DNA of 64,000 nt, taken from NCBI GenBank assembly GCA_900316745.1, contig ONEB01000009.1:57285-121284 (forward strand), given 5' to 3'. This stretch comes from an uncultured Eubacteriales bacterium. Lineage in GTDB: Bacteria > Bacillota > Clostridia > Oscillospirales > Oscillospiraceae. This document shows, in pieces, positions 1-64,000 of the stretch. How positions within the stretch are numbered: the first letter of the stretch is position 1; the number at the start of each line of letters is the position of its first letter. The notes beneath the pieces were generated by a model, which ran no database searches, was not told the origin of the DNA, and saw only the letters and a list, made by a program, of their open reading frames with translations. The position numbers were made by a program, and so were the translations under genes.

Positions 1-2
1 GC

Positions 3-1709
3 AAGGACAAGTGGAACTTCAACTATGTCGCGGACAACCGCAAGAACTGCTGGGAGTCCGGCACCGCGCCCTGCAAGACCGCGTGCCCGGCGCACATCGC
101 CATCCAGGGCTACATCAAGCTCGCCAAGGAGGGCCGCTATCTCGACGCTCTGAAGCTCATCAAGCAGGATAACCCGTTCCCGTCCGTCTGCGGCTATGTC
201 TGCAACCGCCGCTGCGAGGACGCCTGCACGCGCGGCGCGCTCGACAAGGCCGTCGCCATCGACGAGATCAAAAAGTTCATCGCCGAGCAGGATCTCAAGA
301 GCAAGGATCGCTACATCCCGGAGCCGAAATATCGTCGTCCCGTCGATATCCCCTATGAGCAGAAGGTCGCCGTCATCGGCGCCGGCCCCGCGGGTCTGAG
401 CTGCGCGTACTACCTCGCGAACATGGGCTATCTGAATGTGACCGTGTTTGACCGCAACAAGGAGCCCGGCGGCATGCTCGTCATGGGCATCCCGAGCTAT
501 CGCCTTGACCGCAAGGCGCTCAAGGGCGAGATCGACGTCCTCAAGAAGATGGGCGTCAAGTTCAAGATGAACACCGAGGTGGGCCGCGACATCACCATCG
601 ACAAGCTCCGCAAACAGGGCTACAAGGCGTTCTACGTCGCCATCGGCGCGCAGAAGAGCTCCAAGCTGAATGTTCCTGGCGAGGACCTTTCCGGCGTGTT
701 CGGCGGCGTGGACTTCCTGCGTGAAGTGAACCTCGGCAACAAGCCCGCCGTCGGCAAGAAGTGCGCCGTCATCGGCGGCGGCAACGTCGCGATGGACGTC
801 TGCCGCACGGCTGTCCGTCTGGGCGCTGAGACCTACGTCGTCTATCGCCGCAGCGAGGCCGAGATGCCCGCCGATAAGGAAGAGGTCGCCGAGGCGCTCG
901 AAGAGGGCGTGAAGTTCTGCTACCTCAACGCACCCGTGGAGATCACCGGCACCAAGACCGGCAAGGTCAACGGTCTCAAGGTCGAGATCATGGAGCTGGG
1001 CGAGCCCGACGAGAAGGGAAGAAGAAAGCCCGTCGGCACCGGCAAGTTCGAGACCCTCAAGGTCGACTCCGTCATCAGCGCGGTCGGCCAGGTCATCGAC
1101 TGGGGCGAGCTCGATGTGGGCGCGCTGAAGAGAGGCCAGAAGGGCAACGCCATCGCCGATCCCGTCACCTACCAGACCGAGCAGGACGATATCTTCGTCG
1201 GCGGCGACGTCTACACCGGCCCGAAGTTCGCCATTGACGCGATCGCGGCCGGCCGCGAGGGCGCCGAGTCCATCCACCGCTTCGTCAACGACGGCCAGAG
1301 CCTCACGATCGGCCGTAACCTCCGCGAGTTCTATGAGCTCGATAAGGACAACATCGTCCTCAGCGTCGACTGCTTCGATACGCCTGCCCGCCAGCCGATC
1401 CTGCACGACGCGAAAAAGGCCAAGACCTTCCAGCACGACCGCCTCACCTTTACGGAAGAGCAGGTCAAGGCGGAAGCGTCCCGCTGCCTCGGCTGCGGCG
1501 TGAGCGTCGTCGATCCGAACCGCTGCATCGGCTGCGGCCTGTGCACCACGCGCTGCATGTTCGACGCCATCCACCTGCACCGCGACCATCCGGAGGCCTC
1601 CGAGGGCTTCGTGGCCTGCGAGGACCGCATCCCCGCGCTGCTGCCGTACGTCGCGAAGAAGGCCGGCACCATCGCCATCAAGAAGATGAAGGACGTTGTG
1701 GCGAAGTAA
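3..1709 (+). CDS. FAD/NAD(P)-dependent Fe-S oxidoreductase (GltD-like), 5' partial
   Basis: The frame is open from the first bases, so the gene starts before the window. The visible part opens with a Cys-rich Fe-S segment (motifs CxxxCP and CGYVCxxxCxxxC) typical of glutamate-synthase small-subunit-like flavoproteins. A dinucleotide fold follows (VIGAGPAGLSCAYYLA, FAD), then a second one (VIGGGNVAMDVCRTA, NAD(P)H), and a C-terminal pair of 4Fe-4S motifs (CLGCG and CIGCGLCTTRC). Such proteins pass electrons between NAD(P)H, flavin and ferredoxin-type clusters in the cytoplasm. The extra C-terminal clusters suggest a subunit of a larger redox complex rather than true glutamate synthase, but the partner is not visible. 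A strong terminator follows the stop codon. Confidence 0.88.
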   Translation, partial: KDKWNFNYVADNRKNCWESGTAPCKTACPAHIAIQGYIKLAKEGRYLDALKLIKQDNPFPSVCGYVCNRRCEDACTRGALDKAVAIDEIKKFIAEQDLKSKDRYIPEPKYRRPVDIPYEQKVAVIGAGPAGLSCAYYLANMGYLNVTVFDRNKEPGGMLVMGIPSYRLDRKALKGEIDVLKKMGVKFKMNTEVGRDITIDKLRKQGYKAFYVAIGAQKSSKLNVPGEDLSGVFGGVDFLREVNLGNKPAVGKKCAVIGGGNVAMDVCRTAVRLGAETYVVYRRSEAEMPADKEEVAEALEEGVKFCYLNAPVEITGTKTGKVNGLKVEIMELGEPDEKGRRKPVGTGKFETLKVDSVISAVGQVIDWGELDVGALKRGQKGNAIADPVTYQTEQDDIFVGGDVYTGPKFAIDAIAAGREGAESIHRFVNDGQSLTIGRNLREFYELDKDNIVLSVDCFDTPARQPILHDAKKAKTFQHDRLTFTEEQVKAEASRCLGCGVSVVDPNRCIGCGLCTTRCMFDAIHLHRDHPEASEGFVACEDRIPALLPYVAKKAGTIAIKKMKDVVAK

Positions 1710-1726
1710 TTCCCGCTCTAAGACCC

Positions 1727-1762
1727 AAACATCCCCCTGCAAAACGCAGGGGGATGTTTTTA
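1727..1762 (+). terminator. Intrinsic terminator after the oxidoreductase
   Basis: A 14-bp stem (1727-1740 with 1746-1759), loop of five, and a T run from 1756. It separates the oxidoreductase transcript from hypA. Confidence 0.9.
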
Positions 1763-1836
1763 TGTGACTAACGGTTGAAAATCGCCGCGCGCTGTGCTAC
1801 AATGGCGAAAATGACACAAACAAAGGAGTGCTTACT

Positions 1837-2184
1837 ATGCACGAACTGGGAACCGTTTTCTATGTCCTCGACCGCGTGGAGGAGCTTGTTCAGGAAAATC
1901 ACCTCGAAGAGGTGGGCAGCGTCACGCTGGAGGTCGGCGAGGTCAGCGGCATTATCCCCGAGTATCTCACGGACTGCTGGAAGTGGGCAGTGAAAAAGCG
2001 CACCAAGCCCCTGCAGAACGCCGAGCTGAAGATCGAAAAACTCGAAGCCGTCACCTACTGTCAGGACTGCGAGAAAACATATCCGACCATGAAATACGCC
2101 AAGATCTGTCCCTACTGCAAGAGCGAGCGGACGTATCTCGTCACAGGAAACGAGTATAACATCAAAGAGATCGAAGCCCGATAA
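1837..2184 (+). CDS. hypA: HypA/HybF nickel metallochaperone-like protein
   Basis: The 115-residue protein begins MHELG, and in HypA the N-terminal amine and His2 bind nickel. Two C-terminal CxxC pairs (YCQDC and CPYC) form the zinc site of the family. HypA hands nickel to hydrogenase (with HypB) during metallocentre assembly. The ATG at 1837 is preferred over an in-frame GTG at 1828 because AAAGGAG at 1822-1828 sits eight bases before it and because the MHE start is needed for function. No hydrogenase or other hyp gene is in the window. The gene stands alone between two terminators. Confidence 0.9.
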   Translation: MHELGTVFYVLDRVEELVQENHLEEVGSVTLEVGEVSGIIPEYLTDCWKWAVKKRTKPLQNAELKIEKLEAVTYCQDCEKTYPTMKYAKICPYCKSERTYLVTGNEYNIKEIEAR

Positions 2185-2191
2185 CAAAAAA

Positions 2192-2220
2192 CCCGGAACC
2201 GAACGGTTCCGGGCTTTTTT
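2192..2220. terminator. Bidirectional terminator between hypA and the pseudouridine synthase gene
   Basis: A 9-bp GC-rich stem (2192-2200 with 2205-2213) with T runs on both sides: seven T after it on plus, and an A run before it that is a T run on minus. It lies between convergent genes. Confidence 0.88.
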
Positions 2221-2858
2221 TATGCTTCAAATTCCGTCCACGGCGCAACCGCCGGGGGCTCTTTTTCGAAGAACAGGATCTCGCCTGTCTCCGGGTGGGC
2301 GAAGTGCAGCGCGTGTGACCACAGGGCGATGAAGCCGTTGTCCGGCAGCGTGCTGTATTTTTTATCGCCCCAGAGGGGGAGACCGCGGTGCGAAAACTGG
2401 CAGCGGATCTGGTGTGTGCGGCCGGTCTGGAGGTAGATCTTCACGAGCGAGAGCCCGCGCTCTGCCGCGAGCGTCTCATAGTCGAGCACAGCCTCCTGCA
2501 CGCCCTTGCCGGGCTTTTGCGCCACGTAGGTTTTGCGCTCGTTCGGGTCGCGCGCGAGCAGATCCCGCATCGTGCCTGCCCCGGGCTCCGGCGCGCCGTG
2601 CACGACGGCGAGATAGGTCTTGCCGAAGTCATGCGCGCGGATCTGCTCGGAGAGCTTCGAGGCCGCCTGCGGCGTGCGCGCCAGCACCATCAGCCCCGAT
2701 ACTACGCGGTCTAAGCGGTGCACGGTGCGGACACAGGCATTCTCGTCACCGAGCGCCGCGCGCACGAGCTCCGGCATGCCGCCGGGCTCGTCGGTCGAGA
2801 GCACGCCCGCGGGCTTCACCGCAACCAGAATCTGCTTGTCCTGATACAGAATATCCAC
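2220..2858 (-). CDS. RluA-family RNA pseudouridine synthase
   Basis: The 212-residue protein has the RluA-family catalytic motif HRLDR near residue 47, whose Asp is the nucleophile, and the later TGRTHQIR motif. It lacks an N-terminal S4 domain, so it resembles the short RluA/TruC-like enzymes that modify rRNA or tRNA; the target base cannot be told. The start is GTG at 2858-2856, with GGAGGT six bases upstream. It lies 19 bases downstream of the polyamine transporter gene on the same strand, so it is probably co-transcribed, though the link looks positional rather than functional. Confidence 0.88.
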   Translation of the reverse strand: MDILYQDKQILVAVKPAGVLSTDEPGGMPELVRAALGDENACVRTVHRLDRVVSGLMVLARTPQAASKLSEQIRAHDFGKTYLAVVHGAPEPGAGTMRDLLARDPNERKTYVAQKPGKGVQEAVLDYETLAAERGLSLVKIYLQTGRTHQIRCQFSHRGLPLWGDKKYSTLPDNGFIALWSHALHFAHPETGEILFFEKEPPAVAPWTEFEA

Positions 2859-2877
2859 AGGCGCACCTCCTTGTGTG

Positions 2878-4863
2878 TCAGTTAATCTTTAGGGTTTCCC
2901 ACAATTCGTTCATGTAATCCAGCATTTCCTGCGGGAGCGAGCGGTATGCGTACTTGTTGTAGAGCTCCGAGAAATCGCCGATGTCGGGATAGAGAATCTC
3001 CATGGCGTCCTCGCCGAGCTCCTCGATGTAGTCCTCGTTCTCGTAGACGATGCGGTTCGGGGACGCGTAGTAGATGTACTCCGCGTTCGCCACGGCGGGC
3101 TCTTCGCTCAGCATGTAGTTGATGAAGATCTCCGCCAGCTCCTGATCCTGACAGCCTTTCGGGATGCACATGGCGTCGACGAAGAAGTTTGTCGGCTCAG
3201 GATAGTAGAACTGCAGGTCCACGTTCTCGGACTCGGCGTCCAGCATGATGAAGTAGTCGCCCGCGTAGTATGCGGAGATGGCGGCTTCGCCGGACTCCAT
3301 CATGTTGTAGATCTCGTCCATGACATAGCTCTTGACAAGACCGTGCTGCGCGACGAGATCGCTCAGCGCTGCGTCCCACACGGCGTGGTCCGAGGTGTTC
3401 ACGTCGGCGTTCGCGCGATACATGGCGGTGCCGAAGGCGTCGCGGGGATTGTTAAACTGCAGGATGTTGCCCGCGTACTTCTCGTTCCACATCAGATCCC
3501 AGCTGCCCACGTCGGCGGGATCGACCTGATTCGCGTCATAGATGATGCCGACGATGCCGTAGGTGTAGGGGACGGAGTACAGGTCGTCCGGGTCGTAGTA
3601 GAGGCCCCGGAAGCTCTCGTCGATGTACTCGTAGTTCGGGATGTTCTCAAAGTTCAGCGGCAGGAGCATATCCTCCTCGAGCATGCGCGCGATCATGTAG
3701 TCCGAGGGGACCACAACGTCGTAGCTCACGGCGCCGCTTTTGAGCTTGGCGTACATGTCCTCGTTCGAGGCGTAGGTGTCGTAGTTGACCTTCACGGGCT
3801 GGCCGTAGGTCTCCTCATACCATTCCTCGAACGCCTTGATGGTGTCCAGCGTGTCGTCCGCGCCGTCGGAGATGTATTCGCCCCAGTTGTACACGTTCAG
3901 CACGCGCGGAGGCGGGTGGCTGCCGGCGATGGCGATCACGGCGATCAGAAGCACGACCGCGCCCATGAGACCGGCGACGATCTTCATGCCGCGGGCGTTG
4001 GGGTCCTGCGCCCGGCGGGGCTTGCGCGCCTGCTTTTTGCTGCGCTTTGCCGCGCGCGCCTCGCGGATGCGGCGGCTGTCGTCCTCGTCAACGATGTTCG
4101 TCATCAGAAGCAGCGCGAGGATCGCAAAGAAGATGATCGTCGCGAGGGCGTACATCTTCGGCGTGACGGTTTTCTTCGTCATGTTGTAGATGCGGATCGG
4201 CAGCGTCTGGAAGCCGTTGCCCTGCGTGAAGTAGCTGATCACGAAGTCGTCGAGCGAGAGCGTGAACGCCATCAGCATGCCCGTGATCACGCCCGGGAGA
4301 ATCTCGGGGATCTCCACGCGGAAGAACGCGCGCACCGGCGTGCATCCGAGATCCATCGCGGCCTCCGGCAGGGAGGGGTCCATCTGCTGGAGCTTCGGCA
4401 GCACCTGCAGGATGACGTAGGGCAGACAGAACGTGATGTGCGCGATGAGCATCGTCCAGAAGCTCAGACTCGTCGCGAGCCCGAACAGCTGTCCCACGAA
4501 CACGAACATGAGCATCAGCGAGATGCCGGTGATGATGTCCGGGTTCATCATGGGGATGTTCGTCACGGTGTCGAGCGCGGCCTTGAGATATCTTTTGCGC
4601 AGCCGGTTGATGCCGACGGCGGCAGCCGTGCCCATCACGGTGGAGATGATCGAGGCGCATACGGCGAGGATGAGCGTGTTTTCCAGCGCGCGCAGCGTCT
4701 CCGCGTCGCGAAACAGCTCCTTGTACCAGTGCAGCGAGAATTCCGAGAACACGGAAAGACTCTTGGCACTGTTGAAGCTGAACACGAGCAGGATCAGAAT
4801 CGGCGCGAAGAGGAAGAGAAAGACCAGCGCGGTGTAGATCTTGGCGGCGGGTTTCATTTTCAT
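2878..4863 (-). CDS. potCD: Spermidine/putrescine ABC importer, fused permease and substrate-binding protein (PotC-PotD)
   Basis: One 661-residue frame joins two proteins that are separate in E. coli. Residues 1 to about 265 are a PotC-like permease with six predicted membrane helices and the EAA loop (EAAMDLGCTP) that contacts the ATPase. After a basic linker (about 265-285) and another hydrophobic helix, residues from about 315 form a PotD-like binding protein (NWGEYI... start, LDAIL-type ligand fold) that would sit outside the cell tethered to the membrane. The ATG at 4863 is chosen over a GTG at 4872 because GGAGGT (4871-4876) lies seven bases before it. The gene starts one base after potB ends. 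No frame interruption is seen. Confidence 0.93.
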   Translation of the reverse strand: MKMKPAAKIYTALVFLFLFAPILILLVFSFNSAKSLSVFSEFSLHWYKELFRDAETLRALENTLILAVCASIISTVMGTAAAVGINRLRKRYLKAALDTVTNIPMMNPDIITGISLMLMFVFVGQLFGLATSLSFWTMLIAHITFCLPYVILQVLPKLQQMDPSLPEAAMDLGCTPVRAFFRVEIPEILPGVITGMLMAFTLSLDDFVISYFTQGNGFQTLPIRIYNMTKKTVTPKMYALATIIFFAILALLLMTNIVDEDDSRRIREARAAKRSKKQARKPRRAQDPNARGMKIVAGLMGAVVLLIAVIAIAGSHPPPRVLNVYNWGEYISDGADDTLDTIKAFEEWYEETYGQPVKVNYDTYASNEDMYAKLKSGAVSYDVVVPSDYMIARMLEEDMLLPLNFENIPNYEYIDESFRGLYYDPDDLYSVPYTYGIVGIIYDANQVDPADVGSWDLMWNEKYAGNILQFNNPRDAFGTAMYRANADVNTSDHAVWDAALSDLVAQHGLVKSYVMDEIYNMMESGEAAISAYYAGDYFIMLDAESENVDLQFYYPEPTNFFVDAMCIPKGCQDQELAEIFINYMLSEEPAVANAEYIYYASPNRIVYENEDYIEELGEDAMEILYPDIGDFSELYNKYAYRSLPQEMLDYMNELWETLKIN

Positions 4864-4864
4864 C

Positions 4865-5752
4865 TTACACACCTCCCTGCACGCGGCTGTCGGTATAGCG
4901 CTTCATCAGCGCCATGGCGATCAGCAGAATGACCATCAGGATAAACGCGATGGCGGCGGCGAAGTGGAGGTTGTTTGCCACATACTGGCCCTCAATGGCG
5001 TCGCCGATGAGGAAGAACTTGCCGTTGCCGAGCTTTTGCGAAATGTAGAACGTGCTGATCGAGGGGATGAGCACCATCGTCACGCCCGAGACGACGCCCG
5101 GCAGACTCAGCGGGAACACGACGCGGCGCAGCGTGGAGATGCTGTTGCAGCCGAGATCGTGCGCCGCCTCCAGCAGGCGGTCGTCCATCTTCGCCATGAT
5201 GGAGTAGATCGGCAGGATCATGTAGGGAAGATAGTCATACACCATGCCGATCACGACGGCGCTCTCCGTGCCGATGATCTTGGCGCGGCCGAGTCCCAGT
5301 GCGGCGAAGAGATTGTTCAGCAGCCCCTTGTCCTGCAGGATCGTCATCCACGCATAGGTGCGGATGAGGAAGTTCATCCACATCGGGATCATGATGAGCG
5401 TGATGATCATCTTCTGCGCGCGCGGCTGGGCGCGGGCGATGATGTAGGCGATCGGATAGCCGATGATGAGGCACACGATCGTGGAGATCACGGCGAGCTT
5501 CACCGAACGCCAGAAGATCACCATGTAGGTGTGCACAGTCTGCGTCGAGCCGTCGTCCGCGGTGATCACGGACGTGGCGTTGAAGAACTTTGCGATGTTG
5601 TCAAAGGTGAAGTGCATATTGTTGTCCGTGAACGCGTAGTACGCCACGAAAACGAGCGGCACGAGAATGAACAGCATCGCCCACAGACTGTACGGCGCGA
5701 GCGTCAGCCGCGTCACAAGCGAGGAGCGGTTTTCCCGCCTGGGTCTGCTCAT
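4865..5752 (-). CDS. potB: Spermidine/putrescine ABC transporter permease PotB
   Basis: The 295-residue membrane protein has about six helices and the permease EAA loop ([10 protein letters not shown]) that docks onto PotA. It pairs with the PotC half of the next gene to form the transmembrane channel. The frame stays open upstream into potA, but the family match begins at MSRPRREN, and this ATG overlaps the potA stop by four bases (ATGA), which indicates translational coupling. Confidence 0.95.
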
Positions 5753-6876
5753 TCGTCTTCCTCGCTTTCCGCGTCGGAGAGCTCGTCGAGCTCCATCGAG
5801 AACGAGGAGTAGTCGCCGAACATGCCGGAGTACTCGCTCTTTTTCATGATGTGGATCGCGTCCGGCTCGATGAACAGGCCGATCTCGCTGCCCTCGGCGC
5901 AGTAGTCCGTGGTCTGGATCATCCACTTAAAGCCGTTGATGTCCACGATGATCTCATAGTGCACGCCCATGAACGTGACCGACGTGACCGTGCCCTGGAG
6001 CATGCCCTTTTCCCGGGGAACGATGTCCACGTCCTCCGGACGGACGACGACGTCCACGGCCTCGTTTTTGCCGAAGCCCTTGTCCACGCACTCGAACGTG
6101 TGACCCGAGAACGTCACGCGGAAGTCCTCGCGCATGATGCCGTCGACGATGTTGCTCTCGCCGATGAAGTCCGCGACGAAGGCGTTTTTCGGCTCGTTGT
6201 AGATATCCGTCGGCGTGCCGATCTGCTGGATGCGGCCCTCGGACATGACGACGATCGTGTCGGACATGCTCAGCGCCTCCTCCTGATCGTGCGTGACGAA
6301 CACGAACGTGATGCCGGTGGCCTTCTGGATGTTTTTGAGCTCCTGCTGCATGTCCTTGCGGAGCTTTAAGTCGAGCGCGCCGAGCGGCTCGTCGAGCAGG
6401 AGCACCTGCGGGTGGCTCACAAGGGCGCGGGCGATGGCGACGCGCTGCTGCTGTCCGCCGGACAGGCGCGTGACGTTGCGCTTTTCAAAGCCCGTGAGCT
6501 TCACAAGGCGCAGCATCTCCGTGACCTTCTCCTCAATCTCGCCGCGCGGCACTTTCTTTTCCCGGAGCGGGAACGCCACGTTGTCGAACACGTTCAGATG
6601 CGGGAACAGGGCGTAGCGCTGGAACACGGTGTTGACGTTGCGCTTGTGCGCCGGCACGTCGTTGATCCGATCACCGAGAAACATCACGTCGCCGGTGTCG
6701 GGCGTCTCAAAGCCGCCGATGATGCGCAGCGTCGTGGTCTTGCCGCAGCCGGAGGGGCCGAGCAGCGTCAGAAACTCGTTGCCATAGATATACAGGTGAA
6801 TGTCGTCGAGAACCTTGTTCCCGTCGTAGGACTTGGAGATATTCTTGAGCTCAATGATCTTCTTGTTTTTGTCCAT
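5749..6876 (-). CDS. potA: Spermidine/putrescine ABC transporter ATP-binding protein PotA
   Basis: The 375-residue ATPase has Walker [10 protein letters not shown], signature LSGGQQQR and Walker B VLLLDEP, followed by the switch His in FVTHDQEEA and a C-terminal TOBE-type regulatory domain. It drives polyamine uptake with PotB and PotCD. The start MDKNKK at 6876 has an AAGGAAG site just upstream; the upstream extension of the open frame is not family-like. It is the first gene of the potA-potB-potCD-rluA operon. An intrinsic terminator lies about 35 bases before its start codon, so expression may depend on readthrough. Confidence 0.95.
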
Positions 6877-6909
6877 GTTTCTTCCTTCCCGCGCGGCTGA
6901 ATGGAGCAA

Positions 6910-6948
6910 TAAAAAAGCAAGCTGTCCGGATACGCGCCGGAAGCTTGC
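6910..6948 (-). terminator. Intrinsic terminator in front of potA (attenuator or end of an ncRNA)
   Basis: Read on minus, GCAAGCT pairs with AGCTTGC and CCGG with CCGG, followed by a run of T. It lies between a strong minus-strand promoter and potA. It therefore either ends an independent RNA or acts as an attenuator of the pot operon. Confidence 0.8.
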
Positions 6949-7003
6949 ACAATCAGCCCGCCCCACGCCGGGTATACCGACACAGGGAGGGGATATTCAT
7001 GGG

Positions 7004-7224
7004 TTTAGAGTCTTTGCAGCAAAGATTGCTTTACCTACTCTTATTGACCATTTCACAAGTTCGCGGGCGCGACCCGCCTTATAAAACTCGAGCTTTTAAC
7101 TCCATCAATAAGGCAACATAAAGTTGCCACCGCGCTCATGCGGTATTCGGCATTCGACCCGGCTGTCCGTGTGGCCTTGGCTCGCAAAAGCGAGCGGTCG
7201 CATCTTGCTTCGGAAGACTCTAAA
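7004..7224 (-). ncRNA. Candidate structured RNA upstream of potA
   Basis: No plausible gene covers 6877-7417. On minus, an 11-base segment (7224-7214, TTTAGAGTCTT) pairs exactly with 7014-7004 (AAGACTCTAAA), closing a domain of about 221 nt. Inside are at least four good hairpins: GCTCGC/GCGAGC with a TTTT loop, GGCAAC/GTTGCC, GCGGG/CCCGC and AGCAA/TTGCT. A promoter lies just upstream and an intrinsic terminator downstream. The size and the closed multi-hairpin form would fit a known large RNA class such as the raiA motif, or a long leader regulating potA. I could not match conserved bases to a class from memory. Confidence 0.6.
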
Positions 7225-7260
7225 TGAAAACAGAGCTGAATTTTCCAATTGAGACGCTTT

Positions 7261-7289
7261 ATTTTAGCAAAGTTCGACAGCGATGTCAA
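7261..7289 (-). promoter_or_regulatory. Sigma-A-type promoter for the RNA/pot transcript
   Basis: On minus: -35 TTGACA (7289-7284), 17-base spacer, -10 TAAAAT (7266-7261). It reads into the structured RNA and then towards potA, and is divergent from the sirtuin promoter. Confidence 0.75.
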
Positions 7290-7338
7290 TGCGAAATTCA
7301 TTTAAAATGAAGTGGATCTGATTTTCTGTCAAAATCGC

Positions 7339-7367
7339 TTGCACCCTCTGTTCATACGGTGTATAAT
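7339..7367 (+). promoter_or_regulatory. Sigma-A-type promoter for the sirtuin operon
   Basis: -35 TTGCAC (7339-7344), 17-base spacer, -10 TATAAT (7362-7367), about 50 bases before the sirtuin start codon. Confidence 0.8.
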
Positions 7368-7417
7368 ATGGTGATTTATCATGCGAAAAGTGTGTTTCTG
7401 GAAAGGAGCGGTACAGC

Positions 7418-8134
7418 ATGGACGAAGGCATTCAGAAATTGAAGCAGATCGTTGCCGAGAGCGACAATATCGTCTTTTTCGGCGGCGCGGGCGTCTCGAC
7501 CGAGAGCGGCATCCCCGACTTTCGCAGCGTGGACGGCCTGTATAACCAGCAGTACAAGTACCCGCCGGAGACCATTCTGAGCCATTCGTTCTTTGCAGCG
7601 AACCCGGAGGAATACTATAAATTCCACCGCGCCAAGCTCGTCGTGGACGGCGTGAAGCCGAACCGCGCACACCTAAAGCTCGCCGAGCTCGAGCAGCAGG
7701 GCAAGCTCCGTGCCGTCATCACGCAGAACATCGACGGCCTGCACCAGGCGGCGGGCAGCAAGAACGTTCTGGAGCTGCACGGCAGCATCCTGCGCGCCTA
7801 CTGCTCGCGCTGCGGCAGACCGTACCCCGCCGACGTCATCAACCACGGCGAGGGCGTGCCGAAGTGCGACTGCGGCGGCGTGATCCGTCCGGACATCGTG
7901 CTGTATGAGGAGTGCCTGGATGAAAAGGTGCTCGAGACGTCCATCCACTTCATCCGTCAGGCGGACGTGCTCATCGTCGGCGGCACGAGTCTCGCGGTCT
8001 ATCCCGCGGCAGGGCTCATCAACTACTATCGCGGGGACAAGCTCGTGCTCGTCAATCGCAGCGCCACGCCCTACGACAGCGCGGCAAACCTGATCATCCA
8101 TGAGAAGATCGGGGATGTATTTTCACAGCTTTAA
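7418..8134 (+). CDS. NAD-dependent protein deacylase, sirtuin (Sir2/CobB family)
   Basis: The 238-residue protein carries the Sir2 signature in order: [15 protein letters not shown] (NAD binding), TQNIDGLH with the following catalytic HG, a zinc-binding pair of Cys motifs (CSRCG and CDCGG), [12 protein letters not shown] and the VNRS nucleotide motif. These enzymes remove acetyl or longer acyl groups from lysines using NAD in the cytoplasm. GGAG lies at a normal distance before the ATG. It is followed after 12 bases by the tagA-like gene and then tmk, a likely operon with no obvious common task. Confidence 0.95.
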
Positions 8135-8146
8135 CGGAGGATCGTT

Positions 8147-8869
8147 ATGCGGATCGATGTCCTGGGTGTCGGCTTTGACAGCCTGACAATTGAAGAAGCC
8201 GTAACCCGCGCGAAAGCGCTCATGACCGAGCGCCGCGCCGCCTATGTGGTCACGCCGAACCCCGAGATCGTCATGGCCTGCCGCGAGCGCTTGGAGACGA
8301 TGCAGGCGGTGAACGCCGCCGACCTCGTCCTGCCGGACGGCATCGGCGTCATCTACGGCGCGCGCATCCTCGGCACACCGCTGAAAACAAAGCTGCCCGG
8401 CATTGATTTTATCCAGGCGCTCATGGCGGATATGGCCAAAGAGGGGAAGAGCGTGTTTCTTCTCGGTGCCAAGCCCGGCGTCGCGGAGGCCGCGGTGGAA
8501 AAGCTCAAAGCGCAGTACCCCGGCCTCGCCGTCGTCGGCACGCAGGATGGCTATTTCAAAGACGACGCGCCCGTCGTCGAGGCGGTGAACGCCGCGCGGC
8601 CTGACCTGCTGCTCGTCTGCCTCGGCGCGCCGAAGCAGGAGCTCTGGATGCAGCGCAATCAGAGCCTGCTGAATGTCGGCCTCATGGCGGGCCTCGGCGG
8701 CAGCCTCGATGTGTTCGCCGGAAACGTCCGGCGCGCGCCGAAGGCGTTTCAGCGGCTGGGGCTGGAGTGGCTCTACCGCCTGATGAAAGAGCCGAAGCGC
8801 ATCGGGCGCATGATGAAGCTTCCCAAATTCCTCTTTGCCTGCATCGGCAAAAAACTGAGAGGTCGGTAA
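8147..8869 (+). CDS. WecG/TagA/CpsF family glycosyltransferase
   Basis: The 240-residue protein matches the family of N-acetylmannosaminyltransferases that add the second sugar to undecaprenyl-linked GlcNAc in wall teichoic acid or polysaccharide synthesis. Visible signatures are TPNPEIVM near the N terminus, LPDGIGV, the FLLGAKPGVAE loop and the CLGAPKQE motif. A GGAGG site precedes the ATG. The basic C-terminal tail fits membrane-surface attachment. No other teichoic acid gene is nearby, so the exact polymer is unknown. Confidence 0.9.
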   Translation: MRIDVLGVGFDSLTIEEAVTRAKALMTERRAAYVVTPNPEIVMACRERLETMQAVNAADLVLPDGIGVIYGARILGTPLKTKLPGIDFIQALMADMAKEGKSVFLLGAKPGVAEAAVEKLKAQYPGLAVVGTQDGYFKDDAPVVEAVNAARPDLLLVCLGAPKQELWMQRNQSLLNVGLMAGLGGSLDVFAGNVRRAPKAFQRLGLEWLYRLMKEPKRIGRMMKLPKFLFACIGKKLRGR

Positions 8870-8870
8870 T

Positions 8871-9545
8871 TTGACCATGAACCAAGGAAAACTGATCGTT
8901 CTGGAGGGCATCGACGGCAGCGGCAAGTCCGCGCAGTACCGCCGTCTGTCAGCCCGCTTCGAGCAGGAGGGCGTCGCCTTTCACAGCATCGTCTTCCCGC
9001 GCTATGACAAGGAATCCTCCGCGCTGATCCGCATGTATCTGGGCGGCGAGTTCGGCGCGAATCCGTCGGATGTGAACGCCTACGCCGCGTCCACGTTCTA
9101 CGCCGTCGACCGCTACGCATCCTATCGCACCGACTGGGGCGGGATCTATGAAAACGGCGGCCTGATCCTCTCCGACCGCTATACCACGTCCAATGCCGTC
9201 CATCAGGGCTGCAAGCTCCCGGAAGCGGAGCTGCCGCAGTTTTTCGACTGGCTGTATGATCTGGAGTACAACAAGCTCGGCCTCCCGAAGCCCGACCTTG
9301 TGATCTATCTCGACGTCGATATCGAGACCTCCCTCGCGCGCATGGAGCACCGCCAGCAGAAGCATCACACGCAGGCGGACATCCACGAGAAAGACACCCG
9401 GTATCTTGCCGACTGCCTCCGGCTCGGACACCTCGCCGCCGCGCACTACGGCTGGCGGGTTGTGCCGTTTAAGACCAACGGCGAGATCCGCGCGCTGGAC
9501 GAGAAGCACGAGGAGATCTACCGGATCGTAAAAACCGTCCTGTAA
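8871..9545 (+). CDS. tmk: Thymidylate kinase (dTMP kinase)
   Basis: The roughly 224-residue protein has the P-loop EGIDGSGKS, the DRY motif of the TMP site (LSDRYTTSN) and a lid-like segment rich in basic residues. It phosphorylates dTMP to dTDP for DNA synthesis. Two starts are possible: TTG at 8871, eight bases after AGAGG, or ATG at 8877, fourteen bases after it. The difference is two residues. The gene begins one base after the preceding stop codon, consistent with an operon. Confidence 0.9.
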   Translation: MTMNQGKLIVLEGIDGSGKSAQYRRLSARFEQEGVAFHSIVFPRYDKESSALIRMYLGGEFGANPSDVNAYAASTFYAVDRYASYRTDWGGIYENGGLILSDRYTTSNAVHQGCKLPEAELPQFFDWLYDLEYNKLGLPKPDLVIYLDVDIETSLARMEHRQQKHHTQADIHEKDTRYLADCLRLGHLAAAHYGWRVVPFKTNGEIRALDEKHEEIYRIVKTVL

Positions 9546-9550
9546 CCACA

Positions 9551-9575
9551 AAAAAGGGGACCCCGAAGGGTCCCC
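9551..9575 (-). terminator. Intrinsic terminator for leftward transcripts
   Basis: An 8-bp stem (9556-9563 with 9568-9575), GGGGACCC/GGGTCCCC with a CGAA loop. The T run lies on the minus-strand side only, so it ends the transcript of the small Cys-rich gene and not tmk. Confidence 0.75.
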
Positions 9576-9602
9576 GCGCAAAGCCATTTCAGCTTCGCAG
9601 AA

Positions 9603-9777
9603 TTTGCGCCTGTAGGCGCAAATAAAGTCCAATCCATTTTCACCGCGCGGCTTCGCCGTGTGGTGAAAATCCCGCTCGCGGAGCGGAGGCGGCTCTCGGT
9701 CAAAAGCTTGCTTTTGAGGGCGAGACGCCGGAACGGAGTGCTTTTTTCATCAAAATCCCGCAAAGCGGGCTTTTGAT
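9603..9777. repeat. Array of five adjacent hairpins
   Basis: Inverted repeats follow each other closely: 9603-9622 (TTTGCGCC/GGCGCAAA), 9636-9670 (ATTTTCACC/GGTGAAAAT with an inner GC stem), 9672-9686 (CCGCTC/GAGCGG), 9700-9717 (TCAAAAG/CTTTTGA) and 9749-9777 (ATCAAAA and CCCGC against GCGGG and TTTTGAT). With the terminator at 9556 this makes six hairpins in about 220 bases, all within the 3' region of the Cys-rich gene. They could be an RNA fold or a palindromic repeat family. Confidence 0.65.
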
Positions 9778-9780
9778 GAT

Positions 9781-9918
9781 TTAGCAGCCGCAGCCGTTGT
9801 CGCAGCCGCAGCCGCAGCCGTTGTTGTTGCAGCCGCAGCCGGAGCCGAAGCCGTTGCAGCCGAACAGGAGAATGAGGATCAGAACGATCCAGATCGAGTT
9901 GTTGTTGTTGCAGAACAT
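9781..9918 (-). CDS. Small Asn/Gly/Cys-rich membrane-type protein
   Basis: A 45-residue protein: MFCNNNNS, then a hydrophobic stretch (IWIVLILILLFG), then a Gly-Cys-Asn tail containing many CGC repeats. Small Cys/Gly/Asn-rich proteins with one helix are common in Firmicutes, some linked to sporulation, but I do not recognise this one and infer no function. The start at MFC is chosen because a purine-rich site (AAGGGA) precedes it; an upstream in-frame start would add an unlikely basic leader. The tail could bind metal or form disulfides. Confidence 0.6.
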   Translation of the reverse strand: MFCNNNNSIWIVLILILLFGCNGFGSGCGCNNNGCGCGCDNGCGC

Positions 9919-10109
9919 ACTGTTTTCCCTTTCTCTGCGCTTGATTTTTGCCTGATTGCCCACCGCGCGCAGCGGCTGGCGGGCAGGGATCCGTTTCAGA
10001 AGATTTTTGCGGAGCGGCGCCGGTCTCCGCTTTCGCCCTTATCCTATGCCGCGCCCGATTCGGGCGTGACCGCATACCATCCACCCCGGCAAACAGGAGA
10101 ATGAATACC

Positions 10110-11786
10110 ATGTCAGAAGAGTTCAAGAATTTCGACGAGCTGTTCCGCGTCGATTCCAAAGAGAACGAGGCCGAGCGCAACGCGCGCGTCCGCAGGGAGG
10201 CGCACGCAAAAGAGAGCGCAAAGACGGTCTCCAAGCTCAAAGGCGACCTGAGCGGCAGCAAAAAGAGCGGCGACGTCACGATCAAGCCCAAAAAGAGCGG
10301 CAAGTCCGGTAAGATCAAGAGCACGATGGGCGGCAGCGGCGCCAAGCGCTCGGATGCAGGCACCGCCGGCGCCAAATCCGACGCCGGCAAAAGCGCCAAG
10401 GCCAAGTCCAAAAAGGCTGACAGCGCGCCGAAAGCGGCTCCGAAGGCTGGCAGCGCTCCGTCCGCGCCGAAGCCGGCTCCGAAGACAGAGCCAAAAGCCG
10501 CGCCGGAAAAGAGCGCGCCGGTCGAATCCGCAGCGCATTTCAAGCCGGAGCGGAACCCTGCCGCGCCTGCCGCCGCGCCCAAGCGCACAGCCAGGGCCGA
10601 AAAGGCGAAAAAGCGCGAAAAGGAGATTGTCGTTCCCGAAAACTGGACGCCCTCCGATCCGCCGATCCGCCAGCGCAGAGACGGCCGGAGCGGCTGCCTC
10701 GGCGGCATCGTGTTCTTTGCGTTCGTGCTGAGCCTGAGCATCATCCTCGCCTGCGTCGGCTGGATGGCAGCCTCCGATGTGCTCGCGCTGAACAAGGAAC
10801 CCATCACCGCCACCGTCACGCTCGACAAGGCCGAGTTCAAGACCCGCGAGGAAGAGGTCGAGCAGGCCGACGGCACCAAGAAGAAGAAAGAGGTCCGCTA
10901 CGCGGATCTGGACTATGTGTCCGACGTCCTGAAAGACGCCGGCATCATCGAATACAAGGGCCTGTTCAAGCTCTACTGCCGCTTCGCGCATGCCTCCGGG
11001 CAGATCGATCCCGGCACCTATGAGCTGAGCACGAACTTCGATTACCGCGCGCTCGTCAAGAAAATGCAGGTCGGCACCGGCGCCATGGTCACCACCAAGG
11101 TCACCATCCCCGAGGGCTTCTCGATGGAGCAGATCTTCCACCGTCTGGAGGAGGAGAACATCTGCTCGTATGACGACCTCATGGACGCCGCCGCGAACTA
11201 CAAGTACAACTATTCGTTCCTCGATGAGGCGCAGATCGGCAATGCCACGCGTCTGGAGGGCTTCCTGTTCCCGGATACCTATGAGTTCTATCAGGGCATG
11301 CAGGCGTCCAGCGCCATCAACAAGTTCCTCGTGAACTTCCACAACCGCCTCACGAAGGAGATCATGGACGTGTCGGCGTCGCACGGCTTCACGCTCCAGC
11401 AGACCGTGACCCTCGCCTCCATGATCGAGAAGGAGGCCGCGAATGATGAAGAGCGCGCCCTCATCTCCTCCGTCATCTACAACCGTCTGAACCAGAACAT
11501 GCCCCTGCAGATCGACTCGACCATCATGTATGTCCTGCCCGAGCACGGCGACGTGCTGACCGAGGAGCAGACGCACATCGACAGCCCGTATAACACCTAT
11601 CGGAACACGGGCCTGCCGCCCACGCCGATCGCAAACCCGGGTCTTGCGTCCATCAACGCGGCGATCAAGCCCGCGCAGACCAGCTATCTGTACTATGCCC
11701 TCGACGCGGAAACCGGCACGCACCAGTTCTTCAACAGCTACGGTGAGTTCCAGGCGTTCGTTGCGCGGCAGAGCTATTCGGGCTGA
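10110..11786 (+). CDS. mltG: Endolytic murein transglycosylase MltG (YceG-like)
   Basis: The 558-residue protein has a long Lys/Ala/Pro-rich cytoplasmic N-terminal region (to about residue 195), one membrane helix (about 200-225, IVFFAFVLSLSIILACV) and an extracellular YceG domain with the catalytic Glu motif ASMIEKEA and the NTYRNTGLPPTPI signature. MltG cuts nascent glycan strands and sets their length. The ATG at 10110 is preferred over ATG 10101 because AGGAGA (10095-10100) abuts the latter. The N-terminal extension of nearly 200 low-complexity residues is longer than in E. coli. The stop overlaps the next gene (TGATG). Confidence 0.93.
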   Translation: MSEEFKNFDELFRVDSKENEAERNARVRREAHAKESAKTVSKLKGDLSGSKKSGDVTIKPKKSGKSGKIKSTMGGSGAKRSDAGTAGAKSDAGKSAKAKSKKADSAPKAAPKAGSAPSAPKPAPKTEPKAAPEKSAPVESAAHFKPERNPAAPAAAPKRTARAEKAKKREKEIVVPENWTPSDPPIRQRRDGRSGCLGGIVFFAFVLSLSIILACVGWMAASDVLALNKEPITATVTLDKAEFKTREEEVEQADGTKKKKEVRYADLDYVSDVLKDAGIIEYKGLFKLYCRFAHASGQIDPGTYELSTNFDYRALVKKMQVGTGAMVTTKVTIPEGFSMEQIFHRLEEENICSYDDLMDAAANYKYNYSFLDEAQIGNATRLEGFLFPDTYEFYQGMQASSAINKFLVNFHNRLTKEIMDVSASHGFTLQQTVTLASMIEKEAANDEERALISSVIYNRLNQNMPLQIDSTIMYVLPEHGDVLTEEQTHIDSPYNTYRNTGLPPTPIANPGLASINAAIKPAQTSYLYYALDAETGTHQFFNSYGEFQAFVARQSYSG

Positions 11787-13006
11787 TGAGAGAATCGATG
11801 AACCATTCCCTGCCGGAGCTTCTCGCTCCGGCAGGAGATCTGGAGCGCCTGAAAATGGCGCTCCATTTCGGCGCGGACGCGGTGTATCTCGCGCTGGAGC
11901 GCTTCGGCATGCGCGCCTTCGCCGGAAATTTTACACCCGAGGGACTGCGCCAAGCCGTGAAGCTTGCGCACGACGCGGGCGCCAAGGTGCATGTGACGTG
12001 CAACACACTGCCGCGCGACACGGAGCTGAAAGAACTGCCAGCCGCGCTGGAGTGCATCCAGGACGCGGGCGCGGACGCCGTCATTGCCGCGGACTTCGGC
12101 GTGATGCAGATGGTCAAGCGCTATGCCCCGCGCGTCGCGCTGCATGTGAGCACGCAGTTCGGCGTGGTGAATTCCGCGTCGGCATGCGCGCTGCACGACC
12201 TCGGCGCTGAGCGCGTCGTGCTCGCGCGCGAGCTGCATCTGGACGAGATCGCCGCCATCCGCGCGAACACGCCCCGCGACCTCGAGCTCGAGGCGTTTGT
12301 CCACGGCGCGATGTGCGTGTCCTTTTCCGGGCGCTGCCTCATTTCCAATTACATGACCGGCCGCGACGCCAATCGCGGACAGTGCGCCCAGCCCTGCCGC
12401 TGGGAGTACGGACTCGTGGAGAAAAAACGCCCCGGCGAGGTGTTTACCGTCGTCGAGGACGGCGGCACGTTCCTCTTCAACTCCCGCGACATGTGCATGA
12501 TCGAGCATCTGCCGGAGGTTCTGCGCTCCGGTATCACGAGTCTGAAGATCGAGGGGCGCATGAAATCCGCCTACTACGTCGGCGCGGTCACGAACGCCTA
12601 TCGCCATGCGCTGGACGCCGCCGTGCGCGGGGAGGCGCTCGACCCGATCTGGGTGCGTGAGACCGAACAGATCAGCCACCGCCCGTACAGCACCGGGTTC
12701 TACTTCGGCGAGCCGGGACAGTATACCTCGGAATCGGCGTACCTCTCCGGCGCGGAGTTCTGCGCCGTCGTGGAGGGCGAGCGGCAGGGAAGAGCGTGGC
12801 TGACGCAGCGCAACAAGTTTTCCCGCGGGGACGTGCTGGAGCTCATCACGCCCGACGCCCCGCCCGCGACGTTTGTCGCCGCGGATATGCGCGACTTGGA
12901 CGGCGCGCCGCTTCAAAGCGTCCCGCACCCGATGCAGCCGTTTACGATGCCGCTTCCGATTCAGGCGGCTCCGCTTGCGCTCGTGCGCCGGAAAATGTGC
13001 GGCTGA
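11786..13006 (+). CDS. Peptidase U32 family protein (tRNA/rRNA hydroxylation type)
   Basis: The 406-residue protein shows the U32 signature: ELLAPAGD at the N terminus, FGADAVYL, then EAFVHGAMC...SGRC and the Cys cluster RGQCAQPCRW. Characterised relatives include TrhP (YegQ), needed for 5-hydroxyuridine in tRNA, and RlhA, for 23S rRNA hydroxylation. A role in RNA modification is more likely than proteolysis. ATG 11786 overlaps the mltG stop by one base; ATG 11798 is an alternative with GAGAG upstream. Only 46 bases separate it from alaS. Confidence 0.88.
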   Translation: MRESMNHSLPELLAPAGDLERLKMALHFGADAVYLALERFGMRAFAGNFTPEGLRQAVKLAHDAGAKVHVTCNTLPRDTELKELPAALECIQDAGADAVIAADFGVMQMVKRYAPRVALHVSTQFGVVNSASACALHDLGAERVVLARELHLDEIAAIRANTPRDLELEAFVHGAMCVSFSGRCLISNYMTGRDANRGQCAQPCRWEYGLVEKKRPGEVFTVVEDGGTFLFNSRDMCMIEHLPEVLRSGITSLKIEGRMKSAYYVGAVTNAYRHALDAAVRGEALDPIWVRETEQISHRPYSTGFYFGEPGQYTSESAYLSGAEFCAVVEGERQGRAWLTQRNKFSRGDVLELITPDAPPATFVAADMRDLDGAPLQSVPHPMQPFTMPLPIQAAPLALVRRKMCG

Positions 13007-13052
13007 CAAGCCCGAACTGTATGAGATTGCGATGATATAAGGAGGACCATCT

Positions 13053-15695
13053 ATGAAACCCTATGGCCTGAACGAGCTGCGCGAGCAGTTCCTGCGCTTT
13101 TTTGAATCCAAGGGGCACCTGCGGCTGCCGAGCTTCTCGCTCATCCCGCAGCACGACCAGTCCCTGCTCCTGATTAACTCCGGCATGGCGCCGATGAAGC
13201 CCTTCTTCAAGGGCGAGCAGGAGCCGCCGCGCCGCCGCGTGTGCACCTGCCAGAAGTGCATCCGCACCGGCGATATCGAGAACATCGGCAAGACCTCCCG
13301 CCACGGCACCTACTTCGAGATGCTGGGCAACTTCTCGTTCGGCGATTACTTCAAGCACGAGGCGATCGCGTGGTGCTGGGAGTTTCTCACGAGCCCCGAA
13401 TGGCTGGAGATCGACCCCGACCGCCTGTACCCCAGCGTATATGTGGACGATGACGAGGCGTTCAACATCTGGCGCGACGAGATCGGCATCGCCCCCGAGC
13501 GCATCACGCGTCTCGGCAAGGAGGATAACTTCTGGGAGCACGGCGCGGGCCCCTGCGGCCCCTGCTCCGAGGTCTACTATGACCGCGGCGAGCAGTACGG
13601 CTGCGGCAAGCCCACCTGCGGCCCAGGCTGCGACTGCGACCGCTATATGGAGATCTGGAACAACGTCTTCTCGCAGTTCGACAACGACGGCAACGGCAAC
13701 TACACCGAGCTTGTGCAGAAGAACATCGACACCGGCATGGGTCTGGAGCGTCTCGCGGTCGTGTGCCAGGGCGTGGACTCCCTGTTCGACGTCGACACCG
13801 TCATGAACATCACAAACGAGGTCTCGCGTCTCACGGGCGCGCACTACGGCGACAGCCACAGCGTGGACGTGTCCCTGCGCGTGATCACGGATCACATCCG
13901 CTCGTCCGTCATGATGATCTGCGACGGCGTCCTGCCCTCCAACGAGGGACGCGGCTATGTCCTGCGCCGCCTTTTGCGCCGCGCCGCGCGCCACGGCAAG
14001 CTCCTCGGCAAGAACGATCCGTTCCTGCATGAGATTGTGGACATGGTCGTGCATGAAAACGAGTGCCAGTACCCGGAGCTGCGCGAGAAGCAGGCGTATA
14101 TCACGCGCGTGATTCTGAATGAAGAGCAGAACTTCGGCAAGACGATCGACGCCGGCATGGCGATCTTCTCCGATCTTCTGGAGCAGCACAAGGCGGCGGG
14201 CCAGAGCGTCTTCTCCGGCAGCGACGCGTTCAAGCTCTATGATACCTACGGCTTCCCGCTCGACCTGACGAAAGAGATGGTCTCCGAGCAGGGGATGACC
14301 GTCGATGAAGAGGCGTTCCGCGCGCTCATGGAGGAGCAGCGTGTCCGCGCCAGAAAGGCGCGCGAGGCGCTGGGCGATCTCGCCTGGGCGGGCATCGACC
14401 TCGGCCTTGACACCACGCCGACGGCGTTCACCGGCTATGAGAACACGAAAGATACCGGCACGGTCCTCGCGCTCGTGCGCGACGGCGAGGTCTGCTCCGA
14501 GCTTCTGGAGGGCAACACCGGCATCGTCGTGCTCGACCGCACGCCGTTTTATGCCGAGATGGGCGGGCAGGTCGCCGACCACGGCGTGATCCGCACCGAG
14601 ACCGGCACGTTTGCCGTCACCGATGTGCAGAAGGACAAGTCCGGCAAGTTCCTGCACTCCGGCGTCCTGAAAGCCGGCTCCATGGCCGTCGAGCAGCGCG
14701 CCGAGACGGAGATCGACCTTGACCGCCGCCGCGCGATCATGCGCGCGCACTCCGCGACGCACCTGCTGCACGCCGCGCTGCGCGAGGTGCTGGGCGACCA
14801 TGTGCATCAGGCGGGCTCGCTCGTGGAGCCCGACCGTCTGCGCTTTGACTTCACGCACTTCTCCGCCGTGAGCGCGGAGGAGCTCAGCCGCGTGAGCGAG
14901 ATCGTGACCGCCGCCATTCTGGAGGGGCACGATGTCACGGTAAAGGAAATGTCCATTGAGGACGCCAGAGCGACCGGCGCCGTGGCGCTTTTCGGCGAGA
15001 AGTACGGCGACACCGTGCGCGTCGTGGACATGTCCGGCGCGAGCACCGAGCTCTGCGGCGGCACGCATCTGGATAACACCGCAAAGGTCGGCCCGTTCCG
15101 CATCCTGAGTGAGAGCTCCGTCGCCTCCGGCGTGCGCCGCATCGAGGCCGTGACGGGCAGAGCGTGCATAGAGCGCGCCGAGGAGGAGCACGCGGAGCTG
15201 CTGCGCGTGGCGGAGATCCTGAAGACTAAGCCTGCCTCTCTGCTGGAAAAGGCAGTGAGCTTCATGACGGAGATGAAAAACCTCCGCACCTCGATCGAGA
15301 AGATGAAGGATAAGCTGCTCGCGGGCGACGTCGAGCGCTTCCTGTACGCGGCGAAGAATGTCGCGGGCTTCCACATCATCACGGCGACCCGCCCGGATCT
15401 CGGCGCAAACGACCTGCGCAAGATGGGCGATTTCCTGCGCGACAAGGACCCGAAGACCGTCGCCGTGCTCGCCACGGTCGCGGGCGAGAAGGTCACGTTT
15501 GTCGCCGCCTGCGGCAAGGAGGCCGTCGCCGCGGGCGTCAAGGCCGGTGATCTCGTGCGCGCCGTGTCCGCCGTCGCCGGCGGCAAGGGCGGCGGCAAGC
15601 CCGATTCCGCCATGGGCGGCGGCACGGATGTGCTGAAGACCGATGACGCGCTCGCCATTGTGGATAACTTTGTCGCTGAAAGAGTCGGCAAGTGA
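13053..15695 (+). CDS. alaS: Alanine-tRNA ligase
   Basis: The 880-residue protein has normal AlaRS length and order: class II catalytic core (from residue 1, with GHLRLPS and RTGDIENIGKTSRH), tRNA-binding helices, editing domain with HSATHLLHAAL and the CGGTHL motif (zinc and deacylation of Ser/Gly-tRNA), and the C-Ala domain. It attaches alanine to tRNA-Ala. AAGGAGG is placed normally before the ATG. No T-box leader is seen in the short upstream gap. Confidence 0.97.
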   Translation: MKPYGLNELREQFLRFFESKGHLRLPSFSLIPQHDQSLLLINSGMAPMKPFFKGEQEPPRRRVCTCQKCIRTGDIENIGKTSRHGTYFEMLGNFSFGDYFKHEAIAWCWEFLTSPEWLEIDPDRLYPSVYVDDDEAFNIWRDEIGIAPERITRLGKEDNFWEHGAGPCGPCSEVYYDRGEQYGCGKPTCGPGCDCDRYMEIWNNVFSQFDNDGNGNYTELVQKNIDTGMGLERLAVVCQGVDSLFDVDTVMNITNEVSRLTGAHYGDSHSVDVSLRVITDHIRSSVMMICDGVLPSNEGRGYVLRRLLRRAARHGKLLGKNDPFLHEIVDMVVHENECQYPELREKQAYITRVILNEEQNFGKTIDAGMAIFSDLLEQHKAAGQSVFSGSDAFKLYDTYGFPLDLTKEMVSEQGMTVDEEAFRALMEEQRVRARKAREALGDLAWAGIDLGLDTTPTAFTGYENTKDTGTVLALVRDGEVCSELLEGNTGIVVLDRTPFYAEMGGQVADHGVIRTETGTFAVTDVQKDKSGKFLHSGVLKAGSMAVEQRAETEIDLDRRRAIMRAHSATHLLHAALREVLGDHVHQAGSLVEPDRLRFDFTHFSAVSAEELSRVSEIVTAAILEGHDVTVKEMSIEDARATGAVALFGEKYGDTVRVVDMSGASTELCGGTHLDNTAKVGPFRILSESSVASGVRRIEAVTGRACIERAEEEHAELLRVAEILKTKPASLLEKAVSFMTEMKNLRTSIEKMKDKLLAGDVERFLYAAKNVAGFHIITATRPDLGANDLRKMGDFLRDKDPKTVAVLATVAGEKVTFVAACGKEAVAAGVKAGDLVRAVSAVAGGKGGGKPDSAMGGGTDVLKTDDALAIVDNFVAERVGK

Positions 15696-15733
15696 TTGAA
15701 ACCGTCAGGACCGTTTGTAAGGAGGAACGTACC

Positions 15734-16075
15734 ATGTCCGATTGCCTGTTTTGTAAAATCGCGGCGGGCGAGATCCCCTCGACCTGCCTGTATGAGGATG
15801 AAAACGTCTTTGCCTTCCGGGACATCAATCCCCAGGCGCCGGTGCACTTTCTCGTGATCCCGAAGACGCACATCGGTTCGGTTGCTGAGTTGAATGCGGA
15901 AAACTCCGCCGTCGTCTCGAAGTGCTTCGAGGTCATCGCCAAGGTGGCGGAGCAGGAGGGACTCACGGGCGGCTACCGCGTGATCTCCAACTGCGGCGCC
16001 GACGCCGGACAGACCGTGCATCACCTGCACTTCCATGTCCTCGGCGGCGCGAAGATGGGCGAGAAAATTCTCTGA
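15734..16075 (+). CDS. HIT-family nucleotide-binding protein (HINT-like)
   Basis: The 113-residue protein has the histidine triad HHLHFHVLGG near the C terminus and the N-terminal CLFCKI zinc-type motif of HINT branch proteins. These hydrolyse purine nucleoside phosphoramidates; their physiological substrates are poorly known. The ATG at 15734 has AAGGAGG at 15719-15725. It is 38 bases after alaS with no terminator between, so probably co-transcribed. Confidence 0.93.
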   Translation: MSDCLFCKIAAGEIPSTCLYEDENVFAFRDINPQAPVHFLVIPKTHIGSVAELNAENSAVVSKCFEVIAKVAEQEGLTGGYRVISNCGADAGQTVHHLHFHVLGGAKMGEKIL

Positions 16076-16081
16076 GAAACG

Positions 16082-16115
16082 CGGCGGGAAGTCTTGTGCT
16101 TCCCGCCGGTTTTTT
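16082..16115 (+). terminator. Intrinsic terminator after the HIT gene
   Basis: A 10-bp stem (16082-16091 with 16099-16108) followed by TTTTTT. Confidence 0.9.
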
Positions 16116-16151
16116 ATATAATGGAACCAGTACAGCAAGGGAGGGATCGTT

Positions 16152-18425
16152 TTGCGGAGGCTTGCGTGGACGTGCGGCGGCTTCAGCGGAGCGATCTTTT
16201 TGGCGCATTATCTGCTCCCGGGAAAGGGTCTGCTGGTGTTTGCGCTCCTCGCCGCCGCGCTGTCCGTCGGCTTTGGGCTCACGGGCAAAGAAACCCTGCG
16301 CCGTGCGGTGCTGTGCTGCTTCGGCGCGGCGCTGGGCTTTTCGTGGTATGCCGTTGCCCTGCATCAGATCGCGCCGCTCGAGGCTGTCCCCTGGGAGGAG
16401 CGGACGATCACCGCCTGCGTCAAGGAATACCCACGGGCCTATGACGATACGGTGGCGCTCACCGTGCGCGTCACGTCAAAGGATCTCTCCGGCATGACGG
16501 CGCGCCTTTCCGACTATGACCGCACGACGGGCGACCTCCGCCCGGGCGATGAGATCACCGCCAAAGTCAAGCTGCGCTCCGGCGCTGTCCGCTATGGGAA
16601 GCGGACGGACGCCTATCTCTCCAGGGGCATCCTGCTCTCGGGCTATCTGCGCCAAGCGCCTGTGCGCACCGGCGTCTGGAGCGGGAGATGGATCTATTTT
16701 CCGCAGGAGCTGACGCATGCGTTCGTTTCGCGTGCTGAGAGCGTGTTTCCGGGTGACGTCTCGGCGTTCGCCAAGGCGCTCATGCTGGGCGAAAAACAGG
16801 CGCTGTATGACGATAATCTCGATATTCCGCTGCGCAGTGCGGGCATCATGCACGCCGTCGCCGTGTCGGGCATGCATCTGGCGTTTCTGCTGGGCTTCTT
16901 CCGGCTCGTCGGCGGCGGAGGGCGGCGCGCCGCGCTGCTCACGATCCCGGCGCTCGCGGTGTTTGTGCTCATGGCGGGGGCTTCGCCCTCGGTCGTGCGC
17001 GCGGCGATCATGGCGTCGCTCTTTCTGCTCGCGCCGGTGTTCGAGCGCGAGACCGACCCGCCTACGGCGCTTGCGGGCGCGCTGGCGGTGCTGCTTGCGC
17101 TGAATCCCTTTTGCGCCGGAAGCGCGAGTCTTCAGCTCTCGTTCGGCGCGCTGCTGGGCATGCTCCTCGTGACCGGGCGGCTGCATCAGCGCTGGTACAG
17201 CGCCGTGCGCATCCCGGACAGGAAGCTGCTTGCGCCCGTGAAGCGCGTGTGGCGGTATCTCGCCGCGACGCTCGCCACGACGGTCGGCGCGATGCTCTTT
17301 ACGATCCCGCTCTCGGCGCTGCGCTTCGGCACCGTCGCGCTCGCCGCGCCCGTGACGAATCTTCTGATCCTCTGGCTGCTTCCGGCGGCGTTCATCGGGT
17401 GCTACGCGGCAGTGCTGCTGTCGTTCATCGTGCCGGCGCTCGGCGCGGCGGCGGGCTGGGTGACTGCGTGGGCGCTGCGGTATGTGCTGCTGATCGCCAA
17501 AGCCCTCGGCGGCATTCGCGCCCTGCAGCTGTCTGCGGACGATCCGCGCATTGCCGTGTGGCTTGCCGCCGTGTACGGAATCTTCTTCCTCGCGTGGCGA
17601 TGGCGCCGGTTTCAGAGATGGAAATACCTTGCCGCAGCCGCGCTGTCGGCAGCGCTTCTCGTGCTCGCCGTGTCGCTCACGCGCGCGGAGAGCCTTTCCA
17701 CGCCGCGCCTTTCGGCGCTCGACGTGGGGCAGGGGCAGTGTCTCGTTCTCTGCAGCGGCGATCAGACCGTGATGGTGGACTGCGGCGGCGGGGCGATGAA
17801 TGAAAATGCCGGTGACATTGCCGCGCAGTATCTGTGCGCTGCGCAGCGCGGACGCGTGGACACGCTCTTTCTGACGCATCCGCATGAGGACCATGTCAAC
17901 GGCGTCTGCCGTCTGCTGCTTCAGGTCCCGGTGGAGCGGATTATCATTCCCGCTGCCGCCGACCCCGAGGGGAAAGAACTCAGCCGGATCATCCGGACCG
18001 CGAACGAATGCGGCGTGGAGGTTGTCCGTCAGTCGGAGGACGGGGACTATGTCTTCGGCGATCTGAGGGCGCATCTCTTTGTCGCCGTCGGGCGCGAGGA
18101 AGAGGACGGCTGCATGCTGCTGCGCATCTCCCGCGGGGATTACGACACGCTCATCACCGGAGACGTGACCGTCAGCGTGGAGAATGCGCTCGCGGAGCAG
18201 GCCGATCTCTCCGATACCGAGCTTTTGATCGCCGGGCACCACGGCTCTGCGCACGCCACGGGCGACACGCTGCTGGACGCGCTGGACGCCGAAACCGCGA
18301 TCATCTCCTGCGGCTACAATTCCTACGGACATCCCGCTGCAGAAACCCTTTCGCGTCTGCGGGCGCATGAAATAACGATTTACCGCACGGATCAGGACGG
18401 TACCGTCACCGTGCGGATGGAGTGA
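16152..18425 (+). CDS. comEC: ComEC/Rec2 DNA-uptake channel protein
   Basis: The 757-residue protein has N-terminal membrane helices, a soluble OB-like segment, the Competence domain with many helices (from about residue 220, HAVAVSGMHLAFLLG), and a C-terminal metallo-beta-lactamase domain (LDVGQGQ, THPHEDHVNG, GHHGSAHAT). ComEC carries single-stranded DNA across the membrane in natural transformation. The start is TTG at 16152, seven bases after an AAGGGAGG site; no better ATG is seen. It is followed by holA with a short overlap of reading frames. Other com genes are not in the window. Confidence 0.94.
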   Translation: MRRLAWTCGGFSGAIFLAHYLLPGKGLLVFALLAAALSVGFGLTGKETLRRAVLCCFGAALGFSWYAVALHQIAPLEAVPWEERTITACVKEYPRAYDDTVALTVRVTSKDLSGMTARLSDYDRTTGDLRPGDEITAKVKLRSGAVRYGKRTDAYLSRGILLSGYLRQAPVRTGVWSGRWIYFPQELTHAFVSRAESVFPGDVSAFAKALMLGEKQALYDDNLDIPLRSAGIMHAVAVSGMHLAFLLGFFRLVGGGGRRAALLTIPALAVFVLMAGASPSVVRAAIMASLFLLAPVFERETDPPTALAGALAVLLALNPFCAGSASLQLSFGALLGMLLVTGRLHQRWYSAVRIPDRKLLAPVKRVWRYLAATLATTVGAMLFTIPLSALRFGTVALAAPVTNLLILWLLPAAFIGCYAAVLLSFIVPALGAAAGWVTAWALRYVLLIAKALGGIRALQLSADDPRIAVWLAAVYGIFFLAWRWRRFQRWKYLAAAALSAALLVLAVSLTRAESLSTPRLSALDVGQGQCLVLCSGDQTVMVDCGGGAMNENAGDIAAQYLCAAQRGRVDTLFLTHPHEDHVNGVCRLLLQVPVERIIIPAAADPEGKELSRIIRTANECGVEVVRQSEDGDYVFGDLRAHLFVAVGREEEDGCMLLRISRGDYDTLITGDVTVSVENALAEQADLSDTELLIAGHHGSAHATGDTLLDALDAETAIISCGYNSYGHPAAETLSRLRAHEITIYRTDQDGTVTVRME

Positions 18426-18430
18426 ACACT

Positions 18431-19480
18431 ATGGCTCAAAAGAAAAAACAGGAACGGGGCGCAGTCTACCGCGACGAGGTGCGCCGCCTCCGCGCCGAGG
18501 GGCCGGAGCGGCTGTATGTGCTCTGCGGCGAAGAGGAATACCTGCGCGAGCAGTTTCTCGCGGAGCTGAAAAAGATCTGCCTCCCCGGCGGGGAGGACGA
18601 TTTCAGCTACCACCGCTTTGACGGCGCGACGCTTTCGCTGAGCGCCCTTTCGGATGCGGTGGACGCCGTGCCGTTTCTGACCGACCGCACGCTTCTGGAG
18701 GTGCGCGGGTACGACACGAATAAGCTCGCCGAGGCGGACGCAAAGCGCCTGATTGCCCTCACGGAGGATCTGCCGGACTACTGCACGCTGGTGTTCGTCA
18801 TGGACGGCGCTTTCGCGCTCGACGGGCGGCTGAAGGTCTCCAAGGCGCTTCAGAAGCAGGGACGCGTGCTGGCCTTTCAGGGGCAGGACAGCGCCACGCT
18901 CGTCAAGTGGGTGGCGCGCCGTTTTGACGCCGTGGGAAAGCGCGTCACCGTGCCGGACGCGGAGTATCTCATCATGATCACGGGCGGACTCATGAACCGC
19001 ATGATCCCCGAAATCGAAAAGGTGGGGGCTTTTGCCAGAGGCGAGGCGGTCACGCGCGCAGACATCGACGCCGTGGTGCAGAAGGTGCCGGACGCCGTCG
19101 TGTTTGAGATGACGGATCTCATCGCCGAGCGGCGGGGTGACGCCGTCATGCAGAAGCTCTCCGAGCTCCTCTCCGATAAAAACAACGATCCCATCGCGCT
19201 GCTTGCGGCGGTGGGCAACCAGATGCGCCGCCTCTATGCCGCCAAATGCGCGCAGGCGGAGCGGCTGAGCACCTCCGACCTCATGGCGCTGTGCGGTGTG
19301 CGGTATGATTTCATCGCCCAGAAGCTCGCCCGGAGCGCGCGCGGCTACTCCATGCGTCAGCTTGAGCGCGCGGTGCAGCTGTGCGCCGAGACGGACTTTG
19401 CCATGAAGCGCTCCGGCACGGACAACGCTGAACTCTTAAAAGAGCTCCTGCTGCGCCTGCTCGCGGAGGCAGAGGCATGA
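18431..19480 (+). CDS. holA: DNA polymerase III delta subunit (clamp loader)
   Basis: The 349-residue protein fits HolA: a degenerate AAA+ N-terminal module (VLCGEEEYLREQFLAEL), a PFLTDRTLLEVR segment that contacts the clamp, and a helical collar domain at the C terminus (FAMKRSGTDNAELLKELLLRL). It opens the beta clamp during loading. ATG 18431 follows GGAG (18419-18422) by eight bases; GTG 18422 is less likely. The end overlaps rnmV by four bases. Confidence 0.92.
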   Translation: MAQKKKQERGAVYRDEVRRLRAEGPERLYVLCGEEEYLREQFLAELKKICLPGGEDDFSYHRFDGATLSLSALSDAVDAVPFLTDRTLLEVRGYDTNKLAEADAKRLIALTEDLPDYCTLVFVMDGAFALDGRLKVSKALQKQGRVLAFQGQDSATLVKWVARRFDAVGKRVTVPDAEYLIMITGGLMNRMIPEIEKVGAFARGEAVTRADIDAVVQKVPDAVVFEMTDLIAERRGDAVMQKLSELLSDKNNDPIALLAAVGNQMRRLYAAKCAQAERLSTSDLMALCGVRYDFIAQKLARSARGYSMRQLERAVQLCAETDFAMKRSGTDNAELLKELLLRLLAEAEA

Positions 19481-20061
19481 TCCGCGTCAAAGAGGCCATC
19501 GTCGTCGAGGGACGGTATGACGCCAACACCCTGCGCCAGATCGTGGATGCGCCCGTGTTCGAGACGGGCGGCTTCGGCGTGTTCAACGACCGCGAGCGCT
19601 TAAAGCTCCTGCGCCTCGCCGCCGAGACGCGCGGGCTCATCATCCTCACGGATTCGGACGGCGCGGGCTTTGTCATCCGGCGGTATCTCTCCGGCGCGAT
19701 TGATCCGAAGCGCGTCAGACACGCCTACATCCCCGACGTCTACGGCAAGGAGCGCCGCAAGCGCACCGCCTCCAGGGAGGGAAAGCTCGGCGTCGAGGGC
19801 ATGCGCCCCGAGGTGATCGTAGAGGCTCTTCGCCGCGCCGGCGCGACAATCGAGGGCGAGGGCTCCGGCCGCGCCCCCGGCGGCATCACAAAGGCCGACC
19901 TCTACGCCGCCGGACTCTCCGGCAGACCCGACAGCGCTGAACGGCGGCGCGCGCTCTTAAAGGCGCTGGATCTCCCCGAGCGCATGAGCCCGAACGCCAT
20001 GCTCCGCGCGCTGGAGCTGCTCTACACACGCGAGGAGTTCCGGGCGAAGTTTGTTGAATGA
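19477..20061 (+). CDS. rnmV: Ribonuclease M5 (5S rRNA maturation)
   Basis: The 194-residue protein begins with a Toprim domain: IVVEGRYDA (catalytic Glu) and [10 protein letters not shown] (DxD). It is followed by a domain typical of RNase M5, which cuts the 5S rRNA precursor in low- and high-GC Firmicutes. It starts inside the holA stop (ATGA), so translation is coupled. No 5S rRNA gene is nearby. A clear terminator follows. Confidence 0.92.
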
Positions 20062-20062
20062 A

Positions 20063-20094
20063 AAAACCCCGCTGTCATCTTACAGCGGGGTTTT
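20063..20094 (+). terminator. Intrinsic terminator after rnmV
   Basis: A 13-bp stem (20063-20075 with 20082-20094), AAAACCCCGCTGT/ACAGCGGGGTTTT, usable on both strands. Confidence 0.9.
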
Positions 20095-20220
20095 CCTTAG
20101 TCTGTATGTTTTTCCGGCAGAACCAGATCCGCGCCCGTGTGCCGTCTCCGCATCGTGGATCGCCTCACAGACGGCCGAGACGCCGTCTAAGTCTGATGCC
20201 GCCGCCGGACGGATCACCAT
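20080..20220 (-). pseudogene. N-terminal remnant of a GNAT acetyltransferase gene
   Basis: On minus, a 46-codon frame starts [17 protein letters not shown] and continues [10 protein letters not shown], which resembles the first beta strand and helix of GNAT-family N-acetyltransferases. An AGAAGG site precedes the ATG. The match fades after about 30 residues and the frame ends inside the rnmV terminator, so nearly all of the enzyme is missing. I read this as a decayed gene. The identification rests on pattern only. Confidence 0.5.
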
Positions 20221-20362
20221 CTCGATCGCCTTCTTTCTTCACAGGGATACATAATTCCAGCATAGAATCAGACGGAAAACCGGCGAATTCGATATTTTGC
20301 GGCGTATCCCAACGATCTTCCACAATTTCTTGTATTTTTTTCGTGCATTCCGGTGGCGGATG

Positions 20363-20371
20363 TGTTATACT
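20363..20371 (+). promoter_or_regulatory. Extended -10 promoter for nrdR
   Basis: TGTTATACT: a TG extended element one base before the -10 TATACT (20366-20371), about 40 bases before the nrdR ATG. The -35 is weak, as is usual for this class. Confidence 0.55.
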
Positions 20372-20408
20372 AAATTTACATAACATTGTTTTCGAGAGGA
20401 GACGCCCT

Positions 20409-20867
20409 ATGAAGTGCCCGTTTTGCGGTTTTGCCGAGAGCAAAGTCATCGATTCCCGTCCCGCCGAGGAGGGCGCGACGATCCGCCGCCGCCGCGAGTG
20501 CCTTGCCTGCTCCAAGCGCTTTACCACATACGAGATCGTCGAGAGCCTGCCGCTCGTGGTCATCAAGCGCGACGGCAGCCGCCAGTCATTCGACAAGAGC
20601 AAGCTCATCAACGGCATGGTGCGCGCCTGCGATAAGCGCAAGGTGCCGCTGTCCGTTCTGGAGGAGATTGCCGACGAGATCGAGCAGCAGCTCCAGAGCG
20701 CTCTGGAACGCGAGATCACGACCGAGGAGGTCGGCGAGCTGGTCATGCGCCGGCTGAAAGATGTGGACGAGGTCGCCTACGTCCGCTTCGCCAGCGTGTA
20801 CCGCCAGTTCAAGGATATCGACACGTTCATGCAGGAGCTGACGAAGATCCTCAACAGCAGAGATTAA
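20409..20867 (+). CDS. nrdR: Transcriptional repressor NrdR
   Basis: The 152-residue protein has the N-terminal zinc ribbon (CPFC ... CLAC), the linked RRRREC and RFTTYE motifs, and the ATP-cone domain ([17 protein letters not shown]) that senses ATP/dATP. NrdR represses ribonucleotide reductase genes. AGGAG precedes the ATG at 20409. Its stop codon overlaps that of the convergent DUF421 gene by three or four bases. No nrd gene is in the window. Confidence 0.97.
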
Positions 20868-21541
20868 GCGTTTTCCCGCGCCGCAAAATAGACCTGCCCG
20901 CTGTCGCTCAAAAGCAGGAGGTACACGTCCTCGCTGTGCTCCGCGCCATGGCGGGCTAGCTCTGCGTCGAGCCAGCGCTGATCCCTGCCCATGCGTCTGA
21001 GGTTTTTTGACAGTACCCGCCCGTCGGAAATCACGGCGGTGAAGCGCCCTGTGTCCTGCGGCGTCAGGTTCATCAGCTGCGCGGTCACGGGCCTGTTCTC
21101 CGCGCTCAGGATCACGTTCAGCTGTCCGCTCGTCTCCAAAACGGCGCGCGCGACGCTGGCGATATCCTCCACGCCCTGATTGCGCAGCTCCTGCAGAAGC
21201 TCCTCCGGCGTGAAGCGGTTTCGCTGCATTTCCCGCTGCATGATCTTCCCGTTTTCGATGATGACGCTCGGCCTGCCGAAGAGCGCGAGCCGGAGCTTCA
21301 CGCTCCTGAGCGCCGCGACCGAGAGCAGGTATTCCAGCACGAACAGCAGCAGCACCGGCGCGATTCCCCGCGTCAGCGGCACGTCCGCATTCTCGATCGG
21401 AATCACCGCGACGTCCGCCACCAGCACCGTCACCACCAGCTCCGACAGCTCCAGATCGCCCAGCTGCCGCTTTCCCATCAGGCGCATCGACGCAATGATC
21501 ACGGCATAGACGATCGCTGTGCGCAGCAGAACCACACCCAT
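20864..21541 (-). CDS. DUF421 (YetF-type) membrane protein
   Basis: The 225-residue protein has three N-terminal membrane helices (including [22 protein letters not shown]) with the conserved [10 protein letters not shown] motif, then a cytoplasmic or extracellular alpha/beta domain ([23 protein letters not shown]). Relatives in Bacillus (YetF, YdfR) are spore or membrane proteins of unclear function. The start MGVVLLR at 21541 follows AAAGGTGGGG. It diverges from dapF across 67 bases. Confidence 0.9.
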
Positions 21542-21608
21542 AAAAACCCCACCTTTCTCCGGCTTAGTATGCGCGTGCCGGGCGGGAACTATACAGGAGT
21601 GAACCAAC

Positions 21609-22442
21609 TTGAAGTTTACGAAAATGCAGGGCTGCGGCAATGACTATATCTATGTCAACGCCCTCGAGGAGACCGTCGCAGATCCCTCCGCCGCCGCAAT
21701 GCGCCTCTCCGACCGCCATTTCGGCATCGGCGGCGACGGGCTGGTGCTGATCCGCCCGTCGGAGAAGGCGGATTTTTTCATGGATATGTACAACGCCGAC
21801 GGCTCGCGCTCCGAGATGTGCGGCAATGCCATCCGCTGCGTGGGCAAATACGTCCACGACCGCGGACTCACGGAGAAAACCGAGCTCACGATCGAGACGC
21901 TCGGCGGCGTCAAAACGCTCTGGCTCACGCTGGAAAACGGCGCGGTCAGCTCCGTGCGCGTCTGCATGGGCGAGCCGCGGTTTGCAAGCGCCGAGATCCC
22001 CGTCGCGGATGACGCGCCGACGTTTTTGCGCCGGTCGATCGAGGTGTGCTCGCGCCAGTGGCAGGTAAGCGCCGTGAACACCGGAAACCCGCACTGCGTC
22101 GTCTTCACCGAAGACCCCTACGCGCTGGACTTTTCGCGCATCGGCCCGGCGTTTGAGCACCATCCGGTGTTTCCCGCCCGGGCGAATATCGAGTTTGTAA
22201 AGGTCATCGACCACAATACGCTCAAAATGCGCGTCTGGGAGCGCGGCAGCGGCGAAACGCTCGCCTGCGGCACGGGCGCCTGCGCCTCGCTCGCGGTGTC
22301 GGCGCTGCTGGGCAAAACGGGTGACGAAGCCGATGTGCTGCTCACCGGCGGGCGGCTGCACATCGCGTGGGATCGCAAGGACAATCTGCTTTACATGACC
22401 GGCCCCGCCGAATTTGTGTTCGACGGCGAGGTCACGCTCTGA
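21609..22442 (+). CDS. dapF: Diaminopimelate epimerase
   Basis: The 277-residue protein has both catalytic cysteines in their usual settings (SEMCGNAIRC and ETLACGTGACAS) and the N-terminal MQGCGNDY. It converts LL- to meso-diaminopimelate for lysine and peptidoglycan. The start is TTG at 21609, with AGGAG at 21595-21599; there is no better ATG before the conserved KFTKMQG start. Confidence 0.96.
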   Translation: MKFTKMQGCGNDYIYVNALEETVADPSAAAMRLSDRHFGIGGDGLVLIRPSEKADFFMDMYNADGSRSEMCGNAIRCVGKYVHDRGLTEKTELTIETLGGVKTLWLTLENGAVSSVRVCMGEPRFASAEIPVADDAPTFLRRSIEVCSRQWQVSAVNTGNPHCVVFTEDPYALDFSRIGPAFEHHPVFPARANIEFVKVIDHNTLKMRVWERGSGETLACGTGACASLAVSALLGKTGDEADVLLTGGRLHIAWDRKDNLLYMTGPAEFVFDGEVTL

Positions 22443-22466
22443 TTCTGGATAGGGAGGTATGCATTT

Positions 22467-23147
22467 ATGAGACAGATTATCGACGATACGAATGTTGTGT
22501 TTGCCAAGGCCGCCGCTGCGGTTGCCGCGCTCGTGGAGCGCAAGCCTGACGCCGTCATCGGCATCACGGAGGTGGACATGCCGGAGACGTTCTTTGCCGC
22601 GCTTCGCGACAGCGGCGTGTCCTTTGCCAATGTCACGTTCTGCAATGCCTGCGAGCTCTCCGGCGAGGCCGGGCAGGGCGCTCAGGCGCAGGCGGCAAAG
22701 CTGCGGGCGCTTTTGTATGACGCGGTGCAGCCCGGAAAGGTGCTGCTGCCGACGATGGAGGACTATGACGCCGCGATCCGCGCCGCCGGCGGGATGGATC
22801 TCGTGATCCTCGGCATCGGGGAGCGCGGGCACATCGCTTATGATGAGCCGGGCGTGGACTTCGGCACCGGCACGCACGAAAACAAGCTCGCCGACGTCAC
22901 GCGCAATGCGCTCGCGGAAGCGTTCGGCGGCATCGACAATGTGCCCACCCACGGCGTCACCATGGGCATTGCGACGATCTTCGCGGCAAAGCAGATCATG
23001 CTGCTCGCGTTCGGCGAGGATAAGGCCAACGCCGCGCAGAAAACGCTGGAGGGAAGACCCGAGACATTCATCCCGGCGTCGTTTTTGCAGTTGCACACAG
23101 ATGTGTCCGTGTATCTGGACCGCGCCGCCGCCTCGAAAATGGGCTGA
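22467..23147 (+). CDS. NagB-like sugar-phosphate isomerase family protein with altered catalytic residues
   Basis: The 226-residue protein has the NagB/RpiA fold signatures: LVILGIGERGHIAYDEP (117-128 region) and THGVTMGIATIFAAKQI near the C terminus. In E. coli glucosamine-6-phosphate deaminase the proton-relay residues are Asp72, Asp141, His143 and Glu148. Here His122 and Glu127 are kept, but the Asp141 position is Arg120 (GERGH instead of GNDGH), and the Asp72 region reads NACEL instead of NMDEY. It may use another substrate or be non-catalytic. A GGAGG site precedes the ATG. Confidence 0.8.
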   Translation: MRQIIDDTNVVFAKAAAAVAALVERKPDAVIGITEVDMPETFFAALRDSGVSFANVTFCNACELSGEAGQGAQAQAAKLRALLYDAVQPGKVLLPTMEDYDAAIRAAGGMDLVILGIGERGHIAYDEPGVDFGTGTHENKLADVTRNALAEAFGGIDNVPTHGVTMGIATIFAAKQIMLLAFGEDKANAAQKTLEGRPETFIPASFLQLHTDVSVYLDRAAASKMG

Positions 23148-23160
23148 CCAAAAAGAAACA

Positions 23161-23209
23161 GCGCTGCCCCCACATTGCATGATGCAAGTGGGGGCAGCGC
23201 GGCTTTTTT
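23161..23209. terminator. Bidirectional terminator between nagB-like and kinase genes
   Basis: A 13-bp stem GCGCTGCCCCCAC (23161-23173) with 23188-23200, with a further TTGCAT-type inner pairing. T6 follows on plus and an A-rich stretch precedes it for minus. Confidence 0.85.
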
Positions 23210-24282
23210 CAATTGTTTTCCGAATAATAATCGTCGTCCGACAGCGCGTCCGAGAGCGCTATGCGGAAATCGCGGGCGCATTCCTGTGCGTCCGGCTTTG
23301 CGGGGGCGTGCAGTATGGCTTTTCCCGAGGCCGCCAGCGGCAGAATGACATGTACGGCCGCGCCGCTTCCGCGGCTGCTCTCGATCAGCAGCGAGCCGCC
23401 CAGATCTTCCGCGGCGGCAAAGCAGACCGGAAGCCCGTAGCCCGCGTGCTGCTGCCGGGCATGGGGAAGCACGCCCATGCTGTAAGCGTGAAAGATATCC
23501 GTGAGCACGCCGTCGGGGAAGCCCGAGCCCGTGTCGTGGACGCGCAGATGCACGGTGCGCGTGCCTTTCGTGAGGCTTACGGTGACGTTGTCCCTGCAGC
23601 TCTTGATCGCGTTGGACAGCAGATTCAGCAGGAGCGTCTCATAAAGCTCCGGGCTCATGCGCACGCCGCAGGCGGATTCCGGCAGCGTGAGAGAGACGCG
23701 GATGCCCCGGCGGTCCAGCAGGGTCTGCACGTTCTCCAGAATGGAGCCGGTGAGCGCCGCGCAGTCCACGACGTGCTCGGCGGGATGGACGCCGCCCTGC
23801 AAAAGCTGCTGAAGCGTGCTCGCGTTTTGCACCCAGCGCCGCAGCTGATCGGTCGCGTGCTCCAGCCGCGCCGCGTAGTGCCGGAATGTGAGATCCTCCC
23901 GTTCGGCGGCTGAGGCGGAAAAGTAGGCCGAGGAGAGCCCGAGCTCCAACGAAAACAGATCGCTCGGCACCAGAATGTGCGGAAACGGCACGTCCCTGCG
24001 CACGGGCACAAGCCGGAAGATCCGCAGTCCGGGCATGGACGAGAGCACGACGCAGAACGCCTGCCCCTTGATTTTTGCCGTGGCAAAAAACGCGCTCGCC
24101 TGATGCAGCGCCACGTGCTCCGGCAGGAGCCTGCGGATGGCAGTGCCGGGGATCACATCGCCGAAGAGCGTTCTTGCCGCTTGATTCAGAAACCGTACGG
24201 TTCGTCCGCTTACGCCGATCACCGGCTGTGCGTCCTGCTCATAGAGCAGGGAAATTGCTTCCATCGAGGCTGTTTTCTGCAT
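23209..24282 (-). CDS. Soluble sensor histidine kinase-like ATPase
   Basis: The 357-residue protein has no membrane helix. An N-terminal PAS-like region (EQDAQPVIGVSGRTVRFLN) is followed by a helical segment and a C-terminal HATPase domain with N box (LLLNLLSNAIKS), G1 (VHDTGSGFPDG) and G2 (GYGLPVCFAAAEDLGG). The helical segment lacks the usual H-box (HELRTPL type); HYAARLEHATDQL is the only candidate. It could be a divergent kinase or an ATPase that binds a partner. The start MQKTASM has AAGGTGGTG upstream. No response regulator is adjacent. Confidence 0.75.
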   Translation of the reverse strand: MQKTASMEAISLLYEQDAQPVIGVSGRTVRFLNQAARTLFGDVIPGTAIRRLLPEHVALHQASAFFATAKIKGQAFCVVLSSMPGLRIFRLVPVRRDVPFPHILVPSDLFSLELGLSSAYFSASAAEREDLTFRHYAARLEHATDQLRRWVQNASTLQQLLQGGVHPAEHVVDCAALTGSILENVQTLLDRRGIRVSLTLPESACGVRMSPELYETLLLNLLSNAIKSCRDNVTVSLTKGTRTVHLRVHDTGSGFPDGVLTDIFHAYSMGVLPHARQQHAGYGLPVCFAAAEDLGGSLLIESSRGSGAAVHVILPLAASGKAILHAPAKPDAQECARDFRIALSDALSDDDYYSENN

Positions 24283-24469
24283 CTTTTTACACCACCTTAT
24301 ATTGAAATTGAAGCACATTTCAAGGCGTATTTCAAGTGCAATTGCACCGCCTCTGCGGAAAAAGCGACAGCCCCTTGTGCATTTTGTGATAAAATGCGCA
24401 ATCTTTCCGGCCTCAGAGCGCGGATTCCTCGGCAAAGTGGAAAACCTTTCTTGAAAGTGAAAGAATTTA

Positions 24470-24498
24470 TTGCGCTTTTCTGGAAAATGTAATAGAAT
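24470..24498 (+). promoter_or_regulatory. Promoter of gap
   Basis: -35 TTGCGC (24470-24475), 17-base spacer, -10 TAGAAT (24493-24498), about 65 bases before the gap start. Upstream at 24300-24345 there are direct copies of ATTTCAAG, an operator-like arrangement between gap and the divergent kinase gene. Confidence 0.6.
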
Positions 24499-24508
24499 GA
24501 ACCCATGA

Positions 24509-26927
<2,419 letters not shown>

Positions 26928-26942
26928 AAGCGCCGACCGACC

Positions 26943-26974
26943 AAAAACCGCTCTGTGAAAACAGAGCGGTTTTT
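26943..26974. terminator. Intrinsic terminator after the SLH gene
   Basis: A 14-bp stem (26943-26956 with 26961-26974) and GAAA loop; T-rich on both outer sides. Confidence 0.92.
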
Positions 26975-27000
26975 CTTGTATATCGACATCAAAAAACTTG

Positions 27001-28029
27001 TTAGCTGTTAGGATTTCCTTTCCCATGGGCATCGGTCAGAAAATACCTGACAAATATAAATCCTAACAGTAAAATAATCCCTTCCAACACATAAAACAGT
27101 CCTAATTCTGCGGTTCCATAGCTCGAGGCAGGAGCCCCTTCTACAGAGCGTTCTCCGAGCACATCCTCGAGATCCTCATCCGGAATTTCGGCACCGTTTC
27201 GATAATACTTCGTTTGGAAAGGAGAGATGGAAACGCTGTCGGCAATCTCGGTGAAATGCAGGAATGGCGCTCCCTGATATTCGATTCTGCGAATCAAGGA
27301 CGGATCCTCCTGAAACGGATTTTGCCCGGATTTGTTATTGAACCCGCAAACGCCGTACGCATCGATTTCGGAAAGATCATTTACACAATATGTGACACAG
27401 TATTTCGCCGATCCGATTGTTACGACGGCCGCGTTGACCCATCTGTAGTCAGAGTCATCACAGCCGACAAATCTGTAGTTCCCGAATATGCCCTTCTCAA
27501 GACAGGCAAGCCCGCATGCGCCGGGATATTCTTTTTCTCCGTAGAGCACGTACAAACGGTTCCCAATCGCCTGTCTCTCCAAAATATCGGCTGAAACTTC
27601 ATCATTGAAATGGTATGCATTGATTGCCCCCTCAAGGTCAGCCGTAGAGTCTACGGACACATCAAATTCATGCATATAGAATCCAACGGCGCATGCAAGC
27701 GTTATGACGGCAGACAAAACAGCGCAGAGTATTTTTTTAATGATATGCCTGTCATTCATAAGGGAGATCAGCTTTTGCGCTGTAACCGTCACTTGTTTTT
27801 TGGAGATATCGTCTCCTGCAATGCGCTCTGCGCCAAGAAGCTCCGCAACGTTGATGTTCAGCACTTCGCAGATACCCGGAAGCAGCGCATAATCAGGCAT
27901 CGTCTTTCCCGTCTCCCAACGGGAAACAGATTTCTGACTGACACCAAGCTTCTCGGCGAGCTGCTCCTGCGTGAGTCCGTTCTCTTTTCGGATGTCCCGA
28001 ATGAAAGAGCCGATCTTTTCCTGATTCAT
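27001..28029 (-). CDS. XRE-family regulator with two membrane helices
   Basis: The 342-residue protein starts with an HTH domain (residues 5-60; LTQEQLAEKLGVSQKSVSRWETGK), then a helix at about 100-117 (IIKKILCAVLSAVITLACAV), a domain of about 190 residues with several Cys, and a second helix near 310-330. This is the layout of membrane-anchored XRE proteins in Clostridia whose outer domain may sense a ligand. The function is unknown. AGGAGG precedes the ATG. No partner gene is adjacent. Confidence 0.82.
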   Translation of the reverse strand: MNQEKIGSFIRDIRKENGLTQEQLAEKLGVSQKSVSRWETGKTMPDYALLPGICEVLNINVAELLGAERIAGDDISKKQVTVTAQKLISLMNDRHIIKKILCAVLSAVITLACAVGFYMHEFDVSVDSTADLEGAINAYHFNDEVSADILERQAIGNRLYVLYGEKEYPGACGLACLEKGIFGNYRFVGCDDSDYRWVNAAVVTIGSAKYCVTYCVNDLSEIDAYGVCGFNNKSGQNPFQEDPSLIRRIEYQGAPFLHFTEIADSVSISPFQTKYYRNGAEIPDEDLEDVLGERSVEGAPASSYGTAELGLFYVLEGIILLLGFIFVRYFLTDAHGKGNPNS

Positions 28030-28139
28030 TTATTCCGCCTCCTTCCGTACCTGCCTCTATGATATATCCGAAAGACAAAAATGTACAGGACATGAAGTGA
28101 GTATTTGATGATCGGGCATCTAAAAGCCGATGAAAGGGA

Positions 28140-28168
28140 TTGTGTCCCTGAAAAATCTGTGATATGAT
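28140..28168 (+). promoter_or_regulatory. Promoter of the SMR exporter leader
   Basis: -35 TTGTGT (28140-28145), 17-base spacer, -10 TATGAT (28163-28168). Transcription would start just before the folded leader at 28,175. Confidence 0.6.
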
Positions 28169-28174
28169 AACCAT

Positions 28175-28256
28175 GCTTTCCTGCTGCCGAGTAGGGGAGC
28201 CGGTGTTTGTTTCCCATCATTAGGCCTTTGAAGATGTGGAGCAAGCGCCTTTTTTT
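28175..28256 (+). promoter_or_regulatory. Candidate riboswitch/attenuator leader (guanidine-type suspected)
   Basis: A hairpin CCTGCT/AGTAGG with loop GCCG (28180-28195) starts near the predicted transcript end. Downstream, AGGC (28222-28225) pairs with GCCT (28247-28250), plus TTG with CAA, to make a weak terminator ending in T7. The hairpin loop GCC can instead pair with GGC at 28223-28225 and would break that terminator. This loop-to-terminator switch, in front of an SMR exporter, suggests a guanidine riboswitch, perhaps class IV (mepA motif). I could not check it against the family consensus. Confidence 0.45.
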
Positions 28257-28275
28257 GTTTTTGGGAGGTACGGCT

Positions 28276-28596
28276 ATGGATTGGGTGATTCTCACGATCG
28301 CGGGACTGCTGGAGTGCTTCTGGGCGACGTTCATGAAGCTCTCTGACGGCTTTACAAAGCCCGGCTATACGATCCTCACGGTCATCGGCATGATCGCGAG
28401 CATGGCGCTTCTGGCGCACGCGACGAAGACGCTGCCGCTCGGCACGGCCTACGCCATCTGGACGGGCATCGGCGCGGTCGGCTCGGTCGTGGTCGGCATT
28501 TTGCTGTTTAAAGAACCCGCCACCGCCGCGCGCATCCTCTTCGCCTCACTCATCGTCGTCGGCCTTGTGGGCTTAAAGCTCACGGCCGGGGAATAA
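28276..28596 (+). CDS. SMR-family exporter (SugE/Gdx-like)
   Basis: The 106-residue protein has four membrane helices with the conserved membrane Glu in the first helix (AGLLECFWATFMKLS) and the GTAYAIWTGIGAVG signature. The WATFMK pattern and the GxGAVGS motif fit the SugE/Gdx branch, whose members export guanidinium by proton exchange, rather than multidrug EmrE. GGGAGG precedes ATG 28276. The upstream attenuator-like leader supports regulation by a small ligand. Confidence 0.9.
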   Translation: MDWVILTIAGLLECFWATFMKLSDGFTKPGYTILTVIGMIASMALLAHATKTLPLGTAYAIWTGIGAVGSVVVGILLFKEPATAARILFASLIVVGLVGLKLTAGE

Positions 28597-28602
28597 AGAA
28601 AA

Positions 28603-28640
28603 CCGCCGCATTCGCAGTTGCGCGAGCGCGGCGGCTTTTT
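28603..28640 (+). terminator. Intrinsic terminator after the SMR gene
   Basis: CCGCCGC (28603-28609) pairs with GCGGCGG (28628-28634), followed by CTTTTT. Confidence 0.85.
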
Positions 28641-28648
28641 ATGTGGTT

Positions 28649-29719
28649 TCAGACGATGATAAGCTGCTTGGGGGACTTCGTGAAGACCTCCGCGCCGTCC
28701 TTCGTCAGGTGCATCACGTCCTCGATGCGGACGCCGAAGTGACCCGGAATGTAGATGCCCGGCTCAGCCGAGCAGACGGTGTGCTCCGGCATGGGGAATT
28801 CGTTCGTCGGCGTGCAGTTCGGCGCCTCGTGGATGTCCAGACCCAGGCTGTGACCGAAGCTGTGCGTGAAGTATTCGCCGTAGCCGGCCTCCGTGATCAC
28901 GTCGCGGGCGGCGCCGTCGATGGCAGCGCCAGTCACGCCCGCGCGGGCGATCTCAATGCCCGCGAGCTGTGCGCGCAGCACCGTGTCATAGACCTTTTTC
29001 ATCTCGTCGGTCGCATGACCGACGGCGACGGTGCGCGTCATGTCGGAGCAGTAGCCGCCCTTGAGGCAGCCGAAGTCCATCGTCACGAAGTCGCCCGCTT
29101 TCACCTTCGCGTCCGAGGGCACGCCGTGCGGCATGCTGCCGCGCGCGCCCGCGACGACGATGGGGTCGAAGGAGACGGCCTCCGCGCCGCGCAGCAGCAT
29201 CTGATAGACGAGCTCCGCTGCGATCTCGCGCTCGGTCACGCCGGGGCGGATGTGCTTCAAAACCTCGGCAAACGCGGCGTCCGTGATGTCCTGCGCCGCG
29301 CGCATGTATTCCAGCTCGTGCGGCTGCTTCTGGGAGCGGAGCCGGTTGATGATGCCCTGCGCGCTCTTCAGCTCGCGCTCGAGCACCTTTTCATACAGCG
29401 TGAACTGCTGGTGTGTCAGACAGCCGTCCTCCGCGCCGAGGGCGGTGATGTTGTGCTCGTCGAGGATCTGCTTTAGGAGCTTGCGCGCGGGGTGGGCCTG
29501 ATCGCAGAGCAGCACCTCGGCGCTGTCGCCGATGGCGGCGCGGCAGGCCTCGATGTAGCGGCCGTCGATGATGACGTAGGCTTTCTCCGCCGTCACGAGC
29601 ACCATGCCGTCCGAGGACGGAAAGCCGCAGGCGTAATAACGGTTTTTGGGGTCGATGAGCAGCAGCGCTTCAAGGTCGGCTGCCGCGATCGCGGACTGGA
29701 TGCGTTCAAGATTCTGCAT
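28649..29719 (-). CDS. Xaa-Pro aminopeptidase-type M24 peptidase
   Basis: The 356-residue protein has the N-terminal creatinase-like domain and the C-terminal pita-bread metallopeptidase fold. The five metal ligands are visible: MDFG (Asp), SDMTRT (Asp), HSFGHSLGLDIHE (His), AEPGIY (Glu) and VRIED (Glu). It removes or cleaves residues next to proline in peptides in the cytoplasm. It is a single-gene unit convergent with the SMR gene. Confidence 0.93.
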   Translation of the reverse strand: MQNLERIQSAIAAADLEALLLIDPKNRYYACGFPSSDGMVLVTAEKAYVIIDGRYIEACRAAIGDSAEVLLCDQAHPARKLLKQILDEHNITALGAEDGCLTHQQFTLYEKVLERELKSAQGIINRLRSQKQPHELEYMRAAQDITDAAFAEVLKHIRPGVTEREIAAELVYQMLLRGAEAVSFDPIVVAGARGSMPHGVPSDAKVKAGDFVTMDFGCLKGGYCSDMTRTVAVGHATDEMKKVYDTVLRAQLAGIEIARAGVTGAAIDGAARDVITEAGYGEYFTHSFGHSLGLDIHEAPNCTPTNEFPMPEHTVCSAEPGIYIPGHFGVRIEDVMHLTKDGAEVFTKSPKQLIIV

Positions 29720-29806
29720 AATGGATTCCTTTCTTCCCGCTGCCGTCGCGGGGATCTGTATCGATATCGCGTGTGTAAAAGATGCCTGAAGTTTCGATTT
29801 TTGGCA

Positions 29807-29835
29807 TTGCTTTTCGACAGCTCAGACACTATAAT
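29807..29835 (+). promoter_or_regulatory. Promoter of the D-Ala-D-Ala carboxypeptidase gene
   Basis: -35 TTGCTT (29807-29812), 17-base spacer, consensus -10 TATAAT (29830-29835), 47 bases before the ATG. Confidence 0.75.
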
Positions 29836-29881
29836 ACAAATGATATCCTTATTACTATACCACATTCCCTCGGAGAAGAAT

Positions 29882-31450
29882 ATGAAAAATATTAAATTTC
29901 TTTCGCTGATCTGTTTGCTTTGCATCGTTTTTTCGCTTTTTACGCCGGTTCTTGCGGTCAGCTTTGATCCGGATGAGCCGACCGTGACCGAGACGCCGGC
30001 GGAATCCGCCGCGCCCGAGTCGGAAAGCGGGAAACCGTCTGATGCCAAGCCGACCGCTGCGGGCACCGACGTTGTCGCCGGAGCGGACGTGGTGAAAGCG
30101 CCGGAGATCACCGCGCGCAACGCGCTGCTGCTGGATCTGGATTCCGGCGTTGTCTACTTCTCCCGAAAGCCTGATGATCGCGCCTATCCCGCGAGCCTGA
30201 CGAAGATCCTCACCGTGCTGCTCGCCGTGGAGGCGGTCGAGCGCGGCGAGCTGGATCTCAAGGCCGAGATCACCGCCGGCGACGACTGCCTGCAGGGACT
30301 CGACGAGCAGTCCAGCACCGCCGGGATCGTGCCGGGCGAGAAGATGATGCTGGAGGACTATCTCTACTGCGCCATGATCTCCTCTGCAAACGAGGCGTGC
30401 AACGTCATTGCCAGGACCGTATCCGGCAGCATCCCCGCGTTCGTTGAGCGTATGAACGCCCGCGCGCAGGAGCTCGGCTGCACGGGCTCGCATTTCGTCA
30501 ATCCCCACGGCATGCCCGATGACGACCACTACACCACCGCCTCGGATCTCGCGAAGATCACGCGCGAGGCCATGCAGCATGAGCTGTTTGTGACGATCTG
30601 CGATACGCTCTCGCGCACCGTGCCCGCCACGAACAAGTCCGACACGCGCGAGCTGCAGAACACCAACGGTCTCATCAATCCCAATTCCATCATGTATCCC
30701 GGCTACTTCTATGAACCGGCCTCCGGCGTCAAGACCGGTCACACCTCTGCCGCGGGCTACTGCCTGGTCTCCACCGCGCAGCAGGATGATATCCGCATGC
30801 TGTGCATCGTGCTCGGCTCGGGGGAGGGCGTGCGCGCCAACGGCACCACGGACTACTATAACTTCACCGACACGATCACGCTCTACCGCTGGGTGTTCGA
30901 CAATTTCAGCCGTCAGACGATCCTGGGCAGCTCCGAGCTCGTGGGCAGCGCGGCCGTCGAGTTCGGCAGCGATACCGACAGCGTGTCCCTGCGCCCGCAG
31001 AGCGATATCGCGGCGGTGCTCCCGAACAACGTCTCGCTCGACGATTATGAGCGCAAGGTGACCGTCTATTCCGAGCGCGACAATACCACCGTCACCGCGC
31101 CTGTCGCGGCGGGGGACGTCCTCGGCGAGATCTCCATCGAAAAGGACGGCACGGTCTACGGCACGGTGCCGCTCGTCGCCGCGGTGGACGTGGAGCTTTC
31201 GCGCGGCGCGTTTCTGCGCTCCGGTCTCCAGTCGTTCTTCGCGCACCCGGTCGTCATTGTTCTGCTTGCTGCGGCGGTGCTCGTGATTGTCCTGTATATC
31301 GTGATGCTCGTCCGCTATCAGAAGCGCCAGAAGGCCCGCAAGCGCGCCGCCGCGCGCGCCCGCCATGAGGCCAGCATCAACCGTGAGCATCAGGCGCGCG
31401 ACGAGATCATGCGCGAGCTCACGCGCGATACCGAGTCGCGCCGGAGATAA
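29882..31450 (+). CDS. D-alanyl-D-alanine carboxypeptidase (S11, PBP5/DacF type)
   Basis: The 522-residue protein has a signal peptide (MKNIKFLSLICLLCIVF), an acidic Ser/Pro linker, and the S11 peptidase domain with SLTK (active-site Ser and Lys), SSAN and KTGH. A PBP5-C-like domain follows, and unusually for the group a full membrane helix (VVIVLLAAAVLVIVLYIV) leads to a basic cytoplasmic tail of about 45 residues. It trims the terminal D-Ala of peptidoglycan stem peptides. The C-terminal helix replaces the usual amphipathic anchor. Confidence 0.93.
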   Translation: MKNIKFLSLICLLCIVFSLFTPVLAVSFDPDEPTVTETPAESAAPESESGKPSDAKPTAAGTDVVAGADVVKAPEITARNALLLDLDSGVVYFSRKPDDRAYPASLTKILTVLLAVEAVERGELDLKAEITAGDDCLQGLDEQSSTAGIVPGEKMMLEDYLYCAMISSANEACNVIARTVSGSIPAFVERMNARAQELGCTGSHFVNPHGMPDDDHYTTASDLAKITREAMQHELFVTICDTLSRTVPATNKSDTRELQNTNGLINPNSIMYPGYFYEPASGVKTGHTSAAGYCLVSTAQQDDIRMLCIVLGSGEGVRANGTTDYYNFTDTITLYRWVFDNFSRQTILGSSELVGSAAVEFGSDTDSVSLRPQSDIAAVLPNNVSLDDYERKVTVYSERDNTTVTAPVAAGDVLGEISIEKDGTVYGTVPLVAAVDVELSRGAFLRSGLQSFFAHPVVIVLLAAAVLVIVLYIVMLVRYQKRQKARKRAAARARHEASINREHQARDEIMRELTRDTESRRR

Positions 31451-31496
31451 TCTTAACAAATACTTAAAAGATTTACAACTTTTACAAAATGATGGC

Positions 31497-31525
31497 TTGC
31501 AAGTGCTTAACAATCATGTTATAAT
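31497..31525 (+). promoter_or_regulatory. Promoter of rex with a Rex-box-like sequence
   Basis: -35 TTGCAA (31497-31502), 17-base spacer, -10 TATAAT (31520-31525). TTAACAA (31507-31513) in the spacer, together with the TTG at the -35, gives an imperfect TTG-N11-CAA palindrome resembling Rex operators, so Rex may repress its own gene. A second TTAACAA lies at about 31,453. Confidence 0.6.
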
Positions 31526-31591
31526 ATTGTCGATTTTGAGATAAAGCGTGTAATTGCATCTAAAACTTGCATTTTTTCGTAGGAGGCCACC

Positions 31592-32263
31592 GTGAAACGT
31601 ATCAAAGTATCGAATAATGTTATCAGAAGAATGCCGCGCTATCTCCGCAAGCTGGATGATCTCAGCGCAGCAGGCGTCGAGCGCATTTCTTCCGGTGAGC
31701 TAGGCCGCCAGATGGGGCTTACGCCGTCCCAGATCCGCCAGGACTTCAGCTGCTTCGGCGAGTTCGGCCAGCAGGGCTACGGTTATAATGTCGTCGCGCT
31801 CCGCGGCGAGATCGCAAAGATTCTCGGCATGGACCGCAGCTATTCCGCCGTCCTCGTCGGCGTGGGCAACATCGGTCGTGCGCTGATGGAAAACTTCTGC
31901 TTCGAGCAGTACGGCTTTACGCTCAAGGGCGCGTTCGATATCAACCCCGAGCTCATCGGCCAGGAGGTCCACGGCGTCACCGTGCACAACTTCAGCGAGC
32001 TCGAGCCCGTTCTCTCGCAGCTGCAGCCGGACGTCGCGGTGCTCTGCGTACCGAAGAGCATGGCAAACTCCATTGCCAACGAGGTCGCCAAGGCCGGCGT
32101 CCCCGCCATCTGGAACTTCACGAACATCGAGCTGCAGTTTGAGGAAGAAGCGCCGATCATCGAGAACATCCACTTCTCCGACAGTCTGCTCACCCTCGGC
32201 TACTATCTTGCCGAGAGCATGGACGAAGCAGCCGCCCGCGCTGCCCGCAGCAACCACGCCTGA
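31592..32263 (+). CDS. rex: Redox-sensing transcriptional repressor Rex
   Basis: The 223-residue protein has the winged-helix N-terminal domain (SSGELGRQMGLTPSQIRQDF) and the Rossmann domain GVGNIGRAL that reads the NADH/NAD ratio. In Clostridia Rex represses fermentation genes when NADH is low. The start is GTG at 31592 with AGGAGG (31581-31586). A terminator separates it from mnmE. Confidence 0.97.
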   Translation: MKRIKVSNNVIRRMPRYLRKLDDLSAAGVERISSGELGRQMGLTPSQIRQDFSCFGEFGQQGYGYNVVALRGEIAKILGMDRSYSAVLVGVGNIGRALMENFCFEQYGFTLKGAFDINPELIGQEVHGVTVHNFSELEPVLSQLQPDVAVLCVPKSMANSIANEVAKAGVPAIWNFTNIELQFEEEAPIIENIHFSDSLLTLGYYLAESMDEAAARAARSNHA

Positions 32264-32277
32264 ATCCAAAACCGTTT

Positions 32278-32312
32278 CGGGGCTGTCTCGTTTGAGGCAG
32301 CCCCGTTGTTCT
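32278..32312 (+). terminator. Terminator between rex and mnmE
   Basis: A 12-bp stem with one G-T wobble (32278-32289 with 32294-32305), followed by the T-rich TTGTTCTTT. Confidence 0.7.
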
Positions 32313-32333
32313 TTATCTGTCAGGAGGAATACC

Positions 32334-33701
32334 ATGTCTGATACCATAGCCGCCATTGCGACGGGCAATGTCGTCTCCGCCATCGGCATCCTGCGCGTCT
32401 CCGGCGACGAGACGCTCTCGGTCATCGACCGCGTCTTTTTCCCGGCGAACGGCAAGCCCATGTCGTCTGCGCGCGACCGCCAGCTTGTCTACGGCGCGCT
32501 GCGCGACGAGACCGGCGCGACGCTCGATCTCTGTCTCTGCACGATCAGCCGCGGCCCGCGCAGCTACACCGGCGAGGACACCGCCGAGCTCCAGTGCCAC
32601 GGCTCGCCCACGGTGCTGCGCGCGGGGCTGCAGGCGCTCTTTGCCGCGGGGGCGCGGCAGGCGCTCGCGGGCGAGTTTTCCAAGCGCGCGTTTTTGAACG
32701 ACCGCATGGATCTCACGCAGGCGGAGGCGGTCATCGATCTCATCCATTCCGAGACCGCCGAGGCCGCGAAGAACGCCGCGGGCCAGCTCGCCGGCGCCGT
32801 CACGCGCCGGGCAGGGGAGATCTATGCCGCGCTCACGGATATTTCGAGCCATTATCACGCTGTCATCGATTACCCGGACGAGGACATTCCGGACTTTCAG
32901 CTTCAGGCGTACAGCGACACACTCCGGAGTGCGATCGATACGCTCGGGCGTCTGCTGCGCACGTTCTCGCGCGGTCAGCTGCTGCGCGACGGGCTGCCCG
33001 CCGTGATCCTCGGCCGCCCGAACGCGGGCAAATCCTCGCTTCTGAATGCGCTTCTGGGCTATGACCGCGCCATCGTCACGGATATTCCGGGCACGACGCG
33101 CGATACGCTCAGTGAGCGCGCCACGCTCGGCGGCGTCCTGCTGCGGCTGACCGATACCGCGGGTCTGCGCGACACGCTGGATCCCGTCGAATCCATCGGC
33201 GTGGCGCGTGCGCGCTCGGCGGCGGAGGCGGCGCGCCTTGCGATCGCCGTGTTTGACGCTGCCGCTCCGCTCACGCAGGACGACCGGCAGGTGATCGAAA
33301 CGGCACGCAGCGCCGAAAAGCGCATCGCCGTATTGAACAAATCCGACCTTCCAGCCGTCATAACACCTGAGATGCTCGCGGATGCCTTTGACCGCGTCGT
33401 CATCGTCTCGGCAAAGGAGCAGACGGGGCTGGAGTCGCTGGAGACTGCCGTGCGGGAGCTGTTCCCGCTGCCGGACGTCCCGGCGGGGGAGATCCTCACG
33501 AACGCGCGCCATGCCGACGCCGTGCGCCGCGCGCTCGAATCGCTCACAGCCGCGCAGGAGGCCATGGCATTCGGCGTCACGCCCGACGCCGTGCTCACGG
33601 AGTGCGAGGGCGCCATGTCGGCTCTGGGCGAGCTCACGGGCGCGTCCGTGCGCGAGGATATCACCCGGCGGATCTTTGAGCGTTTCTGCGTCGGGAAATG
33701 A
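32334..33701 (+). CDS. mnmE: tRNA uridine-34 modification GTPase MnmE
   Basis: The 455-residue protein has the N-terminal folate-binding domain, a helical domain, and the inserted GTPase with GRPNAGKS, DTAGLRD and NKSD, and ends in the conserved FCVGK whose Cys is needed for tRNA modification. With MnmG it makes carboxymethylaminomethyl-uridine at the wobble base. AGGAGG precedes ATG 32334. mnmG is not in the window. Confidence 0.97.
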   Translation: MSDTIAAIATGNVVSAIGILRVSGDETLSVIDRVFFPANGKPMSSARDRQLVYGALRDETGATLDLCLCTISRGPRSYTGEDTAELQCHGSPTVLRAGLQALFAAGARQALAGEFSKRAFLNDRMDLTQAEAVIDLIHSETAEAAKNAAGQLAGAVTRRAGEIYAALTDISSHYHAVIDYPDEDIPDFQLQAYSDTLRSAIDTLGRLLRTFSRGQLLRDGLPAVILGRPNAGKSSLLNALLGYDRAIVTDIPGTTRDTLSERATLGGVLLRLTDTAGLRDTLDPVESIGVARARSAAEAARLAIAVFDAAAPLTQDDRQVIETARSAEKRIAVLNKSDLPAVITPEMLADAFDRVVIVSAKEQTGLESLETAVRELFPLPDVPAGEILTNARHADAVRRALESLTAAQEAMAFGVTPDAVLTECEGAMSALGELTGASVREDITRRIFERFCVGK

Positions 33702-33708
33702 ATTTTTC

Positions 33709-33737
33709 TTGCATTTTTCAGGAATCTATCGGATAAT
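33709..33737 (+). promoter_or_regulatory. Promoter of the HAD-like lipoprotein gene
   Basis: -35 TTGCAT (33709-33714), 17-base spacer, -10 GATAAT (33732-33737), 50 bases before the start codon and directly after mnmE. Confidence 0.65.
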
Positions 33738-33786
33738 ACAGCTGATACAGCGATCTGAAGACCCATCATGCAACAGGAGAACTGCT

Positions 33787-35364
33787 ATGAAACTGAAAAC
33801 CACTGTCGCTTTGCTTCTCGCGGTCATGATGCTTTTGAGCCTCTCGGCCTGCGCAGGGGAGAAGCCTCAGCCGTCCGCCGCGCCCTCCGAGGAGCCGACG
33901 CAGACCGTCGAGGCAGCACCCGCCGTCGTCGGGAGCGGCTTTACCGCCGAGGCGCAGCAGGCGATTTCCGATCTCGTCAGGCTCTGCGGCAAGGACAGCC
34001 CGGATTACGACGGCACCGCCTATGTCGTGAGCGACTTTGACAACACGACCTGCATCTTTGACATCACCTACCAGTGCTGCATCTATCAGCTGGAGCACAT
34101 GGCGTTTGCCATGGACCCCGCGGCGCTGGAGGAGGCGCTCTCGTCTCAGCTCGATCTGGAAGCAGACGACAATGCCGACTGGATCGCGGATATTCTCGCC
34201 GCCTACACAGCGCTCTGGGACGCCTACGGCCCGTTTACGGCGGCGGGGCTTGACGACGCCCGGGCCGCGACCGTGCAGGCCGATCCCCAGTGGCAGGAGT
34301 TTGCCACGAAGATGCGCGCCTTCCTATACCATGTTGAGGACACCACGCCCGAAGCTGTCGGCTATGTCTGGATACTCTGGTGGTACAGCGGCATGACGGA
34401 GCAGGAGGTCTATGACCTGTTCTACCGCTCCTGCGCGAAGTATCAGAATGTCGAAAGCAGGCTCGTCACATGGACCTCGCCCGCCGAAATCGAATCCAAA
34501 CTCGGCGTCATCGACTGCGAATTTACCGAGGGCGTCTCCGTCCCGCAGGACGTCAAGGACATGTTCCGCAGCTTCCGCGAGGGCGGCATCGACGTCTGGA
34601 TCTGCTCTGCCTCCCACGCCGACGGCGTCCGTGCGGCAGTCGATGCGTTCGGGCTGAGCGACGTCGTCACCGGCGTCATCGGCATGACGCAGAAGCTTGA
34701 AAACGGCGTCTTTGTGCCGCAGTACGACTATGACGCCGGCTTCACCTATGACAACGCCGGAAACGGCCAATGGTCGCACTCGTACTATGCCATCCACACC
34801 GTGCCCGGACTGGAGGGCAAGGTCACGGCGATCGAAAACGCGCTCATGCCGCGCTATGGTGGACGCGGGCCGGTCGCGGGCTTCATGGACTCCACGGGCG
34901 ACTTCAATTTCTGCACGGAGTTTGAATCGCTCAAGCTCGTCATCTGCTATAACCGCGCCAACCGCAAGATCACCGAGGGCGCCGGGCTCATCGCCGTTGC
35001 CGCCATGTATCAGCAGCAGACGCTGGGCTATGACCTCGCCAAGGCAAACGAAGAGGACGACACGCTCTACATCCTGCAGGGGAGAGACGAAAACGGCCTG
35101 CGCACCCTGCGCTCCGCGCCCGAGACGATCCGCCTCGGCGAAACCGACGCCCGGCTCTTCGCCAACGAGGACAACGATGCGCTCCTGCGCTACGCCGTGC
35201 GCCATAAGCTCACCACGCAGCAGCTCATCGACGGCTTCTGCATCCAGACGCCGGCCAGGGACCTCGGCAACCTCCTCGGCGTCGAGCACGGTCATCTGGA
35301 GGAATACAGCGGCTACCACAGCATACCGGATGAGGTCCCTCCGGAAAACGAAACCGCAGCATAA
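33787..35364 (+). CDS. Secreted HAD-superfamily phosphatase-like lipoprotein
   Basis: The 525-residue protein has a lipoprotein signal with lipobox LSAC (Cys near residue 22), a Pro/Ser/Glu linker, and HAD motif I as DFDNTT at about residue 82. A later SASHADGVRAAVDAFG region fits motif II, and FMDSTGDFNF may supply the acidic end of motif IV. Extracellular HAD enzymes such as phosphorylcholine phosphatases share a DxDNTT motif. The substrate is unknown. It is well over 400 residues, long for a HAD, with about 100 unassigned C-terminal residues. Confidence 0.75.
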   Translation: MKLKTTVALLLAVMMLLSLSACAGEKPQPSAAPSEEPTQTVEAAPAVVGSGFTAEAQQAISDLVRLCGKDSPDYDGTAYVVSDFDNTTCIFDITYQCCIYQLEHMAFAMDPAALEEALSSQLDLEADDNADWIADILAAYTALWDAYGPFTAAGLDDARAATVQADPQWQEFATKMRAFLYHVEDTTPEAVGYVWILWWYSGMTEQEVYDLFYRSCAKYQNVESRLVTWTSPAEIESKLGVIDCEFTEGVSVPQDVKDMFRSFREGGIDVWICSASHADGVRAAVDAFGLSDVVTGVIGMTQKLENGVFVPQYDYDAGFTYDNAGNGQWSHSYYAIHTVPGLEGKVTAIENALMPRYGGRGPVAGFMDSTGDFNFCTEFESLKLVICYNRANRKITEGAGLIAVAAMYQQQTLGYDLAKANEEDDTLYILQGRDENGLRTLRSAPETIRLGETDARLFANEDNDALLRYAVRHKLTTQQLIDGFCIQTPARDLGNLLGVEHGHLEEYSGYHSIPDEVPPENETAA

Positions 35365-35367
35365 CAA

Positions 35368-35399
35368 AAAACGGATGAAGCGTCTGCTTCATCCGTTTT
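35368..35399. terminator. Intrinsic terminator after the lipoprotein gene
   Basis: A 13-bp stem AAAACGGATGAAG (35368-35380) with 35387-35399, loop of six. Confidence 0.92.
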
Positions 35400-35422
35400 C
35401 ATTATACTGCCTAAGCTCGTTC

Positions 35423-35590
35423 TCATGGCTGCGACCGATAGAGGAAGGTCACGGCCTGCGCACGGGTGCAGGTCAGCTCCGGACCAAACGCTGTTTCAGA
35501 GACACCGTCGGTGATGGTATTCTCCAGTGCCCAGCGGACAGGCTGCTCGTAATAGCTGCCGGCGGGAACGTCTTCAAAGAGGAATGGAGG
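35423..35590 (-). pseudogene. C-terminal SLH-domain remnant of an S-layer-type gene
   Basis: On minus the last 56 codons read as a single SLH domain (EDVPAGSYYEQPVRWALEN, then AFGPELTCTRAQAVTFLY) with its own stop. Upstream of about 35,590 the match ends exactly where the ribosome site and start of a plus-strand phage-like gene begin. The rest of the surface protein has been lost, probably through the insertion or deletion that brought in the phage genes. Confidence 0.65.
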
Positions 35591-35591
35591 A

Positions 35592-35819
35592 ATGGCGCGA
35601 TACTTCGCGGTGAGCGTGGAGCTGCGTAAAAACGGCGTCACCATCCCCGGCACGGTTCGGAGCACGTATCAGGCGACGGCTGGCGAGCCTGTCACGCTCC
35701 CAATCGACACCACGATCCGGAAACGCTGCGGGTGCTGCGACGTGTCCACCATCACTGCTGTGCTGACCGCCGGCGACGGAAACGTTACCAACTTCGCGCT
35801 GCGCGTGGAGAAGAAATAA
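35592..35819 (+). CDS. Small phage-type hypothetical protein
   Basis: A 75-residue protein (MARYFAVSVELRKNGV start) with a basic CGCCD Cys motif in its middle and a beta-rich pattern. I do not recognise a named family. It starts five bases after GGAGG and its stop overlaps the next start (TAATG). Pairing with the phage-associated protein that follows suggests a prophage remnant. Confidence 0.55.
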   Translation: MARYFAVSVELRKNGVTIPGTVRSTYQATAGEPVTLPIDTTIRKRCGCCDVSTITAVLTAGDGNVTNFALRVEKK

Positions 35820-36349
35820 TGGCGGCTGAGGAAGTATTTGCCAAGCTTGCGGCGCACATGATCGAGGGCGTGATGTTCCATTCGCAGATGGCGGACTATT
35901 ACACATTCCTCGGTCTGGACGGGTACGCAAAATGCCACTGCTACCACAGCGCATCAGAAATGGCGGAGCTGGGGCGGCTGAAAGCGTATTACATCACGCA
36001 CTTTGACAAGCTGCTGCCGGAGGGCAAAGCGAAAAATCCCGACGCGATCCCGTCCGGCTGGCTGAGATACGAGCGCAATGACGTTGACGTGAACACGCGC
36101 AGAAGCGCCGTAAAGAGCGGCGCGGAGCGCTGGGTGCTGTGGGAAACGGAAACGAAAGCGCTCTATGAACAGATGTACCGGGAGCTGGAGGCGACAGGCG
36201 AGATCGCCGCTGCACTCGAAGTTACCCGGCTCATCCGCGACGTATCGGACGAGCTTTGCACCGCGAAGCAAAAACACCTCCTGCTGAAATCCACGGATTA
36301 CAGCGCGGACTACACCGCAGACGAGCAGAGGCGGTGCCTGGAACACTAA
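35819..36349 (+). CDS. Phage-associated hypothetical protein (helical)
   Basis: The 176-residue protein is mostly helical with conserved-looking HMIEGVMFHSQMADYYTFLGL at the start and WVLWETETKALYEQMY in the middle. Similar proteins recur in Firmicutes prophages, but with no known role; the His/Glu spacing hints at a ferritin-like four-helix fold, which is only a guess. GGAG precedes its ATG. Together with the 75-residue gene it is the only phage-like material left here. Confidence 0.6.
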   Translation: MAAEEVFAKLAAHMIEGVMFHSQMADYYTFLGLDGYAKCHCYHSASEMAELGRLKAYYITHFDKLLPEGKAKNPDAIPSGWLRYERNDVDVNTRRSAVKSGAERWVLWETETKALYEQMYRELEATGEIAAALEVTRLIRDVSDELCTAKQKHLLLKSTDYSADYTADEQRRCLEH

Positions 36350-36383
36350 AGCGCCATGCTCGAAACGATCTATTAAACCAAGT

Positions 36384-36407
36384 CCTCCCGCCTTTTCGGG
36401 CGGGAGG
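36384..36407. terminator. GC-rich hairpin after the phage-like genes
   Basis: A 9-bp stem CCTCCCGCC/GGCGGGAGG with a T-rich loop, but no T tail, so a weak or factor-aided terminator at best. Confidence 0.4.
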
Positions 36408-36514
36408 CGTTCAAGAAGAATGTGCGAGGCAGTATCGGGGAACCGCGCAATTAGTAACAGAATTAGTAACGCGGCACTTTCCTGCACATTTCCAGACATT
36501 TTTGCATAAAAAAC

Positions 36515-36559
36515 AAAAAACCTTGAAACTGTTGGAACACAACAATTTCAAGGTTTTTT
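36515..36559. terminator. Bidirectional terminator next to the tRNA-Pro remnant
   Basis: A 14-bp stem AAAAAACCTTGAAA (36515-36528) with 36546-36559. On minus it directly follows the CCA end of the tRNA remnant, as expected for the original tRNA terminator. Confidence 0.8.
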
Positions 36560-36561
36560 AC

Positions 36562-36606
36562 TGGTCCGAGTGAGAAGATTCGAACTTCCGGCCTCTTGAA
36601 CCCCAT
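36562..36606 (-). other. tRNA-Pro(GGG) 3' remnant, inferred attachment site of the island
   Basis: On minus the segment reads from an anticodon loop ATGGGGT (anticodon GGG, U33 and G37 in place) through the 3' anticodon-stem strand, variable loop, a T arm (GGAAG-TTCGAAT-CTTCT) and the acceptor 3' strand with ACCA. The 5' half of the tRNA is absent; the bases upstream cannot form the D arm. Tyrosine recombinases often use tRNA 3' halves, crossing over in the anticodon loop, and leave such a copy at one end. The DNA to the right is AT-richer and accessory. Confidence 0.8.
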
Positions 36607-36719
36607 TTTAGCACCGACTCTGAAGCGCTTGTAACGATCGTAATAGATGTAGGAATTGGAACGTTTTTTGGCCTCGAGCACCCATAGATTTTTTCTTTTT
36701 TACAGATTTTTTTCACTCG

Positions 36720-36739
36720 TTCCACACGGTTCCACACGG
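36720..36739. repeat. Tandem 10-bp repeat near the attachment site
   Basis: Two exact copies of a 10-base unit (TTCCACACGG) lie about 115 bases inside the island edge. Short direct repeats at this distance are often integrase arm-type sites. No gene covers 36,607-37,120. Confidence 0.6.
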
Positions 36740-36819
36740 TACTCAGAATAGTTTCTTATACCATTGCAAAACGCTGTGTTCATGCGCTTTTCCACGCTCT
36801 CACCTGTGTTTTTGCAAAA

Positions 36820-37060
36820 CCCAGAATGGAAAAAAGCAAGGATTTCGAAAATGTGAGAATGGAAGATTCCAGTGATTTTGCATTTACGAGAATGGAAGAA
36901 TGCTGTGATTTCGGATCATACGAGAATGGAAGAAAGCTGGGTTTTCGCATTTCTCAAAACAGGGAAAAATGGAAAGAAAACTGTGATTTCGCATCTGCAA
37001 GAATCACAGCATAGTTTCCAAAATGTAGAAAGAAAACTGTGATTTTGGAAAAGGGATAGC
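36820..37060. repeat. Five to six imperfect tandem repeats of about 34 bp
   Basis: The unit is roughly GAGAATGGAAGAAAGCTGTG followed by ATTTCGCATTTAC, repeated with substitutions and small indels. A short open frame across it (36,826-37,014) repeats the pattern MExxxDF but has no convincing ribosome site, so I treat it as repeat DNA and not as a gene. The location next to the island edge suggests protein-binding iterons or recombinase sites. The uneven units and lack of spacers rule out a CRISPR array. Confidence 0.65.
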
Positions 37061-37120
37061 GTGTGTTCCGTGGTGAGTGATTCGACAGAATCATCTTTCC
37101 AGCATACTCAGTAACTGTCT

Positions 37121-37744
37121 CTATTTTTTATTGCACAAAAGTTTTGCTTCGATTATATCAGCATATGCATCAAAGAATTTCTCTGTATTCTCAACAAACT
37201 CTTTTCGGTAACTATCTGTTTCAGCAGCTTTGGTTGCGTCAAACAGGATTATTTCTGAAACTAAAATGAACAGGGGTTCGTAGAGAGCAGATAACATCTC
37301 TTCGCACTCCTTTTTTTGTTTTTCATTTCTTGAAATTAACAACGGGAGCATATATGCCTGGGCTTCGCTTTTTCTCAACGCCGCAATTGCTTTTCCAATG
37401 CTATTATTGGGATCACTTATGTCTGGCCCAAAGCCAAAGCACGACTCAAAGTGCATGCAAGCCAAAGCACGAAGTCTATCTGAATCCCGTGGGTCGCAAA
37501 AAGAATTGAGTTCTTTCAGTTGCCCTGCATAGCTTTGAACCAAAAGCAACCGCGAATACGAATCGTATAGCTTATCAAAAATCGCAATTTGATTCTGCTT
37601 TTTTGCAATTGCACTGGGGACATAAATGGCTACAAGAACAGCGAGAAACGAAAGAACAATTGGCGCCCAATCAAAAAGATTAGGCGAAGCAATGTCGTTT
37701 ACGGCATCAATGAGTTGACGCATTAGGTCTTCGATTAAAAACAC
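37121..37744 (-). CDS. Membrane protein of unknown function, partner of the cyclase-like gene
   Basis: The 207-residue protein has one clear membrane helix (about residues 28-46; IVLSFLAVLVAIYVPSAIA) and a long helical cytoplasmic part. GTG 37744 is the likely start, close to GATGAGG; ATG 37723 is an alternative. No domain is recognised. It lies 56 bases after the cyclase-like gene on the same strand and ends the leftward defence cluster. A small soluble sensor followed by a membrane protein resembles the layout of signal-plus-membrane-effector immune systems, but no cyclic-nucleotide-binding domain is visible. Confidence 0.7.
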   Translation of the reverse strand: MFLIEDLMRQLIDAVNDIASPNLFDWAPIVLSFLAVLVAIYVPSAIAKKQNQIAIFDKLYDSYSRLLLVQSYAGQLKELNSFCDPRDSDRLRALACMHFESCFGFGPDISDPNNSIGKAIAALRKSEAQAYMLPLLISRNEKQKKECEEMLSALYEPLFILVSEIILFDATKAAETDSYRKEFVENTEKFFDAYADIIEAKLLCNKK

Positions 37745-37800
37745 CTCATCTCAATCTTCTATATTGTGCAGTTGTGCTTATGAATGGAGATAGTGAGCAT

Positions 37801-38616
37801 CTATAAATATGGAACGACGTATTTCTCAAAATCACCACGATCCCTCATTTCGTGGCATAATGAGTTAAAATAAGAGATAATCCAATTGATTTTCTGCTTG
37901 ACGCGATCATTTTCATGGGCGTGGAGAGCGGCTTTGTGCGAAAGGCTTGCTGATATTTGTGGAATTAGTTGAATATTGGGGGCAGCCATCAGATAGTCAA
38001 CGAACCAATATCCGTCTATATCTTGTTTAATCATTGAAAACAGGTTGATGCTTTTTCCTTGGCAACCCTCATATTCATCAATGACTTTTTGAGAAACGAT
38101 CACGCGAGGAAAATTTGCTAATTGACTTTCAATTTGATAAGCCTCTATTAGACCAGTTCCCCAGACTACTGAATCATCAATGAATAAATCGCCTATTGTG
38201 ATGCCGCCACGAAGGGGAAAGTCAAACTGGAAAAATGCTTCAAACTGTAAGAGTGAGACCAGATTCAATATACTAATAATCTGATCATTTACAATGCCTG
38301 CTTGAAGTTTTTGCGCTATCACGATGTTATCAGAGAACACTTTAATGCTAAAATCATCGATTGCATTTATCTTTTGGATAAAAGAAGCTTTTTTCTTTGC
38401 CCCTGCCAAGAGTGCCTTCAAAAAGTGTAAAGAATCATAACTGTTCTCTTTTTTCATTCGCTGTTTTATTCCGAGAAAGTCAATGTAAGCGATAATATAT
38501 TGATCAAATGATCTGCTTGGGGTTAATTCGAGCTCTTTTAATAACTTTTCTATCTCAGTATGTCCTATAAGACTTACGGCAATTTTAGTTCCTCGCTTTT
38601 TGGACGCATCTTCCAA
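37801..38616 (-). CDS. Class III nucleotidyl-cyclase-like domain protein
   Basis: The 271-residue protein shows the cyclase-homology pattern: a first metal Asp in IAYIDFLG (Asp46), a second in VFSDNIV (Asp96), a RGGITIGD strand (136-143) and WGTGLIEAYQIES (152-164). The last aligns with the family motif WGxxVNxAxRxES. The Asn and Arg that stabilise the transition state appear as Ile and Gln, so activity is doubtful or the chemistry differs. The start is TTG 38616, seven bases after AGAGGTG. Its setting beside restriction genes suggests a role in defence. Confidence 0.65.
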   Translation of the reverse strand: MEDASKKRGTKIAVSLIGHTEIEKLLKELELTPSRSFDQYIIAYIDFLGIKQRMKKENSYDSLHFLKALLAGAKKKASFIQKINAIDDFSIKVFSDNIVIAQKLQAGIVNDQIISILNLVSLLQFEAFFQFDFPLRGGITIGDLFIDDSVVWGTGLIEAYQIESQLANFPRVIVSQKVIDEYEGCQGKSINLFSMIKQDIDGYWFVDYLMAAPNIQLIPQISASLSHKAALHAHENDRVKQKINWIISYFNSLCHEMRDRGDFEKYVVPYL

Positions 38617-38669
38617 TTCTCACACCTCTTTTCAATAAATGTGCGCAGATAGAAATATTATGATTATTG

Positions 38670-38906
38670 TTAAGAGCCGTGAAAATGATGCTCGATTTCC
38701 CCCGAGAGAGCTTCCTTAACGAGTTCCAGATCGCGTTTCATGTTTTGCTTATCTGTTTCGCTGTAATTGCTGTTATCAATGCAGGTTTCGCAAAATTTGT
38801 GGAGAATGTCGTTGCCACGTTTTGCGTCTTCATATCCAGCGTTCAGCAGCAAGCCTGTTTGTAACGCGCGTATATAACTATTCTTCAAATTCAGATAATC
38901 AATCAT
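38670..38906 (-). CDS. Small hypothetical protein in the defence cluster
   Basis: A 78-residue, helical, charged protein (MIDYLNLKNSYIRALQTG start, ending EHHFHGS) with no family I recognise. GAGGT is placed eight bases before the ATG and overlaps the end of the duplicated hsdS tail. It lies between that tail and the cyclase-like gene, all on the minus strand. Confidence 0.55.
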   Translation of the reverse strand: MIDYLNLKNSYIRALQTGLLLNAGYEDAKRGNDILHKFCETCIDNSNYSETDKQNMKRDLELVKEALSGEIEHHFHGS

Positions 38907-38916
38907 TGTTTTAACC

Positions 38917-39000
38917 TCATTTCAATATCTCGCACAGGAGCCGGAGTTCTTCCAACCAGGAGACAATGCGCCTCTGCTCGGCAAGGGGAATCTTATTCTT
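38917..39000 (-). pseudogene. Detached C-terminal tail of a second hsdS gene
   Basis: On minus, about 28 codons read IPLAEQRRIVSWLEELRLLC and end EILK plus stop, closely matching the last residues of the intact HsdS here (PLAEQKRIVARLEELLPLC). At DNA level the segment resembles 39,925-40,010. It has no start of its own. It marks a second hsdS copy, of which the FRG gene and the tail remain. Confidence 0.75.
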
Positions 39001-39020
39001 CGAACAACTCTAAGTTTCTA

Positions 39021-39881
39021 TTAGTCAGAGATAATCTGTATCGAACCATATTGCTGAATTGTAGATTGATCCGAGTTTGGATAATCGTGTAACAGTTTTG
39101 CATAACCTGAATCAAAATATGGAGCTGGAAATAGGCTTCTGACGCTTAAAAACTCATTGTTACCAAGCCATTTAATACCTAAATCAGTAGGGATTCTCGC
39201 AATGCCAACTATTAGATCACTATAATCGCTGGGATATTCATCATTTTTCCGCAACATATATGCATGCTGCGCATGAGGTCGCAGGAAATATGAAGGTACT
39301 GCCTTGCGAAGGTCAACTAAAGATGTACAAGTACCGCGATAAATACCGTCTTGTTTGTCGCAGGGTATTATGGCATCACTGGCTAATAGTATAATGAAAG
39401 AATCTGTTTTTTCATTGTCACAGTAATACACATATTCATGAGAATTAATGCATTTTGTTTTTGCCTGATGTAAAGCAAACCATAAAGCAACCCACACATT
39501 ATCTACAACATCTAAATATGTTGTTTTAACACCGTAATGTTGTAGCATCGGTTCCATGATATTCCTCTTATAATCAGAGAAAACGGGACAATTCTTTATA
39601 AGCGAATTCATTCTCTGGCCATATTTCGTGGTAGTGGTACTGAGATTTGTCTTTCCTCGGTATAATGACGGAATCATTTTACCACTGTAAAGATCTGGCT
39701 GACCACGTAAGAAAACATTGTATTCTCCTTTGTTGATATATTTTGCGAAACCTATGTATTGGGTGAGATCGTGAATTGATTCTATCGTATATATGCGAAC
39801 ACTTTTCCCGCAGTTTAACGTGATCTCATCCCACTTAATATTAGAAGGTGTTTTGCGTTCAAAATTGTATACTGTTTGCAT
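39021..39881 (-). CDS. FRG-domain protein
   Basis: The 286-residue protein has the FRG hallmark YNVFLRGQPDLYSGKMIPS near residue 55-72, and the later helical motif MEPMLQHYGVKTTYLDVV that is also common in the family. FRG proteins are frequent in bacterial defence islands; their biochemical role is not settled. AAAGGAA lies eight bases before the ATG. The gene is flanked by two copies of the hsdS 3' end, which suggests it entered by recombination at hsdS or is a cargo of the restriction locus. Confidence 0.8.
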   Translation of the reverse strand: MQTVYNFERKTPSNIKWDEITLNCGKSVRIYTIESIHDLTQYIGFAKYINKGEYNVFLRGQPDLYSGKMIPSLYRGKTNLSTTTTKYGQRMNSLIKNCPVFSDYKRNIMEPMLQHYGVKTTYLDVVDNVWVALWFALHQAKTKCINSHEYVYYCDNEKTDSFIILLASDAIIPCDKQDGIYRGTCTSLVDLRKAVPSYFLRPHAQHAYMLRKNDEYPSDYSDLIVGIARIPTDLGIKWLGNNEFLSVRSLFPAPYFDSGYAKLLHDYPNSDQSTIQQYGSIQIISD

Positions 39882-39931
39882 ATCATATTCCTTTCATCCC
39901 AAAGGAAACTGGTAAAAAGCAGTCTTCGACC

Positions 39932-41323
39932 TCATTTCATTTTTTCACACAGGGGCAGGAGCTCTTCCAGCCGGGCGACGATGCGCTTTTGCTCGGCCAG
40001 TGGCGGGAGGGGGAACGCAAGGGGATATATCTTTTTCCCTGAAACAACAGGCTGTGCAGTAGCATTATTATCTCGACCAAGATCCATATGCCGAAGCATA
40101 TACACAAGGAAACTACGATCGATAGATATAAATGGATACGTGGTAATGAAGGCATTATCCGTTATCCAAGCTTCTTTTTCTGTCACATGAACGCTACCAC
40201 AATAGAAGCCAACGCGGCCAATTACAACGGTTTCTTCATGCACAAGGCTTTCATCATGATAACCCGTGATTCCATTTCCGCCATACACTGGAACTGAACC
40301 ATTTCTCATCTGTGATGATGTAAGGTTTTTTCCGGACTCGATTGAGATTATATCTCCAAGTCTAACCCATTTCCATGATGAAGGAATTTCAAAAGGCAAC
40401 TCATCATCTGAAAGTTCAGGTAGTTTTTTTCCTTTGAATCGCTTGGCTTGGATCAGCGGTTTAAGTTCGGTCTGGATTTGGTGATAGAGTTCTTCACCAG
40501 TACCTTCCTCGGGGCGCTGCTCCACCAGCTTGCCCTGAATGGCCATTTGCAGGATGGATTTCTGCATATCGCCGGGGAAGCGCTTATTGAAGTCCTCCAG
40601 ACGGCTCCACGCTTTTTCGTAGCGCTCGATCAGCGGCAACAGCTCTTCGATCTTCGCCACGATGCGCTTCTGCTCGGCAAGAGGAGGGAGGGGAACAAGT
40701 AAGTTTACCATTGTCTCCGTTCCTACCCTAGGCATTTTTACTCCGTATGTTACAGCATTTATTGCAAAATCTACGTGCGGAGCCCTTAAAACGGAGACGA
40801 TGTACTGGGCATCAAGGCCCCCGTAAGCCCAAAACGGAACCAGTTCCGGCGTGCAGATTCCATCTTGAGGCGCTACAAGAATCTTCTTAAGATAAGGGCG
40901 CAGTTTGCTATACAGGATTTGTCCCTTGTGAAATATGACTTTATCACCTGTGATGCTACGTTTTCCCGCTTTGCAATAGTTAACTATTTTCCCGCTTTCT
41001 TTTTCAATATCCTCTAAATCGAGTGACCACGACTCAGGGTCAATCTCTGTTGAAATGACCTTCTCTTTGGTATGAGCATAACTGGTACAATCGCCTAATC
41101 GCACCCATTTCCAGGCTTCCGGAATCTCAAAGGGGATCTCATCCTCCGTGATCTCCGGTAGGGGCTTTTGTTTTTTGATCTTCCCGGTTTTAATCAGCGC
41201 CTGCTTTTCGGCCTGGATCTGCCTGTACAGTTCCTCCGCCGTGCCTTCTTCCGGGCGCTGCTCGACCAGCTTCCCCTGGATGGCAAGCTGCAGGATGCTG
41301 CTCATTAGTTCTTGTGGGCTCAT
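39932..41323 (-). CDS. hsdS: Type I restriction-modification specificity subunit
   Basis: The 463-residue protein has two target-recognition domains, each followed by a conserved helix region: LPPLAEQKRIVAKIEELLPL in the middle and LPPLAEQKRIVARLEELLPL at the end. The N-terminal SSILQLAIQGKLVEQRPEEG is repeated after the first half as SILQMAIQGKLVEQRPEEG. It sets the split DNA recognition sequence for HsdM and HsdR. It starts in an ATGA overlap with the preceding membrane-protein gene. The repeats allow domain exchange with the nearby hsdS tail. Confidence 0.95.
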   Translation of the reverse strand: MSPQELMSSILQLAIQGKLVEQRPEEGTAEELYRQIQAEKQALIKTGKIKKQKPLPEITEDEIPFEIPEAWKWVRLGDCTSYAHTKEKVISTEIDPESWSLDLEDIEKESGKIVNYCKAGKRSITGDKVIFHKGQILYSKLRPYLKKILVAPQDGICTPELVPFWAYGGLDAQYIVSVLRAPHVDFAINAVTYGVKMPRVGTETMVNLLVPLPPLAEQKRIVAKIEELLPLIERYEKAWSRLEDFNKRFPGDMQKSILQMAIQGKLVEQRPEEGTGEELYHQIQTELKPLIQAKRFKGKKLPELSDDELPFEIPSSWKWVRLGDIISIESGKNLTSSQMRNGSVPVYGGNGITGYHDESLVHEETVVIGRVGFYCGSVHVTEKEAWITDNAFITTYPFISIDRSFLVYMLRHMDLGRDNNATAQPVVSGKKIYPLAFPLPPLAEQKRIVARLEELLPLCEKMK

Positions 41324-41910
41324 TTACAACCTCGTTTCACTTCGAGATTAAACTCAACAATCTTGCTCATTTGTTTGATAATAATTAACAGATTCAATAG
41401 GATAACGAAAAAGATATAATAGGCAAATCCAGATGCAACGGGCTTTAATGCATAAACGAAAGCGGGAAGCGAAGAACCGCTAATAACTATGCCTACAAGT
41501 CCATATAGCAGTAAACCAATAATTATCAAACTGACAAAAACTATAGAGTTTATCGTCTGCTTTACTACAGCGATGCCCTTTTTCTTTTGATTCGCATCTT
41601 CTATAGTAGAAAAATCGTAGCCACTAAGAATAGACAGAATCGCAAGAAGCATGGAGAGAAGTATTCCCAGAATGATACTGAGCTCATTGTAAAATGCAGT
41701 TCCTGCTTGATAAATCATAGATAAACCGATTGCAAACAATGCTGGAAGCCCATATATAACCGCAATATGTCCGCGACTTTGGCTGAATAGTCCGAAATGT
41801 TCAGAAGTCACTTTCCTAAGATTAAAAAATGACTCGTTTTTTCGAAACAAGCAAATTGCTATTAGGATTAAGGATCCGACAACCAAACACAATCCAATTG
41901 TTACTGTCAT
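41320..41910 (-). CDS. Multi-pass membrane protein embedded in the type I operon
   Basis: The 196-residue protein has about five membrane helices (e.g. TIGLCLVVGSLILIAICLF, SIILGILLSMLLAILSIL and a C-terminal FFVILLNLLIIIK). No family is recognised. ATG 41910 has GGAG nine bases upstream and lies four bases after the previous stop; TTG 41925 would overlap it. The stop overlaps hsdS (ATGA). Tight coupling to the upstream soluble gene and to hsdS suggests joint expression with the restriction complex, for example as a membrane effector or as a defence back-up. Confidence 0.75.
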   Translation of the reverse strand: MTVTIGLCLVVGSLILIAICLFRKNESFFNLRKVTSEHFGLFSQSRGHIAVIYGLPALFAIGLSMIYQAGTAFYNELSIILGILLSMLLAILSILSGYDFSTIEDANQKKKGIAVVKQTINSIVFVSLIIIGLLLYGLVGIVISGSSLPAFVYALKPVASGFAYYIFFVILLNLLIIIKQMSKIVEFNLEVKRGCK

Positions 41911-41914
41911 TTTC

Positions 41915-42886
41915 TCATGCTCCAATTAAGGATGTAAAGACCATTCTTTCTTTATATGCATCTGCAGTATGAACCATGTACTCAATTAAAGCAGACGGCT
42001 CTCTATACGCAAAAACCTCATCTGGAATATCTTCAACAATACTCAATTTGTCGAGGTACTTCAACCTGACAGTTCTGAGCCGTTTTCCCAGCTTGAACTG
42101 TATAGAGATATCATCGAATTCTTCTCCCTCTGGTATTTCACAAACACCAGTTTCATCAGCAGCCTGGAATAGTGACAAAATTCTTTGTAGCCACTCTTGT
42201 TTAAGCGTGGGCTGTATATATGATTTTTCTTCTCGCCCAGTCGAAATCAGCATGTTATCCGCAGGATTCGGAGAAACATAGTTGTTAATTAAGGTGATCT
42301 TATGGAGCCGACCTTGCTCGATCAGCTTTTCGATAAATGCTCTGACTGAGACGCTGCGAGTTTCAAAAGTCAAGCCGCCTTCAGCAAAAAACGCACGCAG
42401 GTAGGCCGCAGTTATTGTTTTTACACCAAAAGATGCAATGCTTTGAAACACGAGAATTCCTTTTTTAACAGTGACGTCACCCGTGTCTTTAGGCACATAG
42501 ACAACAACCCTGAATTCTTTCACATCTGCTTCATTCTCACTTCTGCGATAAGTAACCCTCTGTGTTATCCGATCCGTAATGTCACCTTCTACTCCATAAC
42601 CGCCTGATCTAACGACGAAGGAGCAGTAGGAATACGTGGGAAAATCATCGAAAATAAGGCTCCGTCTGTTTATGGAAAACACTTTTTGCCGCTTTTCGTC
42701 ATCCGAAAATCCTTCGTATCGATGGCAAAAAACATGTATCAGATGGAAGATGTTGTCGAATTCCACAGTTTCGCCGTCTGGTGTTTCAAAGTCTATCATC
42801 TGATTCAGCGCTAAAAGTGAATCGGTAGACCGGGAGAATCGTTTTTTGACGTAAAAACTACATACAAGCATACCATTTGCGGCCAT
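41915..42886 (-). CDS. Soluble protein of unknown function between hsdM and the membrane gene
   Basis: The 323-residue protein is rich in beta strands in its first half and has the phrase KKGILVFQSIASFGVKTITA at about 140-160, then a mixed C-terminal half. I recognise no domain. It starts two bases after hsdM and is followed four bases later by the membrane protein, so the two probably act together. The soluble-plus-membrane layout recalls Kiwa (KwaA/KwaB), but the gene order is reversed and I see no convincing DUF4868 match. Confidence 0.75.
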   Translation of the reverse strand: MAANGMLVCSFYVKKRFSRSTDSLLALNQMIDFETPDGETVEFDNIFHLIHVFCHRYEGFSDDEKRQKVFSINRRSLIFDDFPTYSYCSFVVRSGGYGVEGDITDRITQRVTYRRSENEADVKEFRVVVYVPKDTGDVTVKKGILVFQSIASFGVKTITAAYLRAFFAEGGLTFETRSVSVRAFIEKLIEQGRLHKITLINNYVSPNPADNMLISTGREEKSYIQPTLKQEWLQRILSLFQAADETGVCEIPEGEEFDDISIQFKLGKRLRTVRLKYLDKLSIVEDIPDEVFAYREPSALIEYMVHTADAYKERMVFTSLIGA

Positions 42887-42888
42887 TA

Positions 42889-44412
42889 TTATTTATCCTC
42901 CAATTTACCAGGCAATAAAGTCTGTATCTCTGCAAGCACGCGGTCGATCTCAGCATTAAGGGAAGCACGTTCCTCCTGATAACGCTGGATTAGATCCATG
43001 GGCGCCAGTATCTCCTCTTCCTCATGAGGATAGCCGCACTGGTCAAGATTATAGCCCAGCTCCTCGGTGAGCTGCTGCACGGTGAAACATCCGGCTTTGA
43101 CAAAGTTGTCCAACGTGAGCGGCTGCCGAGCATCCCACCATGCATCCACAGGAGCGAAGTGCTCGCGCTTCATGGGCTTGGTTTTGGAGAAATGCTTATA
43201 TCCCTCGGGCATGTCCAGCCGGTAATACCACGTCTCCGTGGTGGGGCCGGTGCGGTCGAAGAACAGAATGTTCGTAGTAATGGAGGTATATGGCGCAAAA
43301 ACGCTGCCCGGCATACGGACGACAGTGTGCAGATTGAACTCCGAGAGGAGCTTTTTCTTGATGTTGATCTTGGCGTTGTCCGTTCCGAACAGGAACCCGT
43401 CCGGCAGAACGACCGCCGCGCGGCCGTTTTCTTTCAGCCGATACATGATGACGGACATGAAAAGATCAGCGGTCTCGGAGCTCGCCAGATCGCTCGGGAA
43501 ATGGTTTTTGACTTCGGCCTTCTCGCTGCCGCCGTAGGGAGGATTCATGAGGATCACGTCGAACTGGTCGTCCTCGGTGTAATCCAGCACATCCCGCAGG
43601 AGGGAATTGTCGTGATAGACCCGCGGCACGTCCAGTCCGTGCAGCAGCAGGTTCGTGATGCAGAGCATGTAGGGAAACTGCTTCTTCTCGATGCCGTAGA
43701 TGGAATTGGCGTATTTCTCCGCGTCCGCCGTGCTCTTGATCTGCTTTTGCAGCTCCTTGAGCCAGCTCGTGATGAAGCCGCCGGTGCCGCAGGCGAAGTC
43801 CGCCATGGTATCGCCGAGCTTCGGGTTCACATGCTGCGCCATGAACTCCGTGACGGCGCGGGGCGTATAGAACTCACCGGCGGAGCCAGCGCTCTGCAGC
43901 TCTTTGAGGATGGTCTCGTAAATCTCACCGAAGGCGTTGCTCTCCTCATAGTCGGAGAGATCCAGCTCGTCGATCACGTTGATGACCTGTCGCAGCAGCA
44001 CGCCATCCTTCATGTACTGGTTGGCGTCAGCAAAGGTGGTCTGCACGATGGCCTTTTTGATGGGAGTTTCCGCTGTGACGGTAACGCCGCGGATCAGGAC
44101 CTTGCCTTCGCTGTCCGTGATGTTTTTGCCTTTCAGGACAGGGAACAGTGTGTTGTTGACGAAATCCAACAGCGCGTCGCCGGTCATGCCCTTGCCGGTC
44201 TCATCGTGCGCCCAATTCGCCCAGCGGCAGGGCTCCGGGATGATAGATTCATAATCGTCATCATCAAACTCCCAGTCCTGCTCCTTGGCGTCATAGACCT
44301 TGAGAAACAGCATCCACGCGATCTGCTCAATGCGCTGCGCGTCGCCGTTGATGCCAGCGTCATTGCGCATGATGTCGCGCAGACGTTTAACAAATCCGGA
44401 TAGATTGCTCAT
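42889..44412 (-). CDS. hsdM: Type I restriction-modification DNA methyltransferase subunit
   Basis: The 507-residue protein has the HsdM N-terminal helical domain and an adenine N6-methyltransferase core with the SAM motif FACGTGGF and the catalytic NPPY (MNPPYGGSEK). It methylates the site chosen by HsdS and forms the core of the restriction complex. GAGAGG precedes the ATG. It is three bases from the GmrSD-like gene upstream and two bases from the next gene. Confidence 0.96.
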   Translation of the reverse strand: MSNLSGFVKRLRDIMRNDAGINGDAQRIEQIAWMLFLKVYDAKEQDWEFDDDDYESIIPEPCRWANWAHDETGKGMTGDALLDFVNNTLFPVLKGKNITDSEGKVLIRGVTVTAETPIKKAIVQTTFADANQYMKDGVLLRQVINVIDELDLSDYEESNAFGEIYETILKELQSAGSAGEFYTPRAVTEFMAQHVNPKLGDTMADFACGTGGFITSWLKELQKQIKSTADAEKYANSIYGIEKKQFPYMLCITNLLLHGLDVPRVYHDNSLLRDVLDYTEDDQFDVILMNPPYGGSEKAEVKNHFPSDLASSETADLFMSVIMYRLKENGRAAVVLPDGFLFGTDNAKINIKKKLLSEFNLHTVVRMPGSVFAPYTSITTNILFFDRTGPTTETWYYRLDMPEGYKHFSKTKPMKREHFAPVDAWWDARQPLTLDNFVKAGCFTVQQLTEELGYNLDQCGYPHEEEEILAPMDLIQRYQEERASLNAEIDRVLAEIQTLLPGKLEDK

Positions 44413-44415
44413 GTA

Positions 44416-46968
44416 TTACCTCTCCGCGCTCCACTGCTGCAGCAGCGGAACAAACGTATCATAGAACTTTTTGCTCCACAACGCATGGAACTTCGCCATC
44501 TGCGTCCAATCTTCTTCCCTCTCGATGCTGACGGTCTCCAAACGATAGGTGACAGCTGATGCGCGGTTCTCATCCAGACGCATCCAGTTCAGAGATGCTC
44601 CAATTTCTGCTTCCACCGCTGCGCGACGCTGGAAGAGATAATCAAAGATCTCTTTGTTGATTGCTTTATCTCCACGGTCGATATAGAGCTCCACGCGAGA
44701 ATGGTCAAAGTTTGCCACACAATTGATTGTGATTCCACGAATGCCGATTGAGCCTGCAATCCAATTCATTTTGGATGTTGTGACGTTGGAGAAGCTGCCA
44801 TCCTCTCCATGCGCTTCATGAATAAAGGGGAGGGTCTTTTTCCAATAGTTCCTCCGAAGCTCATACCGCGTTCCTGCTTCGGCAGCTCTGCCGTTATCAG
44901 ACTCGTCTTTTAAGTAAAACACTAAATCTTCCTGATTGGCGCCGTATGCCTTGAAAAACTTTTTGAGCATGGATATTTTGGTGGCTGTGCTGGTGTTGCG
45001 CTCCAGATAGATCCCTTGCTCAATTTCAAGAGCCCCACGCAGATCAGCAGGATTATCACTTACATAAGCATCCAGATCATCGTCGGGATTGTGCGTGTGT
45101 GCAAGCCGCGCCAATACAGACTTGTCCTCCGAATGAAGAATCTTCAATACTTGCTCCATCATGAGAATCCAGCTTCCGATTGGCTGCTCGGTGTTCTTGT
45201 ATGCAAAGCGAATGATCTCGCGCCCGCTCAGATCCACATCATCTTCCAGAGAATAGGAATCCAGCTGCTTCTCTGCAGGACTGTACGTGGTTTCCGGAAT
45301 AGCCCAAATCTGAACTGCTTCCTGCATCAACATATTAGAGCGAGCTTCCAACTCGTCCAACGTCCACTTATCCTGCTTTGCGACCCAAGTGTTCATACGC
45401 AAACCACTTTTGTCAAAGCCCTTGGGCATATCGCGCTTATCCCGAAATGCACTGTTGCTGTATTTGGAATTGTATGCGGTCAAAGTCAGGTTGGCGAGGC
45501 GGTGGAGCCATGTTTCATGGATCATTTCGTAGTCTTCACCCAGTTCTGTGACCCATGCGGGCGTAAGATGCTGTGGCATGATATGTTCAATGGAGTAAGT
45601 CCCCTCATCAAAGTGGCGATAGATGTCCTTATCCTCGTCAATGTCAAAATTCTCAAAGCGCTCCAGCAGATAGATTTTGTTTTTACTGTTCATCTGATAA
45701 ATTGGTCGCGTAGAGAAAGAGGCTGTAAATTCAGCATCCCGCGGGAAGCGGCCTCGGTCAGACTTGGAGAGCAGCGCGAACTTGAATTTCTCAACATAAT
45801 CAGCGTCGCTTCCGTCGTAGCGGATGATCTCCTTATGAAGCATGAGGAATATTTTGTTCAACGAGTTGGTAGGAAGATCGCAGATGCTTCTGCGGAAGAG
45901 ATAGTTCTCTGTAAACAGGAAAATCTCCCGAACATCTGCAATCGTGAGGCTACCACTCTTTTGCAACCGAAATACCTCCAGGAAAAACGGCCTCGTAATG
46001 CTGGTTTCCAACCGGTTGAGCCGATAAATACAAGCATTTAGCGACCTGTCAATCGTGCGCCCCTTAAGAAGAATCTCGTAAGATCTTGCGTACTCCAGCA
46101 GTTCTTTCAGCAGTGCCTCAGTATCAATCTGATTTTCATCAACAAAACCTTTAAAAGTAATATAGATCTTGTTCATTGGAGGAATCGCCTGCTGTTTGAC
46201 ACTGAGGTAGTCACGGACGAACAGGCTGACATCATAATTAGTGCAAAGTTCTATTTTGTTCCAATATTTTTCATAAAAATCATTCTGCGTTTTTGCAGGC
46301 AGACCCATCAAAATAAAATTGCGAATCTTATCGCCTTCACTCAGCGCCAAGCCGGTAGAGTTGAGGCTTTCAAAAATCAGCTGCGCATCATCACCTGCAG
46401 TCAGTTCAATATTGATGATCTCTAATGTAAACAGAGAATCATACAGTTCCTCAATGCTGATTTCTTCCTTCTGGATGCGATTATAAAAATAGTCGTAATT
46501 ATAGGTCAAATTCGAATTGACGTCATTTTCTTCATCCAGATCAAACAAGCGTTCGAACGCATGACGATCATTTTTTACGGGCTTGAGCTTGATGCGAGTT
46601 TCTTTGGGCTGGTGCTTGTCAACCAGATACTCTTCCAGAATCTCTTGCGCCATGGTGCTTGTGCTGGGCACGACTTTTCCATCTTGAATCAGATTATACA
46701 TAGCCAACAGCAGAAGAGAAACAGTTGTCAGTCTCTGCTGCCCGTCAATCACCAGATATTCTGAGTATCTTCCATTCGGCTGATATTGAGAAACGATGCT
46801 GCCAAAGAAGTGTGTAGGCCTGTGATGCCTAACTACACGAACCAAATCATCGTATAGCTGCTTGCAATTATCAATTTTCCAATCATAATTGCGCTGATAC
46901 ACAGGGATCACAAAACGCTTTTTTGCACCCTCCATATATTCCAGCAGCTTTGCCTCGTTTCCTCTCAT
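44416..46968 (-). CDS. GmrSD-type modification-dependent (type IV) restriction protein, DUF262-DUF1524 with DUF4268-like tail
   Basis: The 850-residue protein has an N-terminal DUF262/GmrS domain with the NTPase-type motif VIDGQQRLTT (residues 73-82), a long helical region, then a DUF1524/GmrD HNH-like nuclease motif (EHIMPQHL, followed by LHRLANLTL and NSKYSNSAF). A C-terminal part with FDYLFQRRAAVEAEIGA resembles DUF4268, found in other DNA-targeting proteins. GmrSD-type enzymes cut DNA with glucosylated hydroxymethylcytosine. Its position inside a type I operon would give protection against both plain and modified phage DNA. Confidence 0.88.
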   Translation of the reverse strand: MRGNEAKLLEYMEGAKKRFVIPVYQRNYDWKIDNCKQLYDDLVRVVRHHRPTHFFGSIVSQYQPNGRYSEYLVIDGQQRLTTVSLLLLAMYNLIQDGKVVPSTSTMAQEILEEYLVDKHQPKETRIKLKPVKNDRHAFERLFDLDEENDVNSNLTYNYDYFYNRIQKEEISIEELYDSLFTLEIINIELTAGDDAQLIFESLNSTGLALSEGDKIRNFILMGLPAKTQNDFYEKYWNKIELCTNYDVSLFVRDYLSVKQQAIPPMNKIYITFKGFVDENQIDTEALLKELLEYARSYEILLKGRTIDRSLNACIYRLNRLETSITRPFFLEVFRLQKSGSLTIADVREIFLFTENYLFRRSICDLPTNSLNKIFLMLHKEIIRYDGSDADYVEKFKFALLSKSDRGRFPRDAEFTASFSTRPIYQMNSKNKIYLLERFENFDIDEDKDIYRHFDEGTYSIEHIMPQHLTPAWVTELGEDYEMIHETWLHRLANLTLTAYNSKYSNSAFRDKRDMPKGFDKSGLRMNTWVAKQDKWTLDELEARSNMLMQEAVQIWAIPETTYSPAEKQLDSYSLEDDVDLSGREIIRFAYKNTEQPIGSWILMMEQVLKILHSEDKSVLARLAHTHNPDDDLDAYVSDNPADLRGALEIEQGIYLERNTSTATKISMLKKFFKAYGANQEDLVFYLKDESDNGRAAEAGTRYELRRNYWKKTLPFIHEAHGEDGSFSNVTTSKMNWIAGSIGIRGITINCVANFDHSRVELYIDRGDKAINKEIFDYLFQRRAAVEAEIGASLNWMRLDENRASAVTYRLETVSIEREEDWTQMAKFHALWSKKFYDTFVPLLQQWSAER

Positions 46969-46970
46969 TC

Positions 46971-49346
46971 TTACACCGCCTCATCCGAATAGATCATTTT
47001 TTCCAGTTCTTTAACTGCTTTCAGATAGCCGCTTTTGCCTCCAAACAGACCCGCGATTTTGGATGGCTTTCCGTATTCCTTGAACTCCTCAAGATACAAG
47101 ATTTCGGTTTTCTCAATCTCGTAGACGCCGATGTTCATATAGCGATCCAGCAGCTTTTCGAGCACCTTGCGCGCGTCGCCGCTGTATTTGCTCAGAAAGT
47201 CACGTTTCTTGACGTTGTTCGCGCGCTCGCGGCGGGTCAGCGGCTTACGGTCAAAGGCAACGTGGCATATGAAGTCAAAGTCATCGACCTCGGACATGCC
47301 CTGTTCCGCCTTCATCAACTCAAGGTCAATCCCCTGTTCCAACAGAAGATCACGAATGGCCGCCTTTTTGTCCTCCGCTGACCACTGCCGAATGAAGTTT
47401 TCCAGAGAGACATAGCGGCCGAGAATGTTTGATTTCGTATAGTCCGTGATGCTCTCCTGACGCAGCAGCTTGCCATTGGTATCATAGACAGACACCAGCT
47501 TGTGCGTGATCTCCACGCGGCAGCCGCCTCTGTCCACAAAAGGCTTCACACCGGGAGGAGGGGGCGGCACAGCGGGGCCGGCACCGCCATCGTCATCACC
47601 GTCGGTTTTGCCTTTGGGCTTGCGATTGGGGTCGTAGCCGTCGTCCATCTCAATCGGGCCATCCCAATCCGGATCAGCAAAGAGCCGCGTCACATTTCGG
47701 AAGTCCATGACGACAAAGCTCATTTTGCCGTCTTTCTCCCGCAGACGGGTACCGCGTCCGATGATCTGCTTAAACTCCGTCATGGAGCCAATCATCTCAT
47801 CGAGAACGATCAGCTTCGTCATTTTGCAGTCCGCGCCGGTCGAAAGCAGCTTGGAGGTAGTGGCGATGACCGGATATTTCGCGGAGACAGAAATAAAATA
47901 GTCCAGCTTGCTCTTGCCGTACTCATCTCCGCCGGTGATGCGAACGACATAGTCCGGGTTCTTCTTGACCATGTCCTTGTTCTGGTTCACAAGCGCCTGG
48001 CGCATACGTTCCGCAGCGTCCTCGGTGGCACAGAAGACGATGGTCTTCGCCATGCGGTCAGTGGATTTCAAATACGTCGTGATCTCGCGGGCAACCTGCT
48101 CGATTCGGTCCTCAAGAATGATGTTGTAATCATAGTCGCTGTTGTTGTAGATGCGATCCGGGATCGGGTTGCCGTAGTAATCCAGCTGTCCCTCGCAGGG
48201 GCGCCAGCCGTCACTGATGCTGGTCTGAATGTTGATGACCTTGAACGGCGCAAGGAAACCGTCCTCGATGCCTTCTTTCAAACTGTAGGTATAAATGGGC
48301 TCGCCAAAGTAATCGATATTGGAGACGTATTTCGTTTCTTTCGGCGTCGCAGTCATACCGATCTGCACAGCAGAAGAGAAGTATTCCAGGATCTTTCGCC
48401 AGTTACTCTCCTTTTTCGCGGAACCGCGGTGACATTCGTCCACAATAATCAAATCGAAGAAATCCGGTTGAAATAGTTGCTTCAGCTTGAAGAGGAAATC
48501 AGAATCTTCTGCGTCGTCCTCGGGCTCCTCTTTGCCAGTCAGCTGCTGATAAAGGGAGAAATAGACCTGATACGCTGAGATGGTTTTTGGATCATCTTTG
48601 GCATAGTTGATTTTATGCGTGACCTTTTCCAGCGGGGCAAAGTCCTGCTGAATTGATTGATCCACCAGAATGTTTCGGTCTGCCAGATAGAGGATTTTTT
48701 GCTTCATGCCGCTTTGCAGCAGACGATAGGCGATTTGAAACGCGGTATAGGTCTTTCCGGTTCCGGTTGCCATGACCAGCAGAATCCGATCCTGCCCGCG
48801 CGCCACAGCGTCAACCGTGCGATTGATGGCGATTCGCTGATAATAGCGTGGCGGATATGTGTTCTGGCTGCTGAAATATGGCTGGTTTCGAATCGCTTCC
48901 TGTTCCGGCGTTACACCCGCTTCTTGATTCAGTCGAGCAAGCAATTCTTCCTCCGTCGGAAACTCGTCCATACCGAACTGACGCTCTGCACCGGTGAGAA
49001 AATCGTGCTCCGCAAAGCCATCTCCATTCGAGCTGAACGCGAAGGGAAGATCCAGCATCTCTGCATAGGTCATTGCCTGCTGAAGGCCGTAAGAGACACT
49101 GTGGTTGTTGTCTTTTGCTTCCACGACCGCAATCGGATTGTTCGCGCTGATGTACAGGAGATAGTCCGCTTTTTTAGGAGCTTCCCGGAAGGTGAAATTG
49201 CCTTTCAAGTTCACCTTGCCGTCCGTGAGCTTCACGGCGGTCTCCATAGTAATCTTGTTTTTCCAACCCTTTGTCTGGATTGCTGGCGTTATGAAATTCA
49301 GCTTGATGTCTTCTTCCGTCATCAAATGTTTCGGTATGATATCCAT
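46971..49346 (-). CDS. hsdR: Type I restriction endonuclease/translocase subunit
   Basis: The 791-residue protein has an N-terminal PD-(D/E)xK nuclease region (PIAVVEAKDNN), a superfamily 2 motor with Walker A MATGTGKT and DECHRG (Walker B), motif VI region QIIGRGTRLR, and an EcoEI-type C-terminal domain. It moves DNA and cuts unmodified DNA together with HsdM and HsdS. ATG 49346 has AGAGG seven bases upstream. It is the first gene of the leftward operon. Confidence 0.95.
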   Translation of the reverse strand: MDIIPKHLMTEEDIKLNFITPAIQTKGWKNKITMETAVKLTDGKVNLKGNFTFREAPKKADYLLYISANNPIAVVEAKDNNHSVSYGLQQAMTYAEMLDLPFAFSSNGDGFAEHDFLTGAERQFGMDEFPTEEELLARLNQEAGVTPEQEAIRNQPYFSSQNTYPPRYYQRIAINRTVDAVARGQDRILLVMATGTGKTYTAFQIAYRLLQSGMKQKILYLADRNILVDQSIQQDFAPLEKVTHKINYAKDDPKTISAYQVYFSLYQQLTGKEEPEDDAEDSDFLFKLKQLFQPDFFDLIIVDECHRGSAKKESNWRKILEYFSSAVQIGMTATPKETKYVSNIDYFGEPIYTYSLKEGIEDGFLAPFKVINIQTSISDGWRPCEGQLDYYGNPIPDRIYNNSDYDYNIILEDRIEQVAREITTYLKSTDRMAKTIVFCATEDAAERMRQALVNQNKDMVKKNPDYVVRITGGDEYGKSKLDYFISVSAKYPVIATTSKLLSTGADCKMTKLIVLDEMIGSMTEFKQIIGRGTRLREKDGKMSFVVMDFRNVTRLFADPDWDGPIEMDDGYDPNRKPKGKTDGDDDGGAGPAVPPPPPGVKPFVDRGGCRVEITHKLVSVYDTNGKLLRQESITDYTKSNILGRYVSLENFIRQWSAEDKKAAIRDLLLEQGIDLELMKAEQGMSEVDDFDFICHVAFDRKPLTRRERANNVKKRDFLSKYSGDARKVLEKLLDRYMNIGVYEIEKTEILYLEEFKEYGKPSKIAGLFGGKSGYLKAVKELEKMIYSDEAV

Positions 49347-49406
49347 GTTCAAGCCTCTTTTCGTGCTGAAATGATCATAATCAACAGCATACACTATATC
49401 ATTATA

Positions 49407-49435
49407 AGTATAACACAATTGCAGATTGTGTTCAA
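49407..49435 (-). promoter_or_regulatory. Promoter of the restriction operon with an inverted repeat
   Basis: On minus: -35 TTGAAC (49435-49430), 17-base spacer, -10 TATACT (49412-49407). The spacer holds ACACAAT and ATTGTGT five bases apart, a likely operator that would block RNA polymerase. No dedicated regulator lies beside it. Confidence 0.65.
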
Positions 49436-49530
49436 TTACAGGCATTTATATAGAACGAAAATTAAGAAATTAATTGTGTGATGATAGAGGTTATGCACGA
49501 AAAAGATTGTTAGAGGTCGCCGCATGAAAA

Positions 49531-49563
49531 ATGAAGCCGCAAGCATTACGCTTCGCGGCTTCA
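49531..49563 (-). terminator. Terminator of the recombinase-like pair
   Basis: Stem GAAGCCGC/GCGGCTTC with an inner GAAGC/GCTT pairing, and a T-rich run on the minus-strand side. Confidence 0.75.
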
Positions 49564-49572
49564 TGTGGTGTT

Positions 49573-51252
49573 TTACGGTTCTGCGACAGGGTTATCATTT
49601 TGTGGTTGTTCGATGGGAGGAAAACCATCGTCATCGGTTTCGGAAGTATTGCCGTCGTCTTCGTTTCCCAGGGAATCAAGGATGGTTTCATCCGGCAAGG
49701 AAAAAGCCTCAATGCGCCCGGTCACACCGGTTTCCGCCTCTAAGATCATTTCCTCACCGGGCTGCAGGACAGCATCGAAAATCAATCCAGCGCAGCGGTC
49801 TGAACTGTCCGGGAGAACGCGGAGGACATCGGAGCCGTCCACTGCCTCTTTGGAGAGCGGCTGCTGGCATTCTGTCTTGGGCGCCGACGCAAGCAGATAT
49901 TTGTACAAATGTTGAGATCCTGGCGGGCTGGTAAAGGAAAGGTAATTGGTTGAAGAGACATCATTGCTGATCGATTGTCCGAGCAGGAACTTATATGAAC
50001 CGGAGCCTTCTTGAACCCCACAGGTGCTGATGAGAATGTCCTTGTAAGTCTCTCCGAGAATTCTTGCGGAAACGGCATCGTTTCTGGACTCTTTTGCTTG
50101 AATCAGTTTGTTCTCATGAATCCCTGCTTGTATCAGAAGCCTTCTTGATTCCTGAACGAGCGTGCTGGGATTCATTTCTTTCTCTGCATCGCTTTTTGCG
50201 GAAACCACCCGCATGTTAGGAAGATCGTCCGGGGAATACTGTTTGCTCAGCTCCTCGTAACGTGTGTGGAGGACCATAGCGGCAATCGGGAGCAGAGGAC
50301 GTGTATAGTTGTGAATGGCACACATTACGTCGGGGCGATCAAGCTTCACAAGAGCGTAGTAAGGCTTATCGGAAGGCCAGGTGATATCACGCCATCGAAG
50401 CGAGCAAGCGACTTTTGCGGATATGCCGGATTCCATCAGCATTACACCGCAAGAAGGACCGTCATGTTTTTCGATTGCGATCGAATTCATCATCTTCAAA
50501 TTCTGAGCAGGCACACGAGTCAGCTTTTGAATCTTTTCTTGCTTTGCTTTTGATGAAGGACCATTCGAAACGGGAATATTGATGGGATTGTTTCCCGTGC
50601 AATAATGATGTAAAATGCAGTAGTCCCAGAAATCATGTAAAAGAGAATAGTCGTTTTTTGTGCGCTTTTTCATGCAAGAATGAATTTCACTCGGCTGAAT
50701 TTCCACCATAGGTTTGAATGGAAGCGCAGCAAGCAACTCAGACAGTCTCCTCAGCTTCTTTTTCAGGGAGTCCTCAGACTGATTTTTGTTAAAGCGAAAG
50801 CGAATATACTCTTGACCATACAACCCTCCGGCCAATTCCGGATAAACAGTACTCGGGCTGGCGGTCTTTTCAATCAGCTTCGAAAAATCGAAGGCATTAT
50901 CCGCATAGATCTTCTGCGCTGTTTTTTGAATATATGCTTTGATTGCTGACCTGCGAGAAGATTGAAATGAGATTTCACGATATTTTACCTGTTTCGCTTT
51001 TGAACCGCTGCTCGCGTATGGATGTTTGACCTTTTTCTCTTTTGAATCGCTGCTCGCGTATGGATGGTTGACGTTAAAATCCATGGGCTTTGCGGTATGG
51101 GGAGAAATGACGGTAATTCTTCCGCGAAAGCGCCCGTCTTTCTGCTCGTTCAATGAAAACGAGAATCGAATGCCGCAATAGGTGTAGTCACCATGGTATC
51201 GCAATCCGTTTTTGGTTTGCTTTGAGTAAAAATTGAAGTCAGTGTTCCTCAT
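49573..51252 (-). CDS. Diverged tyrosine-recombinase-like protein B
   Basis: The 559-residue protein has a core region ESGISAKVACSLRWRDI like box I of tyrosine recombinases (usual form TGLRxxELxxLxWxDI), but the catalytic Arg is not present. A clear C-terminal HxxR or LGH box is also missing. The last 110 residues are acidic and proline-rich. It overlaps the preceding recombinase gene by 14 bases. It contains an in-frame 14-residue tandem duplication (HPYASSDSKEKK / HPYASSGSKAKQ). It may be a structural partner of the active recombinase, as in multi-recombinase transposons. Confidence 0.6.
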   Translation of the reverse strand: MRNTDFNFYSKQTKNGLRYHGDYTYCGIRFSFSLNEQKDGRFRGRITVISPHTAKPMDFNVNHPYASSDSKEKKVKHPYASSGSKAKQVKYREISFQSSRRSAIKAYIQKTAQKIYADNAFDFSKLIEKTASPSTVYPELAGGLYGQEYIRFRFNKNQSEDSLKKKLRRLSELLAALPFKPMVEIQPSEIHSCMKKRTKNDYSLLHDFWDYCILHHYCTGNNPINIPVSNGPSSKAKQEKIQKLTRVPAQNLKMMNSIAIEKHDGPSCGVMLMESGISAKVACSLRWRDITWPSDKPYYALVKLDRPDVMCAIHNYTRPLLPIAAMVLHTRYEELSKQYSPDDLPNMRVVSAKSDAEKEMNPSTLVQESRRLLIQAGIHENKLIQAKESRNDAVSARILGETYKDILISTCGVQEGSGSYKFLLGQSISNDVSSTNYLSFTSPPGSQHLYKYLLASAPKTECQQPLSKEAVDGSDVLRVLPDSSDRCAGLIFDAVLQPGEEMILEAETGVTGRIEAFSLPDETILDSLGNEDDGNTSETDDDGFPPIEQPQNDNPVAEP

Positions 51253-52858
51253 TTTGTTTCTCACTTTCCATAGGCATGTCGGCGAAATTGGAGCTGATGA
51301 CGATCCTGCTCTTGGGACGCAACTTTACGGAACGACAGATCACCTCTGACGTTGAGCCTGAGGGCGTGCGCACTTTGATTGCTTCAGTCGGGCAGCATGC
51401 GGTAAGATCGCTGTGAACACGCAGCGGCTGATCCGATGTGTTGACGATCTTGACCATGGTATAGGGCTCCAAATCGATTTTATACTGAGGCGTGATCTCA
51501 AGCGGGGAGAATGCGGGGTTTTTGGTACAGTTAGGATTATAGACATATCGCTCAAGCTTGGCGGCGATCTCTCGCTGATGTGTCTCATCGAGAAGATATA
51601 TCTCAGGCCTCTGATCCTTTTCTTTGTGTCCCAGCATGATGTCGATCTCATCGTGTGTCAGTCCGTCGTAATTGAGCCAGCGTGATGCGGCATTTCGGCG
51701 CAAAACGTACGCGGAAATATCGTAGATCGGTTTTCCGGTATCGTCATAATCGGGATTCGTTCGCTGAATTTTCTCTGCATTCTCCATATAACTGGAATCA
51801 TATTTGTAGAGGATCTTTCGAATCCATCGGGACAACTCATCTGCACGAACCAACGGAAGCTCATCGTCCGGACCAAGGTTCAGAACCTCAAAGCATCTCT
51901 GAATCATCGTCATGGCCCAGTAGCTAAGCACGACATGGCGATAAGCGTTATCGGTTTTCAGGCGGTCGATCCGTTCACCGTCCTTCTCTTGGGATAGAAC
52001 CTTAATAACGCAGTAGCTCTCATAAAACGCGATGCAGCGAATGCTGATACCAGCAGCCTCGGCAGTCCGAAGGGCGCCATCGTACATCAAAACTGCGCGG
52101 AGAACAAGGTGCGGCTCAGACCCCACATTCGCTTCCAGATCGCTGGTAAGATACCGACACAGCGGCTCCGGTAAGTATTTCATTTGCTCCTCTGGAACTG
52201 CGCGTGCAAGAAACGAGCATTTCGTCAGATCAAACGCAGGAAATTCGGGATGCTCCTTGCGGAGGTAGTGCAAAAGAATATTCGCTCGCATTAGATTGAT
52301 ATCTACTGTCTGAGCGGCTTTATCTCGATTCTTATTGCTCCTCCCATGGTTGTAAGTGGCATCAATCCGCTCATTCCGGTATTTTTGCAGTTCGTAATAC
52401 GGATCTTCGCTCTCGGCCATCCTGAGGAGCAAATCCGAGATTCCATGATTGAGCCAATAGGTGTACACCGACTTGTGGGTGCCCCAGTTCCAGGACTGTC
52501 GTTTGCTCCCTGCATAGATCTCCGTGTAGAAAACTACTTCGTTGTCCAGCATTTTCTGAACAACAGCGTCAATCTCGTTGCTGGTATGAACGATGTTCTT
52601 TTGAGAAGCTTTTGACTTGCTGTTAGCAGGAATTCTGCAGGACACTTCGTAGTTCATTGCGGATACAAGGGCCTCGGCTTCCTTCAAGCTCCTTGCTTTT
52701 TTTCGAACCAACCGCACGTTAGGAACGGACTTTCCATCCGCGTTCAGCAGTTTGCCATAGAGAATGAACTCACCGTCTCGCGGAGAATTGCATACGATTT
52801 CCGCTTGGTAGCCTGTATCGGCAATGCGATTTATCTTCTTAAAAACTCGATTAATCAT
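51239..52858 (-). CDS. Tyrosine-recombinase-like protein A
   Basis: The 539-residue protein has box I as YDGALRTAEAAGI (Arg kept), and a box II region LRRNAASRWLNYDGLTHDEI followed by IMLGHK and IYLLDE as the likely Tyr. The first box II His position differs from the usual HxLRH. ATG 52858 has AAAGGTGG upstream. A core of this type with large flanking parts recalls Tn554 TnpB or recombinase-in-trio elements. It is co-directional with protein B and diverges from the CxxC protein. Confidence 0.65.
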   Translation of the reverse strand: MINRVFKKINRIADTGYQAEIVCNSPRDGEFILYGKLLNADGKSVPNVRLVRKKARSLKEAEALVSAMNYEVSCRIPANSKSKASQKNIVHTSNEIDAVVQKMLDNEVVFYTEIYAGSKRQSWNWGTHKSVYTYWLNHGISDLLLRMAESEDPYYELQKYRNERIDATYNHGRSNKNRDKAAQTVDINLMRANILLHYLRKEHPEFPAFDLTKCSFLARAVPEEQMKYLPEPLCRYLTSDLEANVGSEPHLVLRAVLMYDGALRTAEAAGISIRCIAFYESYCVIKVLSQEKDGERIDRLKTDNAYRHVVLSYWAMTMIQRCFEVLNLGPDDELPLVRADELSRWIRKILYKYDSSYMENAEKIQRTNPDYDDTGKPIYDISAYVLRRNAASRWLNYDGLTHDEIDIMLGHKEKDQRPEIYLLDETHQREIAAKLERYVYNPNCTKNPAFSPLEITPQYKIDLEPYTMVKIVNTSDQPLRVHSDLTACCPTEAIKVRTPSGSTSEVICRSVKLRPKSRIVISSNFADMPMESEKQNEEH

Positions 52859-53004
52859 TTGCTGTCCACCTTTCAAGAGATGCATACACCATACAGCAAT
52901 TTTTAACCAATCCATTTAAAAGCGCGTCAGCTATCTCAGTGACATTCCAAATAACAGAAAAAAGCAGTGATTTTGCAGCTGCGACTAGAGAAAGGCTATT
53001 AATT

Positions 53005-54660
53005 ATGAGAGGAAGAAAAAAAGGAACCGCTGTAGGAAAATATATGAAATATTGCTTCATTTCAAAGAATCATGAAGGCTCAAAAAATCAGACAAGAATT
53101 GAGGCAGTCGAGTTCGCGTACCCATTTGCCTCTGAGTATAAATCGTGCGAATCATTCCTCAGTGATTATCAAAGCAATTCGGATATTTATGCTTTCCTTG
53201 ACGAAACCGGAACAGCAGCAGAGAGCGATCATATCCCAAGCATTGTGAGCAAAAGAAAACAAAATAACAATTATAAATTATTCTGCCGTCGCTGCGAGGA
53301 ATTAGACCCGAACTTTTACCCCACATGTGAATACCGAGCGTTTGTATCACAGGAACATGAGATAAGATTATTCATTCGGGATATTGCGAAAGACGGCAGA
53401 TTCTTTTGCTCAAAATGCGGCAAGTGGTTTTACGCATATGGGTACAAGACAAGCAGCAGCACGATAAGCTTACAAGATATCCGTCTGCTGAGTCGTCCAA
53501 CCTGTTTGGCGGTAAGGCGTGAGCGGATGAAATGCCCCCAATGCGGAATCTTAATGGGAGATCAACAGATCGTAGGGTTTCAAGCATACTGCGATGGAAA
53601 GATGACCTGCAGGCTGGCGGAGAACGTCCTGTATGCACAACTGTCATCGGTGAAGAGAGAACGCATTGCCGAAGCATATGGCATTTCAAAGAGCCAGATT
53701 GATCGCATCAAAGATAGAATGATCCAACAGTCGTTGGAGGCCAGACGAAATCGTATGAAGTCTATGATCAAGGACTTCTCGGCACTTCAGGTCAACATTC
53801 AAGAACTCAAAGACACGAATACCGGCCATGTGTACTATCTCTATTTTCTGATGCGTTCTGCTTCAGAAGCGCTGTTGATTCACATTCTTACCCAGGCGGA
53901 TCGGGACGCCTTAGCGCTCCTTGACAGTGATTTGGAGTCATTCAGTAAGCATTTTCCCGATTCAGACGCGTTTTATCTCGCTTGCTACTGTTGCCTTGCA
54001 GGAGAAAAAAGCCTGAAAGGTGCGGAATTAATCAATAGGCTCAATCAGTTTGAACAACTGTATGCGGAACGTTTTCTTGAGCTTGGTACCAATAAGAAGA
54101 CCAAAGCTCTGCTTCTTGCAGATTACGGTGGGCAGAATATAAAACCCTCAGCTTTGCTGCGCCTCCTGCGACGGGAACGATTGATCATAGCCTCGGGAGA
54201 CAGTCTGTGTGAAGAGAATGGGCAGTATATTTTGTCGGAATTTGCTGACAAGAGCTCGGTTAGGATAGACGCAGAATCAGGGGAGAGTGCGGATGTTGAT
54301 GTATTTCTTTCCGTGTTGCGCTCTGTTCTTCAAAAATGCAGGACTCCAGCAAGCGTGCTGAAAGAGAAGCTGCAGCTTTTCAATCCGGCGGCTGTGACAA
54401 AACTCGAAGTCGATTATCTGACTGGGAAAAGACAACCGTACTTAGATGCAGAGGCTTTCCGGGCGGAAGGAGAATTTATGCTGCAACCTCCCTTTGGAGT
54501 TCCGGTGCAATGCCTGATACACTTTCTGCAGAACGGTCTGCTCGACCCGGATTCGGACAAGCTGCTCCCGTGTGCGCTGATGAAGGACATCCATTATACA
54601 GAGGATGGCGAAAAAGTCCTTCCTTGTGGGCTGAAAGGGGACTCCTGTCCGCATTTGTAA
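53005..54660 (+). CDS. CxxC zinc-finger/HTH protein, possibly the third gene of a transposon
   Basis: The 551-residue protein has several CxxC pairs in its N-terminal third (FCRRCEEL, FFCSKCGKWF, KCPQCGILMG), then an HTH-like segment (RERIAEAYGISKSQIDRIKDRM) and a helical C-terminal half. This resembles the DNA-binding front of ISL3-type transposases, but I see no DDE motif. The start at MRGRKKG is chosen over an upstream GTG because it follows GAAAGG and matches a likely DNA-binding start. It faces the two recombinase-like genes, so the three could form one mobile unit. Confidence 0.55.
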   Translation: MRGRKKGTAVGKYMKYCFISKNHEGSKNQTRIEAVEFAYPFASEYKSCESFLSDYQSNSDIYAFLDETGTAAESDHIPSIVSKRKQNNNYKLFCRRCEELDPNFYPTCEYRAFVSQEHEIRLFIRDIAKDGRFFCSKCGKWFYAYGYKTSSSTISLQDIRLLSRPTCLAVRRERMKCPQCGILMGDQQIVGFQAYCDGKMTCRLAENVLYAQLSSVKRERIAEAYGISKSQIDRIKDRMIQQSLEARRNRMKSMIKDFSALQVNIQELKDTNTGHVYYLYFLMRSASEALLIHILTQADRDALALLDSDLESFSKHFPDSDAFYLACYCCLAGEKSLKGAELINRLNQFEQLYAERFLELGTNKKTKALLLADYGGQNIKPSALLRLLRRERLIIASGDSLCEENGQYILSEFADKSSVRIDAESGESADVDVFLSVLRSVLQKCRTPASVLKEKLQLFNPAAVTKLEVDYLTGKRQPYLDAEAFRAEGEFMLQPPFGVPVQCLIHFLQNGLLDPDSDKLLPCALMKDIHYTEDGEKVLPCGLKGDSCPHL

Positions 54661-54707
54661 ACGGTTTAAGGATAAGCGATGCATAATTAAATTCTAGCTG
54701 AAAGCAC

Positions 54708-54746
54708 GAGACGCCCCCATGCCACTGCTTGGCATGGGGGCGTCTC
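54708..54746. terminator. Perfect 16-bp hairpin between convergent genes
   Basis: GAGACGCCCCCATGCC (54708-54723) pairs without mismatch with 54731-54746, loop of seven. There is no T run on either side, so it may be a strong pause or a recombination end rather than a plain terminator. Confidence 0.6.
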
Positions 54747-54749
54747 ACA

Positions 54750-55955
54750 TCAATAATACATCATGTATGGATCGCATTGATAAGTCATATCATCTGCGAC
54801 ATCGCATGGAACATAGGGGTCATCCGGATAATCGGGCGGATCGACGTATTCAGATCCCCAATCTTCATCATATGGAGGAGTATCGAAGAATACATCAAGG
54901 TCATCTTCCTCGCCGCCGGATTGCTCGGCGCTCTCGTCCGTACCGTCAAAAACGTTCTGCTCACTGAATCTGGGTTCATTGGAACGGGACTCTGTGAGAC
55001 CATGATGGTAAATCCTGCGTTCGAGAGCGGGAATATAAGGGCTGTATTCATGCGGCTGAACATGGAGCAGGTTTTCCGCGTAGATCTGCTTCCGACTGTC
55101 GAGCATGTCCAGATCGTGCAGGATTTCTGCCTCAATGGTCAGCGGAACTTTTGCGGCACCGGATGCAGGATCTCCGTGATGCGAGAGCAGCATGTGCTGG
55201 AGCAGCATGGAGAGTTCCGGATCTGTCCCGACGTCTTCAGCCGCCTGCGCGATCTGCAGAGCCCCAAGGACCGAGTGCCCCATGAGATTGCCATGCTTGC
55301 TGTAGCCTGTGACCAGACCGGTGAGGGGAGAGGTTTCAAATTCGATAACCTTTCCGATGTCGTGGAGCAGAACGCCGGCAATCAAAAGGTCCCGGTTAAC
55401 CGTTCCCTTGTTGTTGGCGGCGATCGTCTCCGCAACAACCGCCATGTCAACCGTGTGCATCAGAAGACCGTGCAGAAAGGCGTGGTGCACGCTTTTTCCT
55501 GCGGGGATCACACAAAAGTGATCCCAATAAGTGGTGAGCAGGTAGTCGCAGATTTCGCGAAGGTCAGGCGAAGCGATGCTCCTGACCAGGTTTGCAACGT
55601 AGGCACAATACGCACTCACATCGATCGGCGCAGAGGGCACAAGAGCCGCCAGATCTTCAGCGTCCCAGGTGCACAGGTCTGCCGGAGCAAGCTGCTCCAC
55701 GCAAAGCTGAAGCGCATCGCGATAGGTTCCGACCGTCCCTACCACATCGACAATCGCTCCGTTATCTGCCGAAGTGAGCTCGCCATCATAATCCCAGAAA
55801 ACCATCCCGATCGTGCCGAAGGCATCTCTCAGGGTGGCGCGGAGATACTGGTTCCCCGCGCGGGTCTTGCAGAGCTGGATATCGTTAATGATATACGCTC
55901 CGCAAATCGCAGAAGCATCGGAAAAGTCGCGAATGAAAGTATGAACATGAGTCAT
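54750..55955 (-). CDS. OB-fold/HD-domain protein (YhaM-like 3'-5' exoribonuclease type)
   Basis: The 401-residue protein has an N-terminal OB fold (residues 10-90) and an HD domain with HHAFLHGLLMHT, VLLHDIGKV and the later HMLLSHHG, matching YhaM/CBF1 exonucleases. Unlike YhaM, it ends in about 90 acidic, Tyr/Pro/Asp-rich residues (PPYDEDWGSEYVDPPDYPDD). The tail may imitate nucleic acid or recruit a partner. GGAG lies eight bases before the ATG. HD proteins of this kind are seen in integrative elements of Clostridia. Confidence 0.8.
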   Translation of the reverse strand: MTHVHTFIRDFSDASAICGAYIINDIQLCKTRAGNQYLRATLRDAFGTIGMVFWDYDGELTSADNGAIVDVVGTVGTYRDALQLCVEQLAPADLCTWDAEDLAALVPSAPIDVSAYCAYVANLVRSIASPDLREICDYLLTTYWDHFCVIPAGKSVHHAFLHGLLMHTVDMAVVAETIAANNKGTVNRDLLIAGVLLHDIGKVIEFETSPLTGLVTGYSKHGNLMGHSVLGALQIAQAAEDVGTDPELSMLLQHMLLSHHGDPASGAAKVPLTIEAEILHDLDMLDSRKQIYAENLLHVQPHEYSPYIPALERRIYHHGLTESRSNEPRFSEQNVFDGTDESAEQSGGEEDDLDVFFDTPPYDEDWGSEYVDPPDYPDDPYVPCDVADDMTYQCDPYMMYY

Positions 55956-55979
55956 TTTAATAATCTCCTTTTGAATTTG

Positions 55980-57086
55980 TTAAGTGTTGGCTGCGTAATT
56001 GAGCATTTCCACGGCGTTGGACAGGGTTTCCATGTCCGTGTGCGTATAGCCAATGGTAGTGCCCGTCTGAGAATGCCCCGCAAGGCGAGCAATCAGCTGA
56101 AGAGGGACGCCTCCCGCTTCAAGTCGGGTGATGTAGGTGTGACGGCAGCAATGCGGCGACAGACGGCGCACACCGGCGACGTTCTGAATCGCTTTGTAAT
56201 ACTGCATCCGAAACCGCTTGACGTTATACAGCAGATCAGGACGCGAAGAAGACCAGAGGAAAGCCTTGCCGCCTTGCTGGCGCATCTTCCGAACAAAGAT
56301 CTGATAGTCCTTGGGGATCGGAATCACACGATTGCTCTTTTTGCTTTTGGGAGGTCCCAGGGTGGGGACTCCGTCAACCATCTTAATGGCTTTGCTGATC
56401 CTGATCCAGGAGCCGTCTTCTGCGACATCCTGAGGTGTCAGCGCCAGAAGCTCCTGCACGCGAATGCCGCTGATCAGCAGCACGCGAATGCTGTTGCCAA
56501 GAAGATTGTCGGGGAGATTCTTCATCAGGAAATCCACCTCGTCCGGCGTGAAAGCGTCCTTCGGGCGGGACGCTTCCAGCTCGTCAACGCGAGCGATGCG
56601 AGCCCGGAGCGCGGGGTTCTTGAGAATCTTGTTGTTGTCCTCGGCATAACCGAAAATCTGAATCAGCATCGCCTTGCACTTGGAGAGCAGGGAACGGGAA
56701 TACCCCTGCTCCTTGAGCGTGGCCAGAAAGGCATTGATGTGCATGAGCTGAATTTCCTGAATGGGGCTTTTCCCGAAATGCTGCTTCAGCAGCTTCAGCG
56801 TGTACTGATAATTTGCGTAGGTGGAAGGCTGAACCTGGTCCCGATAGCTGGAGTACCAGGTGTCAGCCCAGTCATTGAACGGGGTCTTCACTTGCTGAGG
56901 AACAGATCCCGTCTCCTTGGCAGTGAGATACTGGCGGATCTTCTGCTGAACTTCACCCTTGGTCGGAGCGGTGAAGCTCACAACCTTTTTCTTGCCGTCC
57001 GGCTTGAAGCCGTCCATGATCTGACCTCTCCAGTTTCCACTCGGAAGCTTCTGGAAGCTTCCCTCACCGTTAGATCTTTTTCCCAT
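55980..57086 (-). CDS. int: Tyrosine integrase (Int, Tn916/ICE type)
   Basis: The 368-residue protein has an N-terminal arm-type binding region (NGEGSFQKLPSGNWRGQI), a core-binding domain and a catalytic domain with Arg in GIRVQELLAL, HCCRHTYITRL, LAGHSQTG and the Tyr in GYTHTDMET. It would catalyse integration and excision of the element. ATG 57086 follows GAGGTGAG by six bases. It is preceded directly by an excisionase-like gene in the same unit. Whether it is the integrase that uses the tRNA-Pro site 20 kb away is uncertain. Confidence 0.93.
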   Translation of the reverse strand: MGKRSNGEGSFQKLPSGNWRGQIMDGFKPDGKKKVVSFTAPTKGEVQQKIRQYLTAKETGSVPQQVKTPFNDWADTWYSSYRDQVQPSTYANYQYTLKLLKQHFGKSPIQEIQLMHINAFLATLKEQGYSRSLLSKCKAMLIQIFGYAEDNNKILKNPALRARIARVDELEASRPKDAFTPDEVDFLMKNLPDNLLGNSIRVLLISGIRVQELLALTPQDVAEDGSWIRISKAIKMVDGVPTLGPPKSKKSNRVIPIPKDYQIFVRKMRQQGGKAFLWSSSRPDLLYNVKRFRMQYYKAIQNVAGVRRLSPHCCRHTYITRLEAGGVPLQLIARLAGHSQTGTTIGYTHTDMETLSNAVEMLNYAANT

Positions 57087-57096
57087 GGCACTCACC

Positions 57097-57315
57097 TCAT
57101 GCCACCGCCATAGCGGCAGCCACGTCGCGGGGGATGCGCGTGCGCAGCTCCACCCATGCGAGGAAAGCGTCCCGGGGAACGCGGATACTGCCTCCGATGC
57201 GGGAGACAGGGAAGTCGGCTCGGCGCGTCAGCTCGTAAGCTGCTGCCTGGCTGATGTTGAGGTAGTTCTTCACATCAGCGACGGTCATGTAGTTGGGGTT
57301 CATGTGGTTCTTCAT
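57097..57315 (-). CDS. xis: Excisionase-like HTH protein (Xis)
   Basis: The 72-residue protein is a MerR-like winged helix of the excisionase group (YMTVADVKNYLNISQAAAYELTRR, then SRIGGSIRVPRDAFLAWV). It would bend DNA to favour excision. AAAGGA lies nine bases before the ATG. It ends 10 bases before the integrase start on the same strand. Confidence 0.85.
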   Translation of the reverse strand: MKNHMNPNYMTVADVKNYLNISQAAAYELTRRADFPVSRIGGSIRVPRDAFLAWVELRTRIPRDVAAAMAVA

Positions 57316-57348
57316 AATTTTTTGTCCTTTCTCTTTGCCGCTGAACCC

Positions 57349-57429
57349 TCACAGACACTTGAAGAACAGATTTTCTTGTGTTACTATGACAGTGCAGTCG
57401 GCTTTCTGTAATGGGATAGTTTTCTGCAT
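57349..57429 (-). CDS. Possible 26-residue leader peptide upstream of xis
   Basis: On minus, ATG 57429 opens a 26-codon frame (MQKTIPLQKADCTVIVTQEN start) inside the xis-int leader. A strong AAGGAGG lies far upstream, but a hairpin between (GTCGGATA/TATCCGAC with AGCG/CGCT) would bring it close to the ATG. This may be a real leader peptide or a chance frame. Confidence 0.35.
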   Translation of the reverse strand: MQKTIPLQKADCTVIVTQENLFFKCL

Positions 57430-57496
57430 CGTCGGATAGAGCGTGCCAGCGCTTTATCCGACTTTTATAATGGTTACCTCCTTTCTTCTATAGACG

Positions 57497-57537
57497 ATTA
57501 TACACTTTATAGTTTACGCTGTCAACTATAAAGTGTA
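57497..57537 (-). promoter_or_regulatory. xis-int promoter inside a 14-bp palindrome
   Basis: On minus: perfect -35 TTGACA (57525-57520), 17-base spacer, perfect -10 TATAAT (57502-57497). TACACTTTATAGTT (57501-57514) pairs exactly with AACTATAAAGTGTA (57524-57537), so the palindrome covers most of the promoter. The small XRE protein encoded on the other side is the natural candidate repressor. Confidence 0.8.
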
Positions 57538-57575
57538 CACAAAATCAAAATATTTTTGCTTTTTTCAAATTTCTG

Positions 57576-57604
57576 TTGATAATATCCTGAAATTCGTGTA
57601 TAAA
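57576..57604 (+). promoter_or_regulatory. Promoter of the small XRE regulator
   Basis: -35 TTGATA (57576-57581), 17-base spacer, -10 TATAAA (57599-57604), divergent from the xis-int promoter. Confidence 0.65.
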
Positions 57605-57638
57605 TGAATGTTAGAAGGTGGAAAAGGAGGGATTACGC

Positions 57639-57854
57639 ATGGGAATGGCTGAAAAAATCAGGATCATGCTTATCAAAAGAGGGAATATCTCTGAAGCAGA
57701 GCTCGCCCGGCGCGTAGGCGTGAGTCCGCAAAATATGAACAATAAAATGAAGCGCGACAATTTTACAGAAGCAGACCTGAGAAAAATTGCCTCAGCACTG
57801 GACTGTGAATATGAGGCAGGCTTCCGGATGAAGGATACGAATGAATTGATATAA
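57639..57854 (+). CDS. Small XRE-family repressor
   Basis: The 71-residue protein is a single HTH domain (AELARRVGVSPQNMNNKMKR) with a helical end. ATG 57639 lies eight bases after AAAGGAGG; an upstream GTG is less well placed. Its position divergent to xis-int, with a palindrome over that promoter, suggests that it controls excision of the element. Confidence 0.82.
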   Translation: MGMAEKIRIMLIKRGNISEAELARRVGVSPQNMNNKMKRDNFTEADLRKIASALDCEYEAGFRMKDTNELI

Positions 57855-57891
57855 TCGTGTTGCTTTTATCCAGCGACGCTCAGCAAACAAA

Positions 57892-57931
57892 AAACGCCAG
57901 GAGAACGATGATTCGAACTCCTGGCGTTTTC
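57892..57931. terminator. Intrinsic terminator after the XRE gene
   Basis: A 13-bp stem AAAACGCCAGGAG (57892-57904) with 57919-57931, A-rich before and T-rich after. Confidence 0.8.
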
Positions 57932-58015
57932 GATAAAATGGATCTCTTCTTGAATCTATGAAAGGTTTTTGTTTCAATCTTTACTATATATATGAAGCGG
58001 GAAGGGAGTGAGCAT

Positions 58016-58573
58016 TTGAACGACCATGATATTATCACTTTATTTTTTGAGCGCTCTGAGCAGGCGGTTGCTGAGTTGATCTTTAAATATGAGAGCGATG
58101 TAAAAAGCATTGTGTTTCATGTTCTGCGTGACGAAAAGGACGTTGAAGAGTGCGTAAATGATGCATGGCTTCAAATTTGGAATACGATTCCACCTGCCAG
58201 ACCGGACTCCCTTTGTGCGTATGTCTGCCGAATTGCTAAAAACATATCGCTCAACCGTTATCATGCGAACACAGCGAAAAAAAGGAACAGCATTTACGAC
58301 GCGGCGCTTGATGAATTGGAGAATAACGTGCCAGCGCTGGCAAGCGTGGAATCGGAATATGATGCGAAGGAACTTACTGAGCATTTGAACCGGTTCCTGA
58401 AAAAGCTTTCATACGATGATCGATATTTGTTCTTGCGCCGCTACTGGTTTGGAGATGCGGTTTCAGAGATTGCTGAACGGATGCATATCAGTACAAATGC
58501 CGCTTCCATTCGGCTGTATCGTATCCGAAGAAAACTTCAAGGCTTTCTAAAGCGAGAGGGGATGATGGAATGA
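58016..58573 (+). CDS. ECF-type RNA polymerase sigma factor
   Basis: The 185-residue protein has sigma region 2 (FERSEQAVAELIFKYESDV, DVEECVNDAWLQIWN) and region 4 with an HTH (AVSEIAERMHISTNAASIRLYRIRRKL). It directs RNA polymerase to a special promoter set. TTG 58016 (then NDHDIITLFF) follows GGGAG at good spacing and matches the usual family start; ATG 57992 is an alternative. The stop overlaps the next start (ATGA), typical of sigma/anti-sigma pairs. Confidence 0.9.
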   Translation: MNDHDIITLFFERSEQAVAELIFKYESDVKSIVFHVLRDEKDVEECVNDAWLQIWNTIPPARPDSLCAYVCRIAKNISLNRYHANTAKKRNSIYDAALDELENNVPALASVESEYDAKELTEHLNRFLKKLSYDDRYLFLRRYWFGDAVSEIAERMHISTNAASIRLYRIRRKLQGFLKREGMME

Positions 58574-59604
58574 ATCGAAGGCTGATATCAGAAGCACTCA
58601 ATCAAATTGACGATGGCTTGATTGCCGAAGCAGCAACATATCTTGACCGACAAGCGGATGCTGCGACCTCGAGCCATGTAACACGGACGCCCACATACAG
58701 AAAAAGCTATCTACGTTTTGCTTTGATTGCGGTGTGTGCTGGCCTTGTCCTTACAGCGGCGGTGTTCGCCGTAAGGTACTGGGGGATCAGAGAAATGTTG
58801 CAGTCCTCCGGAAAAGATTATCCCGATGGCGCGGAGGAGTTATTACAGCAACCGAACGCATATGCAGAAACAGATACGTGGAACGCCCGTATAACAGAAT
58901 TGATGAATGATGACCATTCTATCATAGCGTGTATTATGGTAAATGGCGGAGACCAATATGTCGTTGTCCCAATGGATGCAAACTCGTATGACTCGGTAAG
59001 TCTCATAGGGCTTTCCGGAGACCAAACGTTGGAGGAGTACGCAGCATCAAAAAAGAAAATGTTGCTGTTCGCAGGCAGCTACATCGGATCTTCCGAGTCA
59101 AAGGCTAAGTGTTCTTCATTTTTGCATTTTGAAAGGATCTCCGATGGTGAAATGAAGATTCTGATTTGCGCGCAGAGAAACAGCGACACAGAGGGAACGG
59201 AAGTGATCTGCACTGTATCAGCGTGGACAGAGGGACGTGCGGCAGAAGAACATTTGGATTTTCCTCTGCAACTGCAGGATGCAAAATATGAGACCGTTGT
59301 ATTTGTTCCGAACAATCCTGATTCCGTCCCGGGTATTCATGTTGGTGAAGCGGAAGTCACATTCACACCACTGGGGGTCAATGTGTCTTTTCCCATCGAA
59401 TGTGAAGAGACGAAGCCGCCGTATAGAGTGGAATGCGACGAGCTTCAAGACTATGGGGGCGGCATGGTTCTGGATAACGAAACATGGCGTGTCCAGTGGT
59501 TTATGGGAAAAGGCAATATCGCGAGTACCATGACCTGGCGTTTTTATGATAAAAACGATGTGCTTGTGGGAACAATCGTCTTTCATGTTGAAGATATAGA
59601 ATGA
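58570..59604 (+). CDS. Putative membrane anti-sigma factor
   Basis: The 344-residue protein has a short cytoplasmic N-terminal segment (MNRRLISEALNQIDDGLI), one membrane helix (residues 48-68; YLRFALIAVCAGLVLTAAVF) and a large outer domain with no family I recognise. Coupling to the sigma gene by a 4-base overlap and the topology support an anti-sigma role, the outer domain sensing a signal. It is not a canonical ZAS protein: no HxxxCxxC motif is present. Confidence 0.72.
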   Translation: MNRRLISEALNQIDDGLIAEAATYLDRQADAATSSHVTRTPTYRKSYLRFALIAVCAGLVLTAAVFAVRYWGIREMLQSSGKDYPDGAEELLQQPNAYAETDTWNARITELMNDDHSIIACIMVNGGDQYVVVPMDANSYDSVSLIGLSGDQTLEEYAASKKKMLLFAGSYIGSSESKAKCSSFLHFERISDGEMKILICAQRNSDTEGTEVICTVSAWTEGRAAEEHLDFPLQLQDAKYETVVFVPNNPDSVPGIHVGEAEVTFTPLGVNVSFPIECEETKPPYRVECDELQDYGGGMVLDNETWRVQWFMGKGNIASTMTWRFYDKNDVLVGTIVFHVEDIE

Positions 59605-59635
59605 AGATGACTATCTTTTAGATAAAGCGTAAACG

Positions 59636-59684
59636 AAACAAGCCGACCGTGCAGAAGAAGAATCTCCTGCATGGTCGGCTTGTT
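59636..59684 (+). terminator. Terminator of the sigma/anti-sigma unit
   Basis: A long stem (59636-59654 with 59667-59684, one mismatch), ending in TTGTTTT. From 59,685 to 59,847 I see nothing further. Confidence 0.85.
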
Positions 59685-59847
59685 TTGCACAGCATGAAAA
59701 TATTGCTCACAGAATGATTGAAGTGACCCAACTAAAGTGCAGCATCATATTCCTGCAGTAGAACAAAAAAAGGTACTTCATGTCATGTTTTTTAGGCCAA
59801 TAGGAGTAAAGCTATATACACCAAAAAAGCAAGCTTTCAGAATAACC

Positions 59848-61116
59848 TTATGAGTCTGCGCAAGGTGACTGACGATTCATCTTCGTGAAGTCAAACATCT
59901 TATTGTGCTTCTCTTCAATACCACTAACATTCTTTTCCGCGATCTCGTGATTCACACCAAGCAAAAAAGCAAAGTCATCAATGTTAATCTGTTTTAGTAT
60001 GTAAGCGCGTTCTACTAACTCCCGTACATTCGCGTTTTTTCTTTGCAAAAAACCGTTCCAGACTTCAATATTTTCAGATATTGGAAAAGGTTCTGTTCTG
60101 CGTGCGTTTGATGTGTCGAGCAAATTATAAAAGTCTTCTACTACTTCACGAGAGATATACCCGTTGTCGCGAAGGCTCAGCATGACTGACTGAAGGCTTA
60201 GTTGAACACGATGCTTTATATTAAGTGCTAGTGGAAGAATCTTTCCAAGATCATTCGCGCTCTGATTTAACTCCAATGCATATTGATAATACAGAGACGG
60301 CGGAGAAACAAGCCTAGCTGCAAACTTGTTAGCCATGTGATTTAGATAGTCTTCATAGAATTCGTTATTGATTTCTACATATTCACTATAGTATTGGGGG
60401 CGGTGCAATAGAATATGTCCGTATTCATGCGCAACTGTGAATAGCTGGCGTTCGATTGTAATGTCGGGATTTGAATTGACGAAAATGAAGCATCCGCAGG
60501 ATTCGCTACAAACAGAAGCACCTGATACATCATTACAACCAAAATCAAGGAAGATCACTTTGATCCCCTTTTTTTCTAATGCAGGAATTATCGAAATTGC
60601 CCCGTCTTGCTGCAAAGATAGATTTGCACGTTGTTCATCTGCAATGGAGAGAATGTCCTTTTCAATTACTTCATCTAGTTTTTCTGGCTGCTTGATCACT
60701 CTGCCAAGCTCCCGATTAACGTTTATTTTCTCTCCTCTGATGGTCGCAAAAAGATCATACTGTTCAGGTATAAAGATGGAATAATAACCGACCGCTTTAG
60801 CGATGCTGTTGAATTTTTTAATGTATGCACGCAACAGCTCTTCGCCATATGAAAAAAAATTGCTTTGGTTTTCTGTGGGGCGATAGCAAATTTTCACATC
60901 CGCTTCATCAGTGCCAGCAAGGATTTGTTCAATAGGAACTCTAAAAAAATGAGCAAGCTTAACAAGCTGTACAGTATCAAAAGTTCCATTACCCTTTAAA
61001 TATTTTGACACTGTTTGCCGGCTTAAATCAAGATAGTCCCCCAATTCATTTTGCGTCACATGGTTGTTTATCATAAGGCGCTTAACATTCGAAGCAACAA
61101 TAGTTTCTAAATTCAT
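59848..61116 (-). CDS. XRE-ImmA/IrrE-type zinc peptidase
   Basis: The 422-residue protein starts with an HTH (QNELGDYLDLSRQTVSKYLKG), followed by a middle region with the HEYGH zinc motif (VAHEYGHILLHRP, near residue 240) and a long C-terminal part with helices of unknown role. ImmA/IrrE peptidases cut repressors when stress or DNA damage occurs and so release mobile elements or defence genes. Fusion with the HTH is common. AAGGTGAG precedes the ATG. Any target repressor is unproven; the small XRE at 57.6 kb is one candidate. Confidence 0.85.
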   Translation of the reverse strand: MNLETIVASNVKRLMINNHVTQNELGDYLDLSRQTVSKYLKGNGTFDTVQLVKLAHFFRVPIEQILAGTDEADVKICYRPTENQSNFFSYGEELLRAYIKKFNSIAKAVGYYSIFIPEQYDLFATIRGEKINVNRELGRVIKQPEKLDEVIEKDILSIADEQRANLSLQQDGAISIIPALEKKGIKVIFLDFGCNDVSGASVCSESCGCFIFVNSNPDITIERQLFTVAHEYGHILLHRPQYYSEYVEINNEFYEDYLNHMANKFAARLVSPPSLYYQYALELNQSANDLGKILPLALNIKHRVQLSLQSVMLSLRDNGYISREVVEDFYNLLDTSNARRTEPFPISENIEVWNGFLQRKNANVRELVERAYILKQINIDDFAFLLGVNHEIAEKNVSGIEEKHNKMFDFTKMNRQSPCADS

Positions 61117-61256
61117 TCTCTCACCTTATTTCCGCTAATTATCAACGCGCCATCAGTATAGCAAGGCAAAAAATGCTTGTCAAGATGGAATGTTAAACAA
61201 AATTAACATCATATTGTGTAAGCGAGTGTTCAGATCTCCAAATATGGGAATGTAGC

Positions 61257-61286
61257 TTGACATTTCTCGGGGGAGGGATTTATAAT
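61257..61286 (+). promoter_or_regulatory. Strong promoter before the toxin-like reading frame
   Basis: -35 TTGACA (61257-61262), 18-base spacer, -10 TATAAT (61281-61286). It would drive the short RNA that contains the 11-codon frame and perhaps the downstream ubiquitin-like operon. Confidence 0.7.
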
Positions 61287-61379
61287 TATGATGCCTTAGC
61301 ATAGTAGAACTGTGCGAAGGTAAATCAGAGGATATCGATGCCTACCACCGTCGGTATTTGATGGGAAGGAGATGATAAC

Positions 61380-61415
61380 GTGGCCTTGAAAAAAAGAAGA
61401 CCACCTCAACAGTGA
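61380..61415 (+). pseudogene. Eleven-codon frame, possible collapsed type I toxin gene
   Basis: AAGGAG (61366-61371) and an ATGATAAC spacer lead to GTG 61380, giving MALKKRRPPQQ and a stop. The strong ribosome site and the KK-rich end resemble small Firmicutes holin-like type I toxins, but the membrane helix expected between start and tail is absent. I read this as an internal deletion of the toxin. The evidence is limited to layout. Confidence 0.35.
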
Positions 61416-61515
61416 TCTTCTCATAGAGATGTGACCCCAAACGTTCCATTGGGTTCACGCCGCCTTGCAACTCCAATGCGGGCTACCACACCCGATTGAG
61501 TCAAAGCTCCCTAGC
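61389..61515 (-). ncRNA. Candidate antisense small RNA (type I antitoxin-like)
   Basis: On minus, promoter TTGCAA (61550-61545), 17-base spacer, TACAAT (61527-61522) would start an RNA near 61,515. It ends at a hairpin GAAGA-CAC/GTG-TCTTC (61420-61396) followed by T7 (61395-61389). The RNA, about 127 nt, overlaps the 3' end of the short plus-strand frame, the arrangement of type I antitoxins. It also contains GAACCCAA/TTGGGGTC-type pairing. Confidence 0.6.
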
Positions 61516-61606
61516 AAAGCTATTGTACTCCCTCCAATTGGATTTTGCAAGGTGAAATGCATGGAACAATGTACGAAATCTCATTTCAATTATGGAGGAC
61601 CTAAAC

Positions 61607-61870
61607 ATGAATAATCTTAATCAACACACGAAGCCCGCTCATGCCTTCAAGTTTAAGGTACGCAATCAGACGTTTGAGTGGCCTTCCCAGCACATCACGG
61701 GAAGGGAAGTCCTGACTGCTGCAGGCTTGGTACCACCCGAGAACTATAAGCTTGATCTTAAAACTCACGGGAATGTCTATCGCGAGATTAAGCTCAACGA
61801 CGTAGTCGACCTAAGCGAGCCTGGAATTGAAAAATTCACGTATATCAGTAGAGATCAGTCGGAGGGCTAA
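61607..61870 (+). CDS. Ubiquitin-like beta-grasp modifier (multiubiquitin family, single domain)
   Basis: The 87-residue protein has the beta-grasp pattern of the prokaryotic multiubiquitin family: FKFKVRNQTFEWPSQHITGR (first hairpin and helix start), LTAAGLVPPENYKLDLK and a final strand EKFTYISRD. It ends in a single Gly (SEG) rather than a GG tail. It contains one domain where many relatives have two or more. ATG 61607 follows GGAGG by seven bases. It is the first gene of a four-gene unit with E2-, E1- and DUF6527-like proteins. Confidence 0.82.
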   Translation: MNNLNQHTKPAHAFKFKVRNQTFEWPSQHITGREVLTAAGLVPPENYKLDLKTHGNVYREIKLNDVVDLSEPGIEKFTYISRDQSEG

Positions 61871-61873
61871 CCC

Positions 61874-62278
61874 ATGGGAGACAGAAAAGCTTTTTTTCTT
61901 TCGTCTGACGATACCGAGTATCTGAGCAATACGTTCCCACATTGGGAAACCCTTCCCGGCCAATGGCTCCTGATCCACGACTTTCCCGTGTGCGAAGGCT
62001 ATACGGCTGAACGAACCACTGCAGCAATCAAGATTCCGACAGACTATCCTGCTGTCCCGCTTGATATGGTCTACTTCCACCCTGCGCTAGTACGTTCCGA
62101 TGGAAAAACGATTCCCAGAACAGAATGCACAGTGACCATTGATGGCCTTCCGTTCCAGCGCTGGTCGCGACACTATCGGACTGGTGAGTGGATCCCAAAT
62201 GAAGACAATCTTGCAACGCACGTACTTGCGATCAGCGGATGGCTAGAGCGCGCTTCAGCTGCGCAGGTGGCAAAATGA
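61874..62278 (+). CDS. E2-like protein (prokaryotic E2 family E type)
   Basis: The 134-residue protein has the block IPTDYPAVPLDMVYFHP (residues 54-70), a TVTIDGLPFQRWSRH block (86-100) and a C-terminal helix starting WIPNEDNLATHVLAI. This is the pattern of the small E2-like family found with bacterial multiubiquitin genes. Two Cys are present, Cys40 and Cys85; which, if either, carries the modifier is not clear. GGAGGG lies eight bases before the ATG. It starts three bases after the modifier gene and overlaps the E1-like gene (ATGA). Confidence 0.8.
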   Translation: MGDRKAFFLSSDDTEYLSNTFPHWETLPGQWLLIHDFPVCEGYTAERTTAAIKIPTDYPAVPLDMVYFHPALVRSDGKTIPRTECTVTIDGLPFQRWSRHYRTGEWIPNEDNLATHVLAISGWLERASAAQVAK

Positions 62279-63564
62279 TGGAACGTTCGTTTCGAATTAC
62301 CCAAAAACAACTTGACAACCTTGGAAGCCTTATGGCTTCCAAGGCCACTGGGAGCGTTATTTTGGCTTCGTGTGGTCGCGGCAGAGCTGTATTCCCAGAT
62401 GCGACAGAGCGAGAATCATGGTCATATATTGGCGGGGAGAAGGAGCTCGAAGTATCTGATTTAAAAGCGATGTCGTTTGATGGCAAGCTCTCATATTGCG
62501 TTGTTGCCCAACCAGATGAACTAAGTGAAATTGCATTCGATTTCCCAAACTGTATCTGGGTCGGTATTTCCTTTAACAGAGTTACTGCTTTCTATTGGAA
62601 TGGATCTTTAGTCTCTGTCGATATATGCGAAGTTGTTGGGCATTCAATCAATATCATATCAGCTAGTGAAGAGTCATACAGCGCTAACGATTTCAACATA
62701 CGCACAAGGCAGACGTTTGGCAGGGGAACAACGGAAGTCCTCTCCTCCTTAACAATTGGGGTTGCTGGAGCATCTGGGACTGGAAGCATTGTGGCAGAGC
62801 AGCTATTCCGTCTCGGAGTAAAGCGGTTGATCTTAGTCGATGATGATTCGGTCGAAGAAGTTAATCTTGGGCGAATATTGAATGCCGGGAGAACTGATGT
62901 GCTACTTCGAAAGAACAAAGCTGAAATGCTTAAGGAAAAGTTTGACGCCATGGGACTGGAATGTGAAATAATTGCAGTTCCTTCAACGATAACCGGTAGA
63001 AAGGCATTGCGGTATCTATCCCAGTGCGATGTCCTTTTTGGGTGTTTAGATTCCGCAGATGGAAGAATGCAGTTAAATCGGATAGGAACGTTTTACACAA
63101 TCCCTGTAATTGATATTGGAGTGAAACTCGTTTCGGATAGAGGGGAGCTTTCAGAAATAAGTACTGCTGTAAGGTATATTGTTCCTGGAGAGGCCTCGCT
63201 GCTAAGCCTTGGTGTCTATAGCACCGAGCAACTGCAAAGTGAATCGCTTCGAAGAGCAGATCCGGTTGCTTATCGCGACAGGCTTAAGGAAAAATATATT
63301 ATAGGAGCACAAGAGAGTGCACCTGCTGTTATCAGCATCAATATGTTAGCTTCAAGCTGTGGTGTGATCGAACTGCTTAACAGGATTCATAGTTTTAGGG
63401 ATACGCCAAATAAGGATGTTGAAATCATTTCTTGTAATTTGTTGGAGCCTTATTTTAATGTGGCGCCGCCATCTGAGCCGGATACAGCGTTGGCAAAGTA
63501 TCTTGGGCGAGGCGATTGCATTCCGTTCTTAGATATGCCATCTTTGGGGGAGATACCACTATGA
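62275..63564 (+). CDS. E1/ThiF-like adenylating enzyme, JAMM motif not visible
   Basis: The 429-residue protein has a Rossmann-type ATP-binding segment GVAGASGTGSIVAEQL (163-178), LILVDDDSVEEVNLGRI with the metal/ATP Asp and Arg200, and CLDSADGR (257-264), as in ThiF/E1 enzymes that adenylate the C terminus of a modifier. In relatives the N-terminal 150 residues are a JAB/JAMM peptidase with an HxH-type motif. Here the start is similar (RSFRITQKQL) but no such motif is seen. ATG 62275 overlaps the E2-like stop. Confidence 0.85.
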   Translation: MMERSFRITQKQLDNLGSLMASKATGSVILASCGRGRAVFPDATERESWSYIGGEKELEVSDLKAMSFDGKLSYCVVAQPDELSEIAFDFPNCIWVGISFNRVTAFYWNGSLVSVDICEVVGHSINIISASEESYSANDFNIRTRQTFGRGTTEVLSSLTIGVAGASGTGSIVAEQLFRLGVKRLILVDDDSVEEVNLGRILNAGRTDVLLRKNKAEMLKEKFDAMGLECEIIAVPSTITGRKALRYLSQCDVLFGCLDSADGRMQLNRIGTFYTIPVIDIGVKLVSDRGELSEISTAVRYIVPGEASLLSLGVYSTEQLQSESLRRADPVAYRDRLKEKYIIGAQESAPAVISINMLASSCGVIELLNRIHSFRDTPNKDVEIISCNLLEPYFNVAPPSEPDTALAKYLGRGDCIPFLDMPSLGEIPL

Positions 63565-63884
63565 TCCTACAAAGATTGTGCTTGTTCTTCAGCGGATTAC
63601 GAAAAGGGCTTCAAATAGTCGGAATTGAGGATTACCCGGAGATCGTTGACGAGAACACTTTCTACGTAGTGGGCAATTTGAGTAGACCACAATATGCTCT
63701 GTTCAAATGCCCCTGTGGGTGTGAAGCAACAATTGAGCTTAATCTGAATCGCAGTTCTAGGCCGTGTTGGAGAATCAAATGGAGCCCTTTGGGGACAGTC
63801 TCCATTTCGCCATCTATCAATCGAAAAGTTGGCTGCCAAAGTCATTTTTTCCTAACAAAAAGTTCCGCCTACTGGTGCAAGTAA
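63561..63884 (+). CDS. DUF6527 zinc-binding protein of ubiquitin-like operons
   Basis: The 107-residue protein has FKCPCGCEATIELNL (Cys50, 52, 54), then PSINRKVGCQSHFFL and a terminal WC, the metal-site pattern of DUF6527. Such proteins accompany multiubiquitin operons, and their role is unknown. The start lies in an ATGA overlap with the E1-like gene. It closes the four-gene unit. Confidence 0.82.
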   Translation: MILQRLCLFFSGLRKGLQIVGIEDYPEIVDENTFYVVGNLSRPQYALFKCPCGCEATIELNLNRSSRPCWRIKWSPLGTVSISPSINRKVGCQSHFFLTKSSAYWCK

Positions 63885-64000
63885 GAGATGCCTTCAAGGG
63901 AAATTGCAATCGGCGGTGGGCGGCGGCCGCTGATGCGGTGACCAACGGCCGCCCGGCGGTGGTAGCGGCCGGACAGTTTAACCGGTCGCTTTCGGCTTAA
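63885..64000. other. Window end, GC-rich tail
   Basis: After the DUF6527 stop the base composition changes at about 63,930 from AT-rich to very GC-rich (GGCGGCGGCCGC, CGGCCGCCCGG). An open frame crosses it but has no recognisable match. It may be the start of another segment or an assembly end. Confidence 0.4.

Follow-up and report, generated by a model that had tools for sequence, protein, structure and literature searches.

The window, a 64,000-nucleotide stretch of a contig from an uncultured Eubacteriales bacterium, carries four closely linked, intact genes at the positions given by an earlier reading of the letters alone (the sequence-only reading). They encode a ubiquitin-like modifier (Ubl), an E2-like protein, an E1 and a DUF6527 protein. 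Upstream lie a divergent regulator gene and a conserved leader block, neither of which figured in that reading. The features are listed here with the corresponding sites of L006, a locus in a Clostridia MAG (CAMNKQ010000001.1) that shares the regulator, the leader block, the four genes and the loss of the JAMM site, and that differs in its E1 (72% identical to that of the window) and in downstream DNA that runs on into other ORFs.

59848..61116, minus strand: divergent regulator resembling CapH+CapP, a single protein combining HTH and ImmA/IrrE (M78) peptidase (Pfam, PADLOC)
61155..61183, minus strand: regulator promoter, TTGACA-17-TATACT (11/12); in L006 TTGACT-17-TATACT (10/12)
61257..61286, plus strand: operon promoter, perfect TTGACA-18-TATAAT; in L006 TTGACA-17-TATAAT, perfect too
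61394..61515, minus strand: possible antisense RNA of about 120 nt, its start placed from the promoter-like site that follows; terminator-like hairpin at 61422-61394
61522..61550, minus strand: promoter-like site of the possible antisense RNA, TTGCAA-17-TACAAT (9/12); in L006 TTGCAA-17-TAAAAT (9/12)
61607..61870, plus strand: Ubl (BubA-like), one beta-grasp-type domain, ending ...DQSEG with no tail past Gly
61874..62278, plus strand: E2-like protein (BubB-like), family motif QRWSRH
62275..63564, plus strand: E1 (BubCD-like), adenylation half intact
62278..62715, plus strand: E1 N-terminal region, place of the JAMM peptidase in relatives; here shortened by about 40 residues and lacking Glu and HxH
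63561..63884, plus strand: DUF6527 protein, CPCGC...GC..H pattern

The sequence-only reading had the genes joined by gaps or overlaps of 3-4 bases, and the coordinates agree: 3 bases separate the Ubl stop from the E2 start, and 4-base overlaps join E2 to E1 (ATG 62275; stop 62276-62278) and E1 to DUF6527 (ATG 63561; stop 63562-63564). ATG 61607 is preferred over ATG 61592 as the Ubl start because a ribosome site, GGAGG (61594-61598), sits 8 bases before it. The four Pfam families which that reading had proposed for checking were all matched above their curated cut-offs: Multi_ubiq in the Ubl (E 2.7e-12), Prok-E2_E in the E2 (2.5e-30), ThiF in the E1 (3.2e-26) and PF20137 (DUF6527) in the fourth protein (1.5e-19).

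Kinship with Bub operons

The nearest solved relatives by sequence are from Citrobacter: BubCD for the E1 (1.7e-41 over query residues 159-438, numbered from ATG 62239, which is the adenylation half) and BubB for the E2 (4.6e-23). PDB matches of the Ubl are multi-ubiquitin proteins, BilA and BubA (9d59, 3.6e-13; BilA, 8.3e-9; BubA, 1.3e-6). The Citrobacter Bub proteins stand in PDB entries 9ea4, 9ea5, 9ea8, 9eae and 9eav; BubA, BubB and BubCD are said to be the subject of Ye et al., Nat Struct Mol Biol 2026.

Judged by these matches, the operon is of the Bub (bacterial ubiquitination-like) type. It has a BubCD-like E1 adenylation half, a BubB-like E2, a Multi_ubiq-type Ubl and a DUF6527 gene near the E1; an E1-fused JAMM peptidase (BubC) was not found, and the locus is best described as a Bub variant that lacks BubC and not as a regular member. 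The sequence-only reading recognized a ubiquitin-like conjugation operon, which stands, and pointed to Bil and type II CBASS as its kin; the E1 and E2 matches in the PDB suggest that Bub is nearer than either.

Bil (bacterial ISG15-like) systems combine a Ubl, E1 and E2 with peptidase logic. The window Ubl does match BilA, yet the E1 and E2 match Bub best; the PDB match lists for these two proteins name no Bil E1 or E2, possibly none having been deposited under that name. Type II CBASS, through Cap2/Cap3, pairs bacterial E1-type conjugation with a JAB-type peptidase. Here the PADLOC E1-E2 matches listed (25 of 30) are confined to the ThiF part of the E1, and no cyclase (CD-NTase) model of Pfam or PADLOC was matched by the proteins searched, the DNA being read up to the contig end.

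The comparison took in 53 loci whose Bub-type E1 is full or partial: the window, L006 and L007 (genome contigs), 20 loci from other genomes, one viral contig and 29 plasmid loci, these last taken from 40 listed among the 152 plasmid records that gave a match. Two plasmid operons are instructive. That of Citrobacter koseri (L013) has a homologous Ubl, E2 and E1, also with DUF6527 directly downstream, but its Ubl is multi-domain and fused to the E2 and its E1 JAMM is intact, whereas the window has separate Ubl and E2 and has lost the JAMM; in place of the HTH-M78 regulator it has two upstream genes annotated as an ATP-binding and a DNA-binding protein, perhaps CapK and CapS. That of Neotabrizicola shimadae (L015) has the same order as the window (separate Ubl with a Gly end, E2, E1, DUF6527) and the same divergent HTH-M78 regulator as a single protein, and differs in an intact JAMM (HSHPGGDPAFSGVD).

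Bub-type genes are rare near the window's lineage in the groups sampled. Prok-E2_E was matched in two of 60 relatives of the window, above the cut-off only in the window's own genome. The E1 alignment found one of 391 genomes of the class (again the window's own) and three of 398 genomes of the phylum, counting that of the window (E <= 1e-40 for both). It found 12 of 376 genomes in the G447 phylum (E <= 1e-60), six of 326 in the G448 phylum and one of 101 in the family of G446, namely G446 itself; most of these groups were sampled, so the figures are counts and not totals. Bub operons in general have been presented as putative immune operons, 544 of which were identified, 219 of them adjoining CapW or CapH+CapP; the same paper describes phage protection by Bub as undemonstrated (PMC13373217).

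Divergent regulator and leader block

The regulator gene adjoins the operon promoter, as in CapH+CapP control, a mark of which is release from repression upon DNA damage. It resembles that pair but fuses HTH and metallopeptidase in one protein (Pfam HTH_3, 3.2e-8, and Peptidase_M78, 2.6e-12); PADLOC ranks RmrA (5.6e-23) above capP (7.7e-11). The arrangement is the same in L006, and an ImmA/IrrE-type peptidase occurs in the stretch shown for 12 of the 27 annotated plasmid loci (11 by annotation, L015 by Pfam). By analogy, the protein probably controls the operon.

The leader block is placed between the operon promoter and the Ubl; besides the promoter-like site and the terminator-like hairpin, its minus strand has further hairpins. 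Window and L006 agree at 97% of positions in 61423-61490 and at 90% in 61385-61500, and the best 100-nt window reaches 94%; 100-nt windows starting before 61150 or after 61607 reach at most 83%, and DNA identity is 61-78% for the regulator and the four genes of the operon. We regard the block as a possible antisense RNA, read from the minus strand over the mRNA leader. A scan of the stretch gave three promoter-like sites where shuffles predict 1.5 and one terminator where they predict 0.6, and because this is near chance the antisense case rests on the conservation.

The block could instead be a mobile-element leftover or a DNA site for the regulator, an explanation that we rate only somewhat below an even chance. 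Folding cuts both ways: the minus strand folds better than the plus strand in both loci (z -3.96 in the window and -2.70 in L006), which speaks for an RNA, but the plus strand too folds better than shuffles (z -2.26 and -1.33). Of 43 pairs, 32 are unchanged, 5 are changed with pairing kept and 6 are broken, and from two sequences such covariation says little; the terminator, on the other hand, varies in its loop with its stem unchanged except for one U-G to U-A pair, and the order of sites is the same in both loci. Also speaking against a leftover or DNA site, the genome has one copy of the block only, and blastn searches of plasmids, phages and E. coli genomes gave no match to it. The near-chance scans favour a leftover or DNA site, as does Rfam, where no family reached its gathering score. 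C4 antisense RNA was considered and rejected (c4-a1b1, E 0.049, 17.2 bits against a gathering score of 46.7), and a covariance model did not find the block in the other 51 loci (best E 0.12). Among the titles and abstract openings listed by a literature search, nothing alike joined such conjugation systems with antisense RNA, though an earlier description may exist in the main Bub papers.

The E1 N-terminal region

The motif HxH-x(5-11)-[ST]xxD is present in the N-terminal E1 of 51 of the 53 loci (L008, with the ThiF part only, being excluded from this count) and was not found in the E1s of the window and L006. The sequence-only reading had seen no JAMM motif here; the comparison with 52 other loci confirms it and shows that L006 shares the lack. 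An E1 alignment of 51 rows (L007 and L033 excluded) has Glu in 48 rows at the Glu column and His in 49 at each His column, and the window and L006 are both without the catalytic Glu and both His, in a domain that is shorter by about 40 residues in the two. One Asp of the window aligns to a column with Asp in 50 of the 51 rows, but with Glu and HxH gone it cannot form a JAMM site. Pfam Prok-JAB was above its cut-off in both JAMM-bearing relatives tested (L013, L015) and had no match in the E1 of the window (E up to 10) or of L006 (E up to 0.1). The PDB contains a BubCD mutant, D104A, whose printed alignment has Ala on the Asp of the JAMM SxxD, so in the solved relative it was the JAMM site that was mutated.

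A 37-row tree of the adenylation part (without L007, L008, L030, L033 and the last 13 loci collected; JAB columns omitted, root placed on L042) joins window and L006 in one clade (100/100), inside a group of 21 rows (100/99) whose other members are all JAMM-bearing, with one change of state. Because the JAMM-less clade nests among JAMM-bearing rows, loss of the JAMM is the simpler reading, and because two separate assemblies share the gap an assembly slip is unlikely. Peptidase loss has a precedent in V. cholerae, where Cap3 is described as dispensable for immunity (PMC11153139). A second JAB elsewhere in the genome was sought and rejected, the sole Prok-JAB match (E 0.003, under the cut-off) being in an ORF that by eye looks like RadC. 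The genome is 92.5% complete, so the assembly may lack a separate peptidase, and the contig ends with the window, 116 bases after the DUF6527 gene.

What remains of the domain is about 146 residues. Between window and L006, dN is 0.09 for the E2 and 0.19 for the E1, made up unevenly (0.32 for E1 residues 1-125, 0.11 for residues 147-300); dS is 1.67 for the E2 and too high to compute for the other genes. The remainder is, on these rates, under constraint, and the adenylation half keeps its conserved Gly/Asp/Asn/Arg/Lys positions. Continued constraint would also suit replacement by some unrelated domain, one that might bind substrate or E2, and hhalign found no relation between an alignment of the remainder and one of the JAB domain (A7 vs A8, probability 0.2%). 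We nevertheless consider a swap unlikely. In global profile alignment to JAB, none of the 128 real-protein control segments scored as high (z 4.1 and 3.5); local scores (L033 and L039 excluded from the JAB profile) beat 1000 of 1000 shuffles for both window and L006 with a first profile, and with a second were reached by none of 1000 shuffles for the window and 10 of 1000 for L006; the motifs at the start and end of the remainder can also be aligned to JAB. Modelling of the E1 structure gave a result of too low a quality to inform the N-terminal fold. The remainder thus has a weak but non-random likeness to the JAB domain and may be a decayed JAB.

Removal might be intact if DUF6527 were itself a deconjugase, or a second one, leaving the JAMM half redundant. 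Its CPCGC...GC..H pattern makes it possibly metal-binding. DUF6527 is present at 44 of the 53 loci, beside 42 of the 51 JAMM-bearing E1s, so that it looks like a core part and not an obvious JAMM substitute, and simple replacement was rejected. Its structure model (pLDDT 86.4) had no PDB match at E <= 0.001, and relatives occur in five viral contig stretches where the E1, E2 and Ubl profiles found nothing. A deconjugase role is accordingly improbable.

Least credible of all is an operon in decay and without activity: fast evolution is indeed seen in the E1 N terminus and DUF6527 (59% and 57% identity to L006), but two separate assemblies hold four intact linked frames with perfect operon promoters, the E2 is 84% identical despite its dS of 1.67, and the leader block is kept at 94%.

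Proposed conjugation and its control

Across the loci compared the Ubl usually ends at one Gly, which most commonly follows Glu, Asp or Asn (SPG in L016 and QQG in L068 are among the exceptions). The Gly continues into the E2 in Ubl-E2 fusions; some separate Ubls have a short tail past it (e.g. L009, L010, L029, L054, L066, L082), and nothing follows it in the window, in L006 and in six JAMM-bearing operons with a separate Ubl (L015, L031, L047, L052, L070, L083). The sequence-only reading correctly gave the modifier one domain and a lone Gly (...DQSEG). It took both as reduction, which we reject: the lone Gly is the usual end, and a separate single-domain Ubl with that end occurs in JAMM-bearing L015, L031 and L047. 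As the window Ubl already ends at Gly it needs no trimming, which would permit loss of the peptidase without explaining it. The JAMM loss being a single event, its link with a tail-less Ubl is beyond statistical testing.

The E2 has no conserved Cys: no listed column is Cys in more than 6 of 49 aligned rows. The WSRH motif has Ser and His in all 49, W in 45 and R in 47. Work on Bub reportedly describes a non-cysteine, serine oxyester transfer mechanism.

We propose that the E1 would adenylate the C-terminal Gly of the Ubl, and that the activated Ubl would move to the E2-like protein, the likely site being the invariant Ser or His of WSRH and not a Cys, before being joined to a target. A maturation step would be unneeded with a Ubl made ending at Gly. 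If, as is likely, no local enzyme removes the Ubl, control would sit at expression. Judging from CapH+CapP, the divergent HTH-metallopeptidase regulator probably keeps the genes off, and the possible antisense RNA over the mRNA leader may lower expression further.

Our main conclusion, which we hold to be probable, is that this is a Bub-type operon whose E1 has lost its JAMM (BubC) half, and which probably attaches its modifier while encoding no recognizable remover. The enzyme activities, the roles of regulator and RNA, and conjugation that would be one-way or only slowly reversed, are predictions from sequence. The tag may be hard to remove, and may be governed mainly by switching the genes on and off. 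A more ambitious version, to which we give limited credence, is one-way conjugation proper, with the eraser deleted, the modifier pre-matured, and reversibility traded for a protease-type repressor and a dedicated antisense RNA in the most conserved stretch of the locus. JAMM-less Bub members may already be described in the main Bub papers.

Ubiquitin-like conjugation is usually coupled to removal. An operon that has lost its eraser, with the rest under selection, asks whether Bub needs deconjugation at all. Its enzymes, free of JAMM by nature, should also let conjugates build up and make substrates easier to capture. If the leader RNA is real, it would add one more layer of control, at the RNA level.

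Leader and regulator neighbourhood

A possible antisense RNA is encoded on the minus strand of the leader block. It lies in the 100-nt stretch of the locus that is best conserved between the window operon and that of the sister locus L006 (Clostridia MAG CAMNKQ010000001.1).

Window 61385-61521, minus strand: candidate antisense RNA of the leader (L006 counterpart 5107-5240)

This candidate was compared with Rfam and matched no family at gathering score. An ECF-type sigma factor gene lies on the other side of the divergent regulator gene, followed by a second gene with a 4-base overlap.

Window 57992-59604, plus strand: gene pair shortly before the regulator, the first encoding an ECF-type sigma factor

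The product of the second gene looks membrane-anchored when its sequence is judged by eye, and is a possible anti-sigma factor.

Repeat at the contig end

The final 98 bases of the contig (window 63903-64000) are 100% identical to G000:C27:162930-163027 (genome, contig and positions), and further copies with 71-77% identity occur at C24:31-90, C28:31-125 and C35:19239-19298. Because the first two of these fall inside the opening 125 bases of their contigs, the dispersed repeat may mark the points at which the assembly breaks.

Related genes at other loci

Five viral contig stretches encode proteins related to DUF6527 that contain CPCGC plus a Cys/His pair.

L060: start 4902
L061: start 4935
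L062: start 4896
L063: start 4902
L064: start 4890

Profiles for Bub-type E1, E2 and Ubl gave no match in these five stretches; phages perhaps make a second use of the DUF6527 protein. In L080, an Agrobacterium pusense plasmid, the Ubl and E2 matches fall in separate open frames, and the Ubl frame extends into E2-like sequence, as if the pair were a frame-shifted fusion.

Downstream of the sister operon

L006 7894-9516: small ORFs 3′ of the sister operon

Read by eye, these look like a putative toxin-antitoxin pair and a putative mobilisation protein; if that reading is true, the sister operon would sit on a mobile element.
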